A stretch of 64,000 nucleotides of DNA from Halorubrum sp. BOL3-1 (GTDB lineage: Archaea; Halobacteriota; Halobacteria; Halobacteriales; Haloferacaceae), in the NCBI RefSeq assembly GCF_004114375.1, contig NZ_CP034692.1, positions 3,038,001 through 3,102,000 on the forward strand. Direction: 5' to 3'. This document shows positions 1-64,000 of this stretch, in pieces; position 1 is the stretch's first letter, and the number at the start of each line of letters is the position of its first letter. The translations under genes and the position numbers were made by a program. Below the pieces are notes generated by a model. The model was not told where the DNA came from, ran no database searches, and saw only the letters and a list, made by a program, of their open reading frames with translations.

Positions 1-1260
1 GCGTTCGGTATCACCCCGGCGAAACGAAAGGTCCCGACCGGCACCCATCGTACTGCGGTAGACCGGCTACACTCGTTCATCGATCGGATACGGGCCTATC
101 CCGAACACATCTCCGCCCCGCAAAAGGCGCGCAAGGGTGCGAGCGGGCTGTCGCCGTTCCTCAACTTCGGACTGCTCTCCGTGCGGCAGGTCCACCAAGC
201 CGTTACCGAGCGCGCACCGTCGTGCCGCGGGAGGAAAATGTACACCGACCGGCTCGTCTGGAACCTCCACTACAATCAGAAACTCGTCGACTGGCCGGGG
301 TGGACTGACACGGCAGTCAACCCTGTGTTTGAGGGGTACAACGAGGACCGACACGACCCCGCGTTGGTGGAGGCATGGAAGACCGGACAGACCGGGTTCC
401 CGATGGTTGACGCTTCGATGCGGTGTCTCGCCGAGACCGGGTGGCTGAACTTCCGGATGCGTGCGATGTGTGCGTCATTTTTTTCACACGTGCTACAGCA
501 GCCGTGGTGGATCGGTGCTGACTGGTACCATCATCACCTCATCGATAGCGACGTCGGCATCAATTACACACAGTGGCAAAGCCAAGCCGGCCTCATCGGG
601 AAACCGTCACAGCGCGTGTACAATCCCCGGAAGCAAGTTCGAGATCAAGACCCCGACGGAGACTGGATCACTGACTGGGTACCTGAATTGATCCCACTCC
701 CGAGTCAGTTCTTAGACCGACCGGAGCGAGCGCCACTCGCCGTTCAAGCCGAGTGCGGAGTTGAGATCGGTTCGGACTACCCTCGCCCAGTCGTTGATTT
801 TGAAGCCCGGCGAGAAGCGTTCTGGTCACGATACGAACGCGATCAAGCGAGAGCTGCTAACGAACTCGCTCGGCCTGAGATTGCCAAACAAGCCTCTTTC
901 TCTGGAGGCTATGGCGCTGCGAAGGCAATCGCAAGGAACCATGGAATCGATCCCCAACACGAGTCGCACGATGTCCAAACCTCATTGCCTGACATCAGTG
1001 ACACGAGCGAACGGTCCAAGGGAGACACGACGGTAAGCGCTGATGAACCGTTAGAGTCATCGTCGCGGTCAGCGCCCGAAGCCGACGATACAGCCGAGGT
1101 ATCGATGCCGACTGGTGCTGGCCAGCAAGCGGGCGAACCCTCGCCAGACGACCGTGCGGCTGTTGCCGGTTCGGAGGCCGAGGGGACAACTACCGACTCT
1201 AAGACTGATGATGAGTCCACCGAAAAGAGTGGGCAGACGACGATCGACGGGTTCGACTAA
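1..1260 (+). CDS. DNA photolyase/cryptochrome family, C-terminal part (5' end outside window)
   Basis: The frame is open from the first base, so only the C-terminal 419 residues are present. Family knowledge: photolyases use FAD and light to split UV-induced pyrimidine dimers. The FAD-binding helical domain is visible: TGFPMVDASMRCL, the Trp/Arg-rich ETGWLNFRMRAM, HHHLIDSDVGINY, and the DPDGDWITDWVPEL stretch that closes the domain. After about residue 300 comes an acidic, Ser/Thr-rich tail of some 115 residues that looks disordered. It ends in QTTIDGFD, which resembles a PCNA-interacting (PIP) motif. The stop is TAA at 1258. The N-terminal antenna domain would lie upstream of the window. The family call is firm; the exact substrate class is not. 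Confidence 0.92.
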   Translation, partial: AFGITPAKRKVPTGTHRTAVDRLHSFIDRIRAYPEHISAPQKARKGASGLSPFLNFGLLSVRQVHQAVTERAPSCRGRKMYTDRLVWNLHYNQKLVDWPGWTDTAVNPVFEGYNEDRHDPALVEAWKTGQTGFPMVDASMRCLAETGWLNFRMRAMCASFFSHVLQQPWWIGADWYHHHLIDSDVGINYTQWQSQAGLIGKPSQRVYNPRKQVRDQDPDGDWITDWVPELIPLPSQFLDRPERAPLAVQAECGVEIGSDYPRPVVDFEARREAFWSRYERDQARAANELARPEIAKQASFSGGYGAAKAIARNHGIDPQHESHDVQTSLPDISDTSERSKGDTTVSADEPLESSSRSAPEADDTAEVSMPTGAGQQAGEPSPDDRAAVAGSEAEGTTTDSKTDDESTEKSGQTTIDGFD

Positions 1261-1298
1261 CCCTTGACGTGCGGTGAGTAAGTCGCGGCCCCGTTCAT

Positions 1299-1658
1299 GT
1301 GGCACCCTCTGCGTCCGTTGTTGATTGGGATGTCCTCAGAGCCATCACACTGGCGACGCCCAGCGCCGCTACTGCTGACAGCAATATGACACTGGTCTGC
1401 TCGCCGGCGGAGCTCTGCTGTCACACGCTGTTGATCGACGACGGCAGCCGCCATCGCTCGTACTGTCTCCTCCTGCTCAGCCACGTTGACGTTGACGAGG
1501 AGGACCTCCGAGCGCAGGCAGCGAAGTATGGACTCGAAGACGAGATCGACGCGCTGCTCCAGTACCTAGAGACACACAGCGAGATCGATGACAACCATCT
1601 CCCCGAGTGGTCCGAGTTCCAGGAGCTGGCGACTGATTACGAGGTGCCACTACCCTAA
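1299..1658 (+). CDS. Hypothetical protein, probably frameshifted from the next frame
   Basis: I do not recognise a family. The first 60 residues read poorly (many Cys/Ser/Thr), but from about residue 62 the frame is acidic and haloarchaeal in style (DVDEEDLRAQAAKYGLEDEI, then EWSEFQELATDYEVPLP). It stops at TAA 1656. Skipping one T there joins it directly to the well-formed frame that continues to 1833 (EVPLP then NERYYRVLEVLQ). The two pieces may be one gene with a single-base insertion, an acidic N-terminal part followed by a helix-turn-helix. The start is uncertain. Confidence 0.35.
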   Translation: MAPSASVVDWDVLRAITLATPSAATADSNMTLVCSPAELCCHTLLIDDGSRHRSYCLLLLSHVDVDEEDLRAQAAKYGLEDEIDALLQYLETHSEIDDNHLPEWSEFQELATDYEVPLP

Positions 1659-1833
1659 TGAGAGGTACTATCGAGTACTCGAAGTCCTCCAGACACTTGA
1701 CGGAGCGATGACCGTCAACGAACTGGCCGCCGAACCGAAGATAGATACCGGCGAGGTTCGCGACCGGGTCGCGTATCTCGTGATGCTCGACCGGATCCGT
1801 CGAGATGACGGGACTGTTCGTCCGAGAGAGTAG
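1588..1833 (+). CDS. Small winged-helix-like protein or C-terminal half of a frameshifted gene
   Basis: From about residue 24 the frame looks like a compact helix-turn-helix: NERYYRVLEVLQTLDGAMTV, then NELAAEPKIDTGEVRDRVAYL and a short basic wing (DRIRRDDGTV). The first 23 residues are unlikely to be real, because they lie inside the preceding frame. No ATG or GTG sits at the point where the sequence becomes convincing, so this is either a fragment or the end of the gene that begins upstream. It would be a small DNA-binding protein. No partner can be named. Confidence 0.4.
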   Translation: MTTISPSGPSSRSWRLITRCHYPNERYYRVLEVLQTLDGAMTVNELAAEPKIDTGEVRDRVAYLVMLDRIRRDDGTVRPRE

Positions 1834-1847
1834 TCTACTCTCCGCCC

Positions 1848-2663
1848 CTATGTAGAGGGAAGGCGGCCGTCTGGTCGGGGGACACGGCCTCGTTTGATCT
1901 CGTGATCGACGCGACGCAGATGCTTACAGCCACCTTCTGGTGAGCGCTGCTGCCAGTCTGGACAGGTACTCGACTCATTGATGACATCGACTTCGTACCG
2001 ATTACCGGACGCGGACTGGACCTCGTAGCGACCACCTTTCGAGAGGAGCGAGATGTCCATCGCTTCGTCGATGGCTCGTTTCGTGCGTGGCTCAAGTTCG
2101 TCCTGTGACTGTGCGGTATCATCGACGAACAGCCGGTCGCGAACGTCGCCCGTTCTGCCACCGTCCGGAGCGACAGCTTCTGCAAGGCCACTGAGGCGCT
2201 CGTGGAGCACCTCCTCCACCGGATGGCCTTCCGGCCACAGGTAGTGGACCTCCCAGCGGTCGCGATGGTCGTAGGAGCCGCACGCGGCTGCGCTCCCAGT
2301 CCAGACGCGCCAGGCACCGAGCGCGGCCATCACATCGACGATGTCGCGTGGAACCGTCTGGTGGTCGTCTGGGAAGAACACCCGGAAGCGCGTACACGCC
2401 TCCTGTGACGGGATGGTCTCCCACCAATCTTCGCTGGAGCCCCAACTGTCGAACATTGCCTCGTCGCTGCCGTAGCCGACCGTGATGCCGTCGATCGGCG
2501 TCCAGCCCGTCGGGAGGTGGTCTGCCTGCCCTTCGAGCATCCGGAGGATGCCGTATCGGAGGTACTCGTGGGCTTGGTTGTCCGTCGTTCGAGCGACCTC
2601 GTCGTGCTGCTCGGCAACGTGTTCGGCTTCCTTGAGGACCGTTGTAAGATAGTCGTCAGTCAT
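1848..2663 (-). CDS. SWIM-type zinc-finger protein
   Basis: The start is the ATG at 2663 (MTDDYLTTVLKEAEHVAEQ). A longer frame would read through a GC-rich leader hairpin. The protein has 271 residues. Residues 1-170 form an unrecognised acidic domain rich in Trp and Tyr. The C-terminal 60 residues carry a Cys/His cluster (STCPDWQQRSPEGGCKHLRR) of the SWIM type (Cys, spacer, Cys-x-His), though the usual CxC start is only partly kept. SWIM domains bind zinc and often DNA or protein. It is the last of a run of minus-strand genes that each have their own leader, so it is probably expressed separately. Confidence 0.6.
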   Translation of the reverse strand: MTDDYLTTVLKEAEHVAEQHDEVARTTDNQAHEYLRYGILRMLEGQADHLPTGWTPIDGITVGYGSDEAMFDSWGSSEDWWETIPSQEACTRFRVFFPDDHQTVPRDIVDVMAALGAWRVWTGSAAACGSYDHRDRWEVHYLWPEGHPVEEVLHERLSGLAEAVAPDGGRTGDVRDRLFVDDTAQSQDELEPRTKRAIDEAMDISLLSKGGRYEVQSASGNRYEVDVINESSTCPDWQQRSPEGGCKHLRRVDHEIKRGRVPRPDGRLPST

Positions 2664-2684
2664 GATTCGACGGAGGTAAGAATG

Positions 2685-2718
2685 CGCCTCCGCCCCTCTG
2701 CGGGCGCAGAAAAACTTA
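2685..2718 (-). repeat. Leader hairpin 1 (upstream of SWIM gene)
   Basis: On the minus strand an AGTTTTTCTG run is followed by a GC-rich stem-loop built from GCGCCCGC and GGGGCGG, about 20 bases before the start codon at 2663. It is one of five similar T-run plus hairpin units that precede consecutive genes here. Confidence 0.55.
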
Positions 2719-2761
2719 ACCAACGAAATAGTGAGAACCCGGCAATCTGTTGGTTAACTAT

Positions 2762-3703
2762 TTAGCGAGCAGCCGGCTCTTCGAGCACGTCGATAAGCTC
2801 CTCTGCCGTCCGGCTGATCCGTCCGAGCCGCTCGCGAACGACCTCGGGGTTGTCCGACTCCCAGGCTGCGAGGTAGAACACTGACCCACTGGTGCCGAGC
2901 CCGCAGTACCGCCCGACGACGTACGCGACGGCTTCGGCCTCGACTTCGCGTTTCGACCGTTCCGTATCGTCGTCGTCGATGTCGAAGTGGAGTAGGGCAT
3001 GCGCGTACTCGTGAACCAGCGTCCGGGTGAGATCGGCGTCGTTTGCCCGATCCCGTACCTCGACACGCGGCTGTACATCGACGAGACTCAACTGCTCGCA
3101 GATGCCCTTCGCCTCGCCGTGCGTCCACTCCTCGGCTGGAACGATTCGCACCGTCACGCCGAGCTCATTAGCGGCGGCAGTCAACTGTTCGACGAGGTCG
3201 CCGGCGTCGCCGGTCGTTTCCGTGTCCAGGTCGGGGAGCGGTTCGCCTTCGGTCTGGGAGACGTCGAACACCGGCGCCGGCTTGAACCCGACCAGTCCCT
3301 CCGACCATTCCTCGGGTGGCGTCTCTTCGTAGTCACAGTCGCTGTCCTCGTGGTAGCTCGGCGAGTTCTCGCACTCTGGGCACTGCTTCGTGATGATCGG
3401 TGCTCAGATCCAGATGGCTGACTCGCCTTCCTGAACGTGCCGGTCAAACACCTCCTGCCACGTCCGGTAGCCCGCAACCTGGGTGGCCTCGGGGCACTGC
3501 TGCTTGATGAGGAGCGTGTTTCGGTAGGTGTAGTCGTGGAAGCGACTCCGGAGGTCAAGCCACTCTTAGAACTCCGCGCTAGCCTGCGCGTCGTCGACGC
3601 CGGCAACGAGCTCGTCGATCCACTGTTCGATCGTACTGTTCATCTCGTCGTCTCGCGTGTCGGTCTCACCGAAGGAGACCGACGAGTCACTAGTCGTAGC
3701 CAT
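2762..3703 (-). pseudogene. ArdC-like protein with ImmA/IrrE-type metallopeptidase domain, two in-frame stops
   Basis: The start is ATG 3703 (MATTSDSSVSFGETDTRDDE). One reading frame runs to 2762 but is broken by TAA at 3566-3568 (AEF*EWLDLRSRFHDY, where a Gln is expected) and TGA at 3404-3406 (SAIWI*APIITKQCPEC, where a Trp is expected). The N-terminal part (SRFHDYTYRNTLLIKQQ, YRTWQEVF) resembles ArdC-type single-strand DNA-binding domains of anti-restriction proteins. A four-Cys knuckle follows, then a zinc peptidase-like domain with VHEYAHALLHFD (HExxH). Both stops are single transitions from the expected codons. The last 169 residues could still be made from a GTG near 3271, giving only the peptidase-like half. 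Confidence 0.75.
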
Positions 3704-3749
3704 TGTGTTCACCGAATCGAGTTCACGTCGACTGCGCCTGTTCAGACCG

Positions 3750-3782
3750 CGCCGCACCCCTCAGGGGCATTCAAAAAACCAA
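3750..3782 (-). repeat. Leader hairpin 2 (upstream of ArdC-like gene)
   Basis: On the minus strand TTTTTTGAATG precedes the stem GCCCC-tga-GGGGT. The start codon at 3703 lies about 50 bases further on. Same arrangement as the other leader units of this cluster. Confidence 0.5.
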
Positions 3783-3791
3783 GTTTGTCGG

Positions 3792-4139
3792 TTAGCGGAG
3801 CTCGTGGGGTTCGTCCGCAAAGCCAACCGTGACGAGGTACTCGAGGAGCTCATCGAACCGCTCGATGTCGCTGGGCGTGTCGGTCGCGAGGTGGCGCGCC
3901 CACTCGATCGCCCACTGGAAGGCGGGATCGGTGCCGCCCTTTCGATGGATGTACCACCAGCGGGCTGCCTTCAGCACGACGAGTGGGTTTGTCGGTGGAT
4001 GCTCACCGACGAGCCCACGGGTGATCGATTTGATCTCTTCGGGTACCTCAGCGGGATCGACCTCGCCTGATTGGGTATTCAATACGTCGACTGGGATGTC
4101 GTCGATTGAGATGTCGTTCGGACGCTGTTGTTGACTCAC
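3792..4139 (-). CDS. Conserved-looking haloarchaeal protein of unknown function
   Basis: I place the start at GTG 4139 (VSQQQRPNDISIDDIPVDVL). A good ribosome-binding sequence, AAGGTGAT, lies 7-8 bases upstream, and any longer start would include the leader hairpin. The product has 115 residues, is acidic at the N-terminus, and has an aromatic helical segment (LKAARWWYIHRKGG, then FQWAIEWARHLATD). It ends in an amphipathic helix with FDELLEYLVTVGF. There is no signal peptide or membrane segment. I do not recognise the family. It lies 88 bases upstream of the ArdC-like gene on the same strand. Confidence 0.6.
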   Translation of the reverse strand: MSQQQRPNDISIDDIPVDVLNTQSGEVDPAEVPEEIKSITRGLVGEHPPTNPLVVLKAARWWYIHRKGGTDPAFQWAIEWARHLATDTPSDIERFDELLEYLVTVGFADEPHELR

Positions 4140-4173
4140 GATAATCACCTTCTCGGAGGACTCACTGGATCGA

Positions 4174-4206
4174 GCCCCCGCCCTTTCCGGGGGCACAAAA
4201 AACAGC
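4174..4206 (-). repeat. Leader hairpin 3
   Basis: On the minus strand CTGTTTTTTGT is followed by a seven-base stem GCCCCCG/CGGGGGC, about 35 bases before the GTG start at 4139. This is the clearest stem of the five leader units. Confidence 0.6.
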
Positions 4207-4214
4207 ACGCTGCG

Positions 4215-4316
4215 TTACGCCGGCGGGATGTAGACGCTCGTCTCGCTCACTTTGAGTTGGCCGTCGTCACCGAATGCGGTCTGTCGTTGAATTTCGATTT
4301 CAGGTCGCTCGCTTAT
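4215..4316 (-). pseudogene. Very small protein gene with ATA where a start codon is expected
   Basis: The minus strand holds a 34-codon open frame (ISERPEIEIQRQTAFGDDGQ, then LKVSETSVYIPPA and TAA). Codon use and composition fit a real haloarchaeal small protein. The only codon in start position is ATA at 4316-4314, directly after an in-frame TAG, and it follows a leader hairpin exactly as the neighbours' start codons do. The simplest reading is that ATG has become ATA and the gene is silent. Rare use of ATA as a start cannot be excluded. Function unknown. Confidence 0.45.
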
Positions 4317-4323
4317 CTAGATT

Positions 4324-4352
4324 GAGCCTCCACCCACCGAGGCTCCGACAAA
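4324..4352 (-). repeat. Leader hairpin 4
   Basis: On the minus strand GCTGTTTGTCG is followed by the stem GAGCCTC/GAGGCTC, 8 bases before the ATA codon of the small frame at 4316. Confidence 0.55.
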
Positions 4353-4371
4353 CAGCTCCCCAGCTGTCGCG

Positions 4372-4593
4372 TCAGTCGTCTTGTGAACGGATTTCAGTAG
4401 CCCGCTCTTCGAGCTGGCGGAGGATCTGAACGCGCTGCTGGTTCGCATTCTCGTAGGCGACGCAGGCTCGCAGTGTCTCCATATCGTGAATCGTCACGAT
4501 GCCGGCGTTGATGAGTCGCGTATCTTGGGGTTTGAGGCGTTGTTCTGGTGACAGTTCGTTCGAGTCTAGGTCGTGTCCTTCTGTGTCGCTCAT
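4372..4593 (-). CDS. Small acidic helical protein of unknown function
   Basis: The start is ATG 4593 (MSDTEGHDLDSNELSPEQRL). The longer upstream frame runs through a leader hairpin and is not used. The product has 73 residues. A disordered acidic N-terminus is followed by KPQDTRLINAGIVTIHDMET and a long helix (LRACVAYENANQQRVQILRQ) that could form a coiled coil. It has no Cys motifs or membrane segments. It is the first gene of the hairpin-leader cluster. Family not recognised. Confidence 0.6.
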   Translation of the reverse strand: MSDTEGHDLDSNELSPEQRLKPQDTRLINAGIVTIHDMETLRACVAYENANQQRVQILRQLEERATEIRSQDD

Positions 4594-4600
4594 GGATGGT

Positions 4601-4635
4601 CGCCTCCGCTCCTGCTGAGGCGAGGACAAACAGTG
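4601..4635 (-). repeat. Leader hairpin 5
   Basis: On the minus strand CACTGTTTGTCCT is followed by the stem CGCCTC/GAGGCG, about 8 bases before the ATG at 4593. Confidence 0.55.
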
Positions 4636-4711
4636 TCGGTTCTCCCTGGGCGTCTCTTCTCAGCGACAGCTACGCACAGATACCGTCGCTGTAGGAATAG
4701 GGAACGCTATT

Positions 4712-5407
4712 TCACTTCTGTTGTCGCTTGAAGAACTTGAGGAGCGTCTCGATGTCGTCGGCTGATGCCGACGATTGGCCGAACATGCTCTTGAATCGGT
4801 GATCCAACCCGCCGTCTTCGATGAAGGCTTGTGCCTCACTGAGCTGCGACCGGAGGGCATCAGCGTCGCCGCGGTGGAGATGTGACTCGACGTCATCGAG
4901 ATCGATCGCTGGAATAGCAGCGAGGACATCAGCGAGATCCGTCTTCCGGCCGCTATGGAGTTTTGCGGCGACGAGGATTTCCCCGTCAGCTGCTCGTGCG
5001 GTCGTCGACCGGGTCCCGCCCGAAATCGTCGTTTCAGTACTATGGTCCCGCAGATAGTCGAACGACCATTCCGCCCCGGTTTGCCGACAGCCAAGCCCAT
5101 TCACGAGAATGTCGACGCCGACCGGGTGGGGAAGTCCTTCAGTCCGTTCAAAGATGTCGATCTCCCGATTGTAGATTGTCTCTTCCGGTGGAACTTCGAG
5201 TTCGGCCGTTCGTTCGAAGCCGCGTGCTTCGAGGAATGCCACGACGGTGTCGTAGTCATCCGGGGCGATGACGAGATCCAAGTCAGTCGAGAACCGCGGT
5301 TCGAACTGACTGATCGCGTAGCCACCAACGAGGACGAATCCGATGTCGGACTGTTCCAGCTCCTCCAGCACCTGGATAAGTGTCTCACTGCGGTCTTCCT
5401 GGCTCAT
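4712..5407 (-). CDS. AbiEii-like nucleotidyltransferase (putative toxin)
   Basis: The product has 231 residues and starts at ATG 5407, two bases after the stop of the upstream helix-turn-helix gene. The nucleotidyltransferase core is clear: FVLVGGYAISQF (GG motif, residues about 23-34) followed by FSTDLDLVIAPDD with the catalytic Asp pair. AbiEii-type toxins are nucleotidyltransferases of this fold, paired with an HTH antitoxin. The C-terminal 100 residues are helical (GEILVAAKLHSGRKTDLADV) as in this family. The pairing and tight coupling support a toxin-antitoxin or phage-defence role, but this is inferred from context. Confidence 0.8.
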   Translation of the reverse strand: MSQEDRSETLIQVLEELEQSDIGFVLVGGYAISQFEPRFSTDLDLVIAPDDYDTVVAFLEARGFERTAELEVPPEETIYNREIDIFERTEGLPHPVGVDILVNGLGCRQTGAEWSFDYLRDHSTETTISGGTRSTTARAADGEILVAAKLHSGRKTDLADVLAAIPAIDLDDVESHLHRGDADALRSQLSEAQAFIEDGGLDHRFKSMFGQSSASADDIETLLKFFKRQQK

Positions 5408-5409
5408 GC

Positions 5410-6075
5410 TCAGGCTGGCCCCATGCGATAGTCCGCATCGGTGTCGACTTGGTCGTACATCCGACCGAGCATGTCGAGTGCGGACTCGAAGGTTGCGTAG
5501 TATTCGTTTGCGAACGCCACGGTGTCCTGAAGCGGGATGACGGGCCGTCCGTCGACCATCTCGGCCTCGATCTCTGCCTGTGGCTCGAGGACGACCTGAA
5601 TAGCGCCGTCGAGACTGTCGGCCGGTTGGCGGTCCTCCGCAGTCGGGATTCCGAATTGATCGAAGAACGTCGTCCAAGCGTTGAGGTCAGACTCGTGAAC
5701 AGCGATGAACAGCGGATAGTCATCCGGCTCGCGAGCGACCTGATAGCCACCGCGCGTCCAGACGTAGACTGCATCGATAGCGGTGAATGCGTAGTCCATG
5801 CCGGCGAACTGCGGAAGGACGTACGCCTCCGGGATTGACGGTGGTGAGGTAGCCGTTGCTGCGGCTAGGAACTTGATCCCGATATCGCGGAGTGTCTGAT
5901 CGAGGAGCTGGAGGCCATCATTGTACGCGACGTAGCCGGCCTTTTCGAGGCGGTTCACGCTGCGACGAATCGTTTCCCGGTTTTCGTCGATCTTCCGTGC
6001 GACGCCGGAGATGGAATCTCCTGAATCGAGCGCGAGGATAATCTTGAGCTCCTTCTCACCGCACACTTCGTACAT
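5410..6075 (-). CDS. Winged-helix regulator paired with the nucleotidyltransferase (AbiEi-like antitoxin)
   Basis: I take ATG 6075 (MYEVCGEKELKIILALDSGD) as the start. An upstream ATG at 6090 lies inside a perfect palindrome. Residues 1-60 form a winged helix (SISGVARKIDENRETIRRSV, NRLEKAGYVAYND). The C-terminal 160 residues resemble the second domain of AbiEi-like proteins, with many aromatic residues and no catalytic motif that I can see. The gene ends two bases before the nucleotidyltransferase start, so the two are co-transcribed. A 16-bp palindrome 8 bases upstream suggests autoregulation. Confidence 0.75.
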   Translation of the reverse strand: MYEVCGEKELKIILALDSGDSISGVARKIDENRETIRRSVNRLEKAGYVAYNDGLQLLDQTLRDIGIKFLAAATATSPPSIPEAYVLPQFAGMDYAFTAIDAVYVWTRGGYQVAREPDDYPLFIAVHESDLNAWTTFFDQFGIPTAEDRQPADSLDGAIQVVLEPQAEIEAEMVDGRPVIPLQDTVAFANEYYATFESALDMLGRMYDQVDTDADYRMGPA

Positions 6076-6083
6076 TCTATATC

Positions 6084-6099
6084 TACACAAATTTGTGTA
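6084..6099. promoter_or_regulatory. Perfect 16-bp palindromic operator of the HTH-nucleotidyltransferase pair
   Basis: TACACAAATTTGTGTA reads the same on both strands. It lies 8 bases before the ATG at 6075 and just downstream of an AATACTTTT TATA-like element near 6105-6113. A dimeric repressor bound here would cover the transcription start. The sequence is certain; the binding protein is inferred. Confidence 0.7.
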
Positions 6100-6112
6100 A
6101 CAGACAAAAGTA

Positions 6113-6394
6113 TTACTCTTTGTGTGGATCTGCTGGCTGGATCTGTCGGACGTCCTCAGCGAGATCGTTGATGTATTCCCGGAGGGTTTCCATGTCCTTG
6201 CGGGCGTCTTCGAGGGTCTTACCCTTCGCTTTGGCCACGATTTTGTCCTGATCGCGGGTGCCAGTGCCGCGAGTGAGTTTCACGGTGAGAGAGACGCCAA
6301 CGTCACTACGTTCGACGTATTCGGTTGACGACAATCGCGTATTGTTCGATGTCGATTCGTCATCCGGATGAGACGGCTGGTTGTGACCTGACAT
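6113..6394 (-). CDS. Small conserved-type haloarchaeal protein
   Basis: The product has 93 residues from ATG 6394. The N-terminal 25 residues are disordered (MSGHNQPSHPDDESTSNNTR). They are followed by a beta-rich segment, VERSDVGVSLTVKLTRGTGT, a charged turn and a helix (LEDARKDMETLREYINDLAE). This pattern of a short strand pair plus a helix is common among small haloarchaeal accessory proteins, but I cannot assign a function. It lies just upstream of the HTH-nucleotidyltransferase operon on the same strand and may be an independent unit. Confidence 0.65.
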   Translation of the reverse strand: MSGHNQPSHPDDESTSNNTRLSSTEYVERSDVGVSLTVKLTRGTGTRDQDKIVAKAKGKTLEDARKDMETLREYINDLAEDVRQIQPADPHKE

Positions 6395-6417
6395 TTGTGT
6401 CTCTCGGTGATTGGTGC

Positions 6418-6548
6418 TCAGATAGACGGTGCGACTGCTTCCCCAGATGGGTCGTGAAGCACTGCGCCGATGTCACTGCCAGTGAGTCGCCAGCAACCGT
6501 CGGGACCCGTACACTCGAGTTGGCTCACGACCTTGGTCTTGAATTCTT
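6418..6548 (-). pseudogene. 5'-truncated small gene cut by the IS5-type element
   Basis: The minus strand reads QQEFKTKVVSQLECTGPDGC, then WRLTGSDIGAVLHDPSGEAV and a stop at 6418. No start codon lies upstream before the frame enters the inverted repeat of the insertion element at 6549. A GTG at 6528 could start a 36-residue remnant. The product is unknown. The gene seems to have lost its 5' end to the insertion or to a later deletion. Confidence 0.45.
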
Positions 6549-7658
6549 GCTGTGTTGAACGCGAGACGGCGGCAACATCGGATTTTTGACATTCAATTTT
6601 CTACCGGTAGCAGCGCTTTAGCTGTAGATTCTAATATCGGACGATTCAATTCGAGCCGAATTGTACGGCGACCAAAACATCAGTTTCACAAGATGCCGTG
6701 TGAAGTATGAGGTGGACGATGGCGATGCCTCTCCCGAATACGTTCGGAGAAGGAGAGCAGGCGGCGAGCCTTAACTCGCCGCCTGCTCGAGGTTATGGAC
6801 GATACACTTGCGTGTGAGCTCCCGGAACTGGCCGTGCCAGCTCCGGGAGCGGATCTCGTCGCCGTCGTCTTTTAGCATCGCAAACACGGTCTCACTCATT
6901 GACCGCTGATTGTAGACCTCATCGTCAATTCTGGCGTTGTGAGCTTTCTTGAGTGCGTTTTGCTCGCAGTGTTTGATCACTGGTCGCGTAGACGCGTCAC
7001 GACAGGCTTCGCGGAGATTACTCCACGAGTACATTTTGTCGGCCAGCAACGCTTGCAGGTCTTCGGCGTTCCGCCGAAAGACCTGCAACCCAATATGGCC
7101 GTCATAGGCTTTCTTCGTCGTGAAATGAGCGTCCATGATAGCAAGTGACTCTGTGTCAATGAGCAGCGTCGTTTTCATCGCGTTGAACGAGTAACCAACC
7201 CGATTCCGGTAGTGTGAGCTGGCTTGATCGCGCTGAAAGCCGCTGGCGTCGATCGACGCAGTGCCCGTGAGCCCCGCCTGCTCCGCCGAAGCGCGGAGCA
7301 GGCGGCGCAGCTCTTTCATCGGGATTTCATCGTCCCAGACGCTGAAAGAGGTGTAATCAGGAGATTTGTCAAGATCAAACACACCGAGAATGCCCGGCAT
7401 TTCGTTGAGATAGTCTTCGAGCCGCCGAAGCGGCTTGTTGATCTCCTCTTTGAGCAGAAGGAGCGCAATCTTCGTGGAGTTGGCGTACCCGTTGTCGCCG
7501 TCGGCGACAGCGGGTACGTCTGGTTGTTCGACATGGTTCGTGGCGAATTCGTGAAACGTCTGTGCGAGGTTCCTGAGACGCCCCATATCGCCAGACGGCG
7601 TCCAAATCCCGTGAAATCAGCGATACGATCCGCAGACGGCGTCGGCGTTCAACGGAGC
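6549..7658 (-). mobile_element. IS5-type insertion element without target-site duplication
   Basis: Imperfect terminal repeats GCTGTGTTGAACGC (6549) and, reversed at 7658, GCTCCGTTGAACGC enclose the transposase. The distance from the right end to the transposase start (72 bp) equals that in the two other IS5-type elements of this window. The non-coding part after the transposase (about 220 bp) is longer than in those. No direct repeat flanks it. The left flank is a truncated minus-strand gene and the right flank a truncated kinase, which points to deletion or recombination at the element. Confidence 0.6.
6771..7586 (-). CDS. IS5-family DDE transposase
   Basis: The product has 271 residues from ATG 7586. 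The DDE layout is visible: GTASIDASGFQRDQASSHY with the first Asp, a central LLIDTESLAIMDAHFTTKKA, FRRNAEDLQALLADKMYSW with the second Asp, and NQRSMSETVFAMLKDDGDEI with the Glu. Length and motifs fit haloarchaeal IS5 (ISH1-like) transposases. The frame is intact, so the element could be active or act on related ends. The enzyme cuts and rejoins the element's terminal repeats. Confidence 0.88.
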   Translation of the reverse strand: MGRLRNLAQTFHEFATNHVEQPDVPAVADGDNGYANSTKIALLLLKEEINKPLRRLEDYLNEMPGILGVFDLDKSPDYTSFSVWDDEIPMKELRRLLRASAEQAGLTGTASIDASGFQRDQASSHYRNRVGYSFNAMKTTLLIDTESLAIMDAHFTTKKAYDGHIGLQVFRRNAEDLQALLADKMYSWSNLREACRDASTRPVIKHCEQNALKKAHNARIDDEVYNQRSMSETVFAMLKDDGDEIRSRSWHGQFRELTRKCIVHNLEQAAS

Positions 7659-7660
7659 AT

Positions 7661-10600
7661 CTCGAACTGTTCTTTCAGGAATCGCCGCTTGGCGCTATCC
7701 AATGGGACGAGGAGTTTCGGGTCGAGAGACTGAACGCACGAGCAGAGGAATTCCTCGGCTACGACGAGGCTGAACTCCGCGGCGAGTCGTGGGAGACAAT
7801 CGTTGCTGAGAGCGACCGGGAGCAAGTGAATGACGCTGTTGAGGAACTCCTCGATGCTGGCGTCGGAGCGCACGTCCAAAACAAGAACGTCCGAAAGAAC
7901 GGCGAGGTGATTTCTTGTGAGTGGCACAACCGGGCGGTCACCAACGCGAGTGGGTCCGTGCAGTCGATATTTTCGAAGTTTCAGGATGTCACCGAGCGCG
8001 AGAACCGAAAGAGCGAATTAGAAGAGTACGAGACGATCATCAAGGCGCTCCCCGACGCGGTGTACGTCCTCAACGAAGAGGGGCGGTTCACCTACGTCGG
8101 CGACGAGTTCGTCGAGTTGGTCGGCTACGACCGGGAGACCATCCTCGGAAGCACGCCGTCGCTCATCAAAGACGCGGCGGCCGTCGAAAAGTCAGAACAC
8201 CAGTTGGGCCGGTTGCTGTCGAGTGACGGCCCGGACACTGCCTCATTCGAAGTGACGATCCATCCCCGAGACGGTGACCCGATCGTTTGTGAGGACCACA
8301 TGGGCGTCCTCCCATACGACGGCGACCAGTTCGATGGGTCAGTCGGCACACTCCGGGATATCACCGACCGCAAAGAGCGCGAGCGAGAACTGGCACAGAC
8401 CCACGACCTCATGGCGAATATGGAGCGGTTGGCCAACGTCGGCGCGTGGGAATACGACCCGGGCACCGAAACACTCGTGACTACAGACGGAACGTGTAGA
8501 ATCTACGGACTGGACCTGGATGCGGATCTCACACTGACGGAGTCGTTCGAGTTCTTCCATCCCGACGACCGGGACCTGATCAGAGACCGGTTCGACACGT
8601 GTCTCGAAACGGGCGAACCGTACGAGACTGATGTGCGACTCATGACATTCGACGGAGACCAGCGATGGGTCACTGCTCGCGGTGAGCGTGTCAGTGTGGG
8701 TGGAAACGGGAGCGTGGTCCGGGGATACATAGAGGACATTACCGACCACAAAGAGCGCAAACGGCAACTCGACCGCGAACGGGAGCGGTACACTACACTC
8801 TCCGAGGCACTTCCGAACCCCGTGCTCCACGCTAGAACAGAAGACGGCGAACCGGTCGTCGAGACGGTCAATCCAGCGTTCGAGGACACATTCGGCTACG
8901 GGATCGAGACGATTCGAAACGAGCCGCTCCAAGAGTATATCCTGCCTGAAAACCAGGACGACGCGCCTCACCGACTCAACAGACAGATTCTGAGAGATGG
9001 TATGGTCCAGACAGAGGTACAGCGCGAAACCACGGACGGTGTCCGGACATTTAAACTCAACGTCAGAACCAGCGACGCAGACGGTGAGAACGTCGACGGC
9101 TACGCGGTGTACACAGACATCACCGAACAAAAACAACTAGAACACGCGCTTAAAGAGGAGCGCGACCTCGTCACGGGAATTGTCGAAACAGTCCCGGTCG
9201 GGCTCTCGGTCGTTGACCCGGATGGCAGCATCTCGTTCGTAAACGATCGGGTGGAAGCCATCGGTGGACGGCCGTTCGAAGAGCTTGAAGATATGTCGCA
9301 TGACGATCCACGGTACGACCTCGTTGACGAATACGGAGATCCGCTCGAATCCGGTGAAACCCCATTCAACCGGGTGGCATCCCGGGAGACGGCCATCCAC
9401 GACCAAGTCATGGGTATCCGCCGCTCGTCCGGTGAACGCGCGTGGCTGTCAGTGAGTGGTGCCCCACAGTACAACGACAGCGACGAGTTGGAGCGGGCTG
9501 TCTTCGCGTTCGAGGATATCACCGAGCAGCGGGCCTTGCAGGCCGAACTGTTGGAGATTCTCGGTCGGATATCGGACGCATTCTTCGCACTCGACGATGG
9601 GTACCGAGTTACACACGTCAATGACCGCGGGGAAGAATTGCTGGAGGCGTCCGAAGACCAACTGCTCGGTGAAACGCTGTGGGACATATACCCGCAGATC
9701 GAAGAAAGTGACAAGATTTGGGACAGTTTCCGCGCCGCGATGGACACACAAGACTCAGTGAGTCTGGATTTCTACTCGCCAAAGAAAAATTGGTACGACG
9801 TGACGGTCTATCCCTCAGAGAGTGGTCTCTCTGTCTACTTCCAGGATGTGACTGAACGTAAGAACCGCGAACAAGAGTTACAGGATTTGAAAAACCAGTA
9901 TCAGACGCTGGCAGAGAACTTTCCCAATGGTGCGGTATACCTCGTTGACGCGGACCTGAAATATATACGCGCCGGCGGCGAGGAACTGAGGAAAGTTAGT
10001 CTCTCTCCCGACGACGTCGAGGGGACGAGACCACACGCTCTGTTTCCAGAGAGAATTGCCGACGAACTCTGTCATTACTTCGAGGAGGCGCTGGACGGCA
10101 GTGCCAACACGTTCGAACAGGAGTACGAGGGCGAGCGATACCAGATCCAGACGGCTCCCGTTCGAACCGACGACGAGAGAATCGAGTACGTGATGGCGGT
10201 GTCACAGAATATAACAGAGCGTGTCGAGCGGCGACGGGAACTCGAACGCCAGAACGAGCGACTGGAAGAGTTCGCCAGCATCGTCAGCCACGATTTGCGG
10301 AATCCGCTCCAAGTGGCCAGCGGACGGTTGGAACTGGTTAGTAAAGAGTGTGAGAGTGGCCATATCGACGATGTCGCACAGGCACTTGACCGGATTGACG
10401 CGCTCATAGAAGACCTATTGACGCTGGCACGGGAGGGCGAGGACGTGTCCGAGGTCGAGTCTGTCGGGCTTGTAGACGTGGCCGAGAGCAGTTGGCAAGC
10501 CGCGGAGACGGCACACGCAACACTCGAAACCCACGCGACGAAGACCCTCCGGGCCGACCGGAGCCGGCTCAAGCAACTGCTGGAGAACCTCTATCGGAAC

Positions 10601-10867
10601 GCTGTCGAACACGGGGGTGACGACGTGACAGTGTCTGTTGAACCGATCGACGATGGCTTCTGCGTGGCGGATACCGGTCCCGGCATCCCCGAAAGCGACC
10701 GTGATGAGGTCTTCGAGGCGGGCTACTCAACCAACGAGGACGGGACCGGGTTCGGCCTGCGGATCGTCAAACAAGTTGCTGACGCGCACGGATGGGAAAT
10801 CGCCGTCACGGACAGCGACGTTGGTGGGGCACGGTTCGAAATTACCAGGGTCGATACCCCCGAATGA
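7661..10867 (+). pseudogene. Multi-PAS sensor histidine kinase, 5' end removed by insertion element
   Basis: The frame is coding right up to the insertion border: LELFFQESPLGAIQWDEEFR and ERLNARAEEFLGYDEAEL belong to a PAS domain and precede the first ATG at 7826. About seven PAS domains follow, most ending in a D-V/I-T-E/D-R motif (FQDVTERE, LRDITDRK, IEDITDHK, YTDITEQK, FEDITEQR, FQDVTERK, SQNITERV). Then come a dimerisation helix with the phospho-acceptor His (ASIVSHDLRNPL) and an ATPase domain (LLENLYRNAVEHGG, VADTGPGIP, EDGTGFGLRIV). No membrane segments remain. Translation from ATG 7826 could give a 1013-residue cytosolic kinase lacking half of PAS1. No response regulator is adjacent. 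Confidence 0.8.
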
Positions 10868-11385
10868 AGGACGCCCCCTGCGGTGACCGATCACTGAACA
10901 CTCGACTAAGCAGATCTCCCGTGTAAGACTCGCGCGCTGTACCTTGTACGCCGTTCAAAACACCATCTCAAACTGGTAGGACTCGCAGCGGTCAGTTCGC
11001 AGGCAAGTTCTCACGGCCGATTCAGTATCAATACCGGGAGATAAACACCGTAAGAAGAGTTCTATGACACTCCCAAATAGACTATAACACGCGTCAGAAT
11101 CTGTAATAACAATTGGAGAGCGTGTCATACAATGGTTCTCAACCAGACTATTTCGCAGCTTGTTGACTGAACAGAAAAAATACGGTGTTTCCCCGGCTCA
11201 ACTGTGAGCTGAAGTAGTCAAAATCACTACGTAGAGGGAGTGAGACGTATTCTATGACACGCTGATTGGAGCCTGTAACAGTATTCGAATCTGTAACGAC
11301 AGCTGTGGCGATCACGTCGAAGGCCCACCGCGAAGGACAGCTTACCACCTTCAGAAACAGCAATACAATATGCCTCTCACGTCTT
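10868..11385. other. Intergenic region with diverged direct repeat
   Basis: I see no convincing gene. The region holds two related segments (11059-11111 and 11250-11301) that share TTCTATGACAC at one end and AATCTGTAA(T/C)(A/G)ACA at the other. AGCGTGTCATA near 11118 is the inverse of TATGACACGCT near 11253. It looks like the remains of a small mobile or repeated element. Confidence 0.4.
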
Positions 11386-11658
11386 CTATGGGTGGTAGCT
11401 CCACCTCATAGGGACGGAATAGTACCGAGGGTCCCATCCTCCTCGGTGCTTCTGAGCGTATCTGTGAACCGAGCTCGTCCTATTATTCGTTGTGACGCTC
11501 GCGGCCTCCTCACGCCGGAGGCCGGCCTGTGCGCCGAGTCGAAAGAAGACTCTCTGTTGTGGGGACTGCGCCTCATCAATTAGAGCTCCGGCCTCGTCGT
11601 TCACGTCGGTCTGGTTGAGCCAGACACGCTTTGCGCCTTCGCTCGGGATGATAATCAA
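11386..11658 (-). pseudogene. Relic of a haloarchaeal tyrosine recombinase
   Basis: The first 60 residues of this frame match the start of the catalytic domain of haloarchaeal phage-type integrases: RVWLNQTDVNDEAGALIDEA, then QQRVFFRLGAQAGLRREE, where the Arg of GLRREE is at the place of the first catalytic Arg. After that the frame degenerates and ends at 11386. The His-x-x-Arg and Tyr boxes are missing. It is an inactive fragment, a sign that an integrating element once sat here. Confidence 0.5.
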
Positions 11659-11886
11659 GGCGAATAGTAGCTTCTACTGATTAAACCTACAGCAGATCAG
11701 GTAGAACCGGGATAGCAAGGGGTCGATACGGATGCGAATCGGCGCGTATCGGTAGGCGAATCACGGAATCGCAAACAGGCAGTGCTACGGGATAATTCAG
11801 GAATAACGGCTCCACTGAACTTATTTATAATTGATACACTCATGCCCTCGGCCGCTCAGTATAGATATAATAGTTGCCGCGGCGGG

Positions 11887-11985
11887 CTAATCTATATCTT
11901 ACTGGTGAGAATGGCGTAAAAAATATACAGGCATTATATCACGGCTTCTTCTTGAAATATTGAGTAATCTATATCTTACCCGTGA
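11887..11985 (+). repeat. Duplicated promoter-like segment
   Basis: TAATCTATATCTTAC occurs at about 11888 and again at about 11965, each followed by a near match (TGGTGA, CCGTGA). The second copy is just upstream of the start codon at 11999 and could supply its TATA element (CTATATCTT). The first copy is followed by ATGGCGTAA, so it drives nothing obvious. Confidence 0.45.
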
Positions 11986-11998
11986 CCGTAGGTAACTC

Positions 11999-12208
11999 AT
12001 GACACGGGATGTACTCAAAAATATAGAAGAGCTATTAGAAGAAATACAGAACGATATAGAAACACCAGACGCCAGCTACAACCTTAGAACTGCGAGACAA
12101 TTGCTTGATGTCCTCTATGAGCGCAACGAGGAGTTGAGTGTAACAGTCAACGAAGCAGTTTCTGACGATGAGTTGCGCGAGCGGCTCAGCGATCTGGGCT
12201 ACCTGTAG
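11999..12208 (+). CDS. Small acidic coiled-coil-like protein
   Basis: The product has 69 residues from ATG 11999. A TATA-like CTATATCTT lies about 27 bases upstream, so the transcript is probably near-leaderless. The protein is almost wholly helical and acidic (VLKNIEELLEEIQNDIETPD, then LLDVLYERNEELSVTVNEAV), with no Cys or membrane segment. I do not recognise it. It stands alone between AT-rich spacers. Confidence 0.5.
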   Translation: MTRDVLKNIEELLEEIQNDIETPDASYNLRTARQLLDVLYERNEELSVTVNEAVSDDELRERLSDLGYL

Positions 12209-12584
12209 GAAGTAGGTGAGAATTTCACAATAAATACATGGAGTGTTTGCACTGTTCAACGTATATGTGAACAGATTTAATAGTAGTAAACAACCGACCT
12301 GCGTCTCGTATATCGACCAAAATATAAATATAGAATAATACCAGTAGGAACGCTTACGGTCAGTTTGCAGCTATTATTGATCGTCTATTTTACACGGTAT
12401 TACTTCTGAATGATGATTTTTTAACATATCACAATATATTATATTTATTATATATAAGAGCTGAGCAAACCAGCGAGGAATACTAATATCAACGAATATC
12501 CGAGGAGTACGAGCGTATTCCGTCGTGGCGCGTCAGGAGCTGTTCCAGGAAGAATAGCATATGACAGACAGGTCTGGATACGCG
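12209..12584. other. AT-rich intergenic spacer
   Basis: No gene is visible. The stretch from about 12400 to 12460 is very AT-rich (runs of TATA and ATAT). It separates the small gene from the convergent end of the surface-fibre operon. Termination of the long minus-strand operon may occur here at T runs, but no clear hairpin is present. Confidence 0.4.
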
Positions 12585-13559
12585 TCATTCTGCATCAGGT
12601 GGGTCTCCTGACGAATGGCCAGATTCGGATCCCGACCTGCTACCGGCATCTGAGTCGGGTCCTGTTGATCCGCCGGATTCCTTTTTTGATGGGGAGTTTG
12701 ATGTGCTGTCAGTATCACTGTTATTGTCGTTATCAGCACCGGATCCGTTATTGGACTGTTCGTCCGATTTGGACGCCGATTCATCGTTGGATTCTCCACC
12801 AGACGCCCCTATATCGTCTTGTTCTGAATCGTTGTCAGGAGACGAAGCTGGGGGGTCCGACGGCGCCAGCCGCTGACTGGCGTCGGTAGGCTCCGAGTCT
12901 GAGTCCGAGTTCGAATCTGAATTTGAGCCATCGTCAGGTGGTACGTCAGCGTCCGAGTCCGAGTCTCGCTCCGAGGACGCTGTGTCCCCGTCTGTGCCAG
13001 AAGGGCCCTCGTCGGGGTTTGTTTCGCTCTTAGAAGAGTGGCCGGCGTCTTCCGACTCGTCTGTCTCCTCGGATGCCGAGCCTTCTGGGCCCTCAGATGC
13101 CGACTCGTCCGACTCTTCCGACGCCAGTTCATCCGACTCTTCTGATGCTGAGTCTTCTGGCTCTTCAGAGACCGACTTCTCCGACTCTTTTGGCGCTGGT
13201 TCATCCAACTCCTCGGATGCCGAGTCTTCTGGGACTTCAGATATCGGCTTCTCCGGTGCTCCGGATTCTCCGGATTTCTCGGACGGTGGATCGTCTGATT
13301 GCGGCTCCAGATTCATATCTGTGGAGGACTTCAACTCATCGCCCTCTGCAGGGGGTTCCAGATTGGGATCAGACTCTAATCCGTTGTCGGGTACGTCCGT
13401 TATATCGCCATTGAGCGAGACCGGACCGGGAGCTGGCACGTCAACATCGAAGCCGACCGAAACCGACTCCTCGTCCGACAGTAGCGCGACAGACATGCCA
13501 CCGGTCGTCGCCGCGAAGGCCACAAACAGGGCGCAGACGGCCGCGAGCAACTTACTCAT
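12585..13559 (-). CDS. Ser/Asp/Glu-rich secreted low-complexity protein of the fibre locus
   Basis: I choose ATG 13559 (MSKLLAAVCALFVAFAATTG) because it overlaps the signal-peptidase stop (ATGAGTAA). The product has 324 residues. A signal peptide or N-terminal membrane anchor is followed by GGMSVALLSDEESVSVGF, which resembles the SipW-dependent type (a small hydrophobic segment, then S-D-E-E-S). The rest is a low-complexity region with 13-residue-like repeats of SEEPEDSASEESDE style, then Ser-Asp-Asn runs. Such regions serve as extended, highly charged stalks on halophile surfaces. It is the last gene of the operon. Its role as a matrix or spacer protein is inferred. Confidence 0.7.
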   Translation of the reverse strand: MSKLLAAVCALFVAFAATTGGMSVALLSDEESVSVGFDVDVPAPGPVSLNGDITDVPDNGLESDPNLEPPAEGDELKSSTDMNLEPQSDDPPSEKSGESGAPEKPISEVPEDSASEELDEPAPKESEKSVSEEPEDSASEESDELASEESDESASEGPEGSASEETDESEDAGHSSKSETNPDEGPSGTDGDTASSERDSDSDADVPPDDGSNSDSNSDSDSEPTDASQRLAPSDPPASSPDNDSEQDDIGASGGESNDESASKSDEQSNNGSGADNDNNSDTDSTSNSPSKKESGGSTGPDSDAGSRSGSESGHSSGDPPDAE

Positions 13560-14508
13560 CGTTGTCCTCCGAGGCCTCGCCACCGTCCGGAACGGGGAGC
13601 GCGGGTGAGTGAGCGGGTTCGGCGACGCAGTCGGCCCGCCAGGCTGCGACAGTCACCCACCCGGCGAAGAGCAGGCCAAGCAGCCCTGCAGTGAGCGCAC
13701 CGACTGACAGCGGCGTCGGTGCCGCAGTGATGGTGAACTCGCGGTAGACATTCCATCCCGCGTACGCGAACAGGACTCCCATCGCCAGCAGCGTGAGTTT
13801 CAGATCCACGACCGCGAGCAGAACTGTATCAGCCGACGGTAGAGCGTTGGAGTCCGGGGTTAGATCCGAGTCCGACCCATCGTCGGCTGGACTGCTGCCA
13901 GACCCCTCGACACCGGCAGGGATGACCGGCACGGCCGCTTCAACATTCCCGTCCGCTGGCGACTCGGCGTCGCTGACCGTCCGCGTTGAATCCGCCGATT
14001 CGTCCGCAGACGCTCCGGACTCACGGCGGGCCCAGGCGACTAGTTCACTCACGCCGAGTAACATCAAGGGGACGACAACGAGCGAGACGTACCCAACAGG
14101 TGTGTTCGCCCACAGGATTACGTGGCCGACAAGCGGGATAGTGATTACAACACGTCCGACGATCGCATCAGGGACGACAAGTCCTGCATCAACGTTGTCA
14201 TTGGCGTCTCCTTTGGTTTCGTAACCCCCATCGCGCTCACCGACAACGCGATGTGTCGTCGGGACAGTGTCGCCAGTCCGGTAGGTGATGATGTCACCGA
14301 CACTGATCGGTACAGATGCGTCGACGATGACCACGTCGCCGGGCGAGAGCGCCGGCTCCATACTGCCCGAAAGGACGACGTACCCTTCGTCGGCCCCGGT
14401 GAGTTCCGGGACAGCGAAGACGGCAAACGGTGAGATTGTCGCGAGCAGGATGAGAATCACAACCAAATTGCGTGCACTCGGCATCGACAGCCTTGACGCG
14501 AGGCTCAT
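13552..14508 (-). CDS. SipW-type signal peptidase I
   Basis: The product has 318 residues and its ATG overlaps the stop of the upstream gene (ATGA). After an N-terminal membrane segment (NLVVILILLATISPFAVFAV) comes the catalytic core of the archaeal/ER type: VVLSGSMEPALSPGDVVIVD with nucleophile Ser49, TTHRVV with His86 in place of the bacterial Lys, and KGDANDN with the acid at about 101-104. Further membrane segments follow, then a Ser/Asp-rich loop and two more membrane helices near the C-terminus. It lies inside the operon for proteins with SipW-dependent signal peptides, so it probably cleaves them. Confidence 0.9.
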   Translation of the reverse strand: MSLASRLSMPSARNLVVILILLATISPFAVFAVPELTGADEGYVVLSGSMEPALSPGDVVIVDASVPISVGDIITYRTGDTVPTTHRVVGERDGGYETKGDANDNVDAGLVVPDAIVGRVVITIPLVGHVILWANTPVGYVSLVVVPLMLLGVSELVAWARRESGASADESADSTRTVSDAESPADGNVEAAVPVIPAGVEGSGSSPADDGSDSDLTPDSNALPSADTVLLAVVDLKLTLLAMGVLFAYAGWNVYREFTITAAPTPLSVGALTAGLLGLLFAGWVTVAAWRADCVAEPAHSPALPVPDGGEASEDNDE

Positions 14509-15776
14509 TGGTTGCCTCCAGGTGAGACAGCGGGATCGGGCTTGTTCCCATCTCTGTCTTCGACTCCATTTTGATCGTCGTCGCCGCTATGTCTATCGCT
14601 GTCATGCTTGCTTCCGTTTCCGTTGCTGTACCCGTTTCCATTCTCATTATCGCTCCCGCCGTTTGAGAGCGAGGGATCAGTACAGCCTGGGCAGTCTGCC
14701 TCCGACTCGGGCGTGCAGACGCAGACCGTGACGTGGCTGATCCCCGTCCCCACCGGTGCGTAGACGATCCCGTCGGCGTCGCTCCCGGGCAGATCCGTCG
14801 TGTCGACAGAGAGCCCGTCCACGCGGTCGTACTGCTCGAACCCGCGGCCACCTTTGACTGCAACTGTACAGAGCGCGGGGGCAGTCCCGCCGTCGAGGGC
14901 TACCAGCCGGAATGCGACCCCGACTGTCTCGCGTTCGCTGTCCTTGTCGGCAGTGTCGTAGATTTCTAGCCCGTAGTCGGCGTCGCCATCGGTGAACGCG
15001 TACGTTCCGGGGTCAGCGTAACTGTCGCCGAGTCCGGGTTGCGTTCCCTCGAAATCCAGTTTGCCGAGCGTGCGGCAGCACGGACAGGGGTCGGCGGTGG
15101 GAGTAGGGCACGGTCCCGTCTTCGACCCGTCAAAGGGGTTCTCCGGCGTTGTGTGCCGGCACTGGACCGCCGCGAACCACATCGGCAGATCTACGGTCTC
15201 ACTTCCGACGTAGCCGCTGAGTTCATACTCAACGAGCAGACAGACTGTGTCAATCAGGCAACTGTCGCCGGGGGTCGTCAAGTCGCCATCGATGCGGTAC
15301 CCGCCTTGGAGGTCCTCGGCGACCGCCCGGAGTGGCCCGTCGGCGATCTGGTGGCCTAGAGAGTCGGACGTGCAGTCGGTGTACGACACGGTCATCTGGA
15401 TCGATTCGGCCAGCGCGGTCGACGCCGGCACAGGACAGTCGGTCGCAAGCCACAGTGCTGCGGGGTTGTTGACCGCGTCATCGTCCTGTGGCAGCGCGAA
15501 CGTGAGGAGCATACTTCCGGAATTGTGATCGGGACCGAGCGATCCGATCGGGATGTCTACCCGTGGACCATCGATCTTCCCCTGCCCGTCGGGGCTGTCG
15601 GCGCCCGGACCGGTCAGCAGCTCGTACTCGACGACCAGATCGACTATACCGGCCGTCAGCGACACGTCGAACCGCTCCGTGTCATGGAGCATCGCAGCCG
15701 TTCCGATACCGGTGAGCGCGCCCGCTCCGCCCGCGGCTGCCAGGGCCGCTAGCACACGGCGCCGGGTCAGGGTCAT
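14505..15776 (-). CDS. Exported protein with SipW-like N-terminus and Cys-rich middle
   Basis: The product has 423 residues and overlaps its neighbours by ATGA on both sides. The N-terminus MTLTRRRVLAALAAAGGAGA is a twin-arginine-like or SipW-dependent signal, followed by TAAMLHDTERFDVSLTAGIV, which matches the pattern after the cleavage site in TasA-like proteins. The middle has a Cys cluster (TADPCPCCRTLGKLDF) and several further Cys that could form disulfides outside the cell. The last 60 residues are Asn/Gly/Asp repeats. It is likely a structural or accessory component of the surface fibre. Confidence 0.75.
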   Translation of the reverse strand: MTLTRRRVLAALAAAGGAGALTGIGTAAMLHDTERFDVSLTAGIVDLVVEYELLTGPGADSPDGQGKIDGPRVDIPIGSLGPDHNSGSMLLTFALPQDDDAVNNPAALWLATDCPVPASTALAESIQMTVSYTDCTSDSLGHQIADGPLRAVAEDLQGGYRIDGDLTTPGDSCLIDTVCLLVEYELSGYVGSETVDLPMWFAAVQCRHTTPENPFDGSKTGPCPTPTADPCPCCRTLGKLDFEGTQPGLGDSYADPGTYAFTDGDADYGLEIYDTADKDSERETVGVAFRLVALDGGTAPALCTVAVKGGRGFEQYDRVDGLSVDTTDLPGSDADGIVYAPVGTGISHVTVCVCTPESEADCPGCTDPSLSNGGSDNENGNGYSNGNGSKHDSDRHSGDDDQNGVEDRDGNKPDPAVSPGGNQ

Positions 15777-16645
15777 CGCGACCCCCCGACAGGGAAGGGG
15801 CTGTCTCCGCCGCAGGGACCACCGGCGAAGGAAAACTCGAAGCCGAGGGAGTCGCCCTGCGCCCGGTTCCCCGTTCCATCAGGGACGTCCCACCGGAGCG
15901 CAACGCACCGCAGCGTTCCTGGGTCGAGGCAGTCAAACGCGAGCAACCCGTCGCTGCCGCCGACGTCCGTCGTGGAATCAAACGCCTCGACGAAGGGCAC
16001 GGGCCCGACAAGCGGCGATTCAAGCGTCTCGTCGAACTCTTTTCGGCCATTGCAGCTGCCGAACGGCGATCCGTCGCGCCACACTTCCACGACCGCGACC
16101 TCATCGAGTTCACCGTCGTCGGGCGTCGTATCGCCGGCGACCCGCTCTGGTTCGTTGATTCCGTTTTCACGATCTTCAGTTACTGACGCGCGGAGCCACA
16201 CGCCGAGCGGGTCCGCGAAGTCTTCGGCAACTTCGAGCCCGACGACGAGCACACCCGTGTCGCCCGGGAGAACGTTCCCCACGGAAATAACTGGACCAGA
16301 TGCGTCGGTTACGAACGTCGCTTCTTCGGCGTATCCGGGGCCGTCATCTGGGTCAAGCGTCGTTTCGAGGTCATCGTCGGTGTCGGCGTGGTTTTCCACA
16401 AACACACCGTTGTACTTTTCGTACCAAGCGATTCTGAGGCGTCTGTCGTCGGTGTCGTCGTCAGGCGCGGCGTACGTGTACTGCGAGAACCGACGCGAGT
16501 CGCGGGTCGATCCCGTGAGGGCAGTGAGCCCGCCGACAGCGAGCGTCCCGCCGCCGATTCCTGTCAACAGTTCCCGACGTGTGAGTGTCATTGGTGGTGT
16601 CCCGGATACGCCGGGTCGGTTGGTGGACCGATCGCGTCGGTCCAT
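15773..16645 (-). CDS. Exported TasA/SipW-substrate-like protein, first gene of the second fibre operon
   Basis: The promoter core CCTATACT lies about 27 bases before ATG 16645, so a leaderless transcript starting there is likely. ATG 16591 (MTLTRRELLTGIGGGTLAVG) is the alternative and gives a more typical signal peptide. The mature part is a beta-rich domain with VISVGNVLPGDTGVLVVGLE, the step seen in archaeal TasA-like proteins, and ends in a conserved block GNRAQGDSLGFEFSF that all three fibre proteins share. Cys residues are few. It overlaps the next gene by ATGA. Inferred role: fibre subunit or cap. Confidence 0.75.
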   Translation of the reverse strand: MDRRDRSTNRPGVSGTPPMTLTRRELLTGIGGGTLAVGGLTALTGSTRDSRRFSQYTYAAPDDDTDDRRLRIAWYEKYNGVFVENHADTDDDLETTLDPDDGPGYAEEATFVTDASGPVISVGNVLPGDTGVLVVGLEVAEDFADPLGVWLRASVTEDRENGINEPERVAGDTTPDDGELDEVAVVEVWRDGSPFGSCNGRKEFDETLESPLVGPVPFVEAFDSTTDVGGSDGLLAFDCLDPGTLRCVALRWDVPDGTGNRAQGDSLGFEFSFAGGPCGGDSPFPVGGSR

Positions 16646-16670
16646 GTTCAGAGGGTGGTACGACAGCAGG

Positions 16671-16685
16671 GAGTATAGGTATGGA
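16671..16685 (-). promoter_or_regulatory. Promoter core identical to that of the divergent regulator
   Basis: On the minus strand TCCATACCTATACTC is identical over 15 bases to the sequence at 19953-19967 upstream of the regulator gene. It contains the TATA box and lies 26 bases before the ATG at 16645. Upstream of it on the minus strand are GTACCG-type boxes near 16702, 16713 and 16734, the last two 21 bp apart. Confidence 0.7.
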
Positions 16686-16790
16686 CCGGCTTCACGCGCG
16701 GTACGGTGCTCGTACCCGGCGATAGGGCGTCCGTACCGCGGTCCATAGCACGGTCGCGGGGGAGCAACGTTGGGTCGTTGCGGTCGCCGA

Positions 16791-18506
16791 TCAGGTGGTC
16801 AGTTGCGGCCCGGCGCCGTCGTTGTTCCGCTCCTGCTCGGTGTAGAAGCCGAGGTCGAAGCCCAGGGTGTCGCCCTGGACCTCGTTGCCGACCTCGTCGA
16901 ACGGGAGCTCCCACGAGAGCCCGATGCAGTACATCACGCCGTTGCCGCGGAACGCGTCGCGATCCGAGTCGTCGGCCGAGTCGTTCAGCTCGTCGTACAG
17001 CGTCGCGCGGTTCCCGTCGAGCGGGATCCCGTTGCCGTCCGCCAGTTCATCGAGAATGGCCCCGAGGCTGTCCTCCATGATGACTTTCTCCTCTGTGGCC
17101 TGTGCCGCGAGGTTTCCGAACACGCTCGGGATGTCGAGCGGGTCGTTGACGTCGTTGAAGAATACCGGGTCGCCGCCGGACTCGCCCGCGGCACCGGCCA
17201 TCGCCTGAAGGGTGCTCGCGCTGCCGTTCACGTTGATGGTGTAGACATCGGTTTCAGGCGACGGCGACGCCGCACGGGCGTCGTCGGCCGCGCCGACCGG
17301 CGAGGCGAACTGCGTACTCCCGGTCCCGTTGAACGACTCCCCGTCCGAGAGGACGATGTTCCGGTACGTGACTCCAGTGCGGCCGTTCGTCACGAGTTCG
17401 CCCTGGGCGTCGTCAACGCCCTCGCCGATGTAGGTGCCCGTCGCGATACCGTTGCTGGAGAACGGGTCCGAGTCGCCGTCACCGTCGAACGGCGTCGATG
17501 GGGCGCTGCCGGTCACGACATTCGCAAGCTTCTCCCGAAGTCCTGCGAGCGCGTCATCAACATCCGAGAGGTCGGTCGTCAGCGCCTGGAGGATCCCGGT
17601 CCGGGGTATGTTGTCGTCGCTACCCTCACCGTCGAAGTACGCGACGCCGACCTGGACATCCGCGTTCGCCGACTGGAGGAAGTCGACGAACTGGCGGGTC
17701 CCGAGTTCGACGAGGTCAATCTTCGTCGTCTCGTTGTAGGAACGGGGGTTTCCGCTAATTCCGTTGATCGAGATACTGTCATCACTGATGAGCCCGTCGT
17801 ACTCCTCGTACAGCATCGAGCCGGAGAAGTCCAGCGTCAACATGATATCGACCGGCTCGACCGCGTCGTAGACGTTGTCGCAGTCCTCGTCGTACCACAG
17901 TCTCGCTTGGATCGCGTCACCGAGGTCGCCAAGGTTGTCGGGGTCAACCGCTTCCTCGGGGTCAGTGAACATACCACCATCCTCAGTGACGTTGTCGGCC
18001 TGCATCCAGAGGTACCCGGGATTGTCACACAGGTGCAGCGAGAACGTGATCTCGCCTGAGTCGCCGGGCTTCACGTCGGAGAACTGCACCAGCGTGTCCA
18101 TCTCTTCCTCCGTGACGGGGTCGGTTCCGAAATCGGCCTCCGACAGCGGCGGGATGTTTTCGCAGTTCAGCTCCGGGATGTTCGCGCCGTTGCTATCCGG
18201 ATCGGTCTCGTCCGGGAAGTCGCTGTAACTGAGGACTTCTTCAGTCTCCGGGTCGATGATCGACTGCTCGCCGTCGCCGTCGTGGTCGGGGTGAGCGCTG
18301 ACGAAGGTCAGCCCCTCGCCAAAGTCGTAGGTCTGTTGCCAGTCGACCAGCAGGTCGAGTTCGCCCGCGGTCAACGTATTGTCTTCGAAGCTCTCCTCGT
18401 CGGAAAAGAAGGCGCTCGTACCGACGCCGGCACCCGCGGAGGCGACGCCGACAACACCGATACCCGCGAGCATCTTGCGGCGAGAGAGTCTGAGTTTGTC
18501 GTCCAT
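16791..18506 (-). CDS. TasA-like surface protein with inserted von Willebrand factor A domain
   Basis: The product has 571 residues from ATG 18506. The N-terminus (LSRRKMLAGIGVVGVASAGA, then AFFSDEESFEDNTLTAGELD) is a textbook SipW-dependent signal. The TasA-like beta domain runs to about residue 215 (SDVKPGDSGEITFSLHLCDN). It is then interrupted by a vWA domain with MIDAS motif DFSGSM at 226-231 and a matching ILSD-type strand. It resumes at the end with NEVQGDTLGFDLGFYTEQER. vWA domains bind metal and mediate adhesion, so this is a candidate adhesive tip or cross-linking subunit. It lies 193 bases downstream of the tasA-like gene, with a tRNA-like hairpin in between. Confidence 0.88.
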   Translation of the reverse strand: MDDKLRLSRRKMLAGIGVVGVASAGAGVGTSAFFSDEESFEDNTLTAGELDLLVDWQQTYDFGEGLTFVSAHPDHDGDGEQSIIDPETEEVLSYSDFPDETDPDSNGANIPELNCENIPPLSEADFGTDPVTEEEMDTLVQFSDVKPGDSGEITFSLHLCDNPGYLWMQADNVTEDGGMFTDPEEAVDPDNLGDLGDAIQARLWYDEDCDNVYDAVEPVDIMLTLDFSGSMLYEEYDGLISDDSISINGISGNPRSYNETTKIDLVELGTRQFVDFLQSANADVQVGVAYFDGEGSDDNIPRTGILQALTTDLSDVDDALAGLREKLANVVTGSAPSTPFDGDGDSDPFSSNGIATGTYIGEGVDDAQGELVTNGRTGVTYRNIVLSDGESFNGTGSTQFASPVGAADDARAASPSPETDVYTINVNGSASTLQAMAGAAGESGGDPVFFNDVNDPLDIPSVFGNLAAQATEEKVIMEDSLGAILDELADGNGIPLDGNRATLYDELNDSADDSDRDAFRGNGVMYCIGLSWELPFDEVGNEVQGDTLGFDLGFYTEQERNNDGAGPQLTT

Positions 18507-18516
18507 TGTGTATCAT

Positions 18517-18528
18517 CCCCATATGGGG
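18517..18528. promoter_or_regulatory. 12-bp palindrome just upstream of the vWA fibre gene
   Basis: CCCCATATGGGG is a perfect palindrome ending 10 bases before the ATG at 18506. A related ACCCTATGGGGT lies at 19672-19683 upstream of the tasA-like gene. It could be an operator or a translational hairpin. Confidence 0.45.
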
Positions 18529-18530
18529 AA

Positions 18531-18575
18531 ATCCCACCGGCGGAATCGAACCGCCGTAGTGCACCAACGTGGGAT
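18531..18575 (-). other. tRNA-like minihelix (acceptor stem plus T-arm) in the leader of the vWA fibre gene
   Basis: On the minus strand a seven-base stem ATCCCAC/GTGGGAT (18575-18569 and 18537-18531) stacks directly on a hairpin CGGCGG-TTCGATT-CCGCCG. TTCGATT matches the universal tRNA T-loop pattern, and the junction without spacer on the 3' side is as in tRNA. A 12-base linker (GTTGGTGCACTA) replaces the D-arm, anticodon and variable regions, so this is not a tRNA gene. It lies between two fibre genes and could be a substrate for tRNA-processing enzymes in the mRNA, or chance. Confidence 0.5.
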
Positions 18576-18699
18576 CCGGGCTGGCCCGCCGTCCGTGACG
18601 GTCGCTTCGCCGGACAGTCGGGGTGAACAGCGGGGAATCGAGGGATACTGCAGGAGTGATCCCTCGGTGATGCCGCCGTTCGATTAGTTCACCGGAGCG

Positions 18700-19605
18700 T
18701 TACTGCCCACCAGTTGAGTTGTTCACCGGTGTCGAATTGTTCACGGGTGCGGAGTTGTTGAACGGGTTCTCGTTGTTCCGGACCTGTTCGGTCTTGAACA
18801 CGAGGTCGAAGGAGACGCTGTCTCCCTGCACGACGTTGCCAACTTCGTAGGGCAACTCGATGAGGAGACAGAATTCGTATACATCGGCGTCGTTGTCGTC
18901 GTCGCCGACGACGACCGGTTCGCCGGCGTCGTCCTTGACGATGTAGCCGCCGTTGGCCGCGTCGAGGATGGCATCCGCCTCACGTGCGGTGGTGTGGTGC
19001 TGGTCCGCGTCGACGACACCACCGAGGTCGGGCTTGCCGTAGGCCAGCGGGATGATGTCGCTGTTGTTGTTGAAGACGGGATCAAGGATGTTCAGGTCGG
19101 ACTTCGAGCCGCCGGGGCCACCGTCGTACCCCTGCCAGACGGTGGTCAGCAGGTACTCACCTAGATCGGCGTCGTTGTCGGTGTCGCCCTCAGCTTCCTG
19201 TTCGGGGTCGGGGTTGGCACCGCCGGCCTCCGCGAAGTTCTCCGTGCACACCTGTACGTAGCCGGGGTTGTCACCGACTTCGATTTCGAAGCAGATGATG
19301 CCCCAGTCACCGGGCTTGATATCGTCGACGGTCAGACCCATGACGGGGTCTTCATCATCGGCGACGGCGGACACGTCGAGGCCACCCTGGTTCACCCAGT
19401 ATTCGTTTGCGGCCACCACGTCCGCGGTGACGCTCATGTCGAGGGTTCCGGCCGTCAGGCTGTTGTTCTCGAAGGTCTCCTCGTCGCTGAAGTACGCTGA
19501 CGTGCCGAGGCCGGCCCCCGCGGAGGCGAGGCCGACAGCACCGAGACCAGCAAGCATTTTGCGCCGCGAGAGGCTGTACAGTTGGGGGTTGTTGTCGTCT
19601 GTCAT
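18700..19605 (-). CDS. TasA-like surface-fibre protein with SipW-dependent signal peptide
   Basis: The product has 301 residues from ATG 19605. The signal region is LSRRKMLAGLGAVGLASAGA, then TSAYFSDEETFENNSLTAGT, the standard haloarchaeal SipW-dependent type. The mature domain is beta-rich and acidic, with DDIKPGDWGIICFEIEVGDN and the shared end block NVVQGDSVSFDLVFKTEQVR. It closes with a short repeat of NNSTPVNNST type. TasA in Bacillus and the archaeal bundling pili are fibres of this fold, so this is the likely main fibre subunit. The upstream region holds a phased array of regulator sites. Confidence 0.88.
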   Translation of the reverse strand: MTDDNNPQLYSLSRRKMLAGLGAVGLASAGAGLGTSAYFSDEETFENNSLTAGTLDMSVTADVVAANEYWVNQGGLDVSAVADDEDPVMGLTVDDIKPGDWGIICFEIEVGDNPGYVQVCTENFAEAGGANPDPEQEAEGDTDNDADLGEYLLTTVWQGYDGGPGGSKSDLNILDPVFNNNSDIIPLAYGKPDLGGVVDADQHHTTAREADAILDAANGGYIVKDDAGEPVVVGDDDNDADVYEFCLLIELPYEVGNVVQGDSVSFDLVFKTEQVRNNENPFNNSAPVNNSTPVNNSTGGQ

Positions 19606-19774
19606 TGGTCTGTTTCCCGGTTGGACTGCGATCGCGAAATCGCCCGGTCACTTCGGGACAAACCACCCAACACCCTATGGGGTATTACCTATGCACTGAT
19701 TCAACGAATTCAGGCTCTTGCTACCGTGTTCTTAACGGGTATTGCGGGGATTTATCGCCCGAATACGCTGGACG

Positions 19775-19931
19775 TACTGTATTATCCGCCAGTCGTACCG
19801 CCGAGTTCGGTGGTCCTACCGGTCGTATCCAGCCGCCATACCGGCTTGTCCGTGTGAACATACCGGTTCGTACACTCCCCGTACCGGTCACATCCGTTCA
19901 GCGTGCCGGTTCGGTATGGTCGCCGTTCCGC
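19775..19931. promoter_or_regulatory. Phased array of TACCGG boxes, about 21.5-bp period
   Basis: TACCGG or a close variant occurs at 19775 (TACTGT), 19796 (TACCGC), 19817, 19839, 19861, 19882 (all TACCGG), 19904 (TGCCGG) and 19926 (TTCCGC). The spacings are 21, 21, 22, 22, 21, 22 and 22, about two helix turns, so all boxes face one side of the DNA. The array fills the space between a minus-strand TATA-like GATAAATC near 19750 and the regulator's TATA box near 19961. It is the obvious binding region for a cooperative regulator. Confidence 0.75.
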
Positions 19932-19952
19932 TTCAGACGGAACGGCTGTGAA

Positions 19953-19967
19953 TCCATACCTATACTC
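19953..19967 (+). promoter_or_regulatory. Promoter core of the fibre-locus regulator
   Basis: TCCATACCTATACTC is identical to the promoter core at 16671-16685 (minus). The TATA element CCTATACT lies about 27 bases before ATG 19990, so the transcript should be leaderless. Confidence 0.7.
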
Positions 19968-19989
19968 AGAGGGCACGTTCCGTATATCG

Positions 19990-20532
19990 ATGTTCCAGCA
20001 AGCCACGTTGCCTGAGGTGGAGGTGTACGAGGTCCTGAGCAACGCGCGCCGACGTAAAGCCCTCACGGAGCTGTGGGCACAGCCGGACACCCTGTCGCTG
20101 CGCGAGCTGTCAGAGCGGATCGCAGCAACGGAGTCTGGACAGACCCCCGCGCCGCGGGCACTCCGAGAGAGCGTCTACAACGCACTCCATCAAGTTCACC
20201 TCCCAAAGCTGGACGCCCTCGGGCTGGTAGTGTACGACCCGGACCGAAAGACGGTGCGGGTCTGCTCCCGGGCGAGCCACCTCAGCCGATACATGGATGT
20301 GACAACCCGTGCCGGCGTGACGTGGGGCGAATACTATCGCGGGCTGGGGATTGTCGGCCTGTTCGCAACCGTCGGATCGTTAGCATCTGTCCCGGTACTC
20401 TCCGCAGTCGATCCCCTTGTTCCCGCAACCGTCTTCCTCCTAGTGTTTGCCATCTCAACTCTCTACCAGTTGGGCGTCGGCCGACTGAGACTTCGAGGAC
20501 GGATCACACGGCTTTACAGGCGGCTGTTCTAA
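19990..20532 (+). CDS. Winged-helix regulator with membrane segment, divergent to the fibre locus (DUF7344 type)
   Basis: I choose ATG 19990 (MFQQATLPEVEVYEVLSNAR) on the TATA spacing. The longer GTG start at 19903 would run through the operator array. The product has 180 residues. Residues 10-95 are the winged helix typical of haloarchaeal DUF7344 proteins (VLSNARRRKALTELWAQPDT, LRESVYNALHQVHLPKLDAL), and two hydrophobic segments follow near 120-165. The identical promoter core at the fibre operon, and the operator array upstream, make it the likely regulator of the fibre genes and of itself. Confidence 0.8.
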   Translation: MFQQATLPEVEVYEVLSNARRRKALTELWAQPDTLSLRELSERIAATESGQTPAPRALRESVYNALHQVHLPKLDALGLVVYDPDRKTVRVCSRASHLSRYMDVTTRAGVTWGEYYRGLGIVGLFATVGSLASVPVLSAVDPLVPATVFLLVFAISTLYQLGVGRLRLRGRITRLYRRLF

Positions 20533-20648
20533 TCTGCGGGAACACAATCACTTGACGGGGAGGTTGACACCACACGAGTGAACATGAGGGAGCTGCTCTT
20601 GATATATCACAGATATGACCTACGGCTCAGATAACAAAAGAGTACAAA

Positions 20649-21470
20649 TTAGCTGTCGGCGACAGCAGTAGCGTCCGTCTCGAAGAGTCGGGCGTTACAA
20701 CCTTGGCACGTAGCGGCTACGACCTCGTACTCACGGCAGCAGGAACTCACCAACTCCGTGCCGAGCTGAATTTTGTCCGAACAGATGGGGCAGGTATCGA
20801 GACATGCCCGGATCGCCGAGAGCGTCTGCCCGCGGGCGGCCCCTGGAACCGAGTCCCACCCGTAAGCCCACTCCGAGAGCGTGTGATGGGCAGCAAGGTC
20901 GGCGATGAACGCCGCACGCGACTCCCACTGCCCGCGTATCGACTCGTCGACGACGACGCGCCATGAGGAGCCAGCGCTAACAAAGGAGATCCGGTCCGGG
21001 TCGAGATCAAGGAGATCGGCCGAGCCGGCAGTGAGGGCCGCGTCAGAGTCAAGATCAAGCGCGGCCGCTTCGAGGCGGGTTTCGAACGCCGGGTCAAGCG
21101 CGATGTCATTTCCGTCATCGACGACGATCGATGTACGGTCGAGGAAAGCGACGACGTCGAAGTCGTCTGTCGAGACGGACGCCGACGCTCCGGCTCCAGA
21201 CTTCCCGAACCACCCGAGTACTCGGTCGGGGAGGTACCGCTTCGTCAGCGTCGGCGTTCCCGGCACAAGATACCCACGGAGGTAGATACTCGCGAGCGAT
21301 ACTGCCGCGACTGCGAGGGCAGCCGCTGGAGAACCAACTGCGATTACACCGACGAGTACTGCCGTGAGAACGAGGTTGACAGCGGTACAGGGAAGACAGC
21401 GGTTGTCACCGGTGTACTCTGGCCGGCGAAGACGCGCCAGCACCGACCATGGGTGTTGTTGCTGATCCAT
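20649..21470 (-). CDS. Membrane protein with N- and C-terminal Cys motifs, unknown function
   Basis: The product has 273 residues from ATG 21470. The N-terminus carries NRCLPCTAVN (CxxC), followed by two membrane segments (VLTAVLVGVIAVGSPAAALA, VAAVSLASIYL). A soluble acidic domain follows. The C-terminal 60 residues hold a zinc-ribbon-like set (CLDTCPICSDKI, SSCCREYEVVAATCQGCNAR). This architecture is frequent in haloarchaea, but I know no function for it. It is convergent with the fibre regulator and divergent from the second DUF7344-type regulator. Confidence 0.7.
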   Translation of the reverse strand: MDQQQHPWSVLARLRRPEYTGDNRCLPCTAVNLVLTAVLVGVIAVGSPAAALAVAAVSLASIYLRGYLVPGTPTLTKRYLPDRVLGWFGKSGAGASASVSTDDFDVVAFLDRTSIVVDDGNDIALDPAFETRLEAAALDLDSDAALTAGSADLLDLDPDRISFVSAGSSWRVVVDESIRGQWESRAAFIADLAAHHTLSEWAYGWDSVPGAARGQTLSAIRACLDTCPICSDKIQLGTELVSSCCREYEVVAATCQGCNARLFETDATAVADS

Positions 21471-21754
21471 CTCTATATTTCTGAATGCCAGCGGAACTCA
21501 TAGGTATGGTCGGCGTATCCATCGGGAGACCCGGACAGCTCCAAGTACGGCGTCATGTCCAAATCGAGATGAATCGTAAGTCCGTCTGTGGTGATAATCG
21601 GTTGTCCCACGACGCTCCAGAGTCACGAGAGTTTGAAAGTGCGGAGATTTTATTCTCTGAACGACTGAGCCTCAGACCGTCTACTGTGTGAAAAACAGGG
21701 GTATAGTCATTTTAATTTCATAAAATTTATATTCTCATATCGATATATGGTCTC

Positions 21755-22375
21755 ATGAAGTCAAAGAGCCAAGTGTTAACAGATACCGAAAAGGCTCTCG
21801 GCACAAACTCATCAGACGATACGGAACTATCGAGAGAAGCCGTATTCGAGATGTTGAGTAGCCGGCGGCGACGGTATACTCTTCACTATCTTTTTCAACG
21901 AGGTGAATTGGTAACGATCCGCGAGCTATCGGAACAGCTTGCGGCGTGGGAGAACCACATCGACAGGCAGGCCGTGACACCGAAGCAGCGGAAGCGGGTG
22001 TACACCGCACTTCACCAGACGCACCTTCCTAGGATGGACAGGTTCGGCGTCGTCGAGTTTGATAGAGACCGGGGGACGATCGCAATGACCGACCACGTGG
22101 CGGAGTTCGACATCTACTTGGACGTGGTACCACAGGACGACATTCCGTGGAGCCAGTTTTACCTCGCGCTCGGCGCGGTCCTATTGGCGCTTGTCGTGGC
22201 TGCGATGGTTGAAGTCCCACCGTTCTCGTACGTAGGGGGGTTCGGGTACGCGCTATTTGTCGCGGCGACGCTCACGATCGCGGGATGTGTACATACGCTC
22301 CGCGAGCGTCGGACGCTCGTCGGGACCACTGCGACGCCGCTGGAGGTCGAGCCGCCGCGGGAGATCGACGAATAA
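21755..22375 (+). CDS. Second winged-helix regulator with membrane segments (DUF7344 type)
   Basis: The product has 206 residues from ATG 21755. A TTTATATT TATA box about 28 bases upstream points to a leaderless transcript. The winged helix is at about 28-105 (VFEMLSSRRRRYTLHYLFQR, RKRVYTALHQTHLPRMDRFG), close to the fibre-locus regulator in order and motifs. Two hydrophobic segments follow (FYLALGAVLLALVVAAMVEV and FGYALFVAATLTIAG). The two paralogs 1.2 kb apart may act at the same operators. A membrane-tethered regulator is the family pattern. Confidence 0.78.
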   Translation: MKSKSQVLTDTEKALGTNSSDDTELSREAVFEMLSSRRRRYTLHYLFQRGELVTIRELSEQLAAWENHIDRQAVTPKQRKRVYTALHQTHLPRMDRFGVVEFDRDRGTIAMTDHVAEFDIYLDVVPQDDIPWSQFYLALGAVLLALVVAAMVEVPPFSYVGGFGYALFVAATLTIAGCVHTLRERRTLVGTTATPLEVEPPREIDE

Positions 22376-22484
22376 TTGCCGCACTGAGCAGTCCAAAATA
22401 GAGTACTTTCGTAATCTACGGATCGTGTTCATCGTCGCTCACTGCTTGTTCGGCTTTGAGCTGTCGCACCTCTCGTTCTATGTT

Positions 22485-23885
22485 CAGTACCTCACAAAGC
22501 ATCCTCGGCTAGCTGTTTCTGCGGCCTGAGTTCTGTGTCGAAGCGGTTGTACTGAGGCTCTTGACGAGAGGATTACGGTGGATCGACGGAGAGCTGTCGC
22601 TGTCGGCGGCGATCAGCCGCCGACGCGACAGCGTCGCCACTCACTCTGCTGGCTTGCTCGGTCGGTGGTTAGCGGTAGAATCGGTCGTCAGGTGGCCGAT
22701 TCGCGGGGACGGCCCGACGCACCGCGAGGGCCGTCCACGCAGCTCGTCGAACCATATTGACGAACTCCTTGTACGGCCACCACCAGAGGCGACGCCCGCC
22801 TCGGCGGGGCGTCGCCACATACTCGTAGTGAAGGTACCGCCAGATGTTCTGTAAGAGGAGACTCACCACCACGTACAGCAGTCGTACCGTTGGATCTCGT
22901 GTTGTCGTTGTCGCTATCGCTTGCTCAAACAATCGATAGCTTGATTCGATACCGAACCGCTTGCTGTAGTGGTATCGAGCGTCGCGTGGTGAGTCGATGA
23001 ACGGCGCGTCAGCGGCGTAGCCGTGACGCGCCACCCCGTTCTCGTCATACTTCCCGTTCAGGTACGTACAGTCGATGTAGACGGGAAACTCGACGGTCCA
23101 GCTGTGACCGTCGAGTTTCCCTGTCAGATCGTGCTGAATGACGCGGCTCCATCCTTCCGAGAGCTCCTGCTGAATCGTCTCACCCCACCGGATGATCGGG
23201 ATCACGTACGCGTAATTGTGCGCCTGAAGCAGCGTGAGACACTTACTGTCGTAGAATCCGCGATCAAGGTAGACGGCCTTGACCCCGGTGTCAAGGCCGT
23301 CGAGGACACCAAAGAACTCAGCGAGGACACTGCTGGTGGTATCGCCGTCTCGGAGACGGCGTACCGCCAGCGTGTAGCGTTTGTTCGTCACACGCGCGTA
23401 GAGTGTGGCGTAGGCGTGGAACGCAGTAGTTCCACGCTTCGCTACCGAGTGATAGAGGTCGTCTGTGTCGTCTTCGTCACCGTAGTAGGGCCGCAGGTGG
23501 AGGTCTGCGCAGACCTCCACCTGCTCGGGGAGCAGTTCATCGAGATTCTTCCGCAGGAGCGTGTTAGCGACTCGTTCGAGCCGATCCGGCTCGAACTTCG
23601 TCCGGAGATGGTAGAGGACCGTGTTCGCAGCGGGTGAGTTCTGGCTCGAAGCACAAAGCGTAGAGACAGAGGTCCCGTCGGCGCAAGCGCCGACGAGGAC
23701 CTCATAGATGTCCTCAGCAGTGATCTCAGCGTTATTGGCTAAGGAGAGCGGAACTTCCTCGTCAAGGCGGTTGACGAGAAAGTTAAGAAGCTGGTCCTCG
23801 TGAATCTCACCGTCTGCTTGCTGCTGTTTGTTAGGCACATTCGCAGCAAGCAGACGTTCTAACTAAGCGGCTTTGTGAAGTACTG
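22485..23885 (-). mobile_element. ISH3-family insertion sequence, 1401 bp, with 5-bp target duplication
   Basis: The ends are inverted repeats CAGTACCTCACAAAGC (22485-22500) and, reversed, CAGTACTTCACAAAGC (23870-23885). The five bases ATGTT flank both sides (22480-22484 and 23886-23890). Length, repeat type and duplication size fit ISH3. The transposase frame is intact and the duplication is perfect, so the insertion is recent. Confidence 0.93.
22669..23838 (-). CDS. ISH3-family transposase
   Basis: The product has 389 residues from ATG 23838. The DDE residues sit in HAYATLYARVTNKRYTLAVR, KAVYLDRGFYDSKCLTLLQA and RFGIESSYRLFEQAIATTTT (Glu). The N-terminal 110 residues are the helical domain typical of the ISH3 group (QLLNFLVNRLDEEVPLSLAN). 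The C-terminus ends in an aromatic block with LQNIWRYLHYEYVA. The frame is complete. The enzyme moves the 1401-bp element that encodes it. Confidence 0.9.
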   Translation of the reverse strand: MPNKQQQADGEIHEDQLLNFLVNRLDEEVPLSLANNAEITAEDIYEVLVGACADGTSVSTLCASSQNSPAANTVLYHLRTKFEPDRLERVANTLLRKNLDELLPEQVEVCADLHLRPYYGDEDDTDDLYHSVAKRGTTAFHAYATLYARVTNKRYTLAVRRLRDGDTTSSVLAEFFGVLDGLDTGVKAVYLDRGFYDSKCLTLLQAHNYAYVIPIIRWGETIQQELSEGWSRVIQHDLTGKLDGHSWTVEFPVYIDCTYLNGKYDENGVARHGYAADAPFIDSPRDARYHYSKRFGIESSYRLFEQAIATTTTRDPTVRLLYVVVSLLLQNIWRYLHYEYVATPRRGGRRLWWWPYKEFVNMVRRAAWTALAVRRAVPANRPPDDRFYR

Positions 23886-24566
23886 ATGTTAGGATCAGTT
23901 AATTCAGCTAGAGCGATCGTCACAGTCTCATCTTCATCACTCGGAGAATTCTCGGGATTGTCTGTATGTGAATGTTGATCGACAGAGGAGTTGTGAGTAC
24001 CGCTAAGACGCGAGTTGATCCATCGAACGAGAGCGTATGTAGTTGTGCCAGCACCGACCGCAACACCAGCATAAGCGATTAGTAAGGCCTCCGCACCGAA
24101 CCGGGCTTCAAGTACTGGTCCCGCAAGCCACACAAACAAACAGACACCAACAAAAAACCCAGTTGCGAGAGGGATAGCTCGGCCCATACTAGTAATATAA
24201 GTAACGGACCGTCAAAACTGCTTCTGTGGTTGTGTAATCTGGGACCATGCTCCTAGAAACCAGAATATTGGTCAGAGTGTCGAAGTCCGTCCCAGGTTAG
24301 CAGGATCCTTATTTAATTGGTTGAATACCAGCCGTTACTCTGGAACTACTGTGCAAGATACGCGCCCACGTTCTACACGGAAGTCTGAACGTCATCTGTA
24401 ACCGGTGAGATTCTCGACAGTCAATAGGCACTCTGAATGACAAAATCAGTTCAGCAAATTGAGAACAAAATGGACAGTACCGATGTACAGTATAATTCTT
24501 CAGTCCCTCACACAGATTTTCCACCAGATCAATAGTATTTCAAAACTCGAATACGTAATCTTCGAC

Positions 24567-24848
24567 ATGTACGACCTTACTGGCTTTCAGCGCGATCTGC
24601 TGTACGTCGTTGCCGGACTAGATGATCCCCACGGGCTCGCGATTAAAGACGAGCTTGAGGACTACTACGAAAAAGAAATCCATCATGGTCGGCTCTATCC
24701 AAATCTCGATACGCTCGTTGAGAAGGGACTCATCGAGAAGAGCCAGCGCGACCGACGGACCAACGAGTACACCACTACCCGTCGGGGCACCAGAGAGATT
24801 GAAGCTCGGAGTGAATGGGAGGCCAACTATATTGATCACGACGGCTAA
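24567..24848 (+). CDS. PadR-family winged-helix regulator
   Basis: The start is ATG 24567 (MYDLTGFQRDLLYVVAGLDD). The 36 residues upstream of it in the same frame are not protein-like. The product has 93 residues and is a near-complete PadR domain: a hydrophobic first helix, then HGLAIKDELEDYYEKEIHHG, RLYPNLDTLVEKGLIEKSQR and the wing DRRTNEYTTTRRG. Short PadR proteins of this kind are common in haloarchaeal accessory regions and act as small-molecule or stress-responsive repressors. The target is unknown. Confidence 0.85.
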   Translation: MYDLTGFQRDLLYVVAGLDDPHGLAIKDELEDYYEKEIHHGRLYPNLDTLVEKGLIEKSQRDRRTNEYTTTRRGTREIEARSEWEANYIDHDG

Positions 24849-24958
24849 TCGAGTCGCTGCGTTCGAGGACTGTTTGGCTCTAGTATCTCACGCTCTTCTC
24901 GTGTGAACTCCACGTAGCGTATCTAGACACCGTAGAAGGAACCTTTCACATTAATGCT

Positions 24959-24976
24959 AAGATTAATGTTAATCTT
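24959..24976. repeat. Palindrome and TTAATCTTAA motifs, left of the TumE/TumA block
   Basis: AAGATTAATGTTAATCTT has 8-base arms and is followed by two more ATCTTAA units. A related palindrome, TAACCTTAAGGTTA, with TTAAGATTAA next to it, occurs at 26839-26862 on the other side of the block. These may be operators or borders. Confidence 0.45.
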
Positions 24977-25327
24977 AATCTTAATTCTTGCCTTCTCAAA
25001 ATCCGAACTATACTTGCGACTCGACCAAACACCTGGCCGATAAGAGTCATCCACTGTTTTTCAATGGAGTGTCCAAAGATGGAATCGAGAACCCGTTCAA
25101 GAAGGGCGTCAGCCGGCCAGTAGCTCAGACAGGCAACGGACAGCTTTCCCAGGTATCTGTCGATGACGACTCCGACAACGAGTAGTACCGCATCAGCCAC
25201 ATCTGGGTGTAGCCTCACAAATGACAGAGCGATCGCTCTGTTGGCTTCATGAGTGCCATCCGTTTCTTGGCCTTGTTAGGGTTTTTACTAACACTTATCG
25301 GAGCAAGGTGCGTCGGCACATGTGTGG

Positions 25328-25625
25328 ATGAACGATGATGTCACCGTACTCGAAGATGAGATTGAGGCCTACGCCGACGGCACTGTTGCGCGGGTGCGTG
25401 TTCTTTCGGTCCCGGCCTCAGACCGGTTCGAGGACGGGATCAAGTACGCGTACCACTACGCCGAAGCCGGCGCAGACGATCCGATCATCCGGTTCGAAAA
25501 CAACCACGGCGTCCACGAACTCCACCTCGGCGGTGGGACCTTCGAGATTGACTACCCCCGGCCTTGCGGAGATCTTCCGCGCCTGGCGGGCGGCGCTCCC
25601 AGAAGAGAAGCGCGACGACTGGTAG
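25328..25625 (+). pseudogene. TumE-family toxin, frameshifted
   Basis: The start is ATG 25328 (MNDDVTVLEDEIEAYADGTV). The frame follows TumE proteins (DRFEDGIKYAYHYAEAGADD, NNHGVHELHLGGGTFEIDYP). At the C5 run 25555-25559 it leaves the correct frame. Dropping one C restores the expected end GLAEIFRAWRAALPEEKRDD and a TAG stop at 25623. The unshifted frame gives a nonsense tail to 25666. TumE is the toxin of a two-gene module with the DNA-binding antitoxin next door. The break would inactivate the C-terminus unless it is a sequencing error in the homopolymer. Confidence 0.75.
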
Positions 25626-25694
25626 CCCGTTCAAGGACGGTGACCGACGTACAGACCCGCAACTAATTCCGGCTCACAACCCCACACGCCACCC

Positions 25695-26090
25695 ATGACC
25701 CAGACACTCCATGTTCAGATCAAGTCTGCCGACCGTAGCGACCTCGAAGAGCGCCTCGAGGCGATCGACACCGGCGAGGACGTCGACCCCAGCGAACCAA
25801 CGCTCTCGATCGAGAATCTCGAAACGTTCGGTCGCGTCTTCCGCTCGACCAATCTTGAGCTCTTGGAGGCGATCGTCGAACACGAGCCGGAGAGCATCCG
25901 CGAACTCGCTCGCCTCGTTGATCGGAACCCACCAGAGGTCCTCGAGAATGTGAACGAGCTGGCTGACTACGGTCTCATCGAACTCGAGGAGAATGGCCGG
26001 GCAAAGCGGCCGGTCGTGTGGTACGACGAGATCGACGCCGACATCCCGCTCACGACTGGGTCGGGACAGGGCCGAAAGGCGAACGCCTGA
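25695..26090 (+). CDS. TumA-type antitoxin, HVO_A0114-family DNA-binding protein
   Basis: The product has 131 residues from ATG 25695, 69 bases downstream of the toxin frame. The N-terminus is a short strand-helix unit (MTQTLHVQIKSADRSDLEER). The second half is a winged helix (STNLELLEAIVEHEPESIRE, LARLVDRNPPEVLENVNELA) with a wing, ENGRAKRPVVWYDEIDADIP. These features match the putative DNA-binding antitoxin that accompanies TumE in haloarchaea. The frame is intact, while the toxin is broken. It probably represses its own operon. Confidence 0.82.
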   Translation: MTQTLHVQIKSADRSDLEERLEAIDTGEDVDPSEPTLSIENLETFGRVFRSTNLELLEAIVEHEPESIRELARLVDRNPPEVLENVNELADYGLIELEENGRAKRPVVWYDEIDADIPLTTGSGQGRKANA

Positions 26091-26107
26091 CTCAGCGAGG
26101 ATATACG

Positions 26108-26526
26108 ATGGGCGACGACATCGATCCCGAGGATCCGCGCCCCGATGGCCACTACCACGCCGACCGCGACGCAGAGTGGTACTACGTCGACGACGACCTC
26201 GCGGGGACGATCGCCCTCGGGCCAGCGACTGACGGCGAGCCCGGTGACGACTGGGTGCTTACGCTCTCGGCTGCGACGCCGGATGGGGATCCCGAGCCGG
26301 CCGAGCGTGTCGCCGTTCGCCTCACACCGTGGGCCCTCCAAAGCTCTACATCGAGGCGCGGAATCTCTCACCAGACGCTCGTCAGGCAGGTCACACTGCC
26401 GAGTGTGGGCTCTGCGGCGAGCAGGTTCCACTCGACCGGGCATGGCCAGATAACCGCAAGCGGCCGTGTCACCCAGACTGCTACGCCGATGCGTTCGGTG
26501 CCCCTCCCTGGTACGATGGCCAGTAG
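26108..26526 (+). pseudogene. Zinc-knuckle protein of unknown function, frameshifted
   Basis: The start is ATG 26108 (MGDDIDPEDPRPDGHYHADR), 17 bases after the antitoxin stop. The first 77 residues read well (EWYYVDDDLAGTIALGPATD, AERVAVRLTPWALQ). At the A run 26340-26342 the frame is lost. Adding one A gives LQKLYIEARNLSPDAR and then GHTAECGLCGEQVPLDRAWP with a CxxC...HPDC knuckle, and a stop at 26524. The intact protein would have about 140 residues and a treble-clef-like zinc site. It probably belongs to the TumE/TumA operon. No function can be assigned. Confidence 0.65.
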
Positions 26527-26550
26527 CTGGGTGTCGCTAGGGCGTCAAGG

Positions 26551-26772
26551 ATGAGCGAGAGCAAGCTTCTCATCGCCGCCGGTGCGACTGTACTCTGGGC
26601 CATCTTCGGGGTGCTCTTGTTCGAGGTGACGAGTTGGGTGTCGGCCTTCGAGCTCGCAGTTTCTGGCCCGATCTTCGATCTCACATCGTTGCTTGATGTG
26701 TGGCTACTGGCCGGGGTTATTCTCGGTGTCGTCGACGTCGCCCTCCTCTGGGACATGGCCACTGGGTGGTGA
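26551..26772 (+). CDS. Small two-helix membrane protein
   Basis: The product has 73 residues from ATG 26551. It has two hydrophobic segments (LLIAAGATVLWAIFGVLLFE and VWLLAGVILGVVDVALLWDM) joined by a short acidic loop. It follows the zinc-knuckle gene closely on the same strand and may be co-transcribed with the antitoxin gene. I do not recognise the family. Confidence 0.6.
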   Translation: MSESKLLIAAGATVLWAIFGVLLFEVTSWVSAFELAVSGPIFDLTSLLDVWLLAGVILGVVDVALLWDMATGW

Positions 26773-26838
26773 CCACGAAACAGTGACCCCGACCTAGTAC
26801 CCGGATAGCAGCCGTTTGTCCGGAAGAAGCTGTCAGAC

Positions 26839-26862
26839 TAACCTTAAGGTTAAGATTAATTC
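26839..26862. repeat. Palindrome and TTAAGATTAA motif, right of the TumE/TumA block
   Basis: TAACCTTAAGGTTA is a perfect 14-bp palindrome, followed directly by AGATTAATTC so that TTAAGATTAA is formed. The same motif, inverted, lies at 24960-24985. Confidence 0.45.
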
Positions 26863-27008
26863 ATTTGGGTGAAATACCCTCCTAAGGCGTGGATGCGAAT
26901 GCCAGTATCTACAAATCAGTTATCTAAGAACAATTTCTAGAGGCTTCCATACAGTCCGACACAGCTGCCACAAGATATTAGTTCTTGGTTCACGTATCAT
27001 GAATTACG

Positions 27009-27635
27009 ATGGTGGTAACAAACACCCCGGCTGCGGACGAGGACGGCTCGAAAGAGGGTACCGCACGCTCCTTTATCGCAGCCTCAGAGATACTGGTGAA
27101 CCCCGACATCGCCAGAGTCTATACTGATATCCTGCTGAATCAGCCTACCACGAACAGCAGTATCGAGCGTAGGCTCGACCTTGCCGGAAGTACAACCTCA
27201 ATGCGGGTGGGAAAGCTCAAGAACTTAGACATTGTCGAGGATGTCAGTAGCGGGAAAGAGAGCCAGCTCCGGACTGATTCACTACTTCTCCCCGTTGGGG
27301 AGGGAGAGACGCGGATACTGTTTGACCCGCTTACGATCGCCGCTTACGGTGCAAGCGGCGAGGTCAGTGAGATCGAACTCTTCGTTGATCGGCATGGCAA
27401 GGCGAAGCTGCTGATGGCGGTTGAGCAGACACGGGCATATCTCAGTGGCGAGGTGACACGTCGTGGAGCAGCAGACCGCCTCAATGTTGATGAGATCGAG
27501 GCTATCAGCATCACGCAGGCGCTGGAGCCAATCGTTGCCCTGTTTGTCAAAGCAGGGCTCATCGATGACTCCTTCGAACACGACGTACATGATCGGAAGA
27601 TTCGAAACACTCCGTACGTGTTGGAGCAGGAATGA
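27009..27635 (+). CDS. Helix-turn-helix protein of an HTH-PIN module (putative antitoxin)
   Basis: The product has 208 residues from ATG 27009. Residues 35-80 form a winged helix (DIARVYTDILLNQPTTNSSI, RRLDLAGSTTSMRVGKLKNL). The second half is helical (RAYLSGEVTRRGAADRLNVD, then EAISITQALEPIVALFVKAG). It overlaps the next gene by ATGA, so the two are translated together. The partner is PIN-like, which suggests a toxin-antitoxin pair in which this protein represses and neutralises. This is inferred from gene order. Confidence 0.7.
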   Translation: MVVTNTPAADEDGSKEGTARSFIAASEILVNPDIARVYTDILLNQPTTNSSIERRLDLAGSTTSMRVGKLKNLDIVEDVSSGKESQLRTDSLLLPVGEGETRILFDPLTIAAYGASGEVSEIELFVDRHGKAKLLMAVEQTRAYLSGEVTRRGAADRLNVDEIEAISITQALEPIVALFVKAGLIDDSFEHDVHDRKIRNTPYVLEQE

Positions 27636-28192
27636 GCGATCGGCCGAAATTAGTTGACTCTTCACCCCTCTACCCGCTCCCAGATGCGCTCCTCGTTGAC
27701 TCGAGCGTTTTGGGTGGTATCGGACGATCTACTCCAGAACGGCGACAGCTAATCAACTACATTCAGTCAACTGATAGGCAGTTATACGTCTCCGCTGGAG
27801 TAGTCGAGGAGTTGGACAAGGAATGGGCTGGTCCCTACGGTGTCAATGATTGGCTGGATCCAATAAGTAACGAGGACTGGATTGTTGCCCTTCCGGAGCC
27901 GGATTACGGTGCGCGAATCCGTGACGGCCCTACCGTGAGCGAGATGGTTGACGAAGCACACAGAGAATTAGCCAAGCTCGAACAGGAGCGAGAAGATGAA
28001 CTCCCGAAAACGGACGCCAAATTCGCCGGTAATCTTGTTCAAATTCGGGTGTCTGAGGATCACGATTCCGTGGGGCTGATTATCGACGACAGGAACGCAG
28101 AGCGTGTACTATCTCAGGTGGTCAGCGGGACGGAGTACGAACAATTCTTCCGAATACTGAGGGGGCCGGAGGTATTAGAAGAGATACAATGA
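27632..28192 (+). CDS. PIN-domain-like protein (putative toxin nuclease)
   Basis: The product has 186 residues. The start overlaps the stop of the HTH gene. PIN features visible: LPDALLVDSSVLGGIG near 20-30 with the first acidic residue, VSAGVVEELDKEWAG with the second (Glu), LPKTDAKFAGNLVQIR with the third (Asp), and GLIIDDRNAERVLSQV with the last. Four acidic residues in this order are the metal-binding set of PIN ribonucleases. The N-terminal half includes an insert (ISNEDWIVALPEPDYGARIR). Likely an RNase toxin, but its target is unknown. Confidence 0.65.
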   Translation: MSDRPKLVDSSPLYPLPDALLVDSSVLGGIGRSTPERRQLINYIQSTDRQLYVSAGVVEELDKEWAGPYGVNDWLDPISNEDWIVALPEPDYGARIRDGPTVSEMVDEAHRELAKLEQEREDELPKTDAKFAGNLVQIRVSEDHDSVGLIIDDRNAERVLSQVVSGTEYEQFFRILRGPEVLEEIQ

Positions 28193-28540
28193 CACCCTTG
28201 TTGCTCTGCTGTCCTTCGGTTTCTGATAGTCCGTTGGATCTTCCACCGTGAGATCGTTCCGTGGTCGACCTTTCGGTACAGTTCGACAGAGAATCATAAC
28301 GTTCCTCTCTTCGTTGAGGCCACCCTCCTCGCGCGGCTTATGAGATGAGTGTCCGGTGAGTCGACGAACTCACCATACCACCGCGCCGGAGTCCTGAAAA
28401 AATATATATCATTTACCAGTTTATCAGACCGCGTTTTGCTCGCCCTGATCGGCACGCTACCCCTGGGTTGGCAGCTTGAATACCACTTCTACGAGACAAA
28501 AACCACCAGACGGTAGCGGGTTTGAGTAGATCAGCTACAG
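28193..28540. other. Intergenic spacer with short hairpin
   Basis: I see no gene. GGTGAGT and ACTCACC (28355-28361 and 28368-28374) form a seven-base hairpin. The rest has no repeat that I recognise from elsewhere in the window. Confidence 0.4.
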
Positions 28541-28571
28541 AAATGTTCGATTCTAATAGAATCGAACATTT
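28541..28571. promoter_or_regulatory. 31-bp near-perfect palindrome upstream of the recombinase
   Basis: AAATGTTCGATTCT and AGAATCGAACATTT are perfect 14-base arms around AAT, followed by TTAG. It lies 33 bases before the recombinase start, at the usual position of the promoter. It may be an operator. The T run after the stem would also let it act as a terminator for transcription from the left. Confidence 0.6.
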
Positions 28572-28603
28572 TTAGACCGCTCCCAGAGAGGTACAGTCCA
28601 CAG

Positions 28604-29200
28604 ATGGGTGATGAGAAGCACTGGATGAAGCCCGAACAAGTCGAGGTGATGCGCGACGCGGCTCGTGAGGGGCGTCACCCCCGGCGTGACGACGCGATCA
28701 CCACCCTTCTCTACGACACTGGGCTCCGTCGCGGTGAGCTCGCCCGCGTGGACCGTGAGATGCTTGACCTCGACGATGGTCTGCTCCGGCTCCCGACATC
28801 AGTTCAGAAGGACTACCCCAACGACAGCACCCCGCCGCCCGTGACCTTCGAACTCGATCGGGACAGCTCCCTGAGGACCGTCACGACGCTTCGAGAGTTC
28901 CTCAAGGCTCGCAGCGACGACGATCCCGCTCTGGTGCCCAGCCAGAAGGCCGGTCGGATGACCGGCAAGGGGATCAACGACGTCGTCCAGCGAGCCGCTC
29001 GTCGCGCTGGCGTCCGTCCCTACTGCTTCTCGGGGCGAGGCCGGCCCGAGGACGTCTCCGCACACACACTTCGCCACAGCGTTGCCTGGCGGATGCTGCG
29101 GATCGAAGAAGGAAACACACTCTACGATGTCCGGAATCGTCTCCGCCACGCCTCACTTCTCACGACCGAGCGCGAGTACGACCACTTCGAGACGATTTGA
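28604..29200 (+). CDS. Small tyrosine recombinase (integrase)
   Basis: The product has 198 residues from ATG 28604. The catalytic set is complete: Arg42 in DTGLRRGELARV, His154 and Arg157 in SAHTLRHSVAWRM, His182 in RLRHASLLTTE and the nucleophile Tyr192 in REYDHF. The usual N-terminal core-binding domain is missing, so the protein is almost only a catalytic domain. Such short recombinases occur in haloarchaeal accessory regions and may resolve or invert DNA rather than integrate a large element. A long palindrome lies just upstream. Confidence 0.85.
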   Translation: MGDEKHWMKPEQVEVMRDAAREGRHPRRDDAITTLLYDTGLRRGELARVDREMLDLDDGLLRLPTSVQKDYPNDSTPPPVTFELDRDSSLRTVTTLREFLKARSDDDPALVPSQKAGRMTGKGINDVVQRAARRAGVRPYCFSGRGRPEDVSAHTLRHSVAWRMLRIEEGNTLYDVRNRLRHASLLTTEREYDHFETI

Positions 29201-29263
29201 CTGCGGTGGGTATCGCTGTTAACCAACATTTGGACGCAGTCCCGTCTGAATATTGATTAAATT

Positions 29264-30190
29264 GCTCTGTTGAAGAGCGATCTTATCAGCCGATATCACC
29301 GGTTTAGAAGGGTGAAGCCGAGGAAATCGAACCTACCATGGAAATCGACATCCTCGACTTCATCGAGCAGTGTCGTCACCTAGCTAAACAAGCGTTAGGG
29401 AAGCACGTGGGCGAGCCCGCCAGCGGCGGGTTCGCCCGCTGGGTGCACGTTGTCCTTCACTGTTTTCGGGTCGAAGAGACCCACAGCTACCGTGAAACGC
29501 CGAATCGGCTGAAGTACATGGCCGAAGTTCGTGACGCTCTCAACCTAGATCTGGACGATCTTCCCGATCACACGACGATCTACAAATCGTTTGATCGGCT
29601 GAAAATGTGGGTGTGGCGGGCGCTGCTGCGCGTTTCCGCGCAGCAGCACCCGCAGTCTGGCCACGCTGCGATCGACAGCACGTTTTTCGACCGGCGACGT
29701 GCGTCATCGTACTTCCGACAGCGAGCCGGACGGACGATACAGACGCTCAAAGCGACGACATTGACAGATGTGGAATCGCTTGCTGTTCTCGACGTCCACA
29801 TCGCAGCACGGTGGAAGCACGATACGAAGACCGGACCGCGGGTCGTCCGCCGAAACGCGGACGACCTGCAGTCCGTCGCCGCCGATAACGGCTTCCAAGA
29901 CTGGCATACCGAGTACGAAATCGCCGCACATGACGTTGAATACCTCGTTCACCACCGCGGCTCGTCAGCGAAAGCAACCGCAAACAACACACTCAACCAA
30001 GCAAATGGCTACTCTCAGCGGTGGATGGCTGAAACATCCTACTCGACAACGAAGCGCTCGCTCGGCGATGCCGTGCGAGCGCTGAGCTGGTATCGACAGT
30101 TCCGTGAAATTGTCCTGATGTTCGCCATCAGCAACATAGAACCGCTGTGTGAGCCGCTGTAACTGTGATTTAACGTCTATTCAACAGAGC
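29264..30190 (+). mobile_element. IS5-type insertion sequence, about 927 bp, no target duplication
   Basis: The ends are GCTCTGTTGAA (29264-29274) and TTCAACAGAGC (30180-30190). The transposase starts 74 bp from the left end, as in its relatives here. The flanking 8-mers differ (ATTAAATT and ATTCCAGA), so the element may be the product of recombination. The same 11-base ends bound the two 210-bp MITEs near 58.5 and 59.9 kb. Confidence 0.75.
29338..30162 (+). CDS. IS5-family transposase
   Basis: The product has 274 residues from ATG 29338. The N-terminal dimerisation region is followed by HTTIYKSFDRLKMWVWRALL, then AAIDSTFFDRRRASSYFRQR (first Asp), VVRRNADDLQSVAADNGFQD (second Asp) and QRWMAETSYSTTKRSLGDAV (Glu). 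It is close in layout to the transposases at 6.8 and 30.4 kb but distinct in sequence. The frame is intact. Confidence 0.88.
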   Translation: MEIDILDFIEQCRHLAKQALGKHVGEPASGGFARWVHVVLHCFRVEETHSYRETPNRLKYMAEVRDALNLDLDDLPDHTTIYKSFDRLKMWVWRALLRVSAQQHPQSGHAAIDSTFFDRRRASSYFRQRAGRTIQTLKATTLTDVESLAVLDVHIAARWKHDTKTGPRVVRRNADDLQSVAADNGFQDWHTEYEIAAHDVEYLVHHRGSSAKATANNTLNQANGYSQRWMAETSYSTTKRSLGDAVRALSWYRQFREIVLMFAISNIEPLCEPL

Positions 30191-30360
30191 ATTCCAGACG
30201 GGCTCTTAGTAATAAACTACGATATTTTTTCGCGGCCGTCCTGAATAACTACCTTTTCGCTACTGACGAGAATTGTCTGCTTCACCCCCACAAGGGTCTA
30301 TCTGAAACCCGCAGATCAACTCCACGGGGAGAAAGCTCCTCAGAGAGTATCGCTTAAAAG

Positions 30361-31300
30361 GGCTGTGTTGAATCGCTGTAAGGCGTAGAGATTCACTGTT
30401 TGACGAAGCGCTTGATGTTGTAGACCATACATATCAGAGCGATCTCGCGGAACTCACGGAACCACGACCGCGCTCGCACGGCGAAGCCGAGCGAGCGCTT
30501 CACAGCCGAGTTCACAGTTTCAGTCATAGAGCGCTGATTGTAGCGGTTATCGTCGATCCTGGCGTTGTGTGCGTGGTCGTACGGCGCGAAGATGCGGTGC
30601 TTGATCAGCGGTCTGATCCCGAGATCGCGTAATCCTTCGCGGAGCGATTGCTTGTCGTAGCCCTTATCGGCGGCGAGAGACCGCAGATCGCCCGCGTTCC
30701 GGCGGGCGATCTGCTCGGCAAGGTCTGCGTCGCTTCCTTCTCGGTTCGTCGAGCAGTGTACGTCAAGAACAGCTTGAGACGCTGTATCGACGAGTTTTGT
30801 GACTTTGAGCTTCTGAACGCGGTAGCTGATTCGTTGGCAGTAGTGGCGGCTCGCTGCTGAGCGTTCGTAGAATGTGGCGTCAATCGCGGCGTGTTCGGAG
30901 AGATCGTGTAGCTGCGCCGACTGGCGCAGCAGCACTCGACAGACGCTCATATTGATCCGGTCGAACGCCTTACACAACGTGGACGGCGCGGAGAGATCGG
31001 CCGCGTTGAGGCCGATCTCCCCGATTATTTGTGGCATCTCTGTGAGTAGGTCGATCGTCATCCGATAGGATGTGTCGAGGTAAATTCGCAGACAGTGGAG
31101 GGAAACGAGTGCGTAGTCGGCGAATCCGCCGCCGCCTTCCGGGGCGGCGGATTCGCCTCCATCGCCAGTAACTCTTTGAGCAACCGGCACAACTTCCTCG
31201 ATGAAGCGGGAGATTTGTGTCATAGGCAACCGAATCTTCCCGCTTCAATGCCTTTGATTTAGCGACCTACCCTACCGCCGTATGGCGATTCAACACAGCC
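30361..31300 (-). mobile_element. IS5-type insertion sequence, 940 bp, with 8-bp target duplication
   Basis: The inverted repeats GGCTGTGTTGAATCGC (30361-30376) and GCGATTCAACACAGCC (31285-31300) are perfect over 16 bases. CTTAAAAG flanks both sides (30353-30360 and 31301-31308). Together with the intact transposase this shows a complete, recent insertion. Confidence 0.95.
30393..31229 (-). CDS. IS5-family transposase
   Basis: The product has 278 residues from ATG 31229, 71 bases inside the element end. DDE residues: HAAIDATFYERSAASRHYCQ (first Asp), AVLDVHCSTNREGSDADL then RRNAGDLRSLAADKGYDKQS (second Asp), and NQRSMTETVNSAVKRSLGFA (Glu). The last residues YNIKRFVKQ lie 32 bases from the left end. 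The frame is complete, so it can move this element. Confidence 0.9.
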   Translation of the reverse strand: MPMTQISRFIEEVVPVAQRVTGDGGESAAPEGGGGFADYALVSLHCLRIYLDTSYRMTIDLLTEMPQIIGEIGLNAADLSAPSTLCKAFDRINMSVCRVLLRQSAQLHDLSEHAAIDATFYERSAASRHYCQRISYRVQKLKVTKLVDTASQAVLDVHCSTNREGSDADLAEQIARRNAGDLRSLAADKGYDKQSLREGLRDLGIRPLIKHRIFAPYDHAHNARIDDNRYNQRSMTETVNSAVKRSLGFAVRARSWFREFREIALICMVYNIKRFVKQ

Positions 31301-31321
31301 CTTAAAAGTGAATAGTCCCGG

Positions 31322-31729
31322 TCAGGTTTCTTTGACTGTTATATCAAGGGCATCAATTCGGCTTCTGTCTATTTCATCGACACTTATCTCTATAACAGCG
31401 TTTCCCTCATCAGTGGTTCCATCAGACCCGATGGTATTCACAGACGACCCTTGGGCGACAACGCTTCCGTCGTCCATAAGGTAAACACTCGTATTCGCCT
31501 CAAGGGAAGCACTGGCTGTATTGTCCACCGTCGCTTGTACGGTGTCAACGGTATTTCCTGGACCAACAAGCTCGGTCGATGTGACTTCCAGAGGCGACTC
31601 TTCGTAGGTAACTTCCCCGAACGAGATACTGACAGTGTCTGTAAATCCAATAACAACAGCACCAGAGGCCGTGCCAACAGCTAAAAGCAGAGCGACTGCT
31701 CCCACGATACCGATTACTTTCTTTCTCAC
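31322..31729 (-). CDS. Small exported protein, unknown function
   Basis: The product has 135 residues from ATG 31729. It begins with a clear signal peptide (MRKKVIGIVGAVALLLAVGT, then ASGAVVIGFTD). The mature part is beta-rich and acidic with many Ser/Thr (VTSTELVGPGNTVDTVQATV, TSVYLMDDGSVVAQGSSVNT), the look of a small immunoglobulin-like or TasA-like surface domain. An AT-rich promoter lies upstream. The IS5-type element ends 13 bases past its 3' flank. No function can be assigned. Confidence 0.6.
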   Translation of the reverse strand: MRKKVIGIVGAVALLLAVGTASGAVVIGFTDTVSISFGEVTYEESPLEVTSTELVGPGNTVDTVQATVDNTASASLEANTSVYLMDDGSVVAQGSSVNTIGSDGTTDEGNAVIEISVDEIDRSRIDALDITVKET

Positions 31730-32000
31730 ATCAATAATAAAGTGTCTAAAATATATAAGCCTTTTTTAATTTTCTGACTGATATATTATCCTTTTTATAA
31801 TATAGTTTTGCTGAAAGTAGCTATTACATCTTCTATACTGTTCCTGATGAGGATCAGATAGGTTCTAATTGATAGGGTCATATCAACTACCTGTGTTGAG
31901 CGATCTTGATCCAGGTGTGAGAACGCTTCTATAACACCCTCTGTATGCGAACCGTTCTATGACACCCTAACTCTTGATCAGCAGCTCGAGAACACCCACG

Positions 32001-32226
32001 CCATCCGTCTTTAGTTAAATCTGATAGTAATACTCGCTTGTAGTATTATGTCTATTAGTATTGGAAAGTACTAATTGAGCGAGCCAGACACCGTACCCAC
32101 CGAAACCAAGCAATAAAGCAACCCTAGAAATACTGTTTTCTCGCCGTAGCGGGAGTATATCGACAGAATCCGAGCGGAAACTGGGCCTAGATCGTATTAC
32201 TGAGAATATTAACTAAAGACGGATGG
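32001..32226. mobile_element. 226-bp non-coding element with 18-bp perfect inverted repeats
   Basis: CCATCCGTCTTTAGTTAA (32001-32018) and its exact reverse complement (32209-32226) bound the unit. The homology goes on imperfectly for another 14 bases on each side (both arms reach AGTAATAC). There is no open frame inside. No target duplication is evident. The size and ends fit a MITE, but no full-length parent with these ends is in the window. Confidence 0.7.
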
Positions 32227-32444
32227 TCTGGGCAGTACGTCGCTTATTTGTGGGGGTCGCCTCACGCCACCCTCGGCACTGAGAGCGAGTACAGGACGCA
32301 GTTTAGCAGCAGTACCGACGACCGGGACGGGTTCGTGTCTCACCGGCTGAGACACTGCGGCTGTTTTTTGTTCGCTCATATCAAGTCAAGCCGTACGGAC
32401 CCACTCGACGATGGATTCAGATAACACTACTCTCCAAATGGCAC

Positions 32445-35263
32445 ATGGCACACGATAGTAGCTTCATCGATAGACGTACCATCCTGCAAACAGTCGCCGG
32501 CCTCGCGGGGGGGAGTGTCCTCATCAGCGCGAGTTCCGACGTCAAAGGTGAGCCCGAACGCCCCGACGACCGGCTCTCGAAGCGCTGGTGGACCGCCCAC
32601 CAGAACGAGCCCGAGGACGCGCTTCTCCCGAGCGTGCTCCTGTTCGACAAGGAGTCGGCGCTCGACAGGGTCGACAAGCTGGGGTACGAGACTGTCCGGA
32701 CAACGACCGCGACCGACTCGCCGGCGGCCTACGCGAAGATCCCGAACGAATTCGGCTCGTGGCGAGAATTGCTCGGGTTCGAGTCGCTCCGGACCGTGCT
32801 GTACGCTCCCGGAGCGAATCCGTTCTGGGTGCTCGAACACTACCCCAACAGAATATTTCCGGACCCGACCGACGCTGTTGATTACGTCTCCTATCCGGAG
32901 TTCGTTCAGGGTATCGAAGAGCTCGCAAACGAACATCCCGATACCGTCCGGCACGTCCGCGTGAGCGAAAGCCCCGGGTGGCTTAATATCGCGTCGAAGT
33001 CAGTAGTTCGCAACGACGTCCACGTCGTCGAAGTGAGTGATGACGTCCGTGACCGGTCGGCGTTCGATAGCAAAGAGACGGTCGTAGCCTCCCTGGGTAT
33101 CCACGGTGACGAGCGGGCCGGGGCGGAGGCAGGCGTCCGGTTCGTCGAAGATATCTGCCGGGGTGCGAGCGACATCGCCGGCACGCTCGACGACACTGCG
33201 TTTGTACTTCTCTTTCCCAACCCCGACGGCTGGGTGTCGCGGCTGCCGTTCACCGTCGACGGTCGGTTCGATCAGTCTCGGTTCAACGACGCCGGCAACA
33301 CGTTCAAACGGAACACCGGGGCCGACCACGACCCCAACAGGATCTATCCGACAGTCGGCTGGATCGACGGTGACCACTATCCGGCCGAACCCAGGGGGAC
33401 GGACCTGACTGACGACGGAGCAGGTGTCGACAGCGACGTGCCAGCGGAGCCACGGGAGTACGAGCATGAGGTGCCTGGAGCACTCGGGGTCGTCGAACAC
33501 CTGCGTGGCTACGAGAACGTCACCTGGGTTGCTGACTTTCATGGGATGTTCGCTTCCGAGAAGTTGGTGAAGATGTTGACTGCTAATGCCACCTTTGATT
33601 TTAGCGACGCGTACGCGATGTTTGATTTCGCAGGCCACCTAGAGACGGCGCTCGACGACGCCGTCGGTGACCTCCTCTCGGCGCGAAAAGACGCGCTCGA
33701 CGCACGCGCACAGGCGGCAGCTTCCTACTACGGGCTCGAGCGAACGCTGCCAGTGCCGACAGAGACGTTCGCTGCCGGAACCATCTTGGACATGGTCGGA
33801 TACAACTCAAGCGGCGGGTTCACCTCTTGGGCGAGTCGCTCACCGGAAGCGGGCGGCCTGGGTGCTCGTGGGATTGCCTTCGAGATGGCGCTGGACAACC
33901 GGGTCGGCAGGATGAGTTTCGATCCGACTGTCGTCGACCTACAGGTCCGGGCCTACGAGACCACACTCGAGACGTTCGCGTCCTATCCCGGCGACGAGGA
34001 CGCGGCCATCGGGAATCCGACCGGCGAGACGATGGCGGTCGTCGACGGCGACAGTACCCGTGCTACTGCATCGGATCTCCCGTATCCGGTCGGAGATCGG
34101 GACCGTGCTACTGCATCGGACCTCCCGTATCTGGTCGGGGGTCGGGACAGAAACGACGGCGCGAGCAGCGACTCCGGCGGAGACGCGGGAAATAGTGGCG
34201 GCTCAACCGAAACACGGGTGTCCGTCCCGGTTGACGAGCAGACGACTGTACCAATCGGGGTTGAGGGCGAGACGCGCCGGCTCACCGCGATAGTCGACGC
34301 CGTCGCCGGCGCGGCCGACATTACCCTCCGCAACCCGTCAGGCATAGTCGTTCGAACAGCCGACCAGTACACGATGGCGACAGCACCCGAAGACCGGCTC
34401 GTCTTGGGTGTCGACGACCCGGCGGGCGGAACCTGGGAACTGGAGCTATCAAACAAGCACGGTGACCGGGCCGCCGTCATCTCGGTTCGGACGCGGTCAG
34501 TGACGGACCAACAGCGGGACCCCCGCGACGCACTGGGCTACAATCAACGCGACTACGATGTCTCTATCACCGATGTCGCGCCGAGTTACAGGGCAGCAAG
34601 CGACGCTACCAACCCGATCGTGGTTCGGGATACTGACGCGATGGTGTCGGGGATAGACGCCGATGCCGTAGTCGTGCCCACTGATACAGGTATCGACCAG
34701 TCAGTTTACCTCGAGAGCCTCAACACGGCACTGATTGACGAGGGGAAGAGGGTCGTTCTGACCGATAGTGGGGTCCGACTGCTCGGAGAGTCCGCGTTCC
34801 CGGTGTCCGTTCCTGGAGACGCCGTACAGCGAGTCACGCAGCAGGGACGGGGGGAAGAGTTTCGCTGGGCACACGGAACGAGGACCACTCGCTGTTGGAC
34901 GGGAGTCGGGCGGGCCAGCGCGAACTCGCCCGGAGTGGTCCGCTCGGGTACGCCGCGTCGGCCCGTGGGGTGTCGATGTACGGTGTCGACCGCGACGCCT
35001 TCGAGGCTGCCGGAGGGACCGTCGCCGGGTACCACCAGCGGTCGGACGAGACGCTGGTCACTGCGGGAACCGTTCGGATACCGAGCGGAGGCGGCGAAGT
35101 CGTCGTTCTCGGTGGTCTGTTACCAGCTCCCATCCAGCGGAATCTCCACCCGTTCGGCCTTGCCGGCCAGTCTCTGACCCACCTAGGGTACACCGTCCTC
35201 GCCAACGCGGTAGGCCACTCCCCCCCGTCCATTGAGACATCCGGCCCCCCTGAGTCCGACTGA
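32445..35263 (+). pseudogene. Secreted M14-family zinc carboxypeptidase-like protein, frameshifted near the C-terminus
   Basis: The start is ATG 32445. A twin-arginine signal (DRRTILQTVAGLAGGSVLIS) leads the protein. The M14 zinc site HxxE is in VVASLGIHGDERAGAEAGVR, with substrate-pocket motifs (FVLLFPNPDGWVSR, FNDAGNTFKRNTGADHDPNR) and a further zinc His in WVADFHGMF. Two 15-residue repeats and a beta-sandwich pre-peptidase-like domain follow. Near 34846-34856 (GGGACGGGGGG) one base is missing. Restoring it joins to VSLGTRNEDHSLLDGSRAGQ and the end at 35263. The unshifted frame ends in a Ser/Arg-rich tail at 35177. Without the shift it is about 940 residues. Confidence 0.82.
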
Positions 35264-35373
35264 TATGGATTATTGGAAGACTCACGTGTAGACTGAACTA
35301 AGCGAAAGGAATATGATTCTATTCATATAAGAAATAATATATAATCCGGCGAGAGTTCCTCGCGACAGGTGGG

Positions 35374-35766
35374 ATGCTATTGTTTGGTGGGTGTTTATCA
35401 ATTTTAGAGCAGGATCCTCTAGAGGATTCTGAATTTATCGCCACTAATGAACGTGATAACGAACTGAAAGTCTCTATCTGGCTCAAACAAAAAAGTGCAT
35501 TCGCAGTAGAGGAATTCGTACTTGATAACGGTGAGTCAGATCGGTTCACAGCGGGGTTACACAACGCCGACGTGGGAGGAAATATGTCCATCGCTGCGAA
35601 GATCATCAGTTCACGGCAAAAAACGTATAAGCAGAGCGACATTCAGGTAGGAGTTCCAGAATACAATATTAGTATCTACTCCGATGATATTACTGTAGTG
35701 TGGGCCGAGGACTGGCTGCCCTGTAGGGTGTCTGACGATCCAGCTGATCAAGACCTACGATTGTAA
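35374..35766 (+). CDS. Lipoprotein-like small protein, start codon uncertain
   Basis: The first ATG is 35374 (MLLFGGCLSILEQDPLEDSE), but the same frame is open for 11 codons upstream and reads IIRREFLATGG. RREFLA-GG-MLLFGGC is a perfect Tat lipoprotein signal with lipobox. The codon in start position at 35341 is ATA, after a TAA at 35335. So either the signal is lost with the start, or ATA is used. The mature part is acidic with KVSIWLKQKSAFAVEEFVLD and VGVPEYNISIYSDDITVVWA, probably a beta-rich extracellular domain. Family unknown. Confidence 0.55.
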   Translation: MLLFGGCLSILEQDPLEDSEFIATNERDNELKVSIWLKQKSAFAVEEFVLDNGESDRFTAGLHNADVGGNMSIAAKIISSRQKTYKQSDIQVGVPEYNISIYSDDITVVWAEDWLPCRVSDDPADQDLRL

Positions 35767-35775
35767 CGTGTAAAA

Positions 35776-35872
35776 CTCAGCTTTACACGTTGAAGTAGGA
35801 GCGTGACGTAGGCGGTAACAAGGACAGATGAGCCGATTACGGGCTTTTCCGACGCTAATGTTCAAAACTGAG
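35776..35872 (+). mobile_element. 97-bp MITE derived from the IS701-like element (copy 1)
   Basis: It starts CTCAGCTTTACACGTTGAAG and ends TTCAAAACTGAG. Its first 70 bases match the left end of the full element at 40198, and the last 25 match the right end, so it is an internal deletion derivative. A second copy of exactly the same length lies reversed at 53190. The 30 bases after the right end are also shared with copy 2. Confidence 0.85.
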
Positions 35873-36072
35873 TGAGGTACTGAGTCTTAATATAACACCA
35901 CGTTTGCTGGGACGGTCGGAGAGTGATACGGTCGACCCGGTTTCAGTCGGTACAATTGGTCTGCGCATCAGTCGAAACGCCGCTCTGATCACGTGGGCAT
36001 TTCAGGCGAGAACGCATCTGACCAGCGGGCTGTCAACAAAGCGGGTTTGTCCTGAGCCGTCCGTCTACGTGG

Positions 36073-36465
36073 TCACGGCAAGAACCCAAGGACGGTCAGT
36101 TGCCAGACGAACAGGAGCGCCAGCGCCGCGAGCACCGTCTGGTGAACTCTCGCGGTCAGCGACCAGCGCGAGTGCCGCCAGCCTGAGACGGCTCCGGCGA
36201 CGGTTCCGACTGCGAACACCACGATGGCGTACGGCAGTGCGAGCACGACCTGAAGCCATCCCGGGACGATCAGTAGCGTAAATTGGTCGAGGTTCATCAG
36301 TGCGAAGACGAAACTCCCGACGAACGCGAGCAGCGTGACGCAGAACCCGACGGCTGAGGCCCGGCCGAGCCAACCGGGACTCCTGACCCGCTGTCCGACG
36401 GCGACTGCCGTGCGGCTTTCCTGCCCTGTCTCGCCGGGGTCAGACGGTGACTGAGGCGTCGTCAT
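36073..36465 (-). CDS. Membrane protein coupled to the beta-lactamase-like gene
   Basis: The product has 130 residues. The ATG at 36465 overlaps the stop of the hydrolase gene (ATGA), so the two are translationally coupled. Three hydrophobic segments (VGFCVTLLAFVGSFVFALMN, VPGWLQVVLALPYAIVVFAV and VLAALALLFVWQLTVLGFLP) follow a Ser/Pro-rich N-terminus. The pairing of a serine hydrolase with a small membrane protein recurs in haloarchaea, where it may anchor or regulate the enzyme. No specific function known. Confidence 0.7.
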   Translation of the reverse strand: MTTPQSPSDPGETGQESRTAVAVGQRVRSPGWLGRASAVGFCVTLLAFVGSFVFALMNLDQFTLLIVPGWLQVVLALPYAIVVFAVGTVAGAVSGWRHSRWSLTARVHQTVLAALALLFVWQLTVLGFLP

Positions 36466-38150
36466 TGCGATCCCTCCGTGACAGAGTCCGACCGATCCGC
36501 CTCCTCATCGGTCGTGGAGCCCCCGTCACCGTCGGAGCGGTAGCGACTGAGACGTCGCCACCCGGCGGCTCCCATCCAACCGACGAGCGAAAGAGCGGAT
36601 CCCGCGACTGAGGCCCCGACGGTTCCGAGCGTGACCTCCTGTTGATCGAGCGTCGTGACCGGGAGGAAGGTAGCCGTCGGTTGACTGTTGAGATACAACT
36701 GCGTGACGCGTCCGTCCGTGACATCGGCCGCCAAGATGTCGTCACCGTCGCGCTCGTGATAGACGTACGGCTCGACTTCGATCCACTCGGTGGAGTCGCC
36801 GCTCACGGTCGTGGTGATGAGACCACCATCGTCGGCCGCTTCGACGGACAGCCGGCTGAGCAGTCCGAGGACCTGACGCCAGTTACCTTCGAAGAGGCTG
36901 GCCGTAGACTCGTATTCGCCCGCTACCGTCTCTGCGCGCTCGCGACTCGCTTGGCCGGTCGTCGGATCGGGCGTCGTGAAATCGGGTAACAGCTCACATT
37001 CGGCCAGAATCTCGTCGGCTGCGTCGACCGGGTTCGCGAGGCCGTTAAACCCGACGAACACCCCGATTTCGTGTTCCGGGAGCAGCCCCAACCAAGCCGT
37101 GTAGTAGACGGTTCCACCTGAGTGGCCGATGTACGATCCGGTAGGAGCGCCGTGCTCGTGGAACCCGTACCGCCAGCCGTTGACTGCCGGGTGACGTCCG
37201 TACTGTTCGCTGTACATCGTCGCCATCGTCTCGCGGGACAGTATCGCGTCGGCCCCGTACCCGAGATGTGCCTGTATGAACGCGGCCATATCGAGTGCCG
37301 TCGCACTCATCGATCCGGCCGGTCGCCAGTTGATATACACCGGATCTGCCCGAGTGATCTCGTCGCCACTCGAATCGTGTGGGGCAGCCAGATCGCCGGG
37401 GTGGTCGGCTGGAACGGGCTGGCTGAACGTGCTGTGAGTCATCCCGAGCGGCTCGAAGACGTTCGACGCGACGTATTCCTCGAACGTCGTGTCGTACGCC
37501 TCGGCGACGATGTGGCCGGCCAGCGTCGCGCCCCAGTTGGAGTACGCGACGGCCTCGCCCGGCGGGCGGATTCGTTCGGGCTGAGCGTCGACGAGCGCCG
37601 TTTCTAGACTGGTGAGCGCGTTCGAGTTCGTGACGATTCCGGGATTGGGCACGACGCTGAACCCAGCCGTATGAGTTCCGAGGTGCCGAAGCGTCACCGG
37701 GTCGGCGTACGTGTCCGGAACCGTGACGGCCGAGTCTTCGAGATACCTGTTGACGTCGGCGTCTAATTCGAGGACACCGTCCCGGACGCCTTGCATCACT
37801 GCCGTCCACGTGACGAGCTTCAAAACCGACCCGATGCGGGTGGGCGTGTCCCATCGATGCATGCGCCGCCCCGTTTCGACGTCGGCGCGGCCGTACCCTT
37901 TTGCGAGTGCGATTTCGTCGCCGTCGACGACCGCGACCGTCGCCCCGGGAGTAGCGTCACCGAGACGCGACGCCAGAACCTCCTCGACGACCGATTCGAG
38001 GTCACTCAGCTCCGTGGACGCCGTCTCGGAAGCCGTACGTGAGCGCGGCTCGCGTGGACTGACTGCCGCTCGACCGGCGGTTGACCCAACGCCCGCCAGC
38101 GCCAGTCCGGAGATACCTGTCAGGAAGGTTCGTCTGCTGGTGTCGACCAT
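36462..38150 (-). CDS. Exported serine beta-lactamase-like hydrolase (class C/PBP4* type)
   Basis: The product has 562 residues from ATG 38150. A twin-arginine signal (SRRTFLTGISGLALAGVGST) is followed by the penicillin-binding fold: SVLK (Ser108-Lys111) as nucleophile motif in RIGSVLKLVTWTAV, YSN at 203-205 in VAYSNWGATLAGHI, and HSGG at 343-346. The C-terminal 150 residues form a separate beta domain, then one membrane helix (VGASVAGSALSLVGWMGAAG) and an acidic tail. Archaea lack peptidoglycan, so such enzymes likely act as esterases or peptidases on surface compounds. It is coupled to a membrane protein downstream. Confidence 0.88.
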   Translation of the reverse strand: MVDTSRRTFLTGISGLALAGVGSTAGRAAVSPREPRSRTASETASTELSDLESVVEEVLASRLGDATPGATVAVVDGDEIALAKGYGRADVETGRRMHRWDTPTRIGSVLKLVTWTAVMQGVRDGVLELDADVNRYLEDSAVTVPDTYADPVTLRHLGTHTAGFSVVPNPGIVTNSNALTSLETALVDAQPERIRPPGEAVAYSNWGATLAGHIVAEAYDTTFEEYVASNVFEPLGMTHSTFSQPVPADHPGDLAAPHDSSGDEITRADPVYINWRPAGSMSATALDMAAFIQAHLGYGADAILSRETMATMYSEQYGRHPAVNGWRYGFHEHGAPTGSYIGHSGGTVYYTAWLGLLPEHEIGVFVGFNGLANPVDAADEILAECELLPDFTTPDPTTGQASRERAETVAGEYESTASLFEGNWRQVLGLLSRLSVEAADDGGLITTTVSGDSTEWIEVEPYVYHERDGDDILAADVTDGRVTQLYLNSQPTATFLPVTTLDQQEVTLGTVGASVAGSALSLVGWMGAAGWRRLSRYRSDGDGGSTTDEEADRSDSVTEGSQ

Positions 38151-38495
38151 CTCTAACGAGGATCCTGTTGTAAGAGATAAATAGAATATACCACAGCTTC
38201 AGCGCCTGAAACGAGGATTCACCGATAGCCGAGTACGCCGAACTACACCGCTACTCGGCCAGTCGACACGAGGAGGGAGAGTGCTCTCCGACGATTGCGA
38301 CGTGAGCGGCCGGAGCCCGGTTTCCAACGAGATTCCCCTCTTGCGTCTTTGCGTGGTCGGTCGTTTGCGAGCGAGCGGGTTCCGATGTCGCGTCTCGGAG
38401 CCCCGACCTCGCGTGTTCGTCGTCGCGCTCAGTCTCGCGGTTGTCGTCCCCTGGTCGGCTCGAAAGCAGAACACTGACTTCCGTCGTCCGTCCAG
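38151..38495. other. Intergenic region between divergent genes
   Basis: No gene is convincing. Two frames on the plus strand are rich in Arg and Ser and look like chance. The hydrolase promoter should lie at 38160-38190, where AAATAGAATAT gives a TATA-like stretch on the minus strand. Confidence 0.4.
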
Positions 38496-39161
38496 ATGCG
38501 CGCGATGCCCTCCGCCACAGACGACGAAGACCGGCCTCCGAAGCGGATCACGGTCGCGCGTCGGTACCAGCGGATCGAACGACCCCTCAGCTACGCGGTC
38601 GCGCTCCTCGCGGCGCTGCTCGTCGGTGTCGCGTTTCTCCGCGTTTCTCCGCTGTAGGCACTGATCGTCAGTGTCGCGATCGGCGCGTTACTCCGCGTCC
38701 CGCTCTTCCGGACGAGCGGGACCGCTAGACTGGTCACGGACGCGGACCCCGACGCGGTCCGCGCCGAACTCATCGGGCCGACCCCGCCGCTGTTGGCCCT
38801 CCAGTGGGGCACCGCCGACGCCGTACGCACGACCGCCGACGGCGTGGCCTACGAGTTCTCGTACCTGTTCGGTCTGCGGTCGACGGAGATGCGAGTTGAG
38901 GCACGCTTGAGCGCTCCCGACGCGAGCGGAGACGGTGACATTGAGCTGCTCGTGACAGCCGGCGGTCGGCTGTGGGCGACGTACACTGCGTCGATCAGGC
39001 GTGACGACGACGACACTGTCGTCGACGTCGAATGGACCGCAGACTGTCGGTTCGGCCTTCGACGCCTTCCACAGCAGTTCGTCGCTGAGCGGTACCAAAG
39101 CGACGCTCTCACCGCACAAGGGTATACTGTCGCCGACCGGGAGACGTCACTCTCTTTTTGA
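38496..39161 (+). pseudogene. Haloarchaeal membrane-associated protein with an in-frame amber codon
   Basis: From ATG 38496 or 38505 the frame reads MPSATDDEDRPPKRITVARR, then a membrane segment (SYAVALLAALLVGVAFLRVS). TAG at 38655-38657 interrupts a second hydrophobic stretch (ALIVSVAIGALLRVPLFRTS). After it the same frame continues to 39161 with good coding character (EFSYLFGLRSTEMRVEARLS, TVVDVEWTADCRFGLRRLPQ). Without the stop it would be a 219-222-residue protein with two membrane helices and a beta-rich domain. A start at 38793 could give only the soluble half. Function unknown. Confidence 0.65.
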
Positions 39162-39512
39162 ATCATCGACGTCCGCTCACGGTGCGAATAGCAATGTAAT
39201 GATCCAACGTCGACAAGCAGATGTCTTCCTCCTCTTTGGATTCGCTGTCTATCACTTCGATACAGGTGGTGTAGCATACGAATGCGAAGAATGTTCAAGA
39301 AATGCACAACCAGACGTTGAACTAACGGAATCTGAACGAAAAGACCTCTTACAATAACGCTCCTCCGTCTTTTTACGCTCTGCTAACATACCATTTCTCA
39401 TATAATTCTTGTCAGAAACGACCGGTCACTGAACAGTGTAGATGTGTCACGGGTACTCTTTGTTTCGCACCCAGTACCGGTGGCTATGGAGTAGACAACT
39501 CTACTCGCTGTT

Positions 39513-39740
39513 GTGCTATTTATTTTAGCTTGGCTCATGATGGGTTACGAATCTTGGAAAGAGAGCTGGAACACAAGCCGGACCATCGGGGTGATCATTT
39601 TTTATTGGTGCTACCTGTGGACTGTTTCTCAATTATTTTTTCGCCGAATTATTACTTCTTTAGTGAATAGAACCAGCTTCGGCCGTCGTTATGCTCATCG
39701 GGGTATTCATAGCGTGGGTTTGAAAACCCGAAGGAGATAA
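39513..39740 (+). CDS. Possible small membrane protein
   Basis: A 75-codon frame begins GTG or ATG-like near 39513 and has two hydrophobic segments (MLFILAWLMMGYESWKESWN, VIIFYWCYLWTVSQLFF), then a basic end. Aromatic content is high and acidic content low, unusual for this organism. There is no clear promoter. It may be real or chance in an AT-rich spacer. Confidence 0.3.
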   Translation: MLFILAWLMMGYESWKESWNTSRTIGVIIFYWCYLWTVSQLFFRRIITSLVNRTSFGRRYAHRGIHSVGLKTRRR

Positions 39741-39936
39741 TCTGGGCTAGACACAGTATATGTGAACTCTACGCTAACCAAAACTGGGTCTAAATACATC
39801 AACTTCTGAGGATTTCAACAAAGCCGAGTAGGCGAATTCCATCCTGCCAGTACCCAAGCGTAGTGACATTTTACTCGTTTTGAAATAGTGCCTTGCGCTT
39901 AATAAGAATCAAAATCACACGTTACACACCCCCGCA

Positions 39937-40143
39937 ATGATTGACAACATACTCGCAGTGCTTCTTGATATCGTCGTAGCATTTATTCCAGATGGCGTAT
40001 GGAAGATTCTTGCCTTCGTGATTGGAGCCACGGCGATAGCAGCAGGTGTGGTCATGATCAACGAATCGCTGTGGACCGGTGGGGCGTTGATCACTGTCGG
40101 CGTGTTTTTGCTAACAGGATCTGTAATTTCGTGGTACCGATGA
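39937..40143 (+). CDS. Small two-helix membrane protein
   Basis: The product has 68 residues from ATG 39937, preceded by a promoter-like AATAAGAATC stretch about 30 bases upstream. It is almost entirely hydrophobic: VLLDIVVAFIPDGVWKILAF, then VIGATAIAAGVVMINESLWT, and ALITVGVFLLTGSVISWYR. The hydrophobic pattern, clean ends and composition favour a real gene. The IS701-like element begins 55 bases downstream. Family not recognised. Confidence 0.55.
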   Translation: MIDNILAVLLDIVVAFIPDGVWKILAFVIGATAIAAGVVMINESLWTGGALITVGVFLLTGSVISWYR

Positions 40144-40197
40144 CTGACAGGTCGCACCGCAAAGTTCTCTAGGGTTTGCCTCTATTACTGTCAATTA

Positions 40198-41477
40198 CTC
40201 AGCTTTGAACGTTGAAGTAGGAGCGTGACGTAGGCGGTAGCGAAGACGGATGATGCCGATTACGGACTTCTTGTCGTGTACGCACGTGTTCGACGGGTTT
40301 GAGTCGCTGTCACCTGCACAGTGTCATCACGCGAAAACCTACGCCACCGGTCTTGTTGCGGCTAGCAACAAGACCGTGGCAGGTATCGCACGCGAAGTCC
40401 TTCCAGCTGGAGACAAACGCGCTCTCAACAAATTTCTCACCGAGTACGACTGGGACGAACAGCAATTCAACCACGAACGCCTCAACGAACTCCAAAAACA
40501 CGGCGAAACACGCTGGTCGAAGGACGGCTACATTATCCTTGACGACACGATCAACCGGAAAGCCGGGGACGAAGTCCCCGGCGTCGGACACTTCTACGAT
40601 CACGCCGAAGGTGACACCGTCTGGGGACAAGACCTCATCTACGCCTTCTACGCTGACGACAAAACCGCCTATCCACTCACCTTCCGCCTCTACGAAAAAC
40701 AGGACGAAGACGACTCAGACCACGACACCAAGTACGATCTCGCCCGTGAGATCATCACCGAACTCGAAGACGAGGTAGGTGTCCCGGCGGACACCTACCT
40801 CTTCGACTCGTGGTTCGCACACGATTCTAACCTCGTCAAACACATCGAATCCTACGGCAAAGACTGGATCGGCCCACTCCGGAGCAACCGACAGGTAACC
40901 TACGGCGGAGAAGAGATCCGCGTCGATGCGCTTGAAGAGCGCATCGACACCGTTGAGCGTCACGTCGGGGACGAAACCTACCATATCTGGACAAAGAAGC
41001 TTCCCGTCTCCCAACTGGGAGACGTGAAGCTAGTCATCGCTGAGAAGGAAACCGACGACGAAGACAAAGAGAATCCGGTTAAGTACCTCGCCACGAACAA
41101 AATCGACGCACCGACCGAGCACATTATTCGCTCCTACGGGATGCGCTGGCGTATCGAGACGTTCTTCGAGGACTCGAAACAGGATCTCGGCTTGGGAGAC
41201 TGCGAGATGCAGACCGACGAAGGTGCCAGTCGCCACTGGCACCTTCTGATGGCTGCCTACAGTCTCGTTCGTCTTGATTTCGATTCGAGAGCCTTGGGGA
41301 CGGTTCGCTCGAAAGCGTCATCGCTTCGAGCGAACCTCGAACACTCCCTGAAGGAAGCCGTTTACAACCTGCTCTCGTGGGTTCGAGACAACGATGATCG
41401 TAGCGTCGATGACCTTATGGAAGAGATCGACCACCTCTTCGTTCACTCAACAGCCGACGCTAACGTTCAAAGCTGAG
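40198..41477 (+). mobile_element. IS701-like insertion sequence, 1280 bp, with target duplication
   Basis: The ends CTCAGCTTTGAACGTT (40198-40213) and AACGTTCAAAGCTGAG (41462-41477) are perfect 16-base inverted repeats. TCAATTA flanks both sides (40191-40197 and 41478-41484). Some of these seven bases may belong to the repeat, so the duplication is four to seven bases. The element is complete and is the parent of the 97-bp MITEs at 35.8 and 53.2 kb. Confidence 0.9.
40250..41476 (+). CDS. IS701-like DDE transposase
   Basis: The product has 408 residues. ATG 40250 and 40253 are both possible. The three catalytic acids are in GYIILDDTINRKAGDEVPGV, GVPADTYLFDSWFAHDSNLV and MRWRIETFFEDSKQDLGLGD. 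The N-terminal helical region (LVAASNKTVAGIAREVLPAG) and the aromatic FYDHAEGDTVWGQDLIYAFY block are typical of the IS701/IS4-like DDE group. The stop codon lies inside the right inverted repeat. The frame is intact. Confidence 0.88.
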   Translation: MMPITDFLSCTHVFDGFESLSPAQCHHAKTYATGLVAASNKTVAGIAREVLPAGDKRALNKFLTEYDWDEQQFNHERLNELQKHGETRWSKDGYIILDDTINRKAGDEVPGVGHFYDHAEGDTVWGQDLIYAFYADDKTAYPLTFRLYEKQDEDDSDHDTKYDLAREIITELEDEVGVPADTYLFDSWFAHDSNLVKHIESYGKDWIGPLRSNRQVTYGGEEIRVDALEERIDTVERHVGDETYHIWTKKLPVSQLGDVKLVIAEKETDDEDKENPVKYLATNKIDAPTEHIIRSYGMRWRIETFFEDSKQDLGLGDCEMQTDEGASRHWHLLMAAYSLVRLDFDSRALGTVRSKASSLRANLEHSLKEAVYNLLSWVRDNDDRSVDDLMEEIDHLFVHSTADANVQS

Positions 41478-41597
41478 TCAATTAAGAAGTTACGGGTAAT
41501 TGTTGTTTTGACTGAGCCCTACCGAATTCAGCAGAATAATCGAATCAGTGATACTGTCAGCGACTAGCGTGTAAGATTAGAGCGCGCATTTCCTGGG

Positions 41598-41813
41598 CTA
41601 AGTAGCAGGGTTACTCTCCTGTAATTGCTGAGTTCGCCTATAGTATCTGTAAATAAAACCTCCGCCGAATAGAAAGGCTACCATTGAGGTGGTTGCCTCT
41701 AACGATGAATACCCTTCTATGAATATTACCAGTAGACCTAGAGGGCCTACAGTGAAGTTGACGATGGCTAGCGTCAGTAACAGCCGATTAGATATTCCCT
41801 CAGATTCTATCAT
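41598..41813 (-). CDS. Small membrane protein
   Basis: The product has 71 residues from ATG 41813. It has two hydrophobic segments (LLLTLAIVNFTVGPLGLLVI and ATTSMVAFLFGGGFIYRYYR) and a polar C-terminus. No family is recognised. It lies alone between the IS701-like element and the next minus-strand gene, 190 bases away. Confidence 0.5.
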   Translation of the reverse strand: MIESEGISNRLLLTLAIVNFTVGPLGLLVIFIEGYSSLEATTSMVAFLFGGGFIYRYYRRTQQLQESNPAT

Positions 41814-42004
41814 AAGTGAAAATTCAAGCTGAAAAAATTATTGTTGTGACGAGTTTGTGGAATTGCTGAACTCACCCTGTGTATCTCGTACAACTTTTTG
41901 ACAGAACTTGAGTAATTCCCACCTACCACGCTGAACAGAACGTGTATATCCAGCATTACTGTAACTCACCCCAAGAAACGTTCTCTATACACAAAGAGCG
42001 CCAT

Positions 42005-42499
42005 TCAGAATCCGCGCTCGGTAAACGCTTCCTGCGCCTGTTCGTATACTGCCTCTCCACTGTCCGTGTAAAGTGATGGGAGGTTCACGCGGCGTTTACA
42101 AGTCGTACCCGCGTCAGTGTATTTAATAATGAGTTGAGGACGTGTCAGTCCCTTCATACCATCTGTTGCTGAGACCTGCTCAATTGTATCAAACCGAATT
42201 CGGTCTGGCGATCGGAACCCGCGTGCGTAATTCGCTCCCCAAAGTACCAGCATCGACCCACCGATGACAGCGATGTAGAGGAAGTTGCCACTGCGGGCAG
42301 CATTGACTACCCACCAGACGCCGATTGGAAACGCAAACAGGTAGGCGACAAAGGCACCACTAGACCATCGCGTTCCGCGCTGCCAATAGTCTCGGTAGAG
42401 TGATTTAATATACCCAGAAAATGACTCCTCAAAGTACACATACTCCTCGGTAAACCGTGCTTTGCCGCGTTTCGTCGGGAATGATTTGATGGAAGACAT
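42005..42499 (-). CDS. Membrane protein with PH-like domain, unknown function
   Basis: The product has 164 residues from ATG 42499. A basic N-terminus (SFPTKRGKARFTEEYVYFEE) leads to two membrane helices (GAFVAYLFAFPIGVWWVVNA, FLYIAVIGGSMLVLWGANYA). The soluble end (SPDRIRFDTIEQVSATDGMK, RPQLIIKYTDAGTTCKRRVN, LPSLYTDSGEAVYEQAQEAF) has the strand pattern of bacterial-PH-like membrane domains. It is 15 bases downstream of the zinc-ribbon gene and probably in one operon with it. Confidence 0.65.
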   Translation of the reverse strand: MSSIKSFPTKRGKARFTEEYVYFEESFSGYIKSLYRDYWQRGTRWSSGAFVAYLFAFPIGVWWVVNAARSGNFLYIAVIGGSMLVLWGANYARGFRSPDRIRFDTIEQVSATDGMKGLTRPQLIIKYTDAGTTCKRRVNLPSLYTDSGEAVYEQAQEAFTERGF

Positions 42500-42514
42500 A
42501 CGCCTCTCTTCCGA

Positions 42515-42718
42515 CTACTCAGAGAGGTCCGCATAGAGTCGAGTGATTCCACACTCCGGACAGAGGTATGCAGAAAGTGGGATTTGATACCCGATACCGA
42601 GGCGATTAAGAATACCGCCGTCTCTCTCAGTTTCGACATATAGGTCACCGACGCTTTCAGCGGTTATGTTCGTCTGCTCCATCTGTATATCACAATCCGG
42701 ACAGGATTGTTCGTTCAT
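42515..42718 (-). CDS. Small zinc-ribbon protein
   Basis: I take ATG 42718 (MNEQSCPDCDIQMEQTNITA) as the start. The 34 upstream residues read poorly. The product has 67 residues with two CxxC pairs, SCPDCD and YLCPECGITR, about 45 residues apart, the usual zinc-ribbon spacing. Such small proteins often bind a partner encoded next to them. The membrane protein gene follows after 15 bases. Confidence 0.6.
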   Translation of the reverse strand: MNEQSCPDCDIQMEQTNITAESVGDLYVETERDGGILNRLGIGYQIPLSAYLCPECGITRLYADLSE

Positions 42719-42804
42719 AACTCTGTGTTGTGTTTCGCTTATCATATAAAAAAGACCAAGGCGATGTTTCATAGGCTGAAATCCTACCGTTGGCATCTTA
42801 CTTA

Positions 42805-42958
42805 TGCTCATGTGTAGCACATTGTTGATGTAGAGCTGTCTTGCGATTCTGTATTTGATTGAGCAAGAGTAGAAGCTGCTCGTTAGGCAGTTAGACCGCT
42901 GTCTTCTGTTCCAACTCTCCTAAGGTGAACTGTATCAACAATCTCCTACAGAAGAGCG
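42805..42958. mobile_element. 154-bp MITE with IS1595-type ends and 9-bp target duplication
   Basis: The left end TGCTCATGTGTAGCACATTG matches the right end of the IS1595-like element at 49.7-50.7 kb. The right end ACAATCTCCTACAGAAGAGC, reversed, matches that element's left end. TCTTACTTA flanks both sides perfectly (42796-42804 and 42959-42967). The nine-base duplication is the same size as for the full elements. No coding capacity. Confidence 0.9.
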
Positions 42959-42979
42959 TCTTACTTATTTGAATACACA

Positions 42980-43062
42980 CTCTATATTCAGCAGTCGACC
43001 TGCGACAGGAATGAGACAGCAAATTTTGTCACTGCTGAATACAGCACGCGCATTTCGCACAG
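42980..43062 (+). repeat. 80-bp cassette-flanking repeat, copy R1
   Basis: CTCTATATTCAGCAGTCGAC begins the unit and CACTGCTGAATACA closes its inner inverted repeat (TATTCAGCAGT / ACTGCTGAATA). It is followed by GCACGCGCATTTCGCAC. Copies R2 and R3 have the same direction at 45898 and 46616. Confidence 0.7.
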
Positions 43063-43150
43063 AGGCTTTGTTGAAATCCTCAGTAGTTGATAGTTTTACA
43101 TCCCCAACTACTCAGTACAGCGGTGGCACCTGTCCATATCTCACGCTTGA

Positions 43151-44895
43151 TCAGTGTAGTTCGTGGGTTTCGAACCGTCGTAGCGCTCCGCGATAGGCAC
43201 GTCGAGCAACCAGTAGTCCAGCGACAATCAACAGCCCGCCGAATCCACCCCGGAAGGCAGTGGGTGGGAGTCCCTGGATTGTCGCGCCAGTGTCGTTCAA
43301 CGACGACGCGAAGGTGGTGAGCACGCCGCCGTTGGCGATCGACTCGAGGATAAATCCCGGAACGTAACCAATCCCCGAAAGCGCCAGCCGCACCAGCTCC
43401 GGTGCTACCACGAGTCCAACCAGTGCCGCGCCGGGAAGCCACACCAACACAACGTGAAGTACGCCCGCGAGCAACCTAGGTGGTCGTACTTCGTCGCTGT
43501 TGCCGATCCGCATGGCGCTGTAGCGCGGGAACCACATCCCGATCATTGGCGCGAGTGCCGCCCCAACGACGGTGAGGAAGCATCCGATTAGTGTCAGTGC
43601 TATCGCCGATAGTAGTCCGTAACCCCCACCAGTGCCGATACGAGCGTGACGACGGCGACGACAGGCGCGAACAACAGACTCGGGGCGATGAGTCCACGGA
43701 CGAACGCCCGACCCGACACGGCGGTTAGGGTCGCCGGCAGGACGGCCCCCTCATCGCCGAACGGGTTGAGACCGAACGCCGCACCGGCGATCCATCCCAG
43801 TAACACGGCAACGGCTGGTCCCAGTATCGTGAGCGAACCGGATCCCTGTAGCATCATATTCACCAATGCTGAGCCGCCACCGAACACCGGGATCAGCAGA
43901 AAGTTCAATCGCTGGGGTTCCCGTCGAGCCCGCAAGAGAGACCACTCCGCAACGGACCGAGTGGAGCCGGTGACGACCGGCACGCTGAGGGGGCTGATAG
44001 CCCGCGTGAGCGCTCGCTGATCGCCCCTCGTGTGGGTGGAGACAGTGCTCTCGTCGGTGTCCGAGACGTTGACCGGCTCGCCGAACCAGAGCGAGGCGGC
44101 AATGCGCTCGGCCAGCCAGCCTCCACCAATGATCGCTACGCCAACCGCGGCCACTCCCCCGGTAGCATGTGTCGACGACCAACCGATGGGTGTGCCAACT
44201 GCCAGTAGGTCGGCGAGCCACCCGATCGGAATCACTCCAAGTGTGGCTGGACTAACCGAAATGGGAAGCTGTGGTACCTGAAATATGAAATACCCCCCGA
44301 AAAACAGCATCACAACCGTCCCGCCTAGCACGCCTTTGTGACGAGCAACGAACGGCACGGTGGCCACAAGCCATGCGGCGATGTATCCCAACACCCGACC
44401 GGCCGTGACCGCACTGGCGACGTACAGACTGCCGACCAGTGGGACTGCCAGCAGGGTCAGTGGCGAACTAAATGCGTACGTCCCGGCAATGGCGAGTAGG
44501 AGTCCGACCGGGAGCGCATATGTTAGTGCTCGCAGGCTCTCGGCGACGATGCCACCGATGACGGCGGTTCTAGGTGAGACGGTTGTCAGCACGAACGTAT
44601 CAGCGATCGGTTTGCTGTGGGCCGTCGTCGTCCGCTGTGCGAGCATAAACACCCCGAACACCCAGAGCATGGTGAGCGTTCCTCTAACGACCCGATTTAT
44701 TGAAAACTCGGGATCAGTCCCACGGAGTTCCGGAACGAACAGGGCTGTAAGTCCAGCTAGCAGTAATGTCGGGAGCACCACGCCGCTAGCCATCAAGATC
44801 AGTCGACCGGTATCCTCCCGAATCGCTCGGACGGAACGCCGGTAGTCGAAACAGCCCATCCGAACGGCGTGCCCGAGCCAGCCGGACTCAGCCAT
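43151..44895 (-). pseudogene. ABC transporter permease, frameshifted
   Basis: The start is ATG 44895 (MAESGWLGHAVRMGCFDYRR), overlapping the ATPase stop. At least ten hydrophobic segments follow (VLPTLLLAGLTALFVPELRG, LTMLWVFGVFMLAQ, and so on). The frame ends early at 43600 after SALVGVTDYYRR. A one-base change in the C5 run 43623-43627 (G5 on the coding strand) continues it with YGLLSAIALTLIGCFLTVVG and then MIGMWFPRYSAMRIGNSDEV to 43151. Full length is about 580 residues, typical for ABC-2 permeases with many helices. The substrate is unknown. The G5 position makes a sequencing error possible. Confidence 0.75.
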
Positions 44896-45703
44896 CGGTG
44901 TTTTCCTCAACAACGCTTTGGTTAGTGGTGTCGGCGGCGCTGGCCTCACCGTCCGACTCTCCTGCGCCACCGAACTCGTCGGTCGTGAGTTCAAGGAAGG
45001 CATCTTCCAGCGAGCGCGTCCCGCCGGTCTCCGCGCGGCGTTCGAGGTCAGCTGGCGACCCTTCAGCGACCAACTCACCGTCGTAGAGGATCCCCACGGT
45101 GTCGGCAATCTCCTCGACGACAGGGAGGATGTGCGTCGAGAGGAAGACGGTCGTCCCCGCGTCGGCGAGGTCCGTAATCATCTCCCGGAGCGTCCGCGCA
45201 GCGCGTGGGTCCAGTCCGGATGTGGGTTCGTCGAGGAAGACGACGTCGGGCTTATGGAGGATGGCCTGAATGTAGGCGGTCTTCTGGCGCATTCCTTTAG
45301 AGTAGTCCGCAATCCGTGTGTCGGCGTCTGCCGTGAGATCGAGTTCGTTGAGGAGTCCATCAATTCGTTCCCGTGTCGCTTCCTCAAGGAGGTCGCGGAG
45401 GCCGGCGGCGTATTCGAGTTGTTCGTAGGCGGTCGCTTGTTCGTACAGCGGTGGTTCCTCGGGTAGGTACCCGATGTGCGTGCGAAGGGCGTCCCGATCT
45501 GTGATCGAGATGCCGGAGACGGAGGCGGTGCCACTGCTCGGCCGCGTGAGCCCGGTCAGCATTCGCATCGTTGTGGTTTTCCCCGCGCCGTTGGGGCCGA
45601 GGAAGCCGTAGACGACTCCCTCCGGAATCGAGAGGTTGAGATCGTCGACGGCGAGTGTATTTTCGTAGCGCTTCGTCAGGTCGGTGGTGTCGATGGCAGT
45701 CAT
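44888..45703 (-). CDS. ABC transporter ATP-binding protein
   Basis: The product has 271 residues from ATG 45703. Walker A is GPNGAGKTTT (about residues 36-45), the signature is YSKGMRQKTA, and Walker B is PDVVFLDEPTSGLDP, with the switch His in VFLSTHILPVVEEI. The length and the C-terminal Glu/Asp-rich tail fit the ABC-2 type exporters of haloarchaea. It overlaps the permease by eight bases (ATGGCTGA). Together they would export a compound, lipid or peptide. The substrate cannot be told. Confidence 0.92.
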   Translation of the reverse strand: MTAIDTTDLTKRYENTLAVDDLNLSIPEGVVYGFLGPNGAGKTTTMRMLTGLTRPSSGTASVSGISITDRDALRTHIGYLPEEPPLYEQATAYEQLEYAAGLRDLLEEATRERIDGLLNELDLTADADTRIADYSKGMRQKTAYIQAILHKPDVVFLDEPTSGLDPRAARTLREMITDLADAGTTVFLSTHILPVVEEIADTVGILYDGELVAEGSPADLERRAETGGTRSLEDAFLELTTDEFGGAGESDGEASAADTTNQSVVEENTDG

Positions 45704-45818
45704 GGTGGAATTGAATTGGATCGAAATAGGACGCCATCTCGCTTGACGTTCTGCTCTTGTCGCTCAATGATATATCACTATTAGAAGACTGCTTGAATAG
45801 CCTTTATCACTCAATCTG

Positions 45819-45906
45819 TTCAGTTCGCACGTTCACCGAGCAGGTAGTCCATCTGATTTGATGTGAAATAAACGAGGCCGCCATGCTGATTTCATCCTCT
45901 ATATTC
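45819..45906 (+). repeat. Direct repeat B, copy 1, ending in R2
   Basis: GTTCAGTTCGCACGTTCACC through TGATTTCATCCTCT is repeated with about 85 percent identity at 51798-51885. The shared part includes TCTGATTTGA, GTGAAATAAACGA and TGCTGATTTCATC. No frame runs through both copies. Confidence 0.65.
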
Positions 45907-45977
45907 AGCAGTCGGCTTGTGACAGGAACGATGTAGGTGAGTTTAGCGCTGCTGAATACAACGCACATATCCAGCGT
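45898..45977 (+). repeat. 80-bp cassette-flanking repeat, copy R2
   Basis: CTCTATATTCAGCAGTCGGC, TTGTGACAGGAA and GCTGCTGAATACAACGCACA match R1 and R3 in order and spacing. It lies between the ABC transporter genes and the pilin gene. Confidence 0.7.
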
Positions 45978-46558
45978 CTATGGCCTGAACACATGCTCCG
46001 AAATAATCGCGTTTGACTCAGTGTGGACAATAACAACTTCAAGTTCGTCAGCATGTGGGCTCTCACCTTCACGGAAGTCAGCCCCATTTTCCCCCGAATT
46101 TATTTCGAAGCGTATTGTTTCTCCTGCCTCCCACCTGTTATTGTCAGTTGGGTAATCCTCTATGATCACTTGATTCGGATCGTCATCACCAGCATCTCCG
46201 TAACCCTTAGCAATCAGTCCATTATCCTGCTTCAGATTTGCGGAACTAAGGGAATGACCTGTAGAGGGCAAATTAATCAACCGCTCTTTTTATTCACACC
46301 GGAACCAGATACACGAACGATAATTTCTATGTTTTTAACTTCCACATAATTTCCACCAATATGATTCACTTTAACAGCTTGATCGCTCGGCCCGATGACA
46401 AACTCACCGGTCGTTTGAGCCACTTGCGGTGCAGGTTCGTTAATATTCTCCACAAACCCAAGAGCAAAAATAGAGACTGTCGCCGCTAAAATAACGACAA
46501 TTGCGACCATGAGAATAGTCGAAACAACAGGTGTGACAGCACGATCCTGCTGATTCAT
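45978..46558 (-). pseudogene. Type IV pilin-like protein, frameshifted
   Basis: The start is ATG 46558 (MNQQDRAVTPVVSTILMVAI), a class III-like pilin signal with VILAATVSIFALGFVENINE following, as in haloarchaeal PilA-type proteins. The frame ends at 46277 after VNKKSG. One missing A in the T5 run 46287-46291 (A5 on the coding strand) restores NKKERLINLPSTGHSLSSA and then KQDNGLIAKGYGDAGDDDPN to 45978, giving about 194 residues. The second half alone lacks a signal. Pilins form surface pili for adhesion. The homopolymer position makes a sequencing error possible. Confidence 0.72.
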
Positions 46559-46615
46559 TACCATATTTATTCGCTACTAAGCAATACAGTTAGCGGACTT
46601 GCTGCTGAATTGATC

Positions 46616-46697
46616 CTCTATACTCAGCAGTCAATTTGTGACGGGAATAGGATAGAAGAGTCTGGCACTGCTGAATACAACGCACGTATCTTGCACG
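46616..46697 (+). repeat. 80-bp cassette-flanking repeat, copy R3
   Basis: CTCTATACTCAGCAGTCAAT, TTGTGACGGGAATAGG and CACTGCTGAATACAACGCAC repeat R2 closely. It lies between the pilin gene and the 7TM histidine kinase. Confidence 0.7.
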
Positions 46698-46771
46698 CAC
46701 TCTTCTAGGAAACCCCATGTATTTTAGCTGAATGAGCCGCACCTGTCGCCTAGCGACGGTACACTCTGATT

Positions 46772-48373
46772 ATGTTTGTCAGAATAGTCGGGGCCGTGGG
46801 TGTCGGGAGCGCAGTGGGAATTCTGATGATCGGCGCGACGGTTGCCCGCCGATACGACAAACCGGGGTCCGCATGGTTCACGGGATACACCACACTGGTC
46901 GGTGTCGGTCTCGGAGCGGTCAGCGTCGGTGTCTCCACTGGCCTCGTTCCGGTGACTGACTTTCAGGGTCTCGTTGGTCGGTATCTTGCGCTCGTCTGGA
47001 TACTCCCCGCCGGCTTGTGGGCGGTGTTCGCACTCCGGTACACCGGACGGTTCGTCCCACTCACGCTCGAAACGAGCATACTCATCGGGATTCCACTCTT
47101 CATTTTTATCATACAGTTCGTGCTCTCTAATGCGTCGGACGTGCCGATGCAGGTCCTCGGGTTGTTCGGAATCACCTCCCGTTATTACGCACTGACTCTG
47201 GCGATTGCCGGGGCGGTGTTGGTAGTACGAGCGACATGGAGGTATGACCACACTGCGGTATGGCAAGGCATCGCCCTTGCTGTGGCACCGGCGGTGATGT
47301 GGTTGTCTTGGAACAGTATTCCGTACATTGCTCAAATCGGTCCCACAGTGGGCGGGACCGCTTACGCACTCGGCTCTTTAGGCGCAGTGTGTGGACTCGG
47401 ACTCGCGGTCTTCCGGTTCGACGCGTTCAAACTATCCCCGACCGTCGGCGTCGTCAGCGAACGAGATCTCGTCGACGAGACTGATGACTTGGTACTGATC
47501 GCAGACGAGGAGCATCGGATCGTGCGGGCGAACGAAAATATGCGGCTCGCTTCCGATAAGGGCGACCCGTCTGCTGGTATCGTTACTGTCGAAGAAATGT
47601 TGGGGAACGACTTGGGCGGTCTAAGAGCGGCCGATACGGTCACGCTCAGTGTCGCAGGCGTTACGGCGAAGTACGACCCCCAAGTGTCGACAGTAATCGA
47701 CCAGGGCGACCGCGTGCTGGGATACGTAGTCAGTCTTCGGGATGTGACCGAGCGAAACCTTCGTAGGGAACGCCTCGCAGTCCTCAACAGGGTTTTACGA
47801 CATAATCTGCGTAACCAACTTGATGTCCTCAACGCTCATCTCGAAACCATCAACGACGACCACGCGGACAGAGCCGTTGAGACGACAGATCGCATCGCAC
47901 GCATGAGCGACCACGCGAGAACGATTGACCAACTCCTCTCAGAAACGCGCGAACGCGTCTCTATTGATGTTGCCGAATTGCTTCGTGACACTGTCGCAAC
48001 CTACGACTCCCCGATTGATGCTGAGGTGAGTGATTCGCTAATGATAACGACCGACCCTGTCGCTCTCAAAGCAGCCGTAGAAAGCGCTGTCGACAATGCG
48101 GTAACGCATGCGACCAATGTGGCCGTCGTTCTTCGGCCGACACCGAACGGATGCGAGATCCAAATTAACGATGACGGCCCCGGAATCCCTGAGTCGGAGC
48201 TATCTGCACCCGAAACTGGAACCGAAACGCCACTCCGACACGGAACCGGACTGGGACTGTGGCAACTCACTTGGGCTGCCCGCACCCTCGGCGGTGAAGT
48301 GTCGTTCAACACCTCAGACGGTACTACTGTCATAATAACAGTCCCCGATGCCAGCCCACCCGACGAACGCTGA
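46772..48373 (+). CDS. Sensor histidine kinase with 7TM N-terminal domain
   Basis: The product has 533 residues from ATG 46772. The first 220 residues hold seven hydrophobic segments (IVGAVGVGSAVGILMIGATV, YLALVWILPAGLWAVFALRY, YALTLAIAGAVLVVRATWRY), the 7TM histidine-kinase sensor type of haloarchaea. A degenerate PAS-like segment (DDLVLIADEEHRIVRANENM) follows. The acceptor His is in LNRVLRHNLRNQLDVLNAHL. The ATPase N and G boxes are AVESAVDNAVTHAT, DDGPGIPESE and GTGLGLWQLTWA. No response regulator gene is next to it. It is probably expressed from the promoter just after R3. Confidence 0.9.
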   Translation: MFVRIVGAVGVGSAVGILMIGATVARRYDKPGSAWFTGYTTLVGVGLGAVSVGVSTGLVPVTDFQGLVGRYLALVWILPAGLWAVFALRYTGRFVPLTLETSILIGIPLFIFIIQFVLSNASDVPMQVLGLFGITSRYYALTLAIAGAVLVVRATWRYDHTAVWQGIALAVAPAVMWLSWNSIPYIAQIGPTVGGTAYALGSLGAVCGLGLAVFRFDAFKLSPTVGVVSERDLVDETDDLVLIADEEHRIVRANENMRLASDKGDPSAGIVTVEEMLGNDLGGLRAADTVTLSVAGVTAKYDPQVSTVIDQGDRVLGYVVSLRDVTERNLRRERLAVLNRVLRHNLRNQLDVLNAHLETINDDHADRAVETTDRIARMSDHARTIDQLLSETRERVSIDVAELLRDTVATYDSPIDAEVSDSLMITTDPVALKAAVESAVDNAVTHATNVAVVLRPTPNGCEIQINDDGPGIPESELSAPETGTETPLRHGTGLGLWQLTWAARTLGGEVSFNTSDGTTVIITVPDASPPDER

Positions 48374-48474
48374 TATACAATTTGTTGGTCGTGTCACAAA
48401 GCGGTTTAGAGTTCAGTAGCAACTGACTCCCGTAAGGACGGGGTCACCTCTGGTGTCCATCCAAGAGGCACCCC

Positions 48475-48601
48475 ATGCACGCCACAATCGACGCGCGGTT
48501 CACGATTAGTATCGACGACCACAAAACGGTACCGCTCGCCGTACTCGCTGAGTTTCTCACCGAGCAGAACATCGAATCTGTCCTCCTCGAACAACTGGTC
48601 G
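48475..48601 (+). pseudogene. N-terminal fragment of an ISH6-type transposase
   Basis: ATG 48475 opens MHATIDARFTISIDDHKTVP, then LAVLAEFLTEQNIESVLLEQ, the start typical of ISH6-family transposases. It is cut at 48601 by the left end of an IS1595-like element, and the remaining part of the gene is not found at the other end. The 70 bases upstream (from about 48405) are probably the left end of that old element. Confidence 0.7.
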
Positions 48602-49654
48602 CGCTCTTCGGTAGACTGGCGGAACCAGGAGCATTAGTGCCCCTGGCCGGGCAGAAACGGGTATACATGAAGACCGTCCTGCCTTCGGCCAGAGGCTAGC
48701 GGAACTTGCGGAACTGGGCGTAATAGAATTTCGGGCCGAGCCGCTCGACGCCATCGTCGAGCGGCGTCTCAAGACTGTCTGGGAAGCACGATCCTGTCCG
48801 AACTGCGGTGCTGACAGCCTCCACGCACTCGACGGATCCGACCGTATCTGGTATGGTAGCTGTGACTGGAAAACAACGTACACGCGAGGCACGCCCTTCT
48901 ACAATTCGGAACTTACCCCCGGTGAGTTCCTCATTGCCTTCATTCTCTACGCCGATACACTGCTCAGCATCACACAGGTCGCTGGTCTCCTCTCACCGTG
49001 TTACACGACGCTTCACGACCAACTCAGAGAGTTTGAAACCGCGTTCTGCCAGGGTTTCCCGACTGTCTGGGAGCGCATCTCCCAGACAGTCGAAGGACCA
49101 ACACAGGTCGATGAGACACAGCAGGTGTGTTCGGGTTTCAAAGGCCAAGACCCGCCACGGGAGGGACTTGACCGCGGCGGGTCGCCTGAGGGTGGACGTA
49201 CCCGCTGGACAGGGGACCAAGGAGATGAACTGACGCTCGTCGCGGCGTGCCGCGACGTGCTTCGCGTGGTCTCAGCACAGGAAGGTAGCGACTACGAGAA
49301 AGATCTTGAGCCAGTAATCGAGGAGGCTGACGACCTCTCCCAGCCACTGGGAGAGGTCTGGACCGATGGTCTTCCCGCCTACCAAGGCATGGACTACGAC
49401 CACCAGTACGTCGTTCACGACGACGAATATGTCTCCGACGAAGGCGTCCACACGAACCAGGTAGAGTGTCTCTGGTCGCTACTCCAGCCGTGGTTGGCGA
49501 AGTTCCGCGGCCTCTCCAAGCCGGGCTTGGAGCAGGCCGCTCGTACCTATGGTTTCCTCCGCTCATTGAACCTTACTGGGGCACCGATCCACGGCCTCAT
49601 AGATTGTATCGCCGTCAATGTATTCCGCTAGTTCCGCCAGTCTACCGAAGAGCG
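48602..49654 (+). mobile_element. IS1595-like insertion sequence (first copy), 1053 bp
   Basis: The ends CGCTCTTCGGTAGACTGGCG (48602) and CCAGTCTACCGAAGAGCG (to 49654), reversed, are matching inverted repeats of 24 bases. The element lies inside the ISH6 fragment. No nine-base duplication is visible, and the downstream flank does not continue the ISH6 gene, so material has been lost on the right. Confidence 0.8.
48667..49631 (+). pseudogene. IS1595-family transposase, probable frameshift near the start
   Basis: ATG 48667 reads MKTVLPSARG and stops at TAG 48697. One added base leads into a long open frame (LAELAELGVIEFRAEPLDAI, then ERRLKTVWEARSCPNCGADS) that runs to 49631 without a usable start of its own before GTG 49125. 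A zinc ribbon, the DDE-type acids (TQVDETQQVCSGFK, EVWTDGLPAYQGMDY) and HTNQVECLWSLLQPWLAKFR identify an IS1595-type enzyme. As it stands only the C-terminal half from 49125 could be made. The frame after the ribbon is intact. Confidence 0.65.
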
Positions 49655-49699
49655 TTTATGTAAGGATCAATCATTTTCTGAATCATCAATTCTGTACTA

Positions 49700-50700
49700 C
49701 GCTCTTCTGTAGGAGATTGTTGATACTGCTGAGCTGTGGCTGTCGAGTCGAAGAGGACAAGGACACCGCGTCAGCGGTGTCCGACACGGATGATTCCGCT
49801 AGATGCGTTTGGGTCGGAATCGGTCGCAGCGGACCTGTTACAGCAGGTTCGCTGGCGTGACGGCGTTTCCTGTCCTCGCTGCCGTTCTGACCGAACGGTC
49901 AGAAACGGCAGCTACGGACACTTTCAGCGGTATCTGTGTAAGGATTGCGACCGCACGTTCAACGATAAGACCGGCACGATCTTCGCTCATTCGAAGATCG
50001 CGCTCCGCAAATGGTTGTTCTCGATCTACGCGTTTTTGCGATTTAACACGAGTATCAGGCAGTTACAGTGCGAAATGGAAGTTACCTACAAAACGATCCA
50101 CAGGCGTGTCGAGCGCTTCGCCGAAGCGCTCGACGCGCCATCACTCGATCTCCGTGGTCCGGTCGAAATTGACGAATTCTACGTCTCTGCCGGCCTGAAA
50201 GGCCGCGAGCGCGACCGCTGGTCGCGCTCTCGCGGCCTCTCTCGACGCGGGCGCGGAACATTTCAACAGGACAAGCCGCCGGTGTTTATCCTCGTGGATC
50301 GCGGCACCGAGCAGCGGTACATCGTGCCAGCAAAATCCGCAGACGAATCGACGATCCGGCTCCTGCTGGCTGACCGCCAGCAGGAGCCTCTCACGGTCTA
50401 TTCCGACGGATTTTGCGCGTACGATCCGCTTGAGGAAGACAAGAAATTCGACCGCGAATACGTCGTTCACGGAGACGGAGAGTACGCCGATGACACGGTT
50501 CACGTGAACACGTGCGAGAGCCACGCGTCGCTGGCGCGACGGTGGCTCTCGCCGCATCGAGACATCTCAAAAGATCGCCTCACACAGTACTTCAGAGCGT
50601 TCCAACTCAGACGAGAACTCTACCGCAAACCTGGACGAGAAGCGCTCAAACATGCCATCAAAGCCACTCTCTGAAATCAACAATGTGCTACACAAGAGCG
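49700..50700 (+). mobile_element. IS1595-like insertion sequence (second copy), 1001 bp, 9-bp duplication
   Basis: The left end CGCTCTTCTGTAGGAGATTG and the reversed right end CGCTCTTGTGTAGCACATTG are related repeats. TCTGTACTA flanks both sides (49691-49699 and 50701-50709). The element is complete, only 45 bases from the end of the first copy, which has a different sequence. Confidence 0.9.
49790..50674 (+). CDS. IS1595-family transposase
   Basis: I take ATG 49790 (MIPLDAFGSESVAADLLQQV) as the start. The 18 residues before it are not conserved-looking. The product has 294 residues. An N-terminal zinc ribbon (CPRCRSDRTVRNGSYGHFQR, YLCKDCDRTFNDK) is followed by an HTH and the DDE-type domain: GPVEIDEFYVSAGLKGRERD, LTVYSDGFCAYDPLEEDKKF and VHVNTCESHASLARRWLSPH. 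The frame is intact, so this copy could mobilise the MITEs with matching ends. Confidence 0.9.
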   Translation: MIPLDAFGSESVAADLLQQVRWRDGVSCPRCRSDRTVRNGSYGHFQRYLCKDCDRTFNDKTGTIFAHSKIALRKWLFSIYAFLRFNTSIRQLQCEMEVTYKTIHRRVERFAEALDAPSLDLRGPVEIDEFYVSAGLKGRERDRWSRSRGLSRRGRGTFQQDKPPVFILVDRGTEQRYIVPAKSADESTIRLLLADRQQEPLTVYSDGFCAYDPLEEDKKFDREYVVHGDGEYADDTVHVNTCESHASLARRWLSPHRDISKDRLTQYFRAFQLRRELYRKPGREALKHAIKATL

Positions 50701-50740
50701 TCTGTACTATTTGCTGGCATACCTGCCTATTATCTCAGCA

Positions 50741-50895
50741 CGCTCATGTATAGAAGATTATTGATGACCCGTCTTCTTGCGGTTTGAAGAACTTTCCTTC
50801 GGATTAAGGATCGTCTTGTAAACCGATCTCCATGGGGGTTTAGCAATCACTTTGAGTTCGACTGAACTGTATCAACAATCTCCGTCAAAAGAGCG
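50741..50895. mobile_element. 155-bp MITE with IS1595-type ends
   Basis: CGCTCATGTATAGAAGATTA at the left and ATCAACAATCTCCGTCAAAA then GAGCG at the right are the same kind of ends as the MITE at 42805. TGAACTGTATCAACAATCTC is shared exactly with it near the right end. The flanks (ATCTCAGCA and TCTCTCAGT) do not form a clean duplication. Confidence 0.75.
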
Positions 50896-51005
50896 TCTCT
50901 CAGTAAGTAGCTCTCACCAACCGGCTGTTTCAGATTTAATTATGTCTGAAAGATAGGATTTCAACAAAGCCCAATATCTTTAATTATCGCTTGAAAATTG
51001 TCAAT

Positions 51006-51671
51006 ATGGAATCGCGGCCGAAAGCTATCCACTGGTTGGACCGACTTTCACTCCCGATAGAGATTGCGGCGACAGCTGTCGGTCTAGCCATAATTTGGAA
51101 TTTCACCGACATTTCAGCAAGTGCTACCGGCGGAGCAGCGATTGGAGTCGTTGGAGCACGCCTCTGGTCGCCGGTGAAACGACGATTCGGTATCAACAAC
51201 GGCTGGGGGAAACTCCCTATTGGACTCGCTTTGTCCGGATTAGGAATATATAGCCTCACCTATTCAGAGGGGGTGGTAATCATCAAGCTTGGATTTTTAC
51301 TCGTTGGTGGATGGCTCGCGCTCGATGGTCTCTACGATCTAAAATCGGGTACTGGAGCAACAGTGTCTGCTTCACCGAACCCGATGGAACGATTTGGAGA
51401 TACACAGATCGTCGGACGCGCCATCGAAAGAGAACCACAGTCCGCGGATGGACTCGTATCTACTGTCGATCTGTCTCGTCATCGGATCGAGAGAGCACTT
51501 GAGATGCTTGAGAAAACAGATACGATCTGTAAGCGAAGTAATCAGTATTACGCACAGTTTGGAGACCGTTCTATCAGTAACGCAGTAAAAAATGCTTCTT
51601 CACGGGCTACCGATCAGGTGAATACCCTTCTTGAACGGATACTGCGACCGTTTCGATTATTCAGGTTGTGA
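51006..51671 (+). CDS. Membrane-bound winged-helix protein
   Basis: I take ATG 51006 (MESRPKAIHWLDRLSLPIEI). An in-frame start five codons upstream is possible. The product has 221 residues with four hydrophobic segments in the first 120 (IEIAATAVGLAIIWNFTDIS, LPIGLALSGLGIYSLTYSEG, VVIIKLGFLLVGGWLALDGL). The C-terminal half is winged-helix-like (REPQSADGLVSTVDLSRHRI, ERALEMLEKTDTICKRSNQY). Membrane-tethered HTH proteins recur in this window. Its targets are not known. Confidence 0.65.
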   Translation: MESRPKAIHWLDRLSLPIEIAATAVGLAIIWNFTDISASATGGAAIGVVGARLWSPVKRRFGINNGWGKLPIGLALSGLGIYSLTYSEGVVIIKLGFLLVGGWLALDGLYDLKSGTGATVSASPNPMERFGDTQIVGRAIEREPQSADGLVSTVDLSRHRIERALEMLEKTDTICKRSNQYYAQFGDRSISNAVKNASSRATDQVNTLLERILRPFRLFRL

Positions 51672-52039
51672 GCAATACCACCATCTGTACTGATAGAATC
51701 GGAGGAGCCCGATTCTCGCTTGGCGACGTGCTGTATTCGCGCTCTACATCTTGTGCGACGCTCTGAATACTATTTAGTACTGGTAGGAGGCCCTACAGTC
51801 AGTTCACACGTTTACCGAACTGGTGGTTCGTCTGATTTGACGTGAAATAAACGAAGCTGCCGTGCTGATTTCATCTTCTGTATCAGTCACGGTGGTTTTG
51901 CCAATCTCCGTATAGGTCGGCACGTGCTGCGCAAGACACAGGGCGCGTATCTCGCACAGAAGATTTTCCGAAAACCAACTGGTCAGATCGACCAATACAA
52001 GTGGTATACTAGCTGGACCGCAACCAGTCTAACAGGTCG
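51672..52039. other. Intergenic region holding repeat B
   Basis: No gene is convincing. The segment 51798-51885 is the second copy of repeat B. GCGCAAGACACAGGGCGCGT near 51930 resembles the ends of the R repeats only weakly. Confidence 0.4.
51798..51885 (+). repeat. Direct repeat B, copy 2
   Basis: CAGTTCACACGTTTACCGAA through TGATTTCATCTTCTGTATCAG (split here only for reading) matches 45819-45906. In this copy the R-type unit that follows copy 1 is absent. Confidence 0.65.
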
Positions 52040-60186: not shown

Positions 60187-60483
60187 TCACAGCCTGAGGA
60201 ATTCAGGAGCAAAAGCGAGCGCAGAGAGAAGACCGATCAGCACGATGACCGCAGCAAGACGTAGTACACCAGCGCCCCGCCGTTGAGGGCTTGGGAGTGA
60301 TTCAGCAAGTCCCGACAAGCCAAAGCCGGCACCCAGGAATAGTACAAATCTGGGCGCGGAGTTGGTTATGATCGCGTAATATCCGTACTGGCTGAAGAGG
60401 AGGAGAGCCCCAGCGAGGTAGGTGAGTGCCAAAATCCCACCAGTAGGTTCTTTGAACACGGTGTCTTGAATTGTGGAGGGCAT
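60187..60483 (-). CDS. Small membrane protein
   Basis: The product has 98 residues from ATG 60483. Three hydrophobic segments (GGILALTYLAGALLLFSQYG, FVLFLGAGFGLSGLAESLPS, VLRLAAVIVLIGLLSALAFA). A polar N-terminus has a Lys-Glu pair. It lies alone upstream of the MITE on the minus strand. Family not recognised. Confidence 0.6.
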   Translation of the reverse strand: MPSTIQDTVFKEPTGGILALTYLAGALLLFSQYGYYAIITNSAPRFVLFLGAGFGLSGLAESLPSPQRRGAGVLRLAAVIVLIGLLSALAFAPEFLRL

Positions 60484-60827
60484 CGAATGTGTTTGTTTCC
60501 CGCCGGTAGTAAATAGACGTTGAATTGGCTCACACGGGCAGTCGGTCTTTTATCGATACTAGGCGGGCGATAGCAGATCCTCTGACCGATAAACGCTCTG
60601 TATTGACCGCGACCGGGTCAGGAAATGTCACTTACTAAGGATTTAAACAGAGCTAACGAAGTCAGTTGTACAATATTTATTTGCTGGTAGAAATCACACA
60701 ATCTTGTGATTCCATTAGGTTCCCCCTCCCAATCGGCGAGTTGCCCTGATTACTTGCCGATTCGAGTTGACTAACTCGTGGCTCCACACAGACACGTTTC
60801 AGAGTCATAAGCTCACGATCCAGATCA
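60484..60827. other. Intergenic region with a hairpin
   Basis: AATCACA and TGTGATT (60692-60698 and 60705-60711) form a hairpin. A TATA-like CAATATTTATTTG lies near 60670. No gene is visible. Confidence 0.4.
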
Positions 60828-62504
60828 ATGTCAACACGCCCTTCATCAGACGATTCAGACGAATAATCATCTGATGATGAGCTTACCGACTGGCCACTAG
60901 GCGACTCGGATCAGCACGAGTCGTCCCCCCCGTGGATGCCGCTTGGTATTGTTGGGACCGTTGCTGTTGCCATAGGGTGGTTCTTCCGACCGTGGCTCCA
61001 TGGACTCGTCTACGCGGTGTACACGACGCCGCTACTGTTGCTTGGTATCCTTGCTGGCAGCGTGGCTGCGTGGGCTACCGCACGGTCAGGAGGTCGCGTT
61101 GAGACGGTCGTCAACTCGCTCTCCAGCAGTGACCACACGATTACCCCACTTCGTGTCGGGGTAGTCGTCCTCGTGATCGCTGCGTTTGCGCTGATGCCCG
61201 TCGCCAACGCGGTCGCCGGCGTCACATTGAGCGACCAAACGATGAGCCAGACGGCCACCGTTGAACGACTCGACGATGTTGATGCCGATAATCCACGTAT
61301 CGTCACGCGAGCGGTTGCCGATCGGTACGCATCGAACACGTTCAACCGGCCGCAGTACCGCGTCGGTGACACAGATATTAGCGTGGTGAATGGGACTCCC
61401 TACTGGGCGGCACCGCTCGCTCCGGATGGACTGTTTAATACGATTACCAAACGACAGGCCGGGACCGTCCTCGTCGATATGACAACCCAGGAGGCGAATG
61501 TACGGTCCGTTGATGGCGAGCTTGAGACCGGTGTCGGCACGATCTTCCACCGGAACTATCGGTGGGAGCTTCTCAAATCGCAGGCATACCTCGTTGACTA
61601 CGGCGACCCCAAGATGGTCATTCACAACGATACCCAGTACATCGCCGTCCCGTACTCGGAGCCGCAGTTCCATTTGACGCCACTTCCACACTCTACACCA
61701 CAGTGGGGAGGCGTCGCCGTCATCGATCCAAGCGGTTCAATCGAAACGCTCTCTCCCTCCGAGGCTGCAGCCAGCCCGATTCTCGACAATCAGCAGCTGT
61801 ACCCTGAGAAGTTGGCGCTTCAGTCGGTCGCTGCGACGAAGTACCGCAACGGAATTCTCAACACCTACACCAGTCACGAAGACGAGATAGAGATCGCACC
61901 GCTCCCCGGAGACGGAAACGACCAGCCGTTCTTTATCCTCTCTGAGTCGGGTCCGCAATACGTTGTCGCCGTCGAACCGTACGGCGACGCACAGGGACTT
62001 CAGGAACTGTGGACGATCGACGGCCAAAGCGGGGCCTTCGAACGGTACGTGCCAGAGGACTCACTGTTCGGCCCACAGCGAGCAGCGGACCTCGTGAGGC
62101 AATCAGCACCACAAACAGACTGGGACCGCTTTACGCCGGCCGAGCCGATCCTCACAGTCATCGACGATCGAGAGTACTGGCAAGTACGCGTTGTCCCCGA
62201 GGACAACAGCGGGATCGCATACGTCGCGTTTGTCGACGCACGGTCCGGTGATGTCTATTCGTTTGAACAGACTGACGCAATCACTCAGTTCCTCGCAGGC
62301 GAGACCCCCGTTGAGACACCCACAGAGACGGATCCAAGTGAAACGACTGCGGAGACGCCGACAGTCATCGTCCAGCGAGTTGCCGAGAACGGCACTGTGA
62401 TCGAGACCATGACTGTGTACGACGACGAGTCGGTCGAGATCCGGACACCAACAAACGGCACCGCTGGCACAGAAAACGCGACCGCCAGAGCGCTAGGAAG
62501 CTAG
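60828..62504 (+). CDS. Large membrane protein with extracellular beta domain; upstream start cut by a stop
   Basis: From ATG 60828 the frame reads MSTRPSSDDSDE, then TAA at 60864-60866, then SSDDELTDWPLGDSDQHESS and the hydrophobic start MPLGIVGTVAVAIGWFF. The TAA stands where CAA is likely. ATG 60936 keeps everything from the first membrane helix on, so a 522-residue protein is still possible. Three membrane helices are in the first 110 residues. The rest is a beta-rich, Tyr/Trp-rich domain (TQYIAVPYSEPQFHLTPLPH, FFILSESGPQYVVAVEPYGD) and ends in a Thr/Glu-rich stalk (VETPTETDPSETTAETPTVI). It resembles a haloarchaeal surface protein of unknown function. Confidence 0.7.
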
Positions 62505-62727
62505 ACACAGTTGCGCATTACGGAACTTCGAGGCGAAAGCCTCGCCGTTCACACGGGGACGAAGCCGATAACAGGGCAACAACCGCCGAAATCAAGCCAC
62601 AGGATATGTCGCGGTAAGCACAACGAACAAAATAGCGCGGTACACGTTACTGTTGTGCGAGCCTGCCGACCCACCGCCACGTCGCTCACCGTCTTCCCCC
62701 ATCGGTCGCGGCCCGGAGGTCCGCCTC

Positions 62728-62892
62728 CTAAACCCAGTCGAACGGGTCGGCGTCAGGCTCTGGAGAGGCGGGCTCCGCGGCTTCAACGTCCTCCGCCTCG
62801 GGCTCGGGGTTGAGCTCGCCGAGGGCCACGTCGAGGCGGCCCGCGCGGCGGGCGCCGTCGACGGCTCGGTAATACTCGACGAACTCCTCCAA
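62728..62892 (-). CDS. Small acidic protein coupled to the AIM24-family gene
   Basis: TTG 62892 opens MEEFVEYYRAVDGARRAGRL, then DVALGELNPEPEAEDVEAAE and ends SPEPDADPFDWV with TAG at 62728. Composition is acidic and Pro/Ala-rich, and the end is well formed. It lies 16 bases after the AIM24 stop on the same strand. No ATG or GTG is available, so the TTG start is chosen by position. The frame is clearly coding in style; function unknown. Confidence 0.6.
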   Translation of the reverse strand: MEEFVEYYRAVDGARRAGRLDVALGELNPEPEAEDVEAAEPASPEPDADPFDWV

Positions 62893-62908
62893 GCAGTCAA
62901 GACGCGGG

Positions 62909-63562
62909 CTACAGTTCCTCGTGCGGCTGGACGACGACGAACCCGCCGGCGCCGTCGAAGTTCATCTGGAAGCGCTCGCCGGACTCTTGGCCGACCATAT
63001 CGGAGAGGTTCGTGTTCATCTTCACGTCGGGTGACACGCCGCTCCACGCAACTGTCGCACTCGGGTCCGTCGACACCGGCGGTTCGAGTACGAACGGGTC
63101 GCCGTGCGTGGTGATAGCGACAGTGCCGGGGCCTTCGAGGTAGACGTTCGTGAACCCACCGGCGAACGACCCGGCCAGACTGTCGATAGTGCTGATTTCG
63201 TACTCGACGCGGTCCTCGAACGCGAGCACGTCCTCGCCGTTGACCGTGATGGCATCGTCGGCGCCGAGGTGAAGGACCTGTATCTTCTTTTGCTGGTCGG
63301 CGAGGTACACGTCGCCGTGTCCCTCGACTGTCATCACCGGCGTCCCTTCACCGCTGGCGGCCTCCTTTAGGAAGCCCGTGATACCGCCCTCCGCAGAGGC
63401 CGAACCGGTGAACGAGAGGTCGCCGGTGAACGCCACCATCGAACCCGCTTTCGCAACGACGCTCCCGTCGACGGCGACGTCGAGCAGGTACTTGTTCTCC
63501 AACTGGAACTGTTCGTCGCTGTCGGTCGGGCCGTGTTCGGACGTGAACTGTGAAACGTCCAT
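62909..63562 (-). CDS. AIM24-family protein
   Basis: The start is ATG 63562 (MDVSQFTSEHGPTDSDEQFQ). The product has 217 residues and fits the AIM24 family, a double beta-helix-like fold (LENKYLLDVAVDGSVVAKAG, SMVAFTGDLSFTGSASAEGG, VYLADQQKKIQVLHLGADDA, GPGTVAITTHGDPFVLEPPV). Bacterial and archaeal AIM24 proteins are soluble and often form trimers. Their function is not settled. The upstream frame before 63562 contains a membrane-like stretch but no better start. It probably shares a transcript with the next small gene. Confidence 0.88.
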   Translation of the reverse strand: MDVSQFTSEHGPTDSDEQFQLENKYLLDVAVDGSVVAKAGSMVAFTGDLSFTGSASAEGGITGFLKEAASGEGTPVMTVEGHGDVYLADQQKKIQVLHLGADDAITVNGEDVLAFEDRVEYEISTIDSLAGSFAGGFTNVYLEGPGTVAITTHGDPFVLEPPVSTDPSATVAWSGVSPDVKMNTNLSDMVGQESGERFQMNFDGAGGFVVVQPHEEL

Positions 63563-63880
63563 ACGAACACTAATACCGAGATACCGCATTAATCCGGCCA
63601 CGTGCTTCACGGCGAGCAACTCCGCAGCCGTCGGTACGGACGACGTGACCCAGTAGTTTCTTACGCGAACTAGGTGTTATGATCAAGTAGACGTAGCAGC
63701 GATGGCCCTCCTCTCGACGCTCGCGTCGGCCACCGCACTCACGGCAGCTTGTGCGTGTCTAGCTATGTAGACACGCGAGCGGGCGCGAGTCGACGTTGGC
63801 GTCGGTGAGGTGGAGACACGGAGACGCGGTCGCGACACCCCCTGACGCTAGTTCCGTTCGTTCCTCGGTATCTGACCGCC
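63563..63880. other. Intergenic region with a 9-bp-arm hairpin
   Basis: GCGTGTCTA (63753-63761) and TAGACACGC (63768-63776) form a perfect nine-base hairpin with a GCTATG loop. It could be an operator or terminator. No gene is visible in the rest. Confidence 0.45.
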
Positions 63881-64000
63881 TCACGCCGTTTCCGAACCGG
63901 ATCCGCCGGTTCGGTACGCCGAGGGTTCTGCGAGCGTCGTGACGCTGACGATTCCGTTCCCGCACTCGACCACCGCGCACTCTTCGGGGTCGCTGCCGAT
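63881..64000 (-). CDS. C-terminal end of a gene cut by the window border
   Basis: The last 120 bases on the minus strand read IGSDPEECAVVECGNGIVSV, then TTLAEPSAYRTGGSGSETA and TGA at 63881. The frame is acidic and well formed, with two Cys. The rest of the gene lies beyond the window, and the family cannot be told from these 39 residues. Confidence 0.6.
   Translation of the reverse strand: MGSDPEECAVVECGNGIVSVTTLAEPSAYRTGGSGSETA

Follow-up and report, generated by a model that had tools for sequence, protein, structure and literature searches.

In Halorubrum sp. BOL3-1, the intergenic region between the first gene of a SipW/TasA-like secreted-protein operon and the divergent gene for a DUF7344 protein carries an array of short direct repeats which is conserved, phased and one-directional at such gene pairs in several haloarchaeal genera, and which stands in a fixed register to the putative core promoters on both of its sides. 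All coordinates given here refer to the window, by which we mean the whole stretch of 64,000 nucleotides that was analysed. The array is very likely a regulatory element. Our main reading, to which we assign a probability of roughly two in three, is that it is a multi-site operator of the SipW/TasA-like matrix operon, bound by the adjacent DUF7344 protein (19990..20532, forward strand) and likely activating.

An earlier note on this DNA had described eight boxes with a period of 21-22 bp, and on re-reading the sequence every coordinate matched. All eight are on the forward strand: box 1 at 19775..19780 (TACTGT, where three orthologues have TACCGC and Halonotius has TACCAG), box 2 at 19796..19801 (TACCGC), boxes 3 to 6 at 19817..19822, 19839..19844, 19861..19866 and 19882..19887 (each TACCGG), box 7 at 19904..19909 (TGCCGG, weak and poorly conserved) and box 8 at 19926..19931 (TTCCGC, likewise weak, with TTCCGT, TGCCGC or TGCCGA in orthologues). 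The consecutive spacings are 21, 21, 22, 22, 21, 22 and 22 bp, and the autocorrelation of 19761-19950 has its maxima at 21-22, 43-44, 65 and 86-87. As boxes 7 and 8 are weak both in the window and in its orthologues, the conserved core consists of the six boxes at 19775-19882.

When the 384-bp intergenic region is scored for chains of TACCGG boxes at 21/22 bp, it reaches 38, far above its shuffled versions: 5000 dinucleotide shuffles gave a mean chain score of 6.4 and a maximum of 20, and none reached 38. To correct for a motif chosen after looking, the shuffles were also scored with any 6-mer of the region and any pair of spacings from 12 to 40, and again none of 2819 reached 38 (maximum 28). 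Since no shuffle attained the observed score even with 6-mer and spacing left free, the array is not a product of chance. It is also unique to the TasA/DUF7344 locus within its own genome. Across the 3.67 Mb, three TACC(G) boxes at the array spacing are present here and at one other site; the latter falls inside a long reading frame, and we accordingly rejected a regulon spread elsewhere in the genome.

Conservation was assessed by two routes. When 148 genomes of the family were searched for a pattern of three TACCGG boxes, 16 of them matched, and the reversed pattern gave a single hit; at four of the matched loci (L013-L016) the divergent gene pair and the array are those of the window, and the rest are mostly near-identical tandem repeats. 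A search based on a DUF7344 alignment yielded 43 named haloarchaeal loci, most of them with a gene for a SipW-signal protein divergently upstream. Carriers of the array fall into two clades of DUF7344. Clade A comprises Halobellus, Haloglomus, Halonotius, Halorientalis and the window, with DUF7344 proteins 59-78% identical, the Halorientalis arrays being degenerate and less clean than those of the other three genera. Clade B comprises Halorubrum and Halobellus captivus, with DUF7344 proteins about 45-50% identical. Eight clade-A loci, the window excluded, contain 23 pairs of TACCG at 21/22 bp against a mean of 0.27 at other spacings, and ten clade-B loci contain 30 against a mean of 0.07. Orientation is equally one-sided, at 44 forward to 5 reversed in clade A (again without the window) and 45 to 6 in clade B, and nearly all boxes are directed toward the DUF7344 gene. 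A motif-agnostic scan settled of its own accord on 21 or 22 bp at sixteen clade-A and clade-B loci, not all of them significant when taken singly, and on other spacings in the twelve control stretches. Finally, when five clade-A species are compared, identity is 89% in the box cores and 48% in the linkers (p 3e-11). The array spacing is thus kept at orthologous SipW/DUF7344 loci in several genera, as the earlier note's reading of these boxes would lead one to expect.

The two-turn array has a limited distribution. No significant 21-22 bp array was detected at the loci of Natrialbaceae, Haloarchaeobius, Halosimplex and Halobacterium, where some TACCG pairs spaced by 32-34 bp are no more than suggestive. 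The window's genome also contains another divergent pair of SipW-signal and DUF7344 genes (L108, at C3:2600270), which has no TACCG array. Given this pair and the DUF7344-TasA loci of several genera that lack a significant array, DUF7344 does not always need one. The matches of an order-wide pattern search were for the most part tandem repeats of near-identical units or single sites elsewhere, and at the eight loci from it that were followed up we found no convincing DUF7344 or SipW homologue nearby. At two loci, L160 (G019:C29) and L163 (G124:C1), unrelated genes are preceded by four TACCG boxes with the 21-22 bp spacing; no convincing DUF7344 or SipW homologues lie nearby, and the boxes are probably tandem repeats.

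In a third DUF7344 clade, which belongs to the same genus as the window, the boxes are TAC(C/T) and follow one another every 32 bp, or three helical turns. These boxes lie upstream of the third-clade DUF7344 genes, between the TasA-type promoter and DUF7344 (L045-L058 and L117-L128). Pooled over the clade there are 47 pairs at 32 bp, 22 at 64 and 10 at 96, counts which are non-independent as the loci are related, and a dozen of these related loci have four-box chains, nearly all spaced 32, 32, 32. Taken locus by locus, the 32-bp array is not significant in the motif-agnostic test. Natronorubrum (L087, L092) has TACCG pairs with a spacing of about 33 bp in front of the DUF7344 gene, perhaps another three-turn array.

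We located a putative core promoter for the TasA-like operon at 19681..19694 on the reverse strand (GGTATTACCTATGC as read on the forward strand), which is conserved in ten aligned clade-A sequences, and a putative TATA element for the DUF7344 gene at 19955..19964 on the forward strand (CATACCTATA, with CATACATAT in relatives). The array sits between the two and overlaps neither. Box 1 of the window lies 94 bp from the TasA-like core promoter, and box 6 precedes the DUF7344 TATA-like element by 73 bp (by 72-73 in most clade-A orthologues). Over clade A, the boxes stand at 94/95, 115/116, 136-138, 158-160, 180/181 and 201/202 bp from the TasA core and at -180, -159, -137, -115, -94 and -73 relative to the DUF7344 TATA-like element, so that the register to both core promoters is held within about 1 bp in most loci. 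The distance between the promoters in clade A is 274/275, 252, 232/233 or 189 bp, that is, the full length or a length shorter by one, two or four units, and in most clade-B loci it is 295 or 273/274. Recombination between repeats, as well as selection for phase, could produce such whole-unit changes. Outside the box array, an element GTAGTTAC followed by (C)ACGTCAC occurs at the TasA-type promoter of the third-clade loci and of L071-L073, L086, L087 and L092, and is perhaps a core promoter plus the site of a second regulator.

Two turns between boxes had also been taken to place them all on one face of the DNA. The two-turn phasing stands; a strictly single face requires 10.7-10.9 bp per turn, the value given over two turns by the mean spacings of 21.4 bp in clade A and 21.7 bp in clade B, and at 10.5 bp per turn successive boxes are rotated by about 20 degrees. 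A weaker TCCG element stands 10-11 bp beyond many clade-A boxes, which would be compatible with two half-sites in each unit; we regard this as a lead rather than a result.

On the reverse strand, the first gene of the operon (18700..19605) encodes a secreted protein with a SipW-dependent signal of the TasA/camelysin-like type (PF12389, E 4.7e-6; TIGR04088, E 9.6e-9, above cut-off), followed by a second SipW-signal protein (16791..18506; TIGR04088, E 2e-6, above cut-off; PF12389 score just below cut-off), such that two secreted proteins of the operon carry the TIGR04088 signal domain. Two further secreted proteins (15773..16645 and 14505..15776) have no family match, and the next gene (13552..14508) encodes an archaeal signal peptidase I (TIGR02228, E 2.7e-22, above cut-off). 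We term the latter SipW-like only, since it passes TIGR02228 and misses the cut-off of the dedicated SipW model NF046067 (E 2.8e-21; 76 bits against a cut-off of 190). At the operon end, 12585-13583 encodes a Ser/Asp/Glu-rich secreted protein with tandem repeats that looks like a surface-attached or matrix protein. On the other side of the array, the adjacent DUF7344 gene is followed by a reverse-strand gene for a conserved cysteine-containing protein of unknown family (20649..21470; 64-67% identity at the Halobellus, Haloglomus and Halonotius loci) and then by a second DUF7344 gene on the forward strand (21755..22375; PF24035, E 7.3e-31), which is conserved in clade A.

The adjacent DUF7344 protein matches PF24035 over residues 13-90 (E 4.3e-26; 91.5 bits against a cut-off of 27.8). 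It had been described as a winged-helix membrane protein from its letters alone, and the predictions bear this out: the AlphaFold2 model (mean pLDDT 84) together with hydropathy gives a winged helix followed by two hydrophobic, presumably membrane, helices. When the model was compared with solved structures, RosR ranked first (Z 10.0, 111 residues aligned, rmsd 4.3, 10% identity), with many other winged helices tied within 1, and TubR was among the neighbours (Z 9.1). A DUF7344 profile found no match among the sequences of solved structures, and Foldseek by itself returned weak matches only with the model (best E 0.05).

Because the array lies between the two core promoters without overlapping them and in fixed register, we favour an upstream activating operator. 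Arguing from position alone, it is moderately likely that the array activates rather than represses the TasA operon. The opposite sign of control would follow if the regulator coated the intergenic region and held both genes off until a signal at the membrane removed it. In keeping with such a repressing coat, the array occupies most of the space between the promoters and boxes 7 and 8 come near the DUF7344 TATA element; however, the strong boxes stop 72-73 bp from that element and start about 95 bp from the TasA core, and archaeal repressors usually overlap the TATA/BRE or the start site. We consider repression of this kind improbable, if well worth bearing in mind.

A second question is which protein occupies the array. 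The adjacent DUF7344 protein is likely the binder, and it is the best candidate because it is the sole regulator present at all array loci; the array type follows its clade, the array is unique in the genome, and the clade-B loci examined have the array without the second DUF7344. When array type is mapped on the DUF7344 tree, 3 changes suffice against a shuffled mean of 23.4, a pattern which shows co-inheritance rather than binding, since array, DUF7344 and TasA genes are linked. That same linkage leaves room for the operator to be real and its binder to be another protein, such as the second DUF7344 (21755..22375) or a distant regulator, for co-inheritance of the three cannot single out a binder. 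There are 11 DUF7344 matches in the window's genome, and in clade A, as at several other loci, another DUF7344 gene stands beside the array. In contrast, clade-B loci have the array with no second DUF7344 within the flanks examined, no second array site in the own genome points to a distant regulator, and the array type tracks the clade of the adjacent protein. A different binder is, in our judgement, somewhat less probable still than repression.

With the adjacent protein as the binder of an upstream activating array, the following mechanism can be proposed. Membrane-anchored DUF7344 molecules would occupy the co-oriented boxes at one unit every 21-22 bp (two turns), lying head-to-tail and side by side along one side of the DNA, which they may coat cooperatively. 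DUF7344 would sense a signal at the membrane, and a filled array would most likely activate the TasA operon about 95 bp away. It may also adjust the DUF7344 gene itself; such autoregulation is plausible and would give the control in both directions that the earlier note proposed.

Readings in which the boxes have no role in transcription fare much worse. Tandem repeats do gain and lose whole units, as these arrays do, and near-identical TACCG tandem repeats exist elsewhere in haloarchaeal genomes, so that one might take the array for a functionless, decaying minisatellite. We ruled this out on the grounds that the boxes are conserved and the linkers are not, and that Tandem Repeats Finder reports no array at 19775-19931; moreover, different genera keep the spacing and register, as does a clade with a DUF7344 about 48% identical, which makes a minisatellite very improbable. 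Even less probable are iterons or a partition site, which 21-22-bp direct repeats and a TubR-like fold might bring to mind: no replication initiator or TubZ-like gene was recognised nearby, the immediate neighbours at the array loci examined being the SipW-signal and DUF7344 genes, the contig that holds the locus measures 3.37 Mb, and the array loci have the same two divergent genes in common. Coding sequence was also rejected, given stops in most frames of the orthologues and spacing shifts of 1 bp.

The closest parallel among known systems is bacterial. In Bacillus subtilis, RemA, a ring-forming protein related to LytTR, activates tapA-sipW-tasA and binds direct repeats that recur periodically upstream of epsA; these are AT-rich regions of 7 bp with a period of about 10 bp (PMC8481266). 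Both systems have helically periodic direct repeats over about 100-160 bp upstream of matrix operons that include a SipW/TasA operon, and RemA is a matrix-gene activator. However, although the TasA-like operon here is likewise preceded by periodic direct repeats, these lack the AT-rich 7-bp regions and the period of about 10 bp: the boxes are GC-rich TACCGG every 21-22 bp, and the candidate binder is a membrane-anchored winged-helix protein. The resemblance is probably one of convergence.

Winged-helix proteins offer further comparisons. RosR (VNG0258H) of Halobacterium salinarum, the first-ranked structural neighbour, is a haloarchaeal winged-helix DNA-binding protein, but it is soluble and binds single palindromic sites, whereas DUF7344 has two predicted membrane helices and the boxes form a long series of direct repeats. 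Bacterial boxes of the PhoB/OmpR type consist of half-sites that point the same way at a distance of about 11 bp, with 22 bp to a unit; head-to-tail winged-helix proteins bind them, usually in one to three units. The weaker TCCG element of clade A recalls this layout; DUF7344, in contrast, has a membrane anchor and no receiver domain, and we found no sequence relationship. In TubR/tubC centromere arrays a winged-helix protein sits on iterated boxes, and TubR is a fold neighbour of the DUF7344 model, but the present locus has neither partition genes nor a plasmid context.

In the open-access literature searched (subscription papers were outside its scope), DUF7344 is not mentioned, nothing relevant turned up on a haloarchaeal operator of this form, in agreement with the earlier note's statement that none had been described, and no description was found of how haloarchaeal SipW/TasA-like secreted-fibre operons are controlled. 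The locus brings together a cis element, a candidate regulator and a target operon in a layout resembling the RemA arrays upstream of the Bacillus TasA operon, and its natural variants, which differ in box number and in two- or three-turn spacing, make the mechanism directly testable. More tentatively, and with the odds against so broad a claim, the arrays could represent a new class of archaeal control element, in which membrane-anchored winged-helix proteins would line up head-to-tail on long one-directional arrays of whole-turn spacing (two turns in clades A and B, three in the third clade) phased to both promoters, coating the promoter region of a fibre operon and bringing it to the membrane as one cooperative switch.

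The locus as a whole (12585-22375) is nearer to those of Halobellus, Halonotius and Halorientalis, with DUF7344 59-78% identical and the second SipW-signal protein up to 79%, than to the loci of its own genus that are of the 48% type. From these sequence comparisons, horizontal transfer of the whole locus is possible. An ISH3-family transposase gene (22669-23838; NF033541, E 8e-114) lies 0.3 kb past the second DUF7344 gene.
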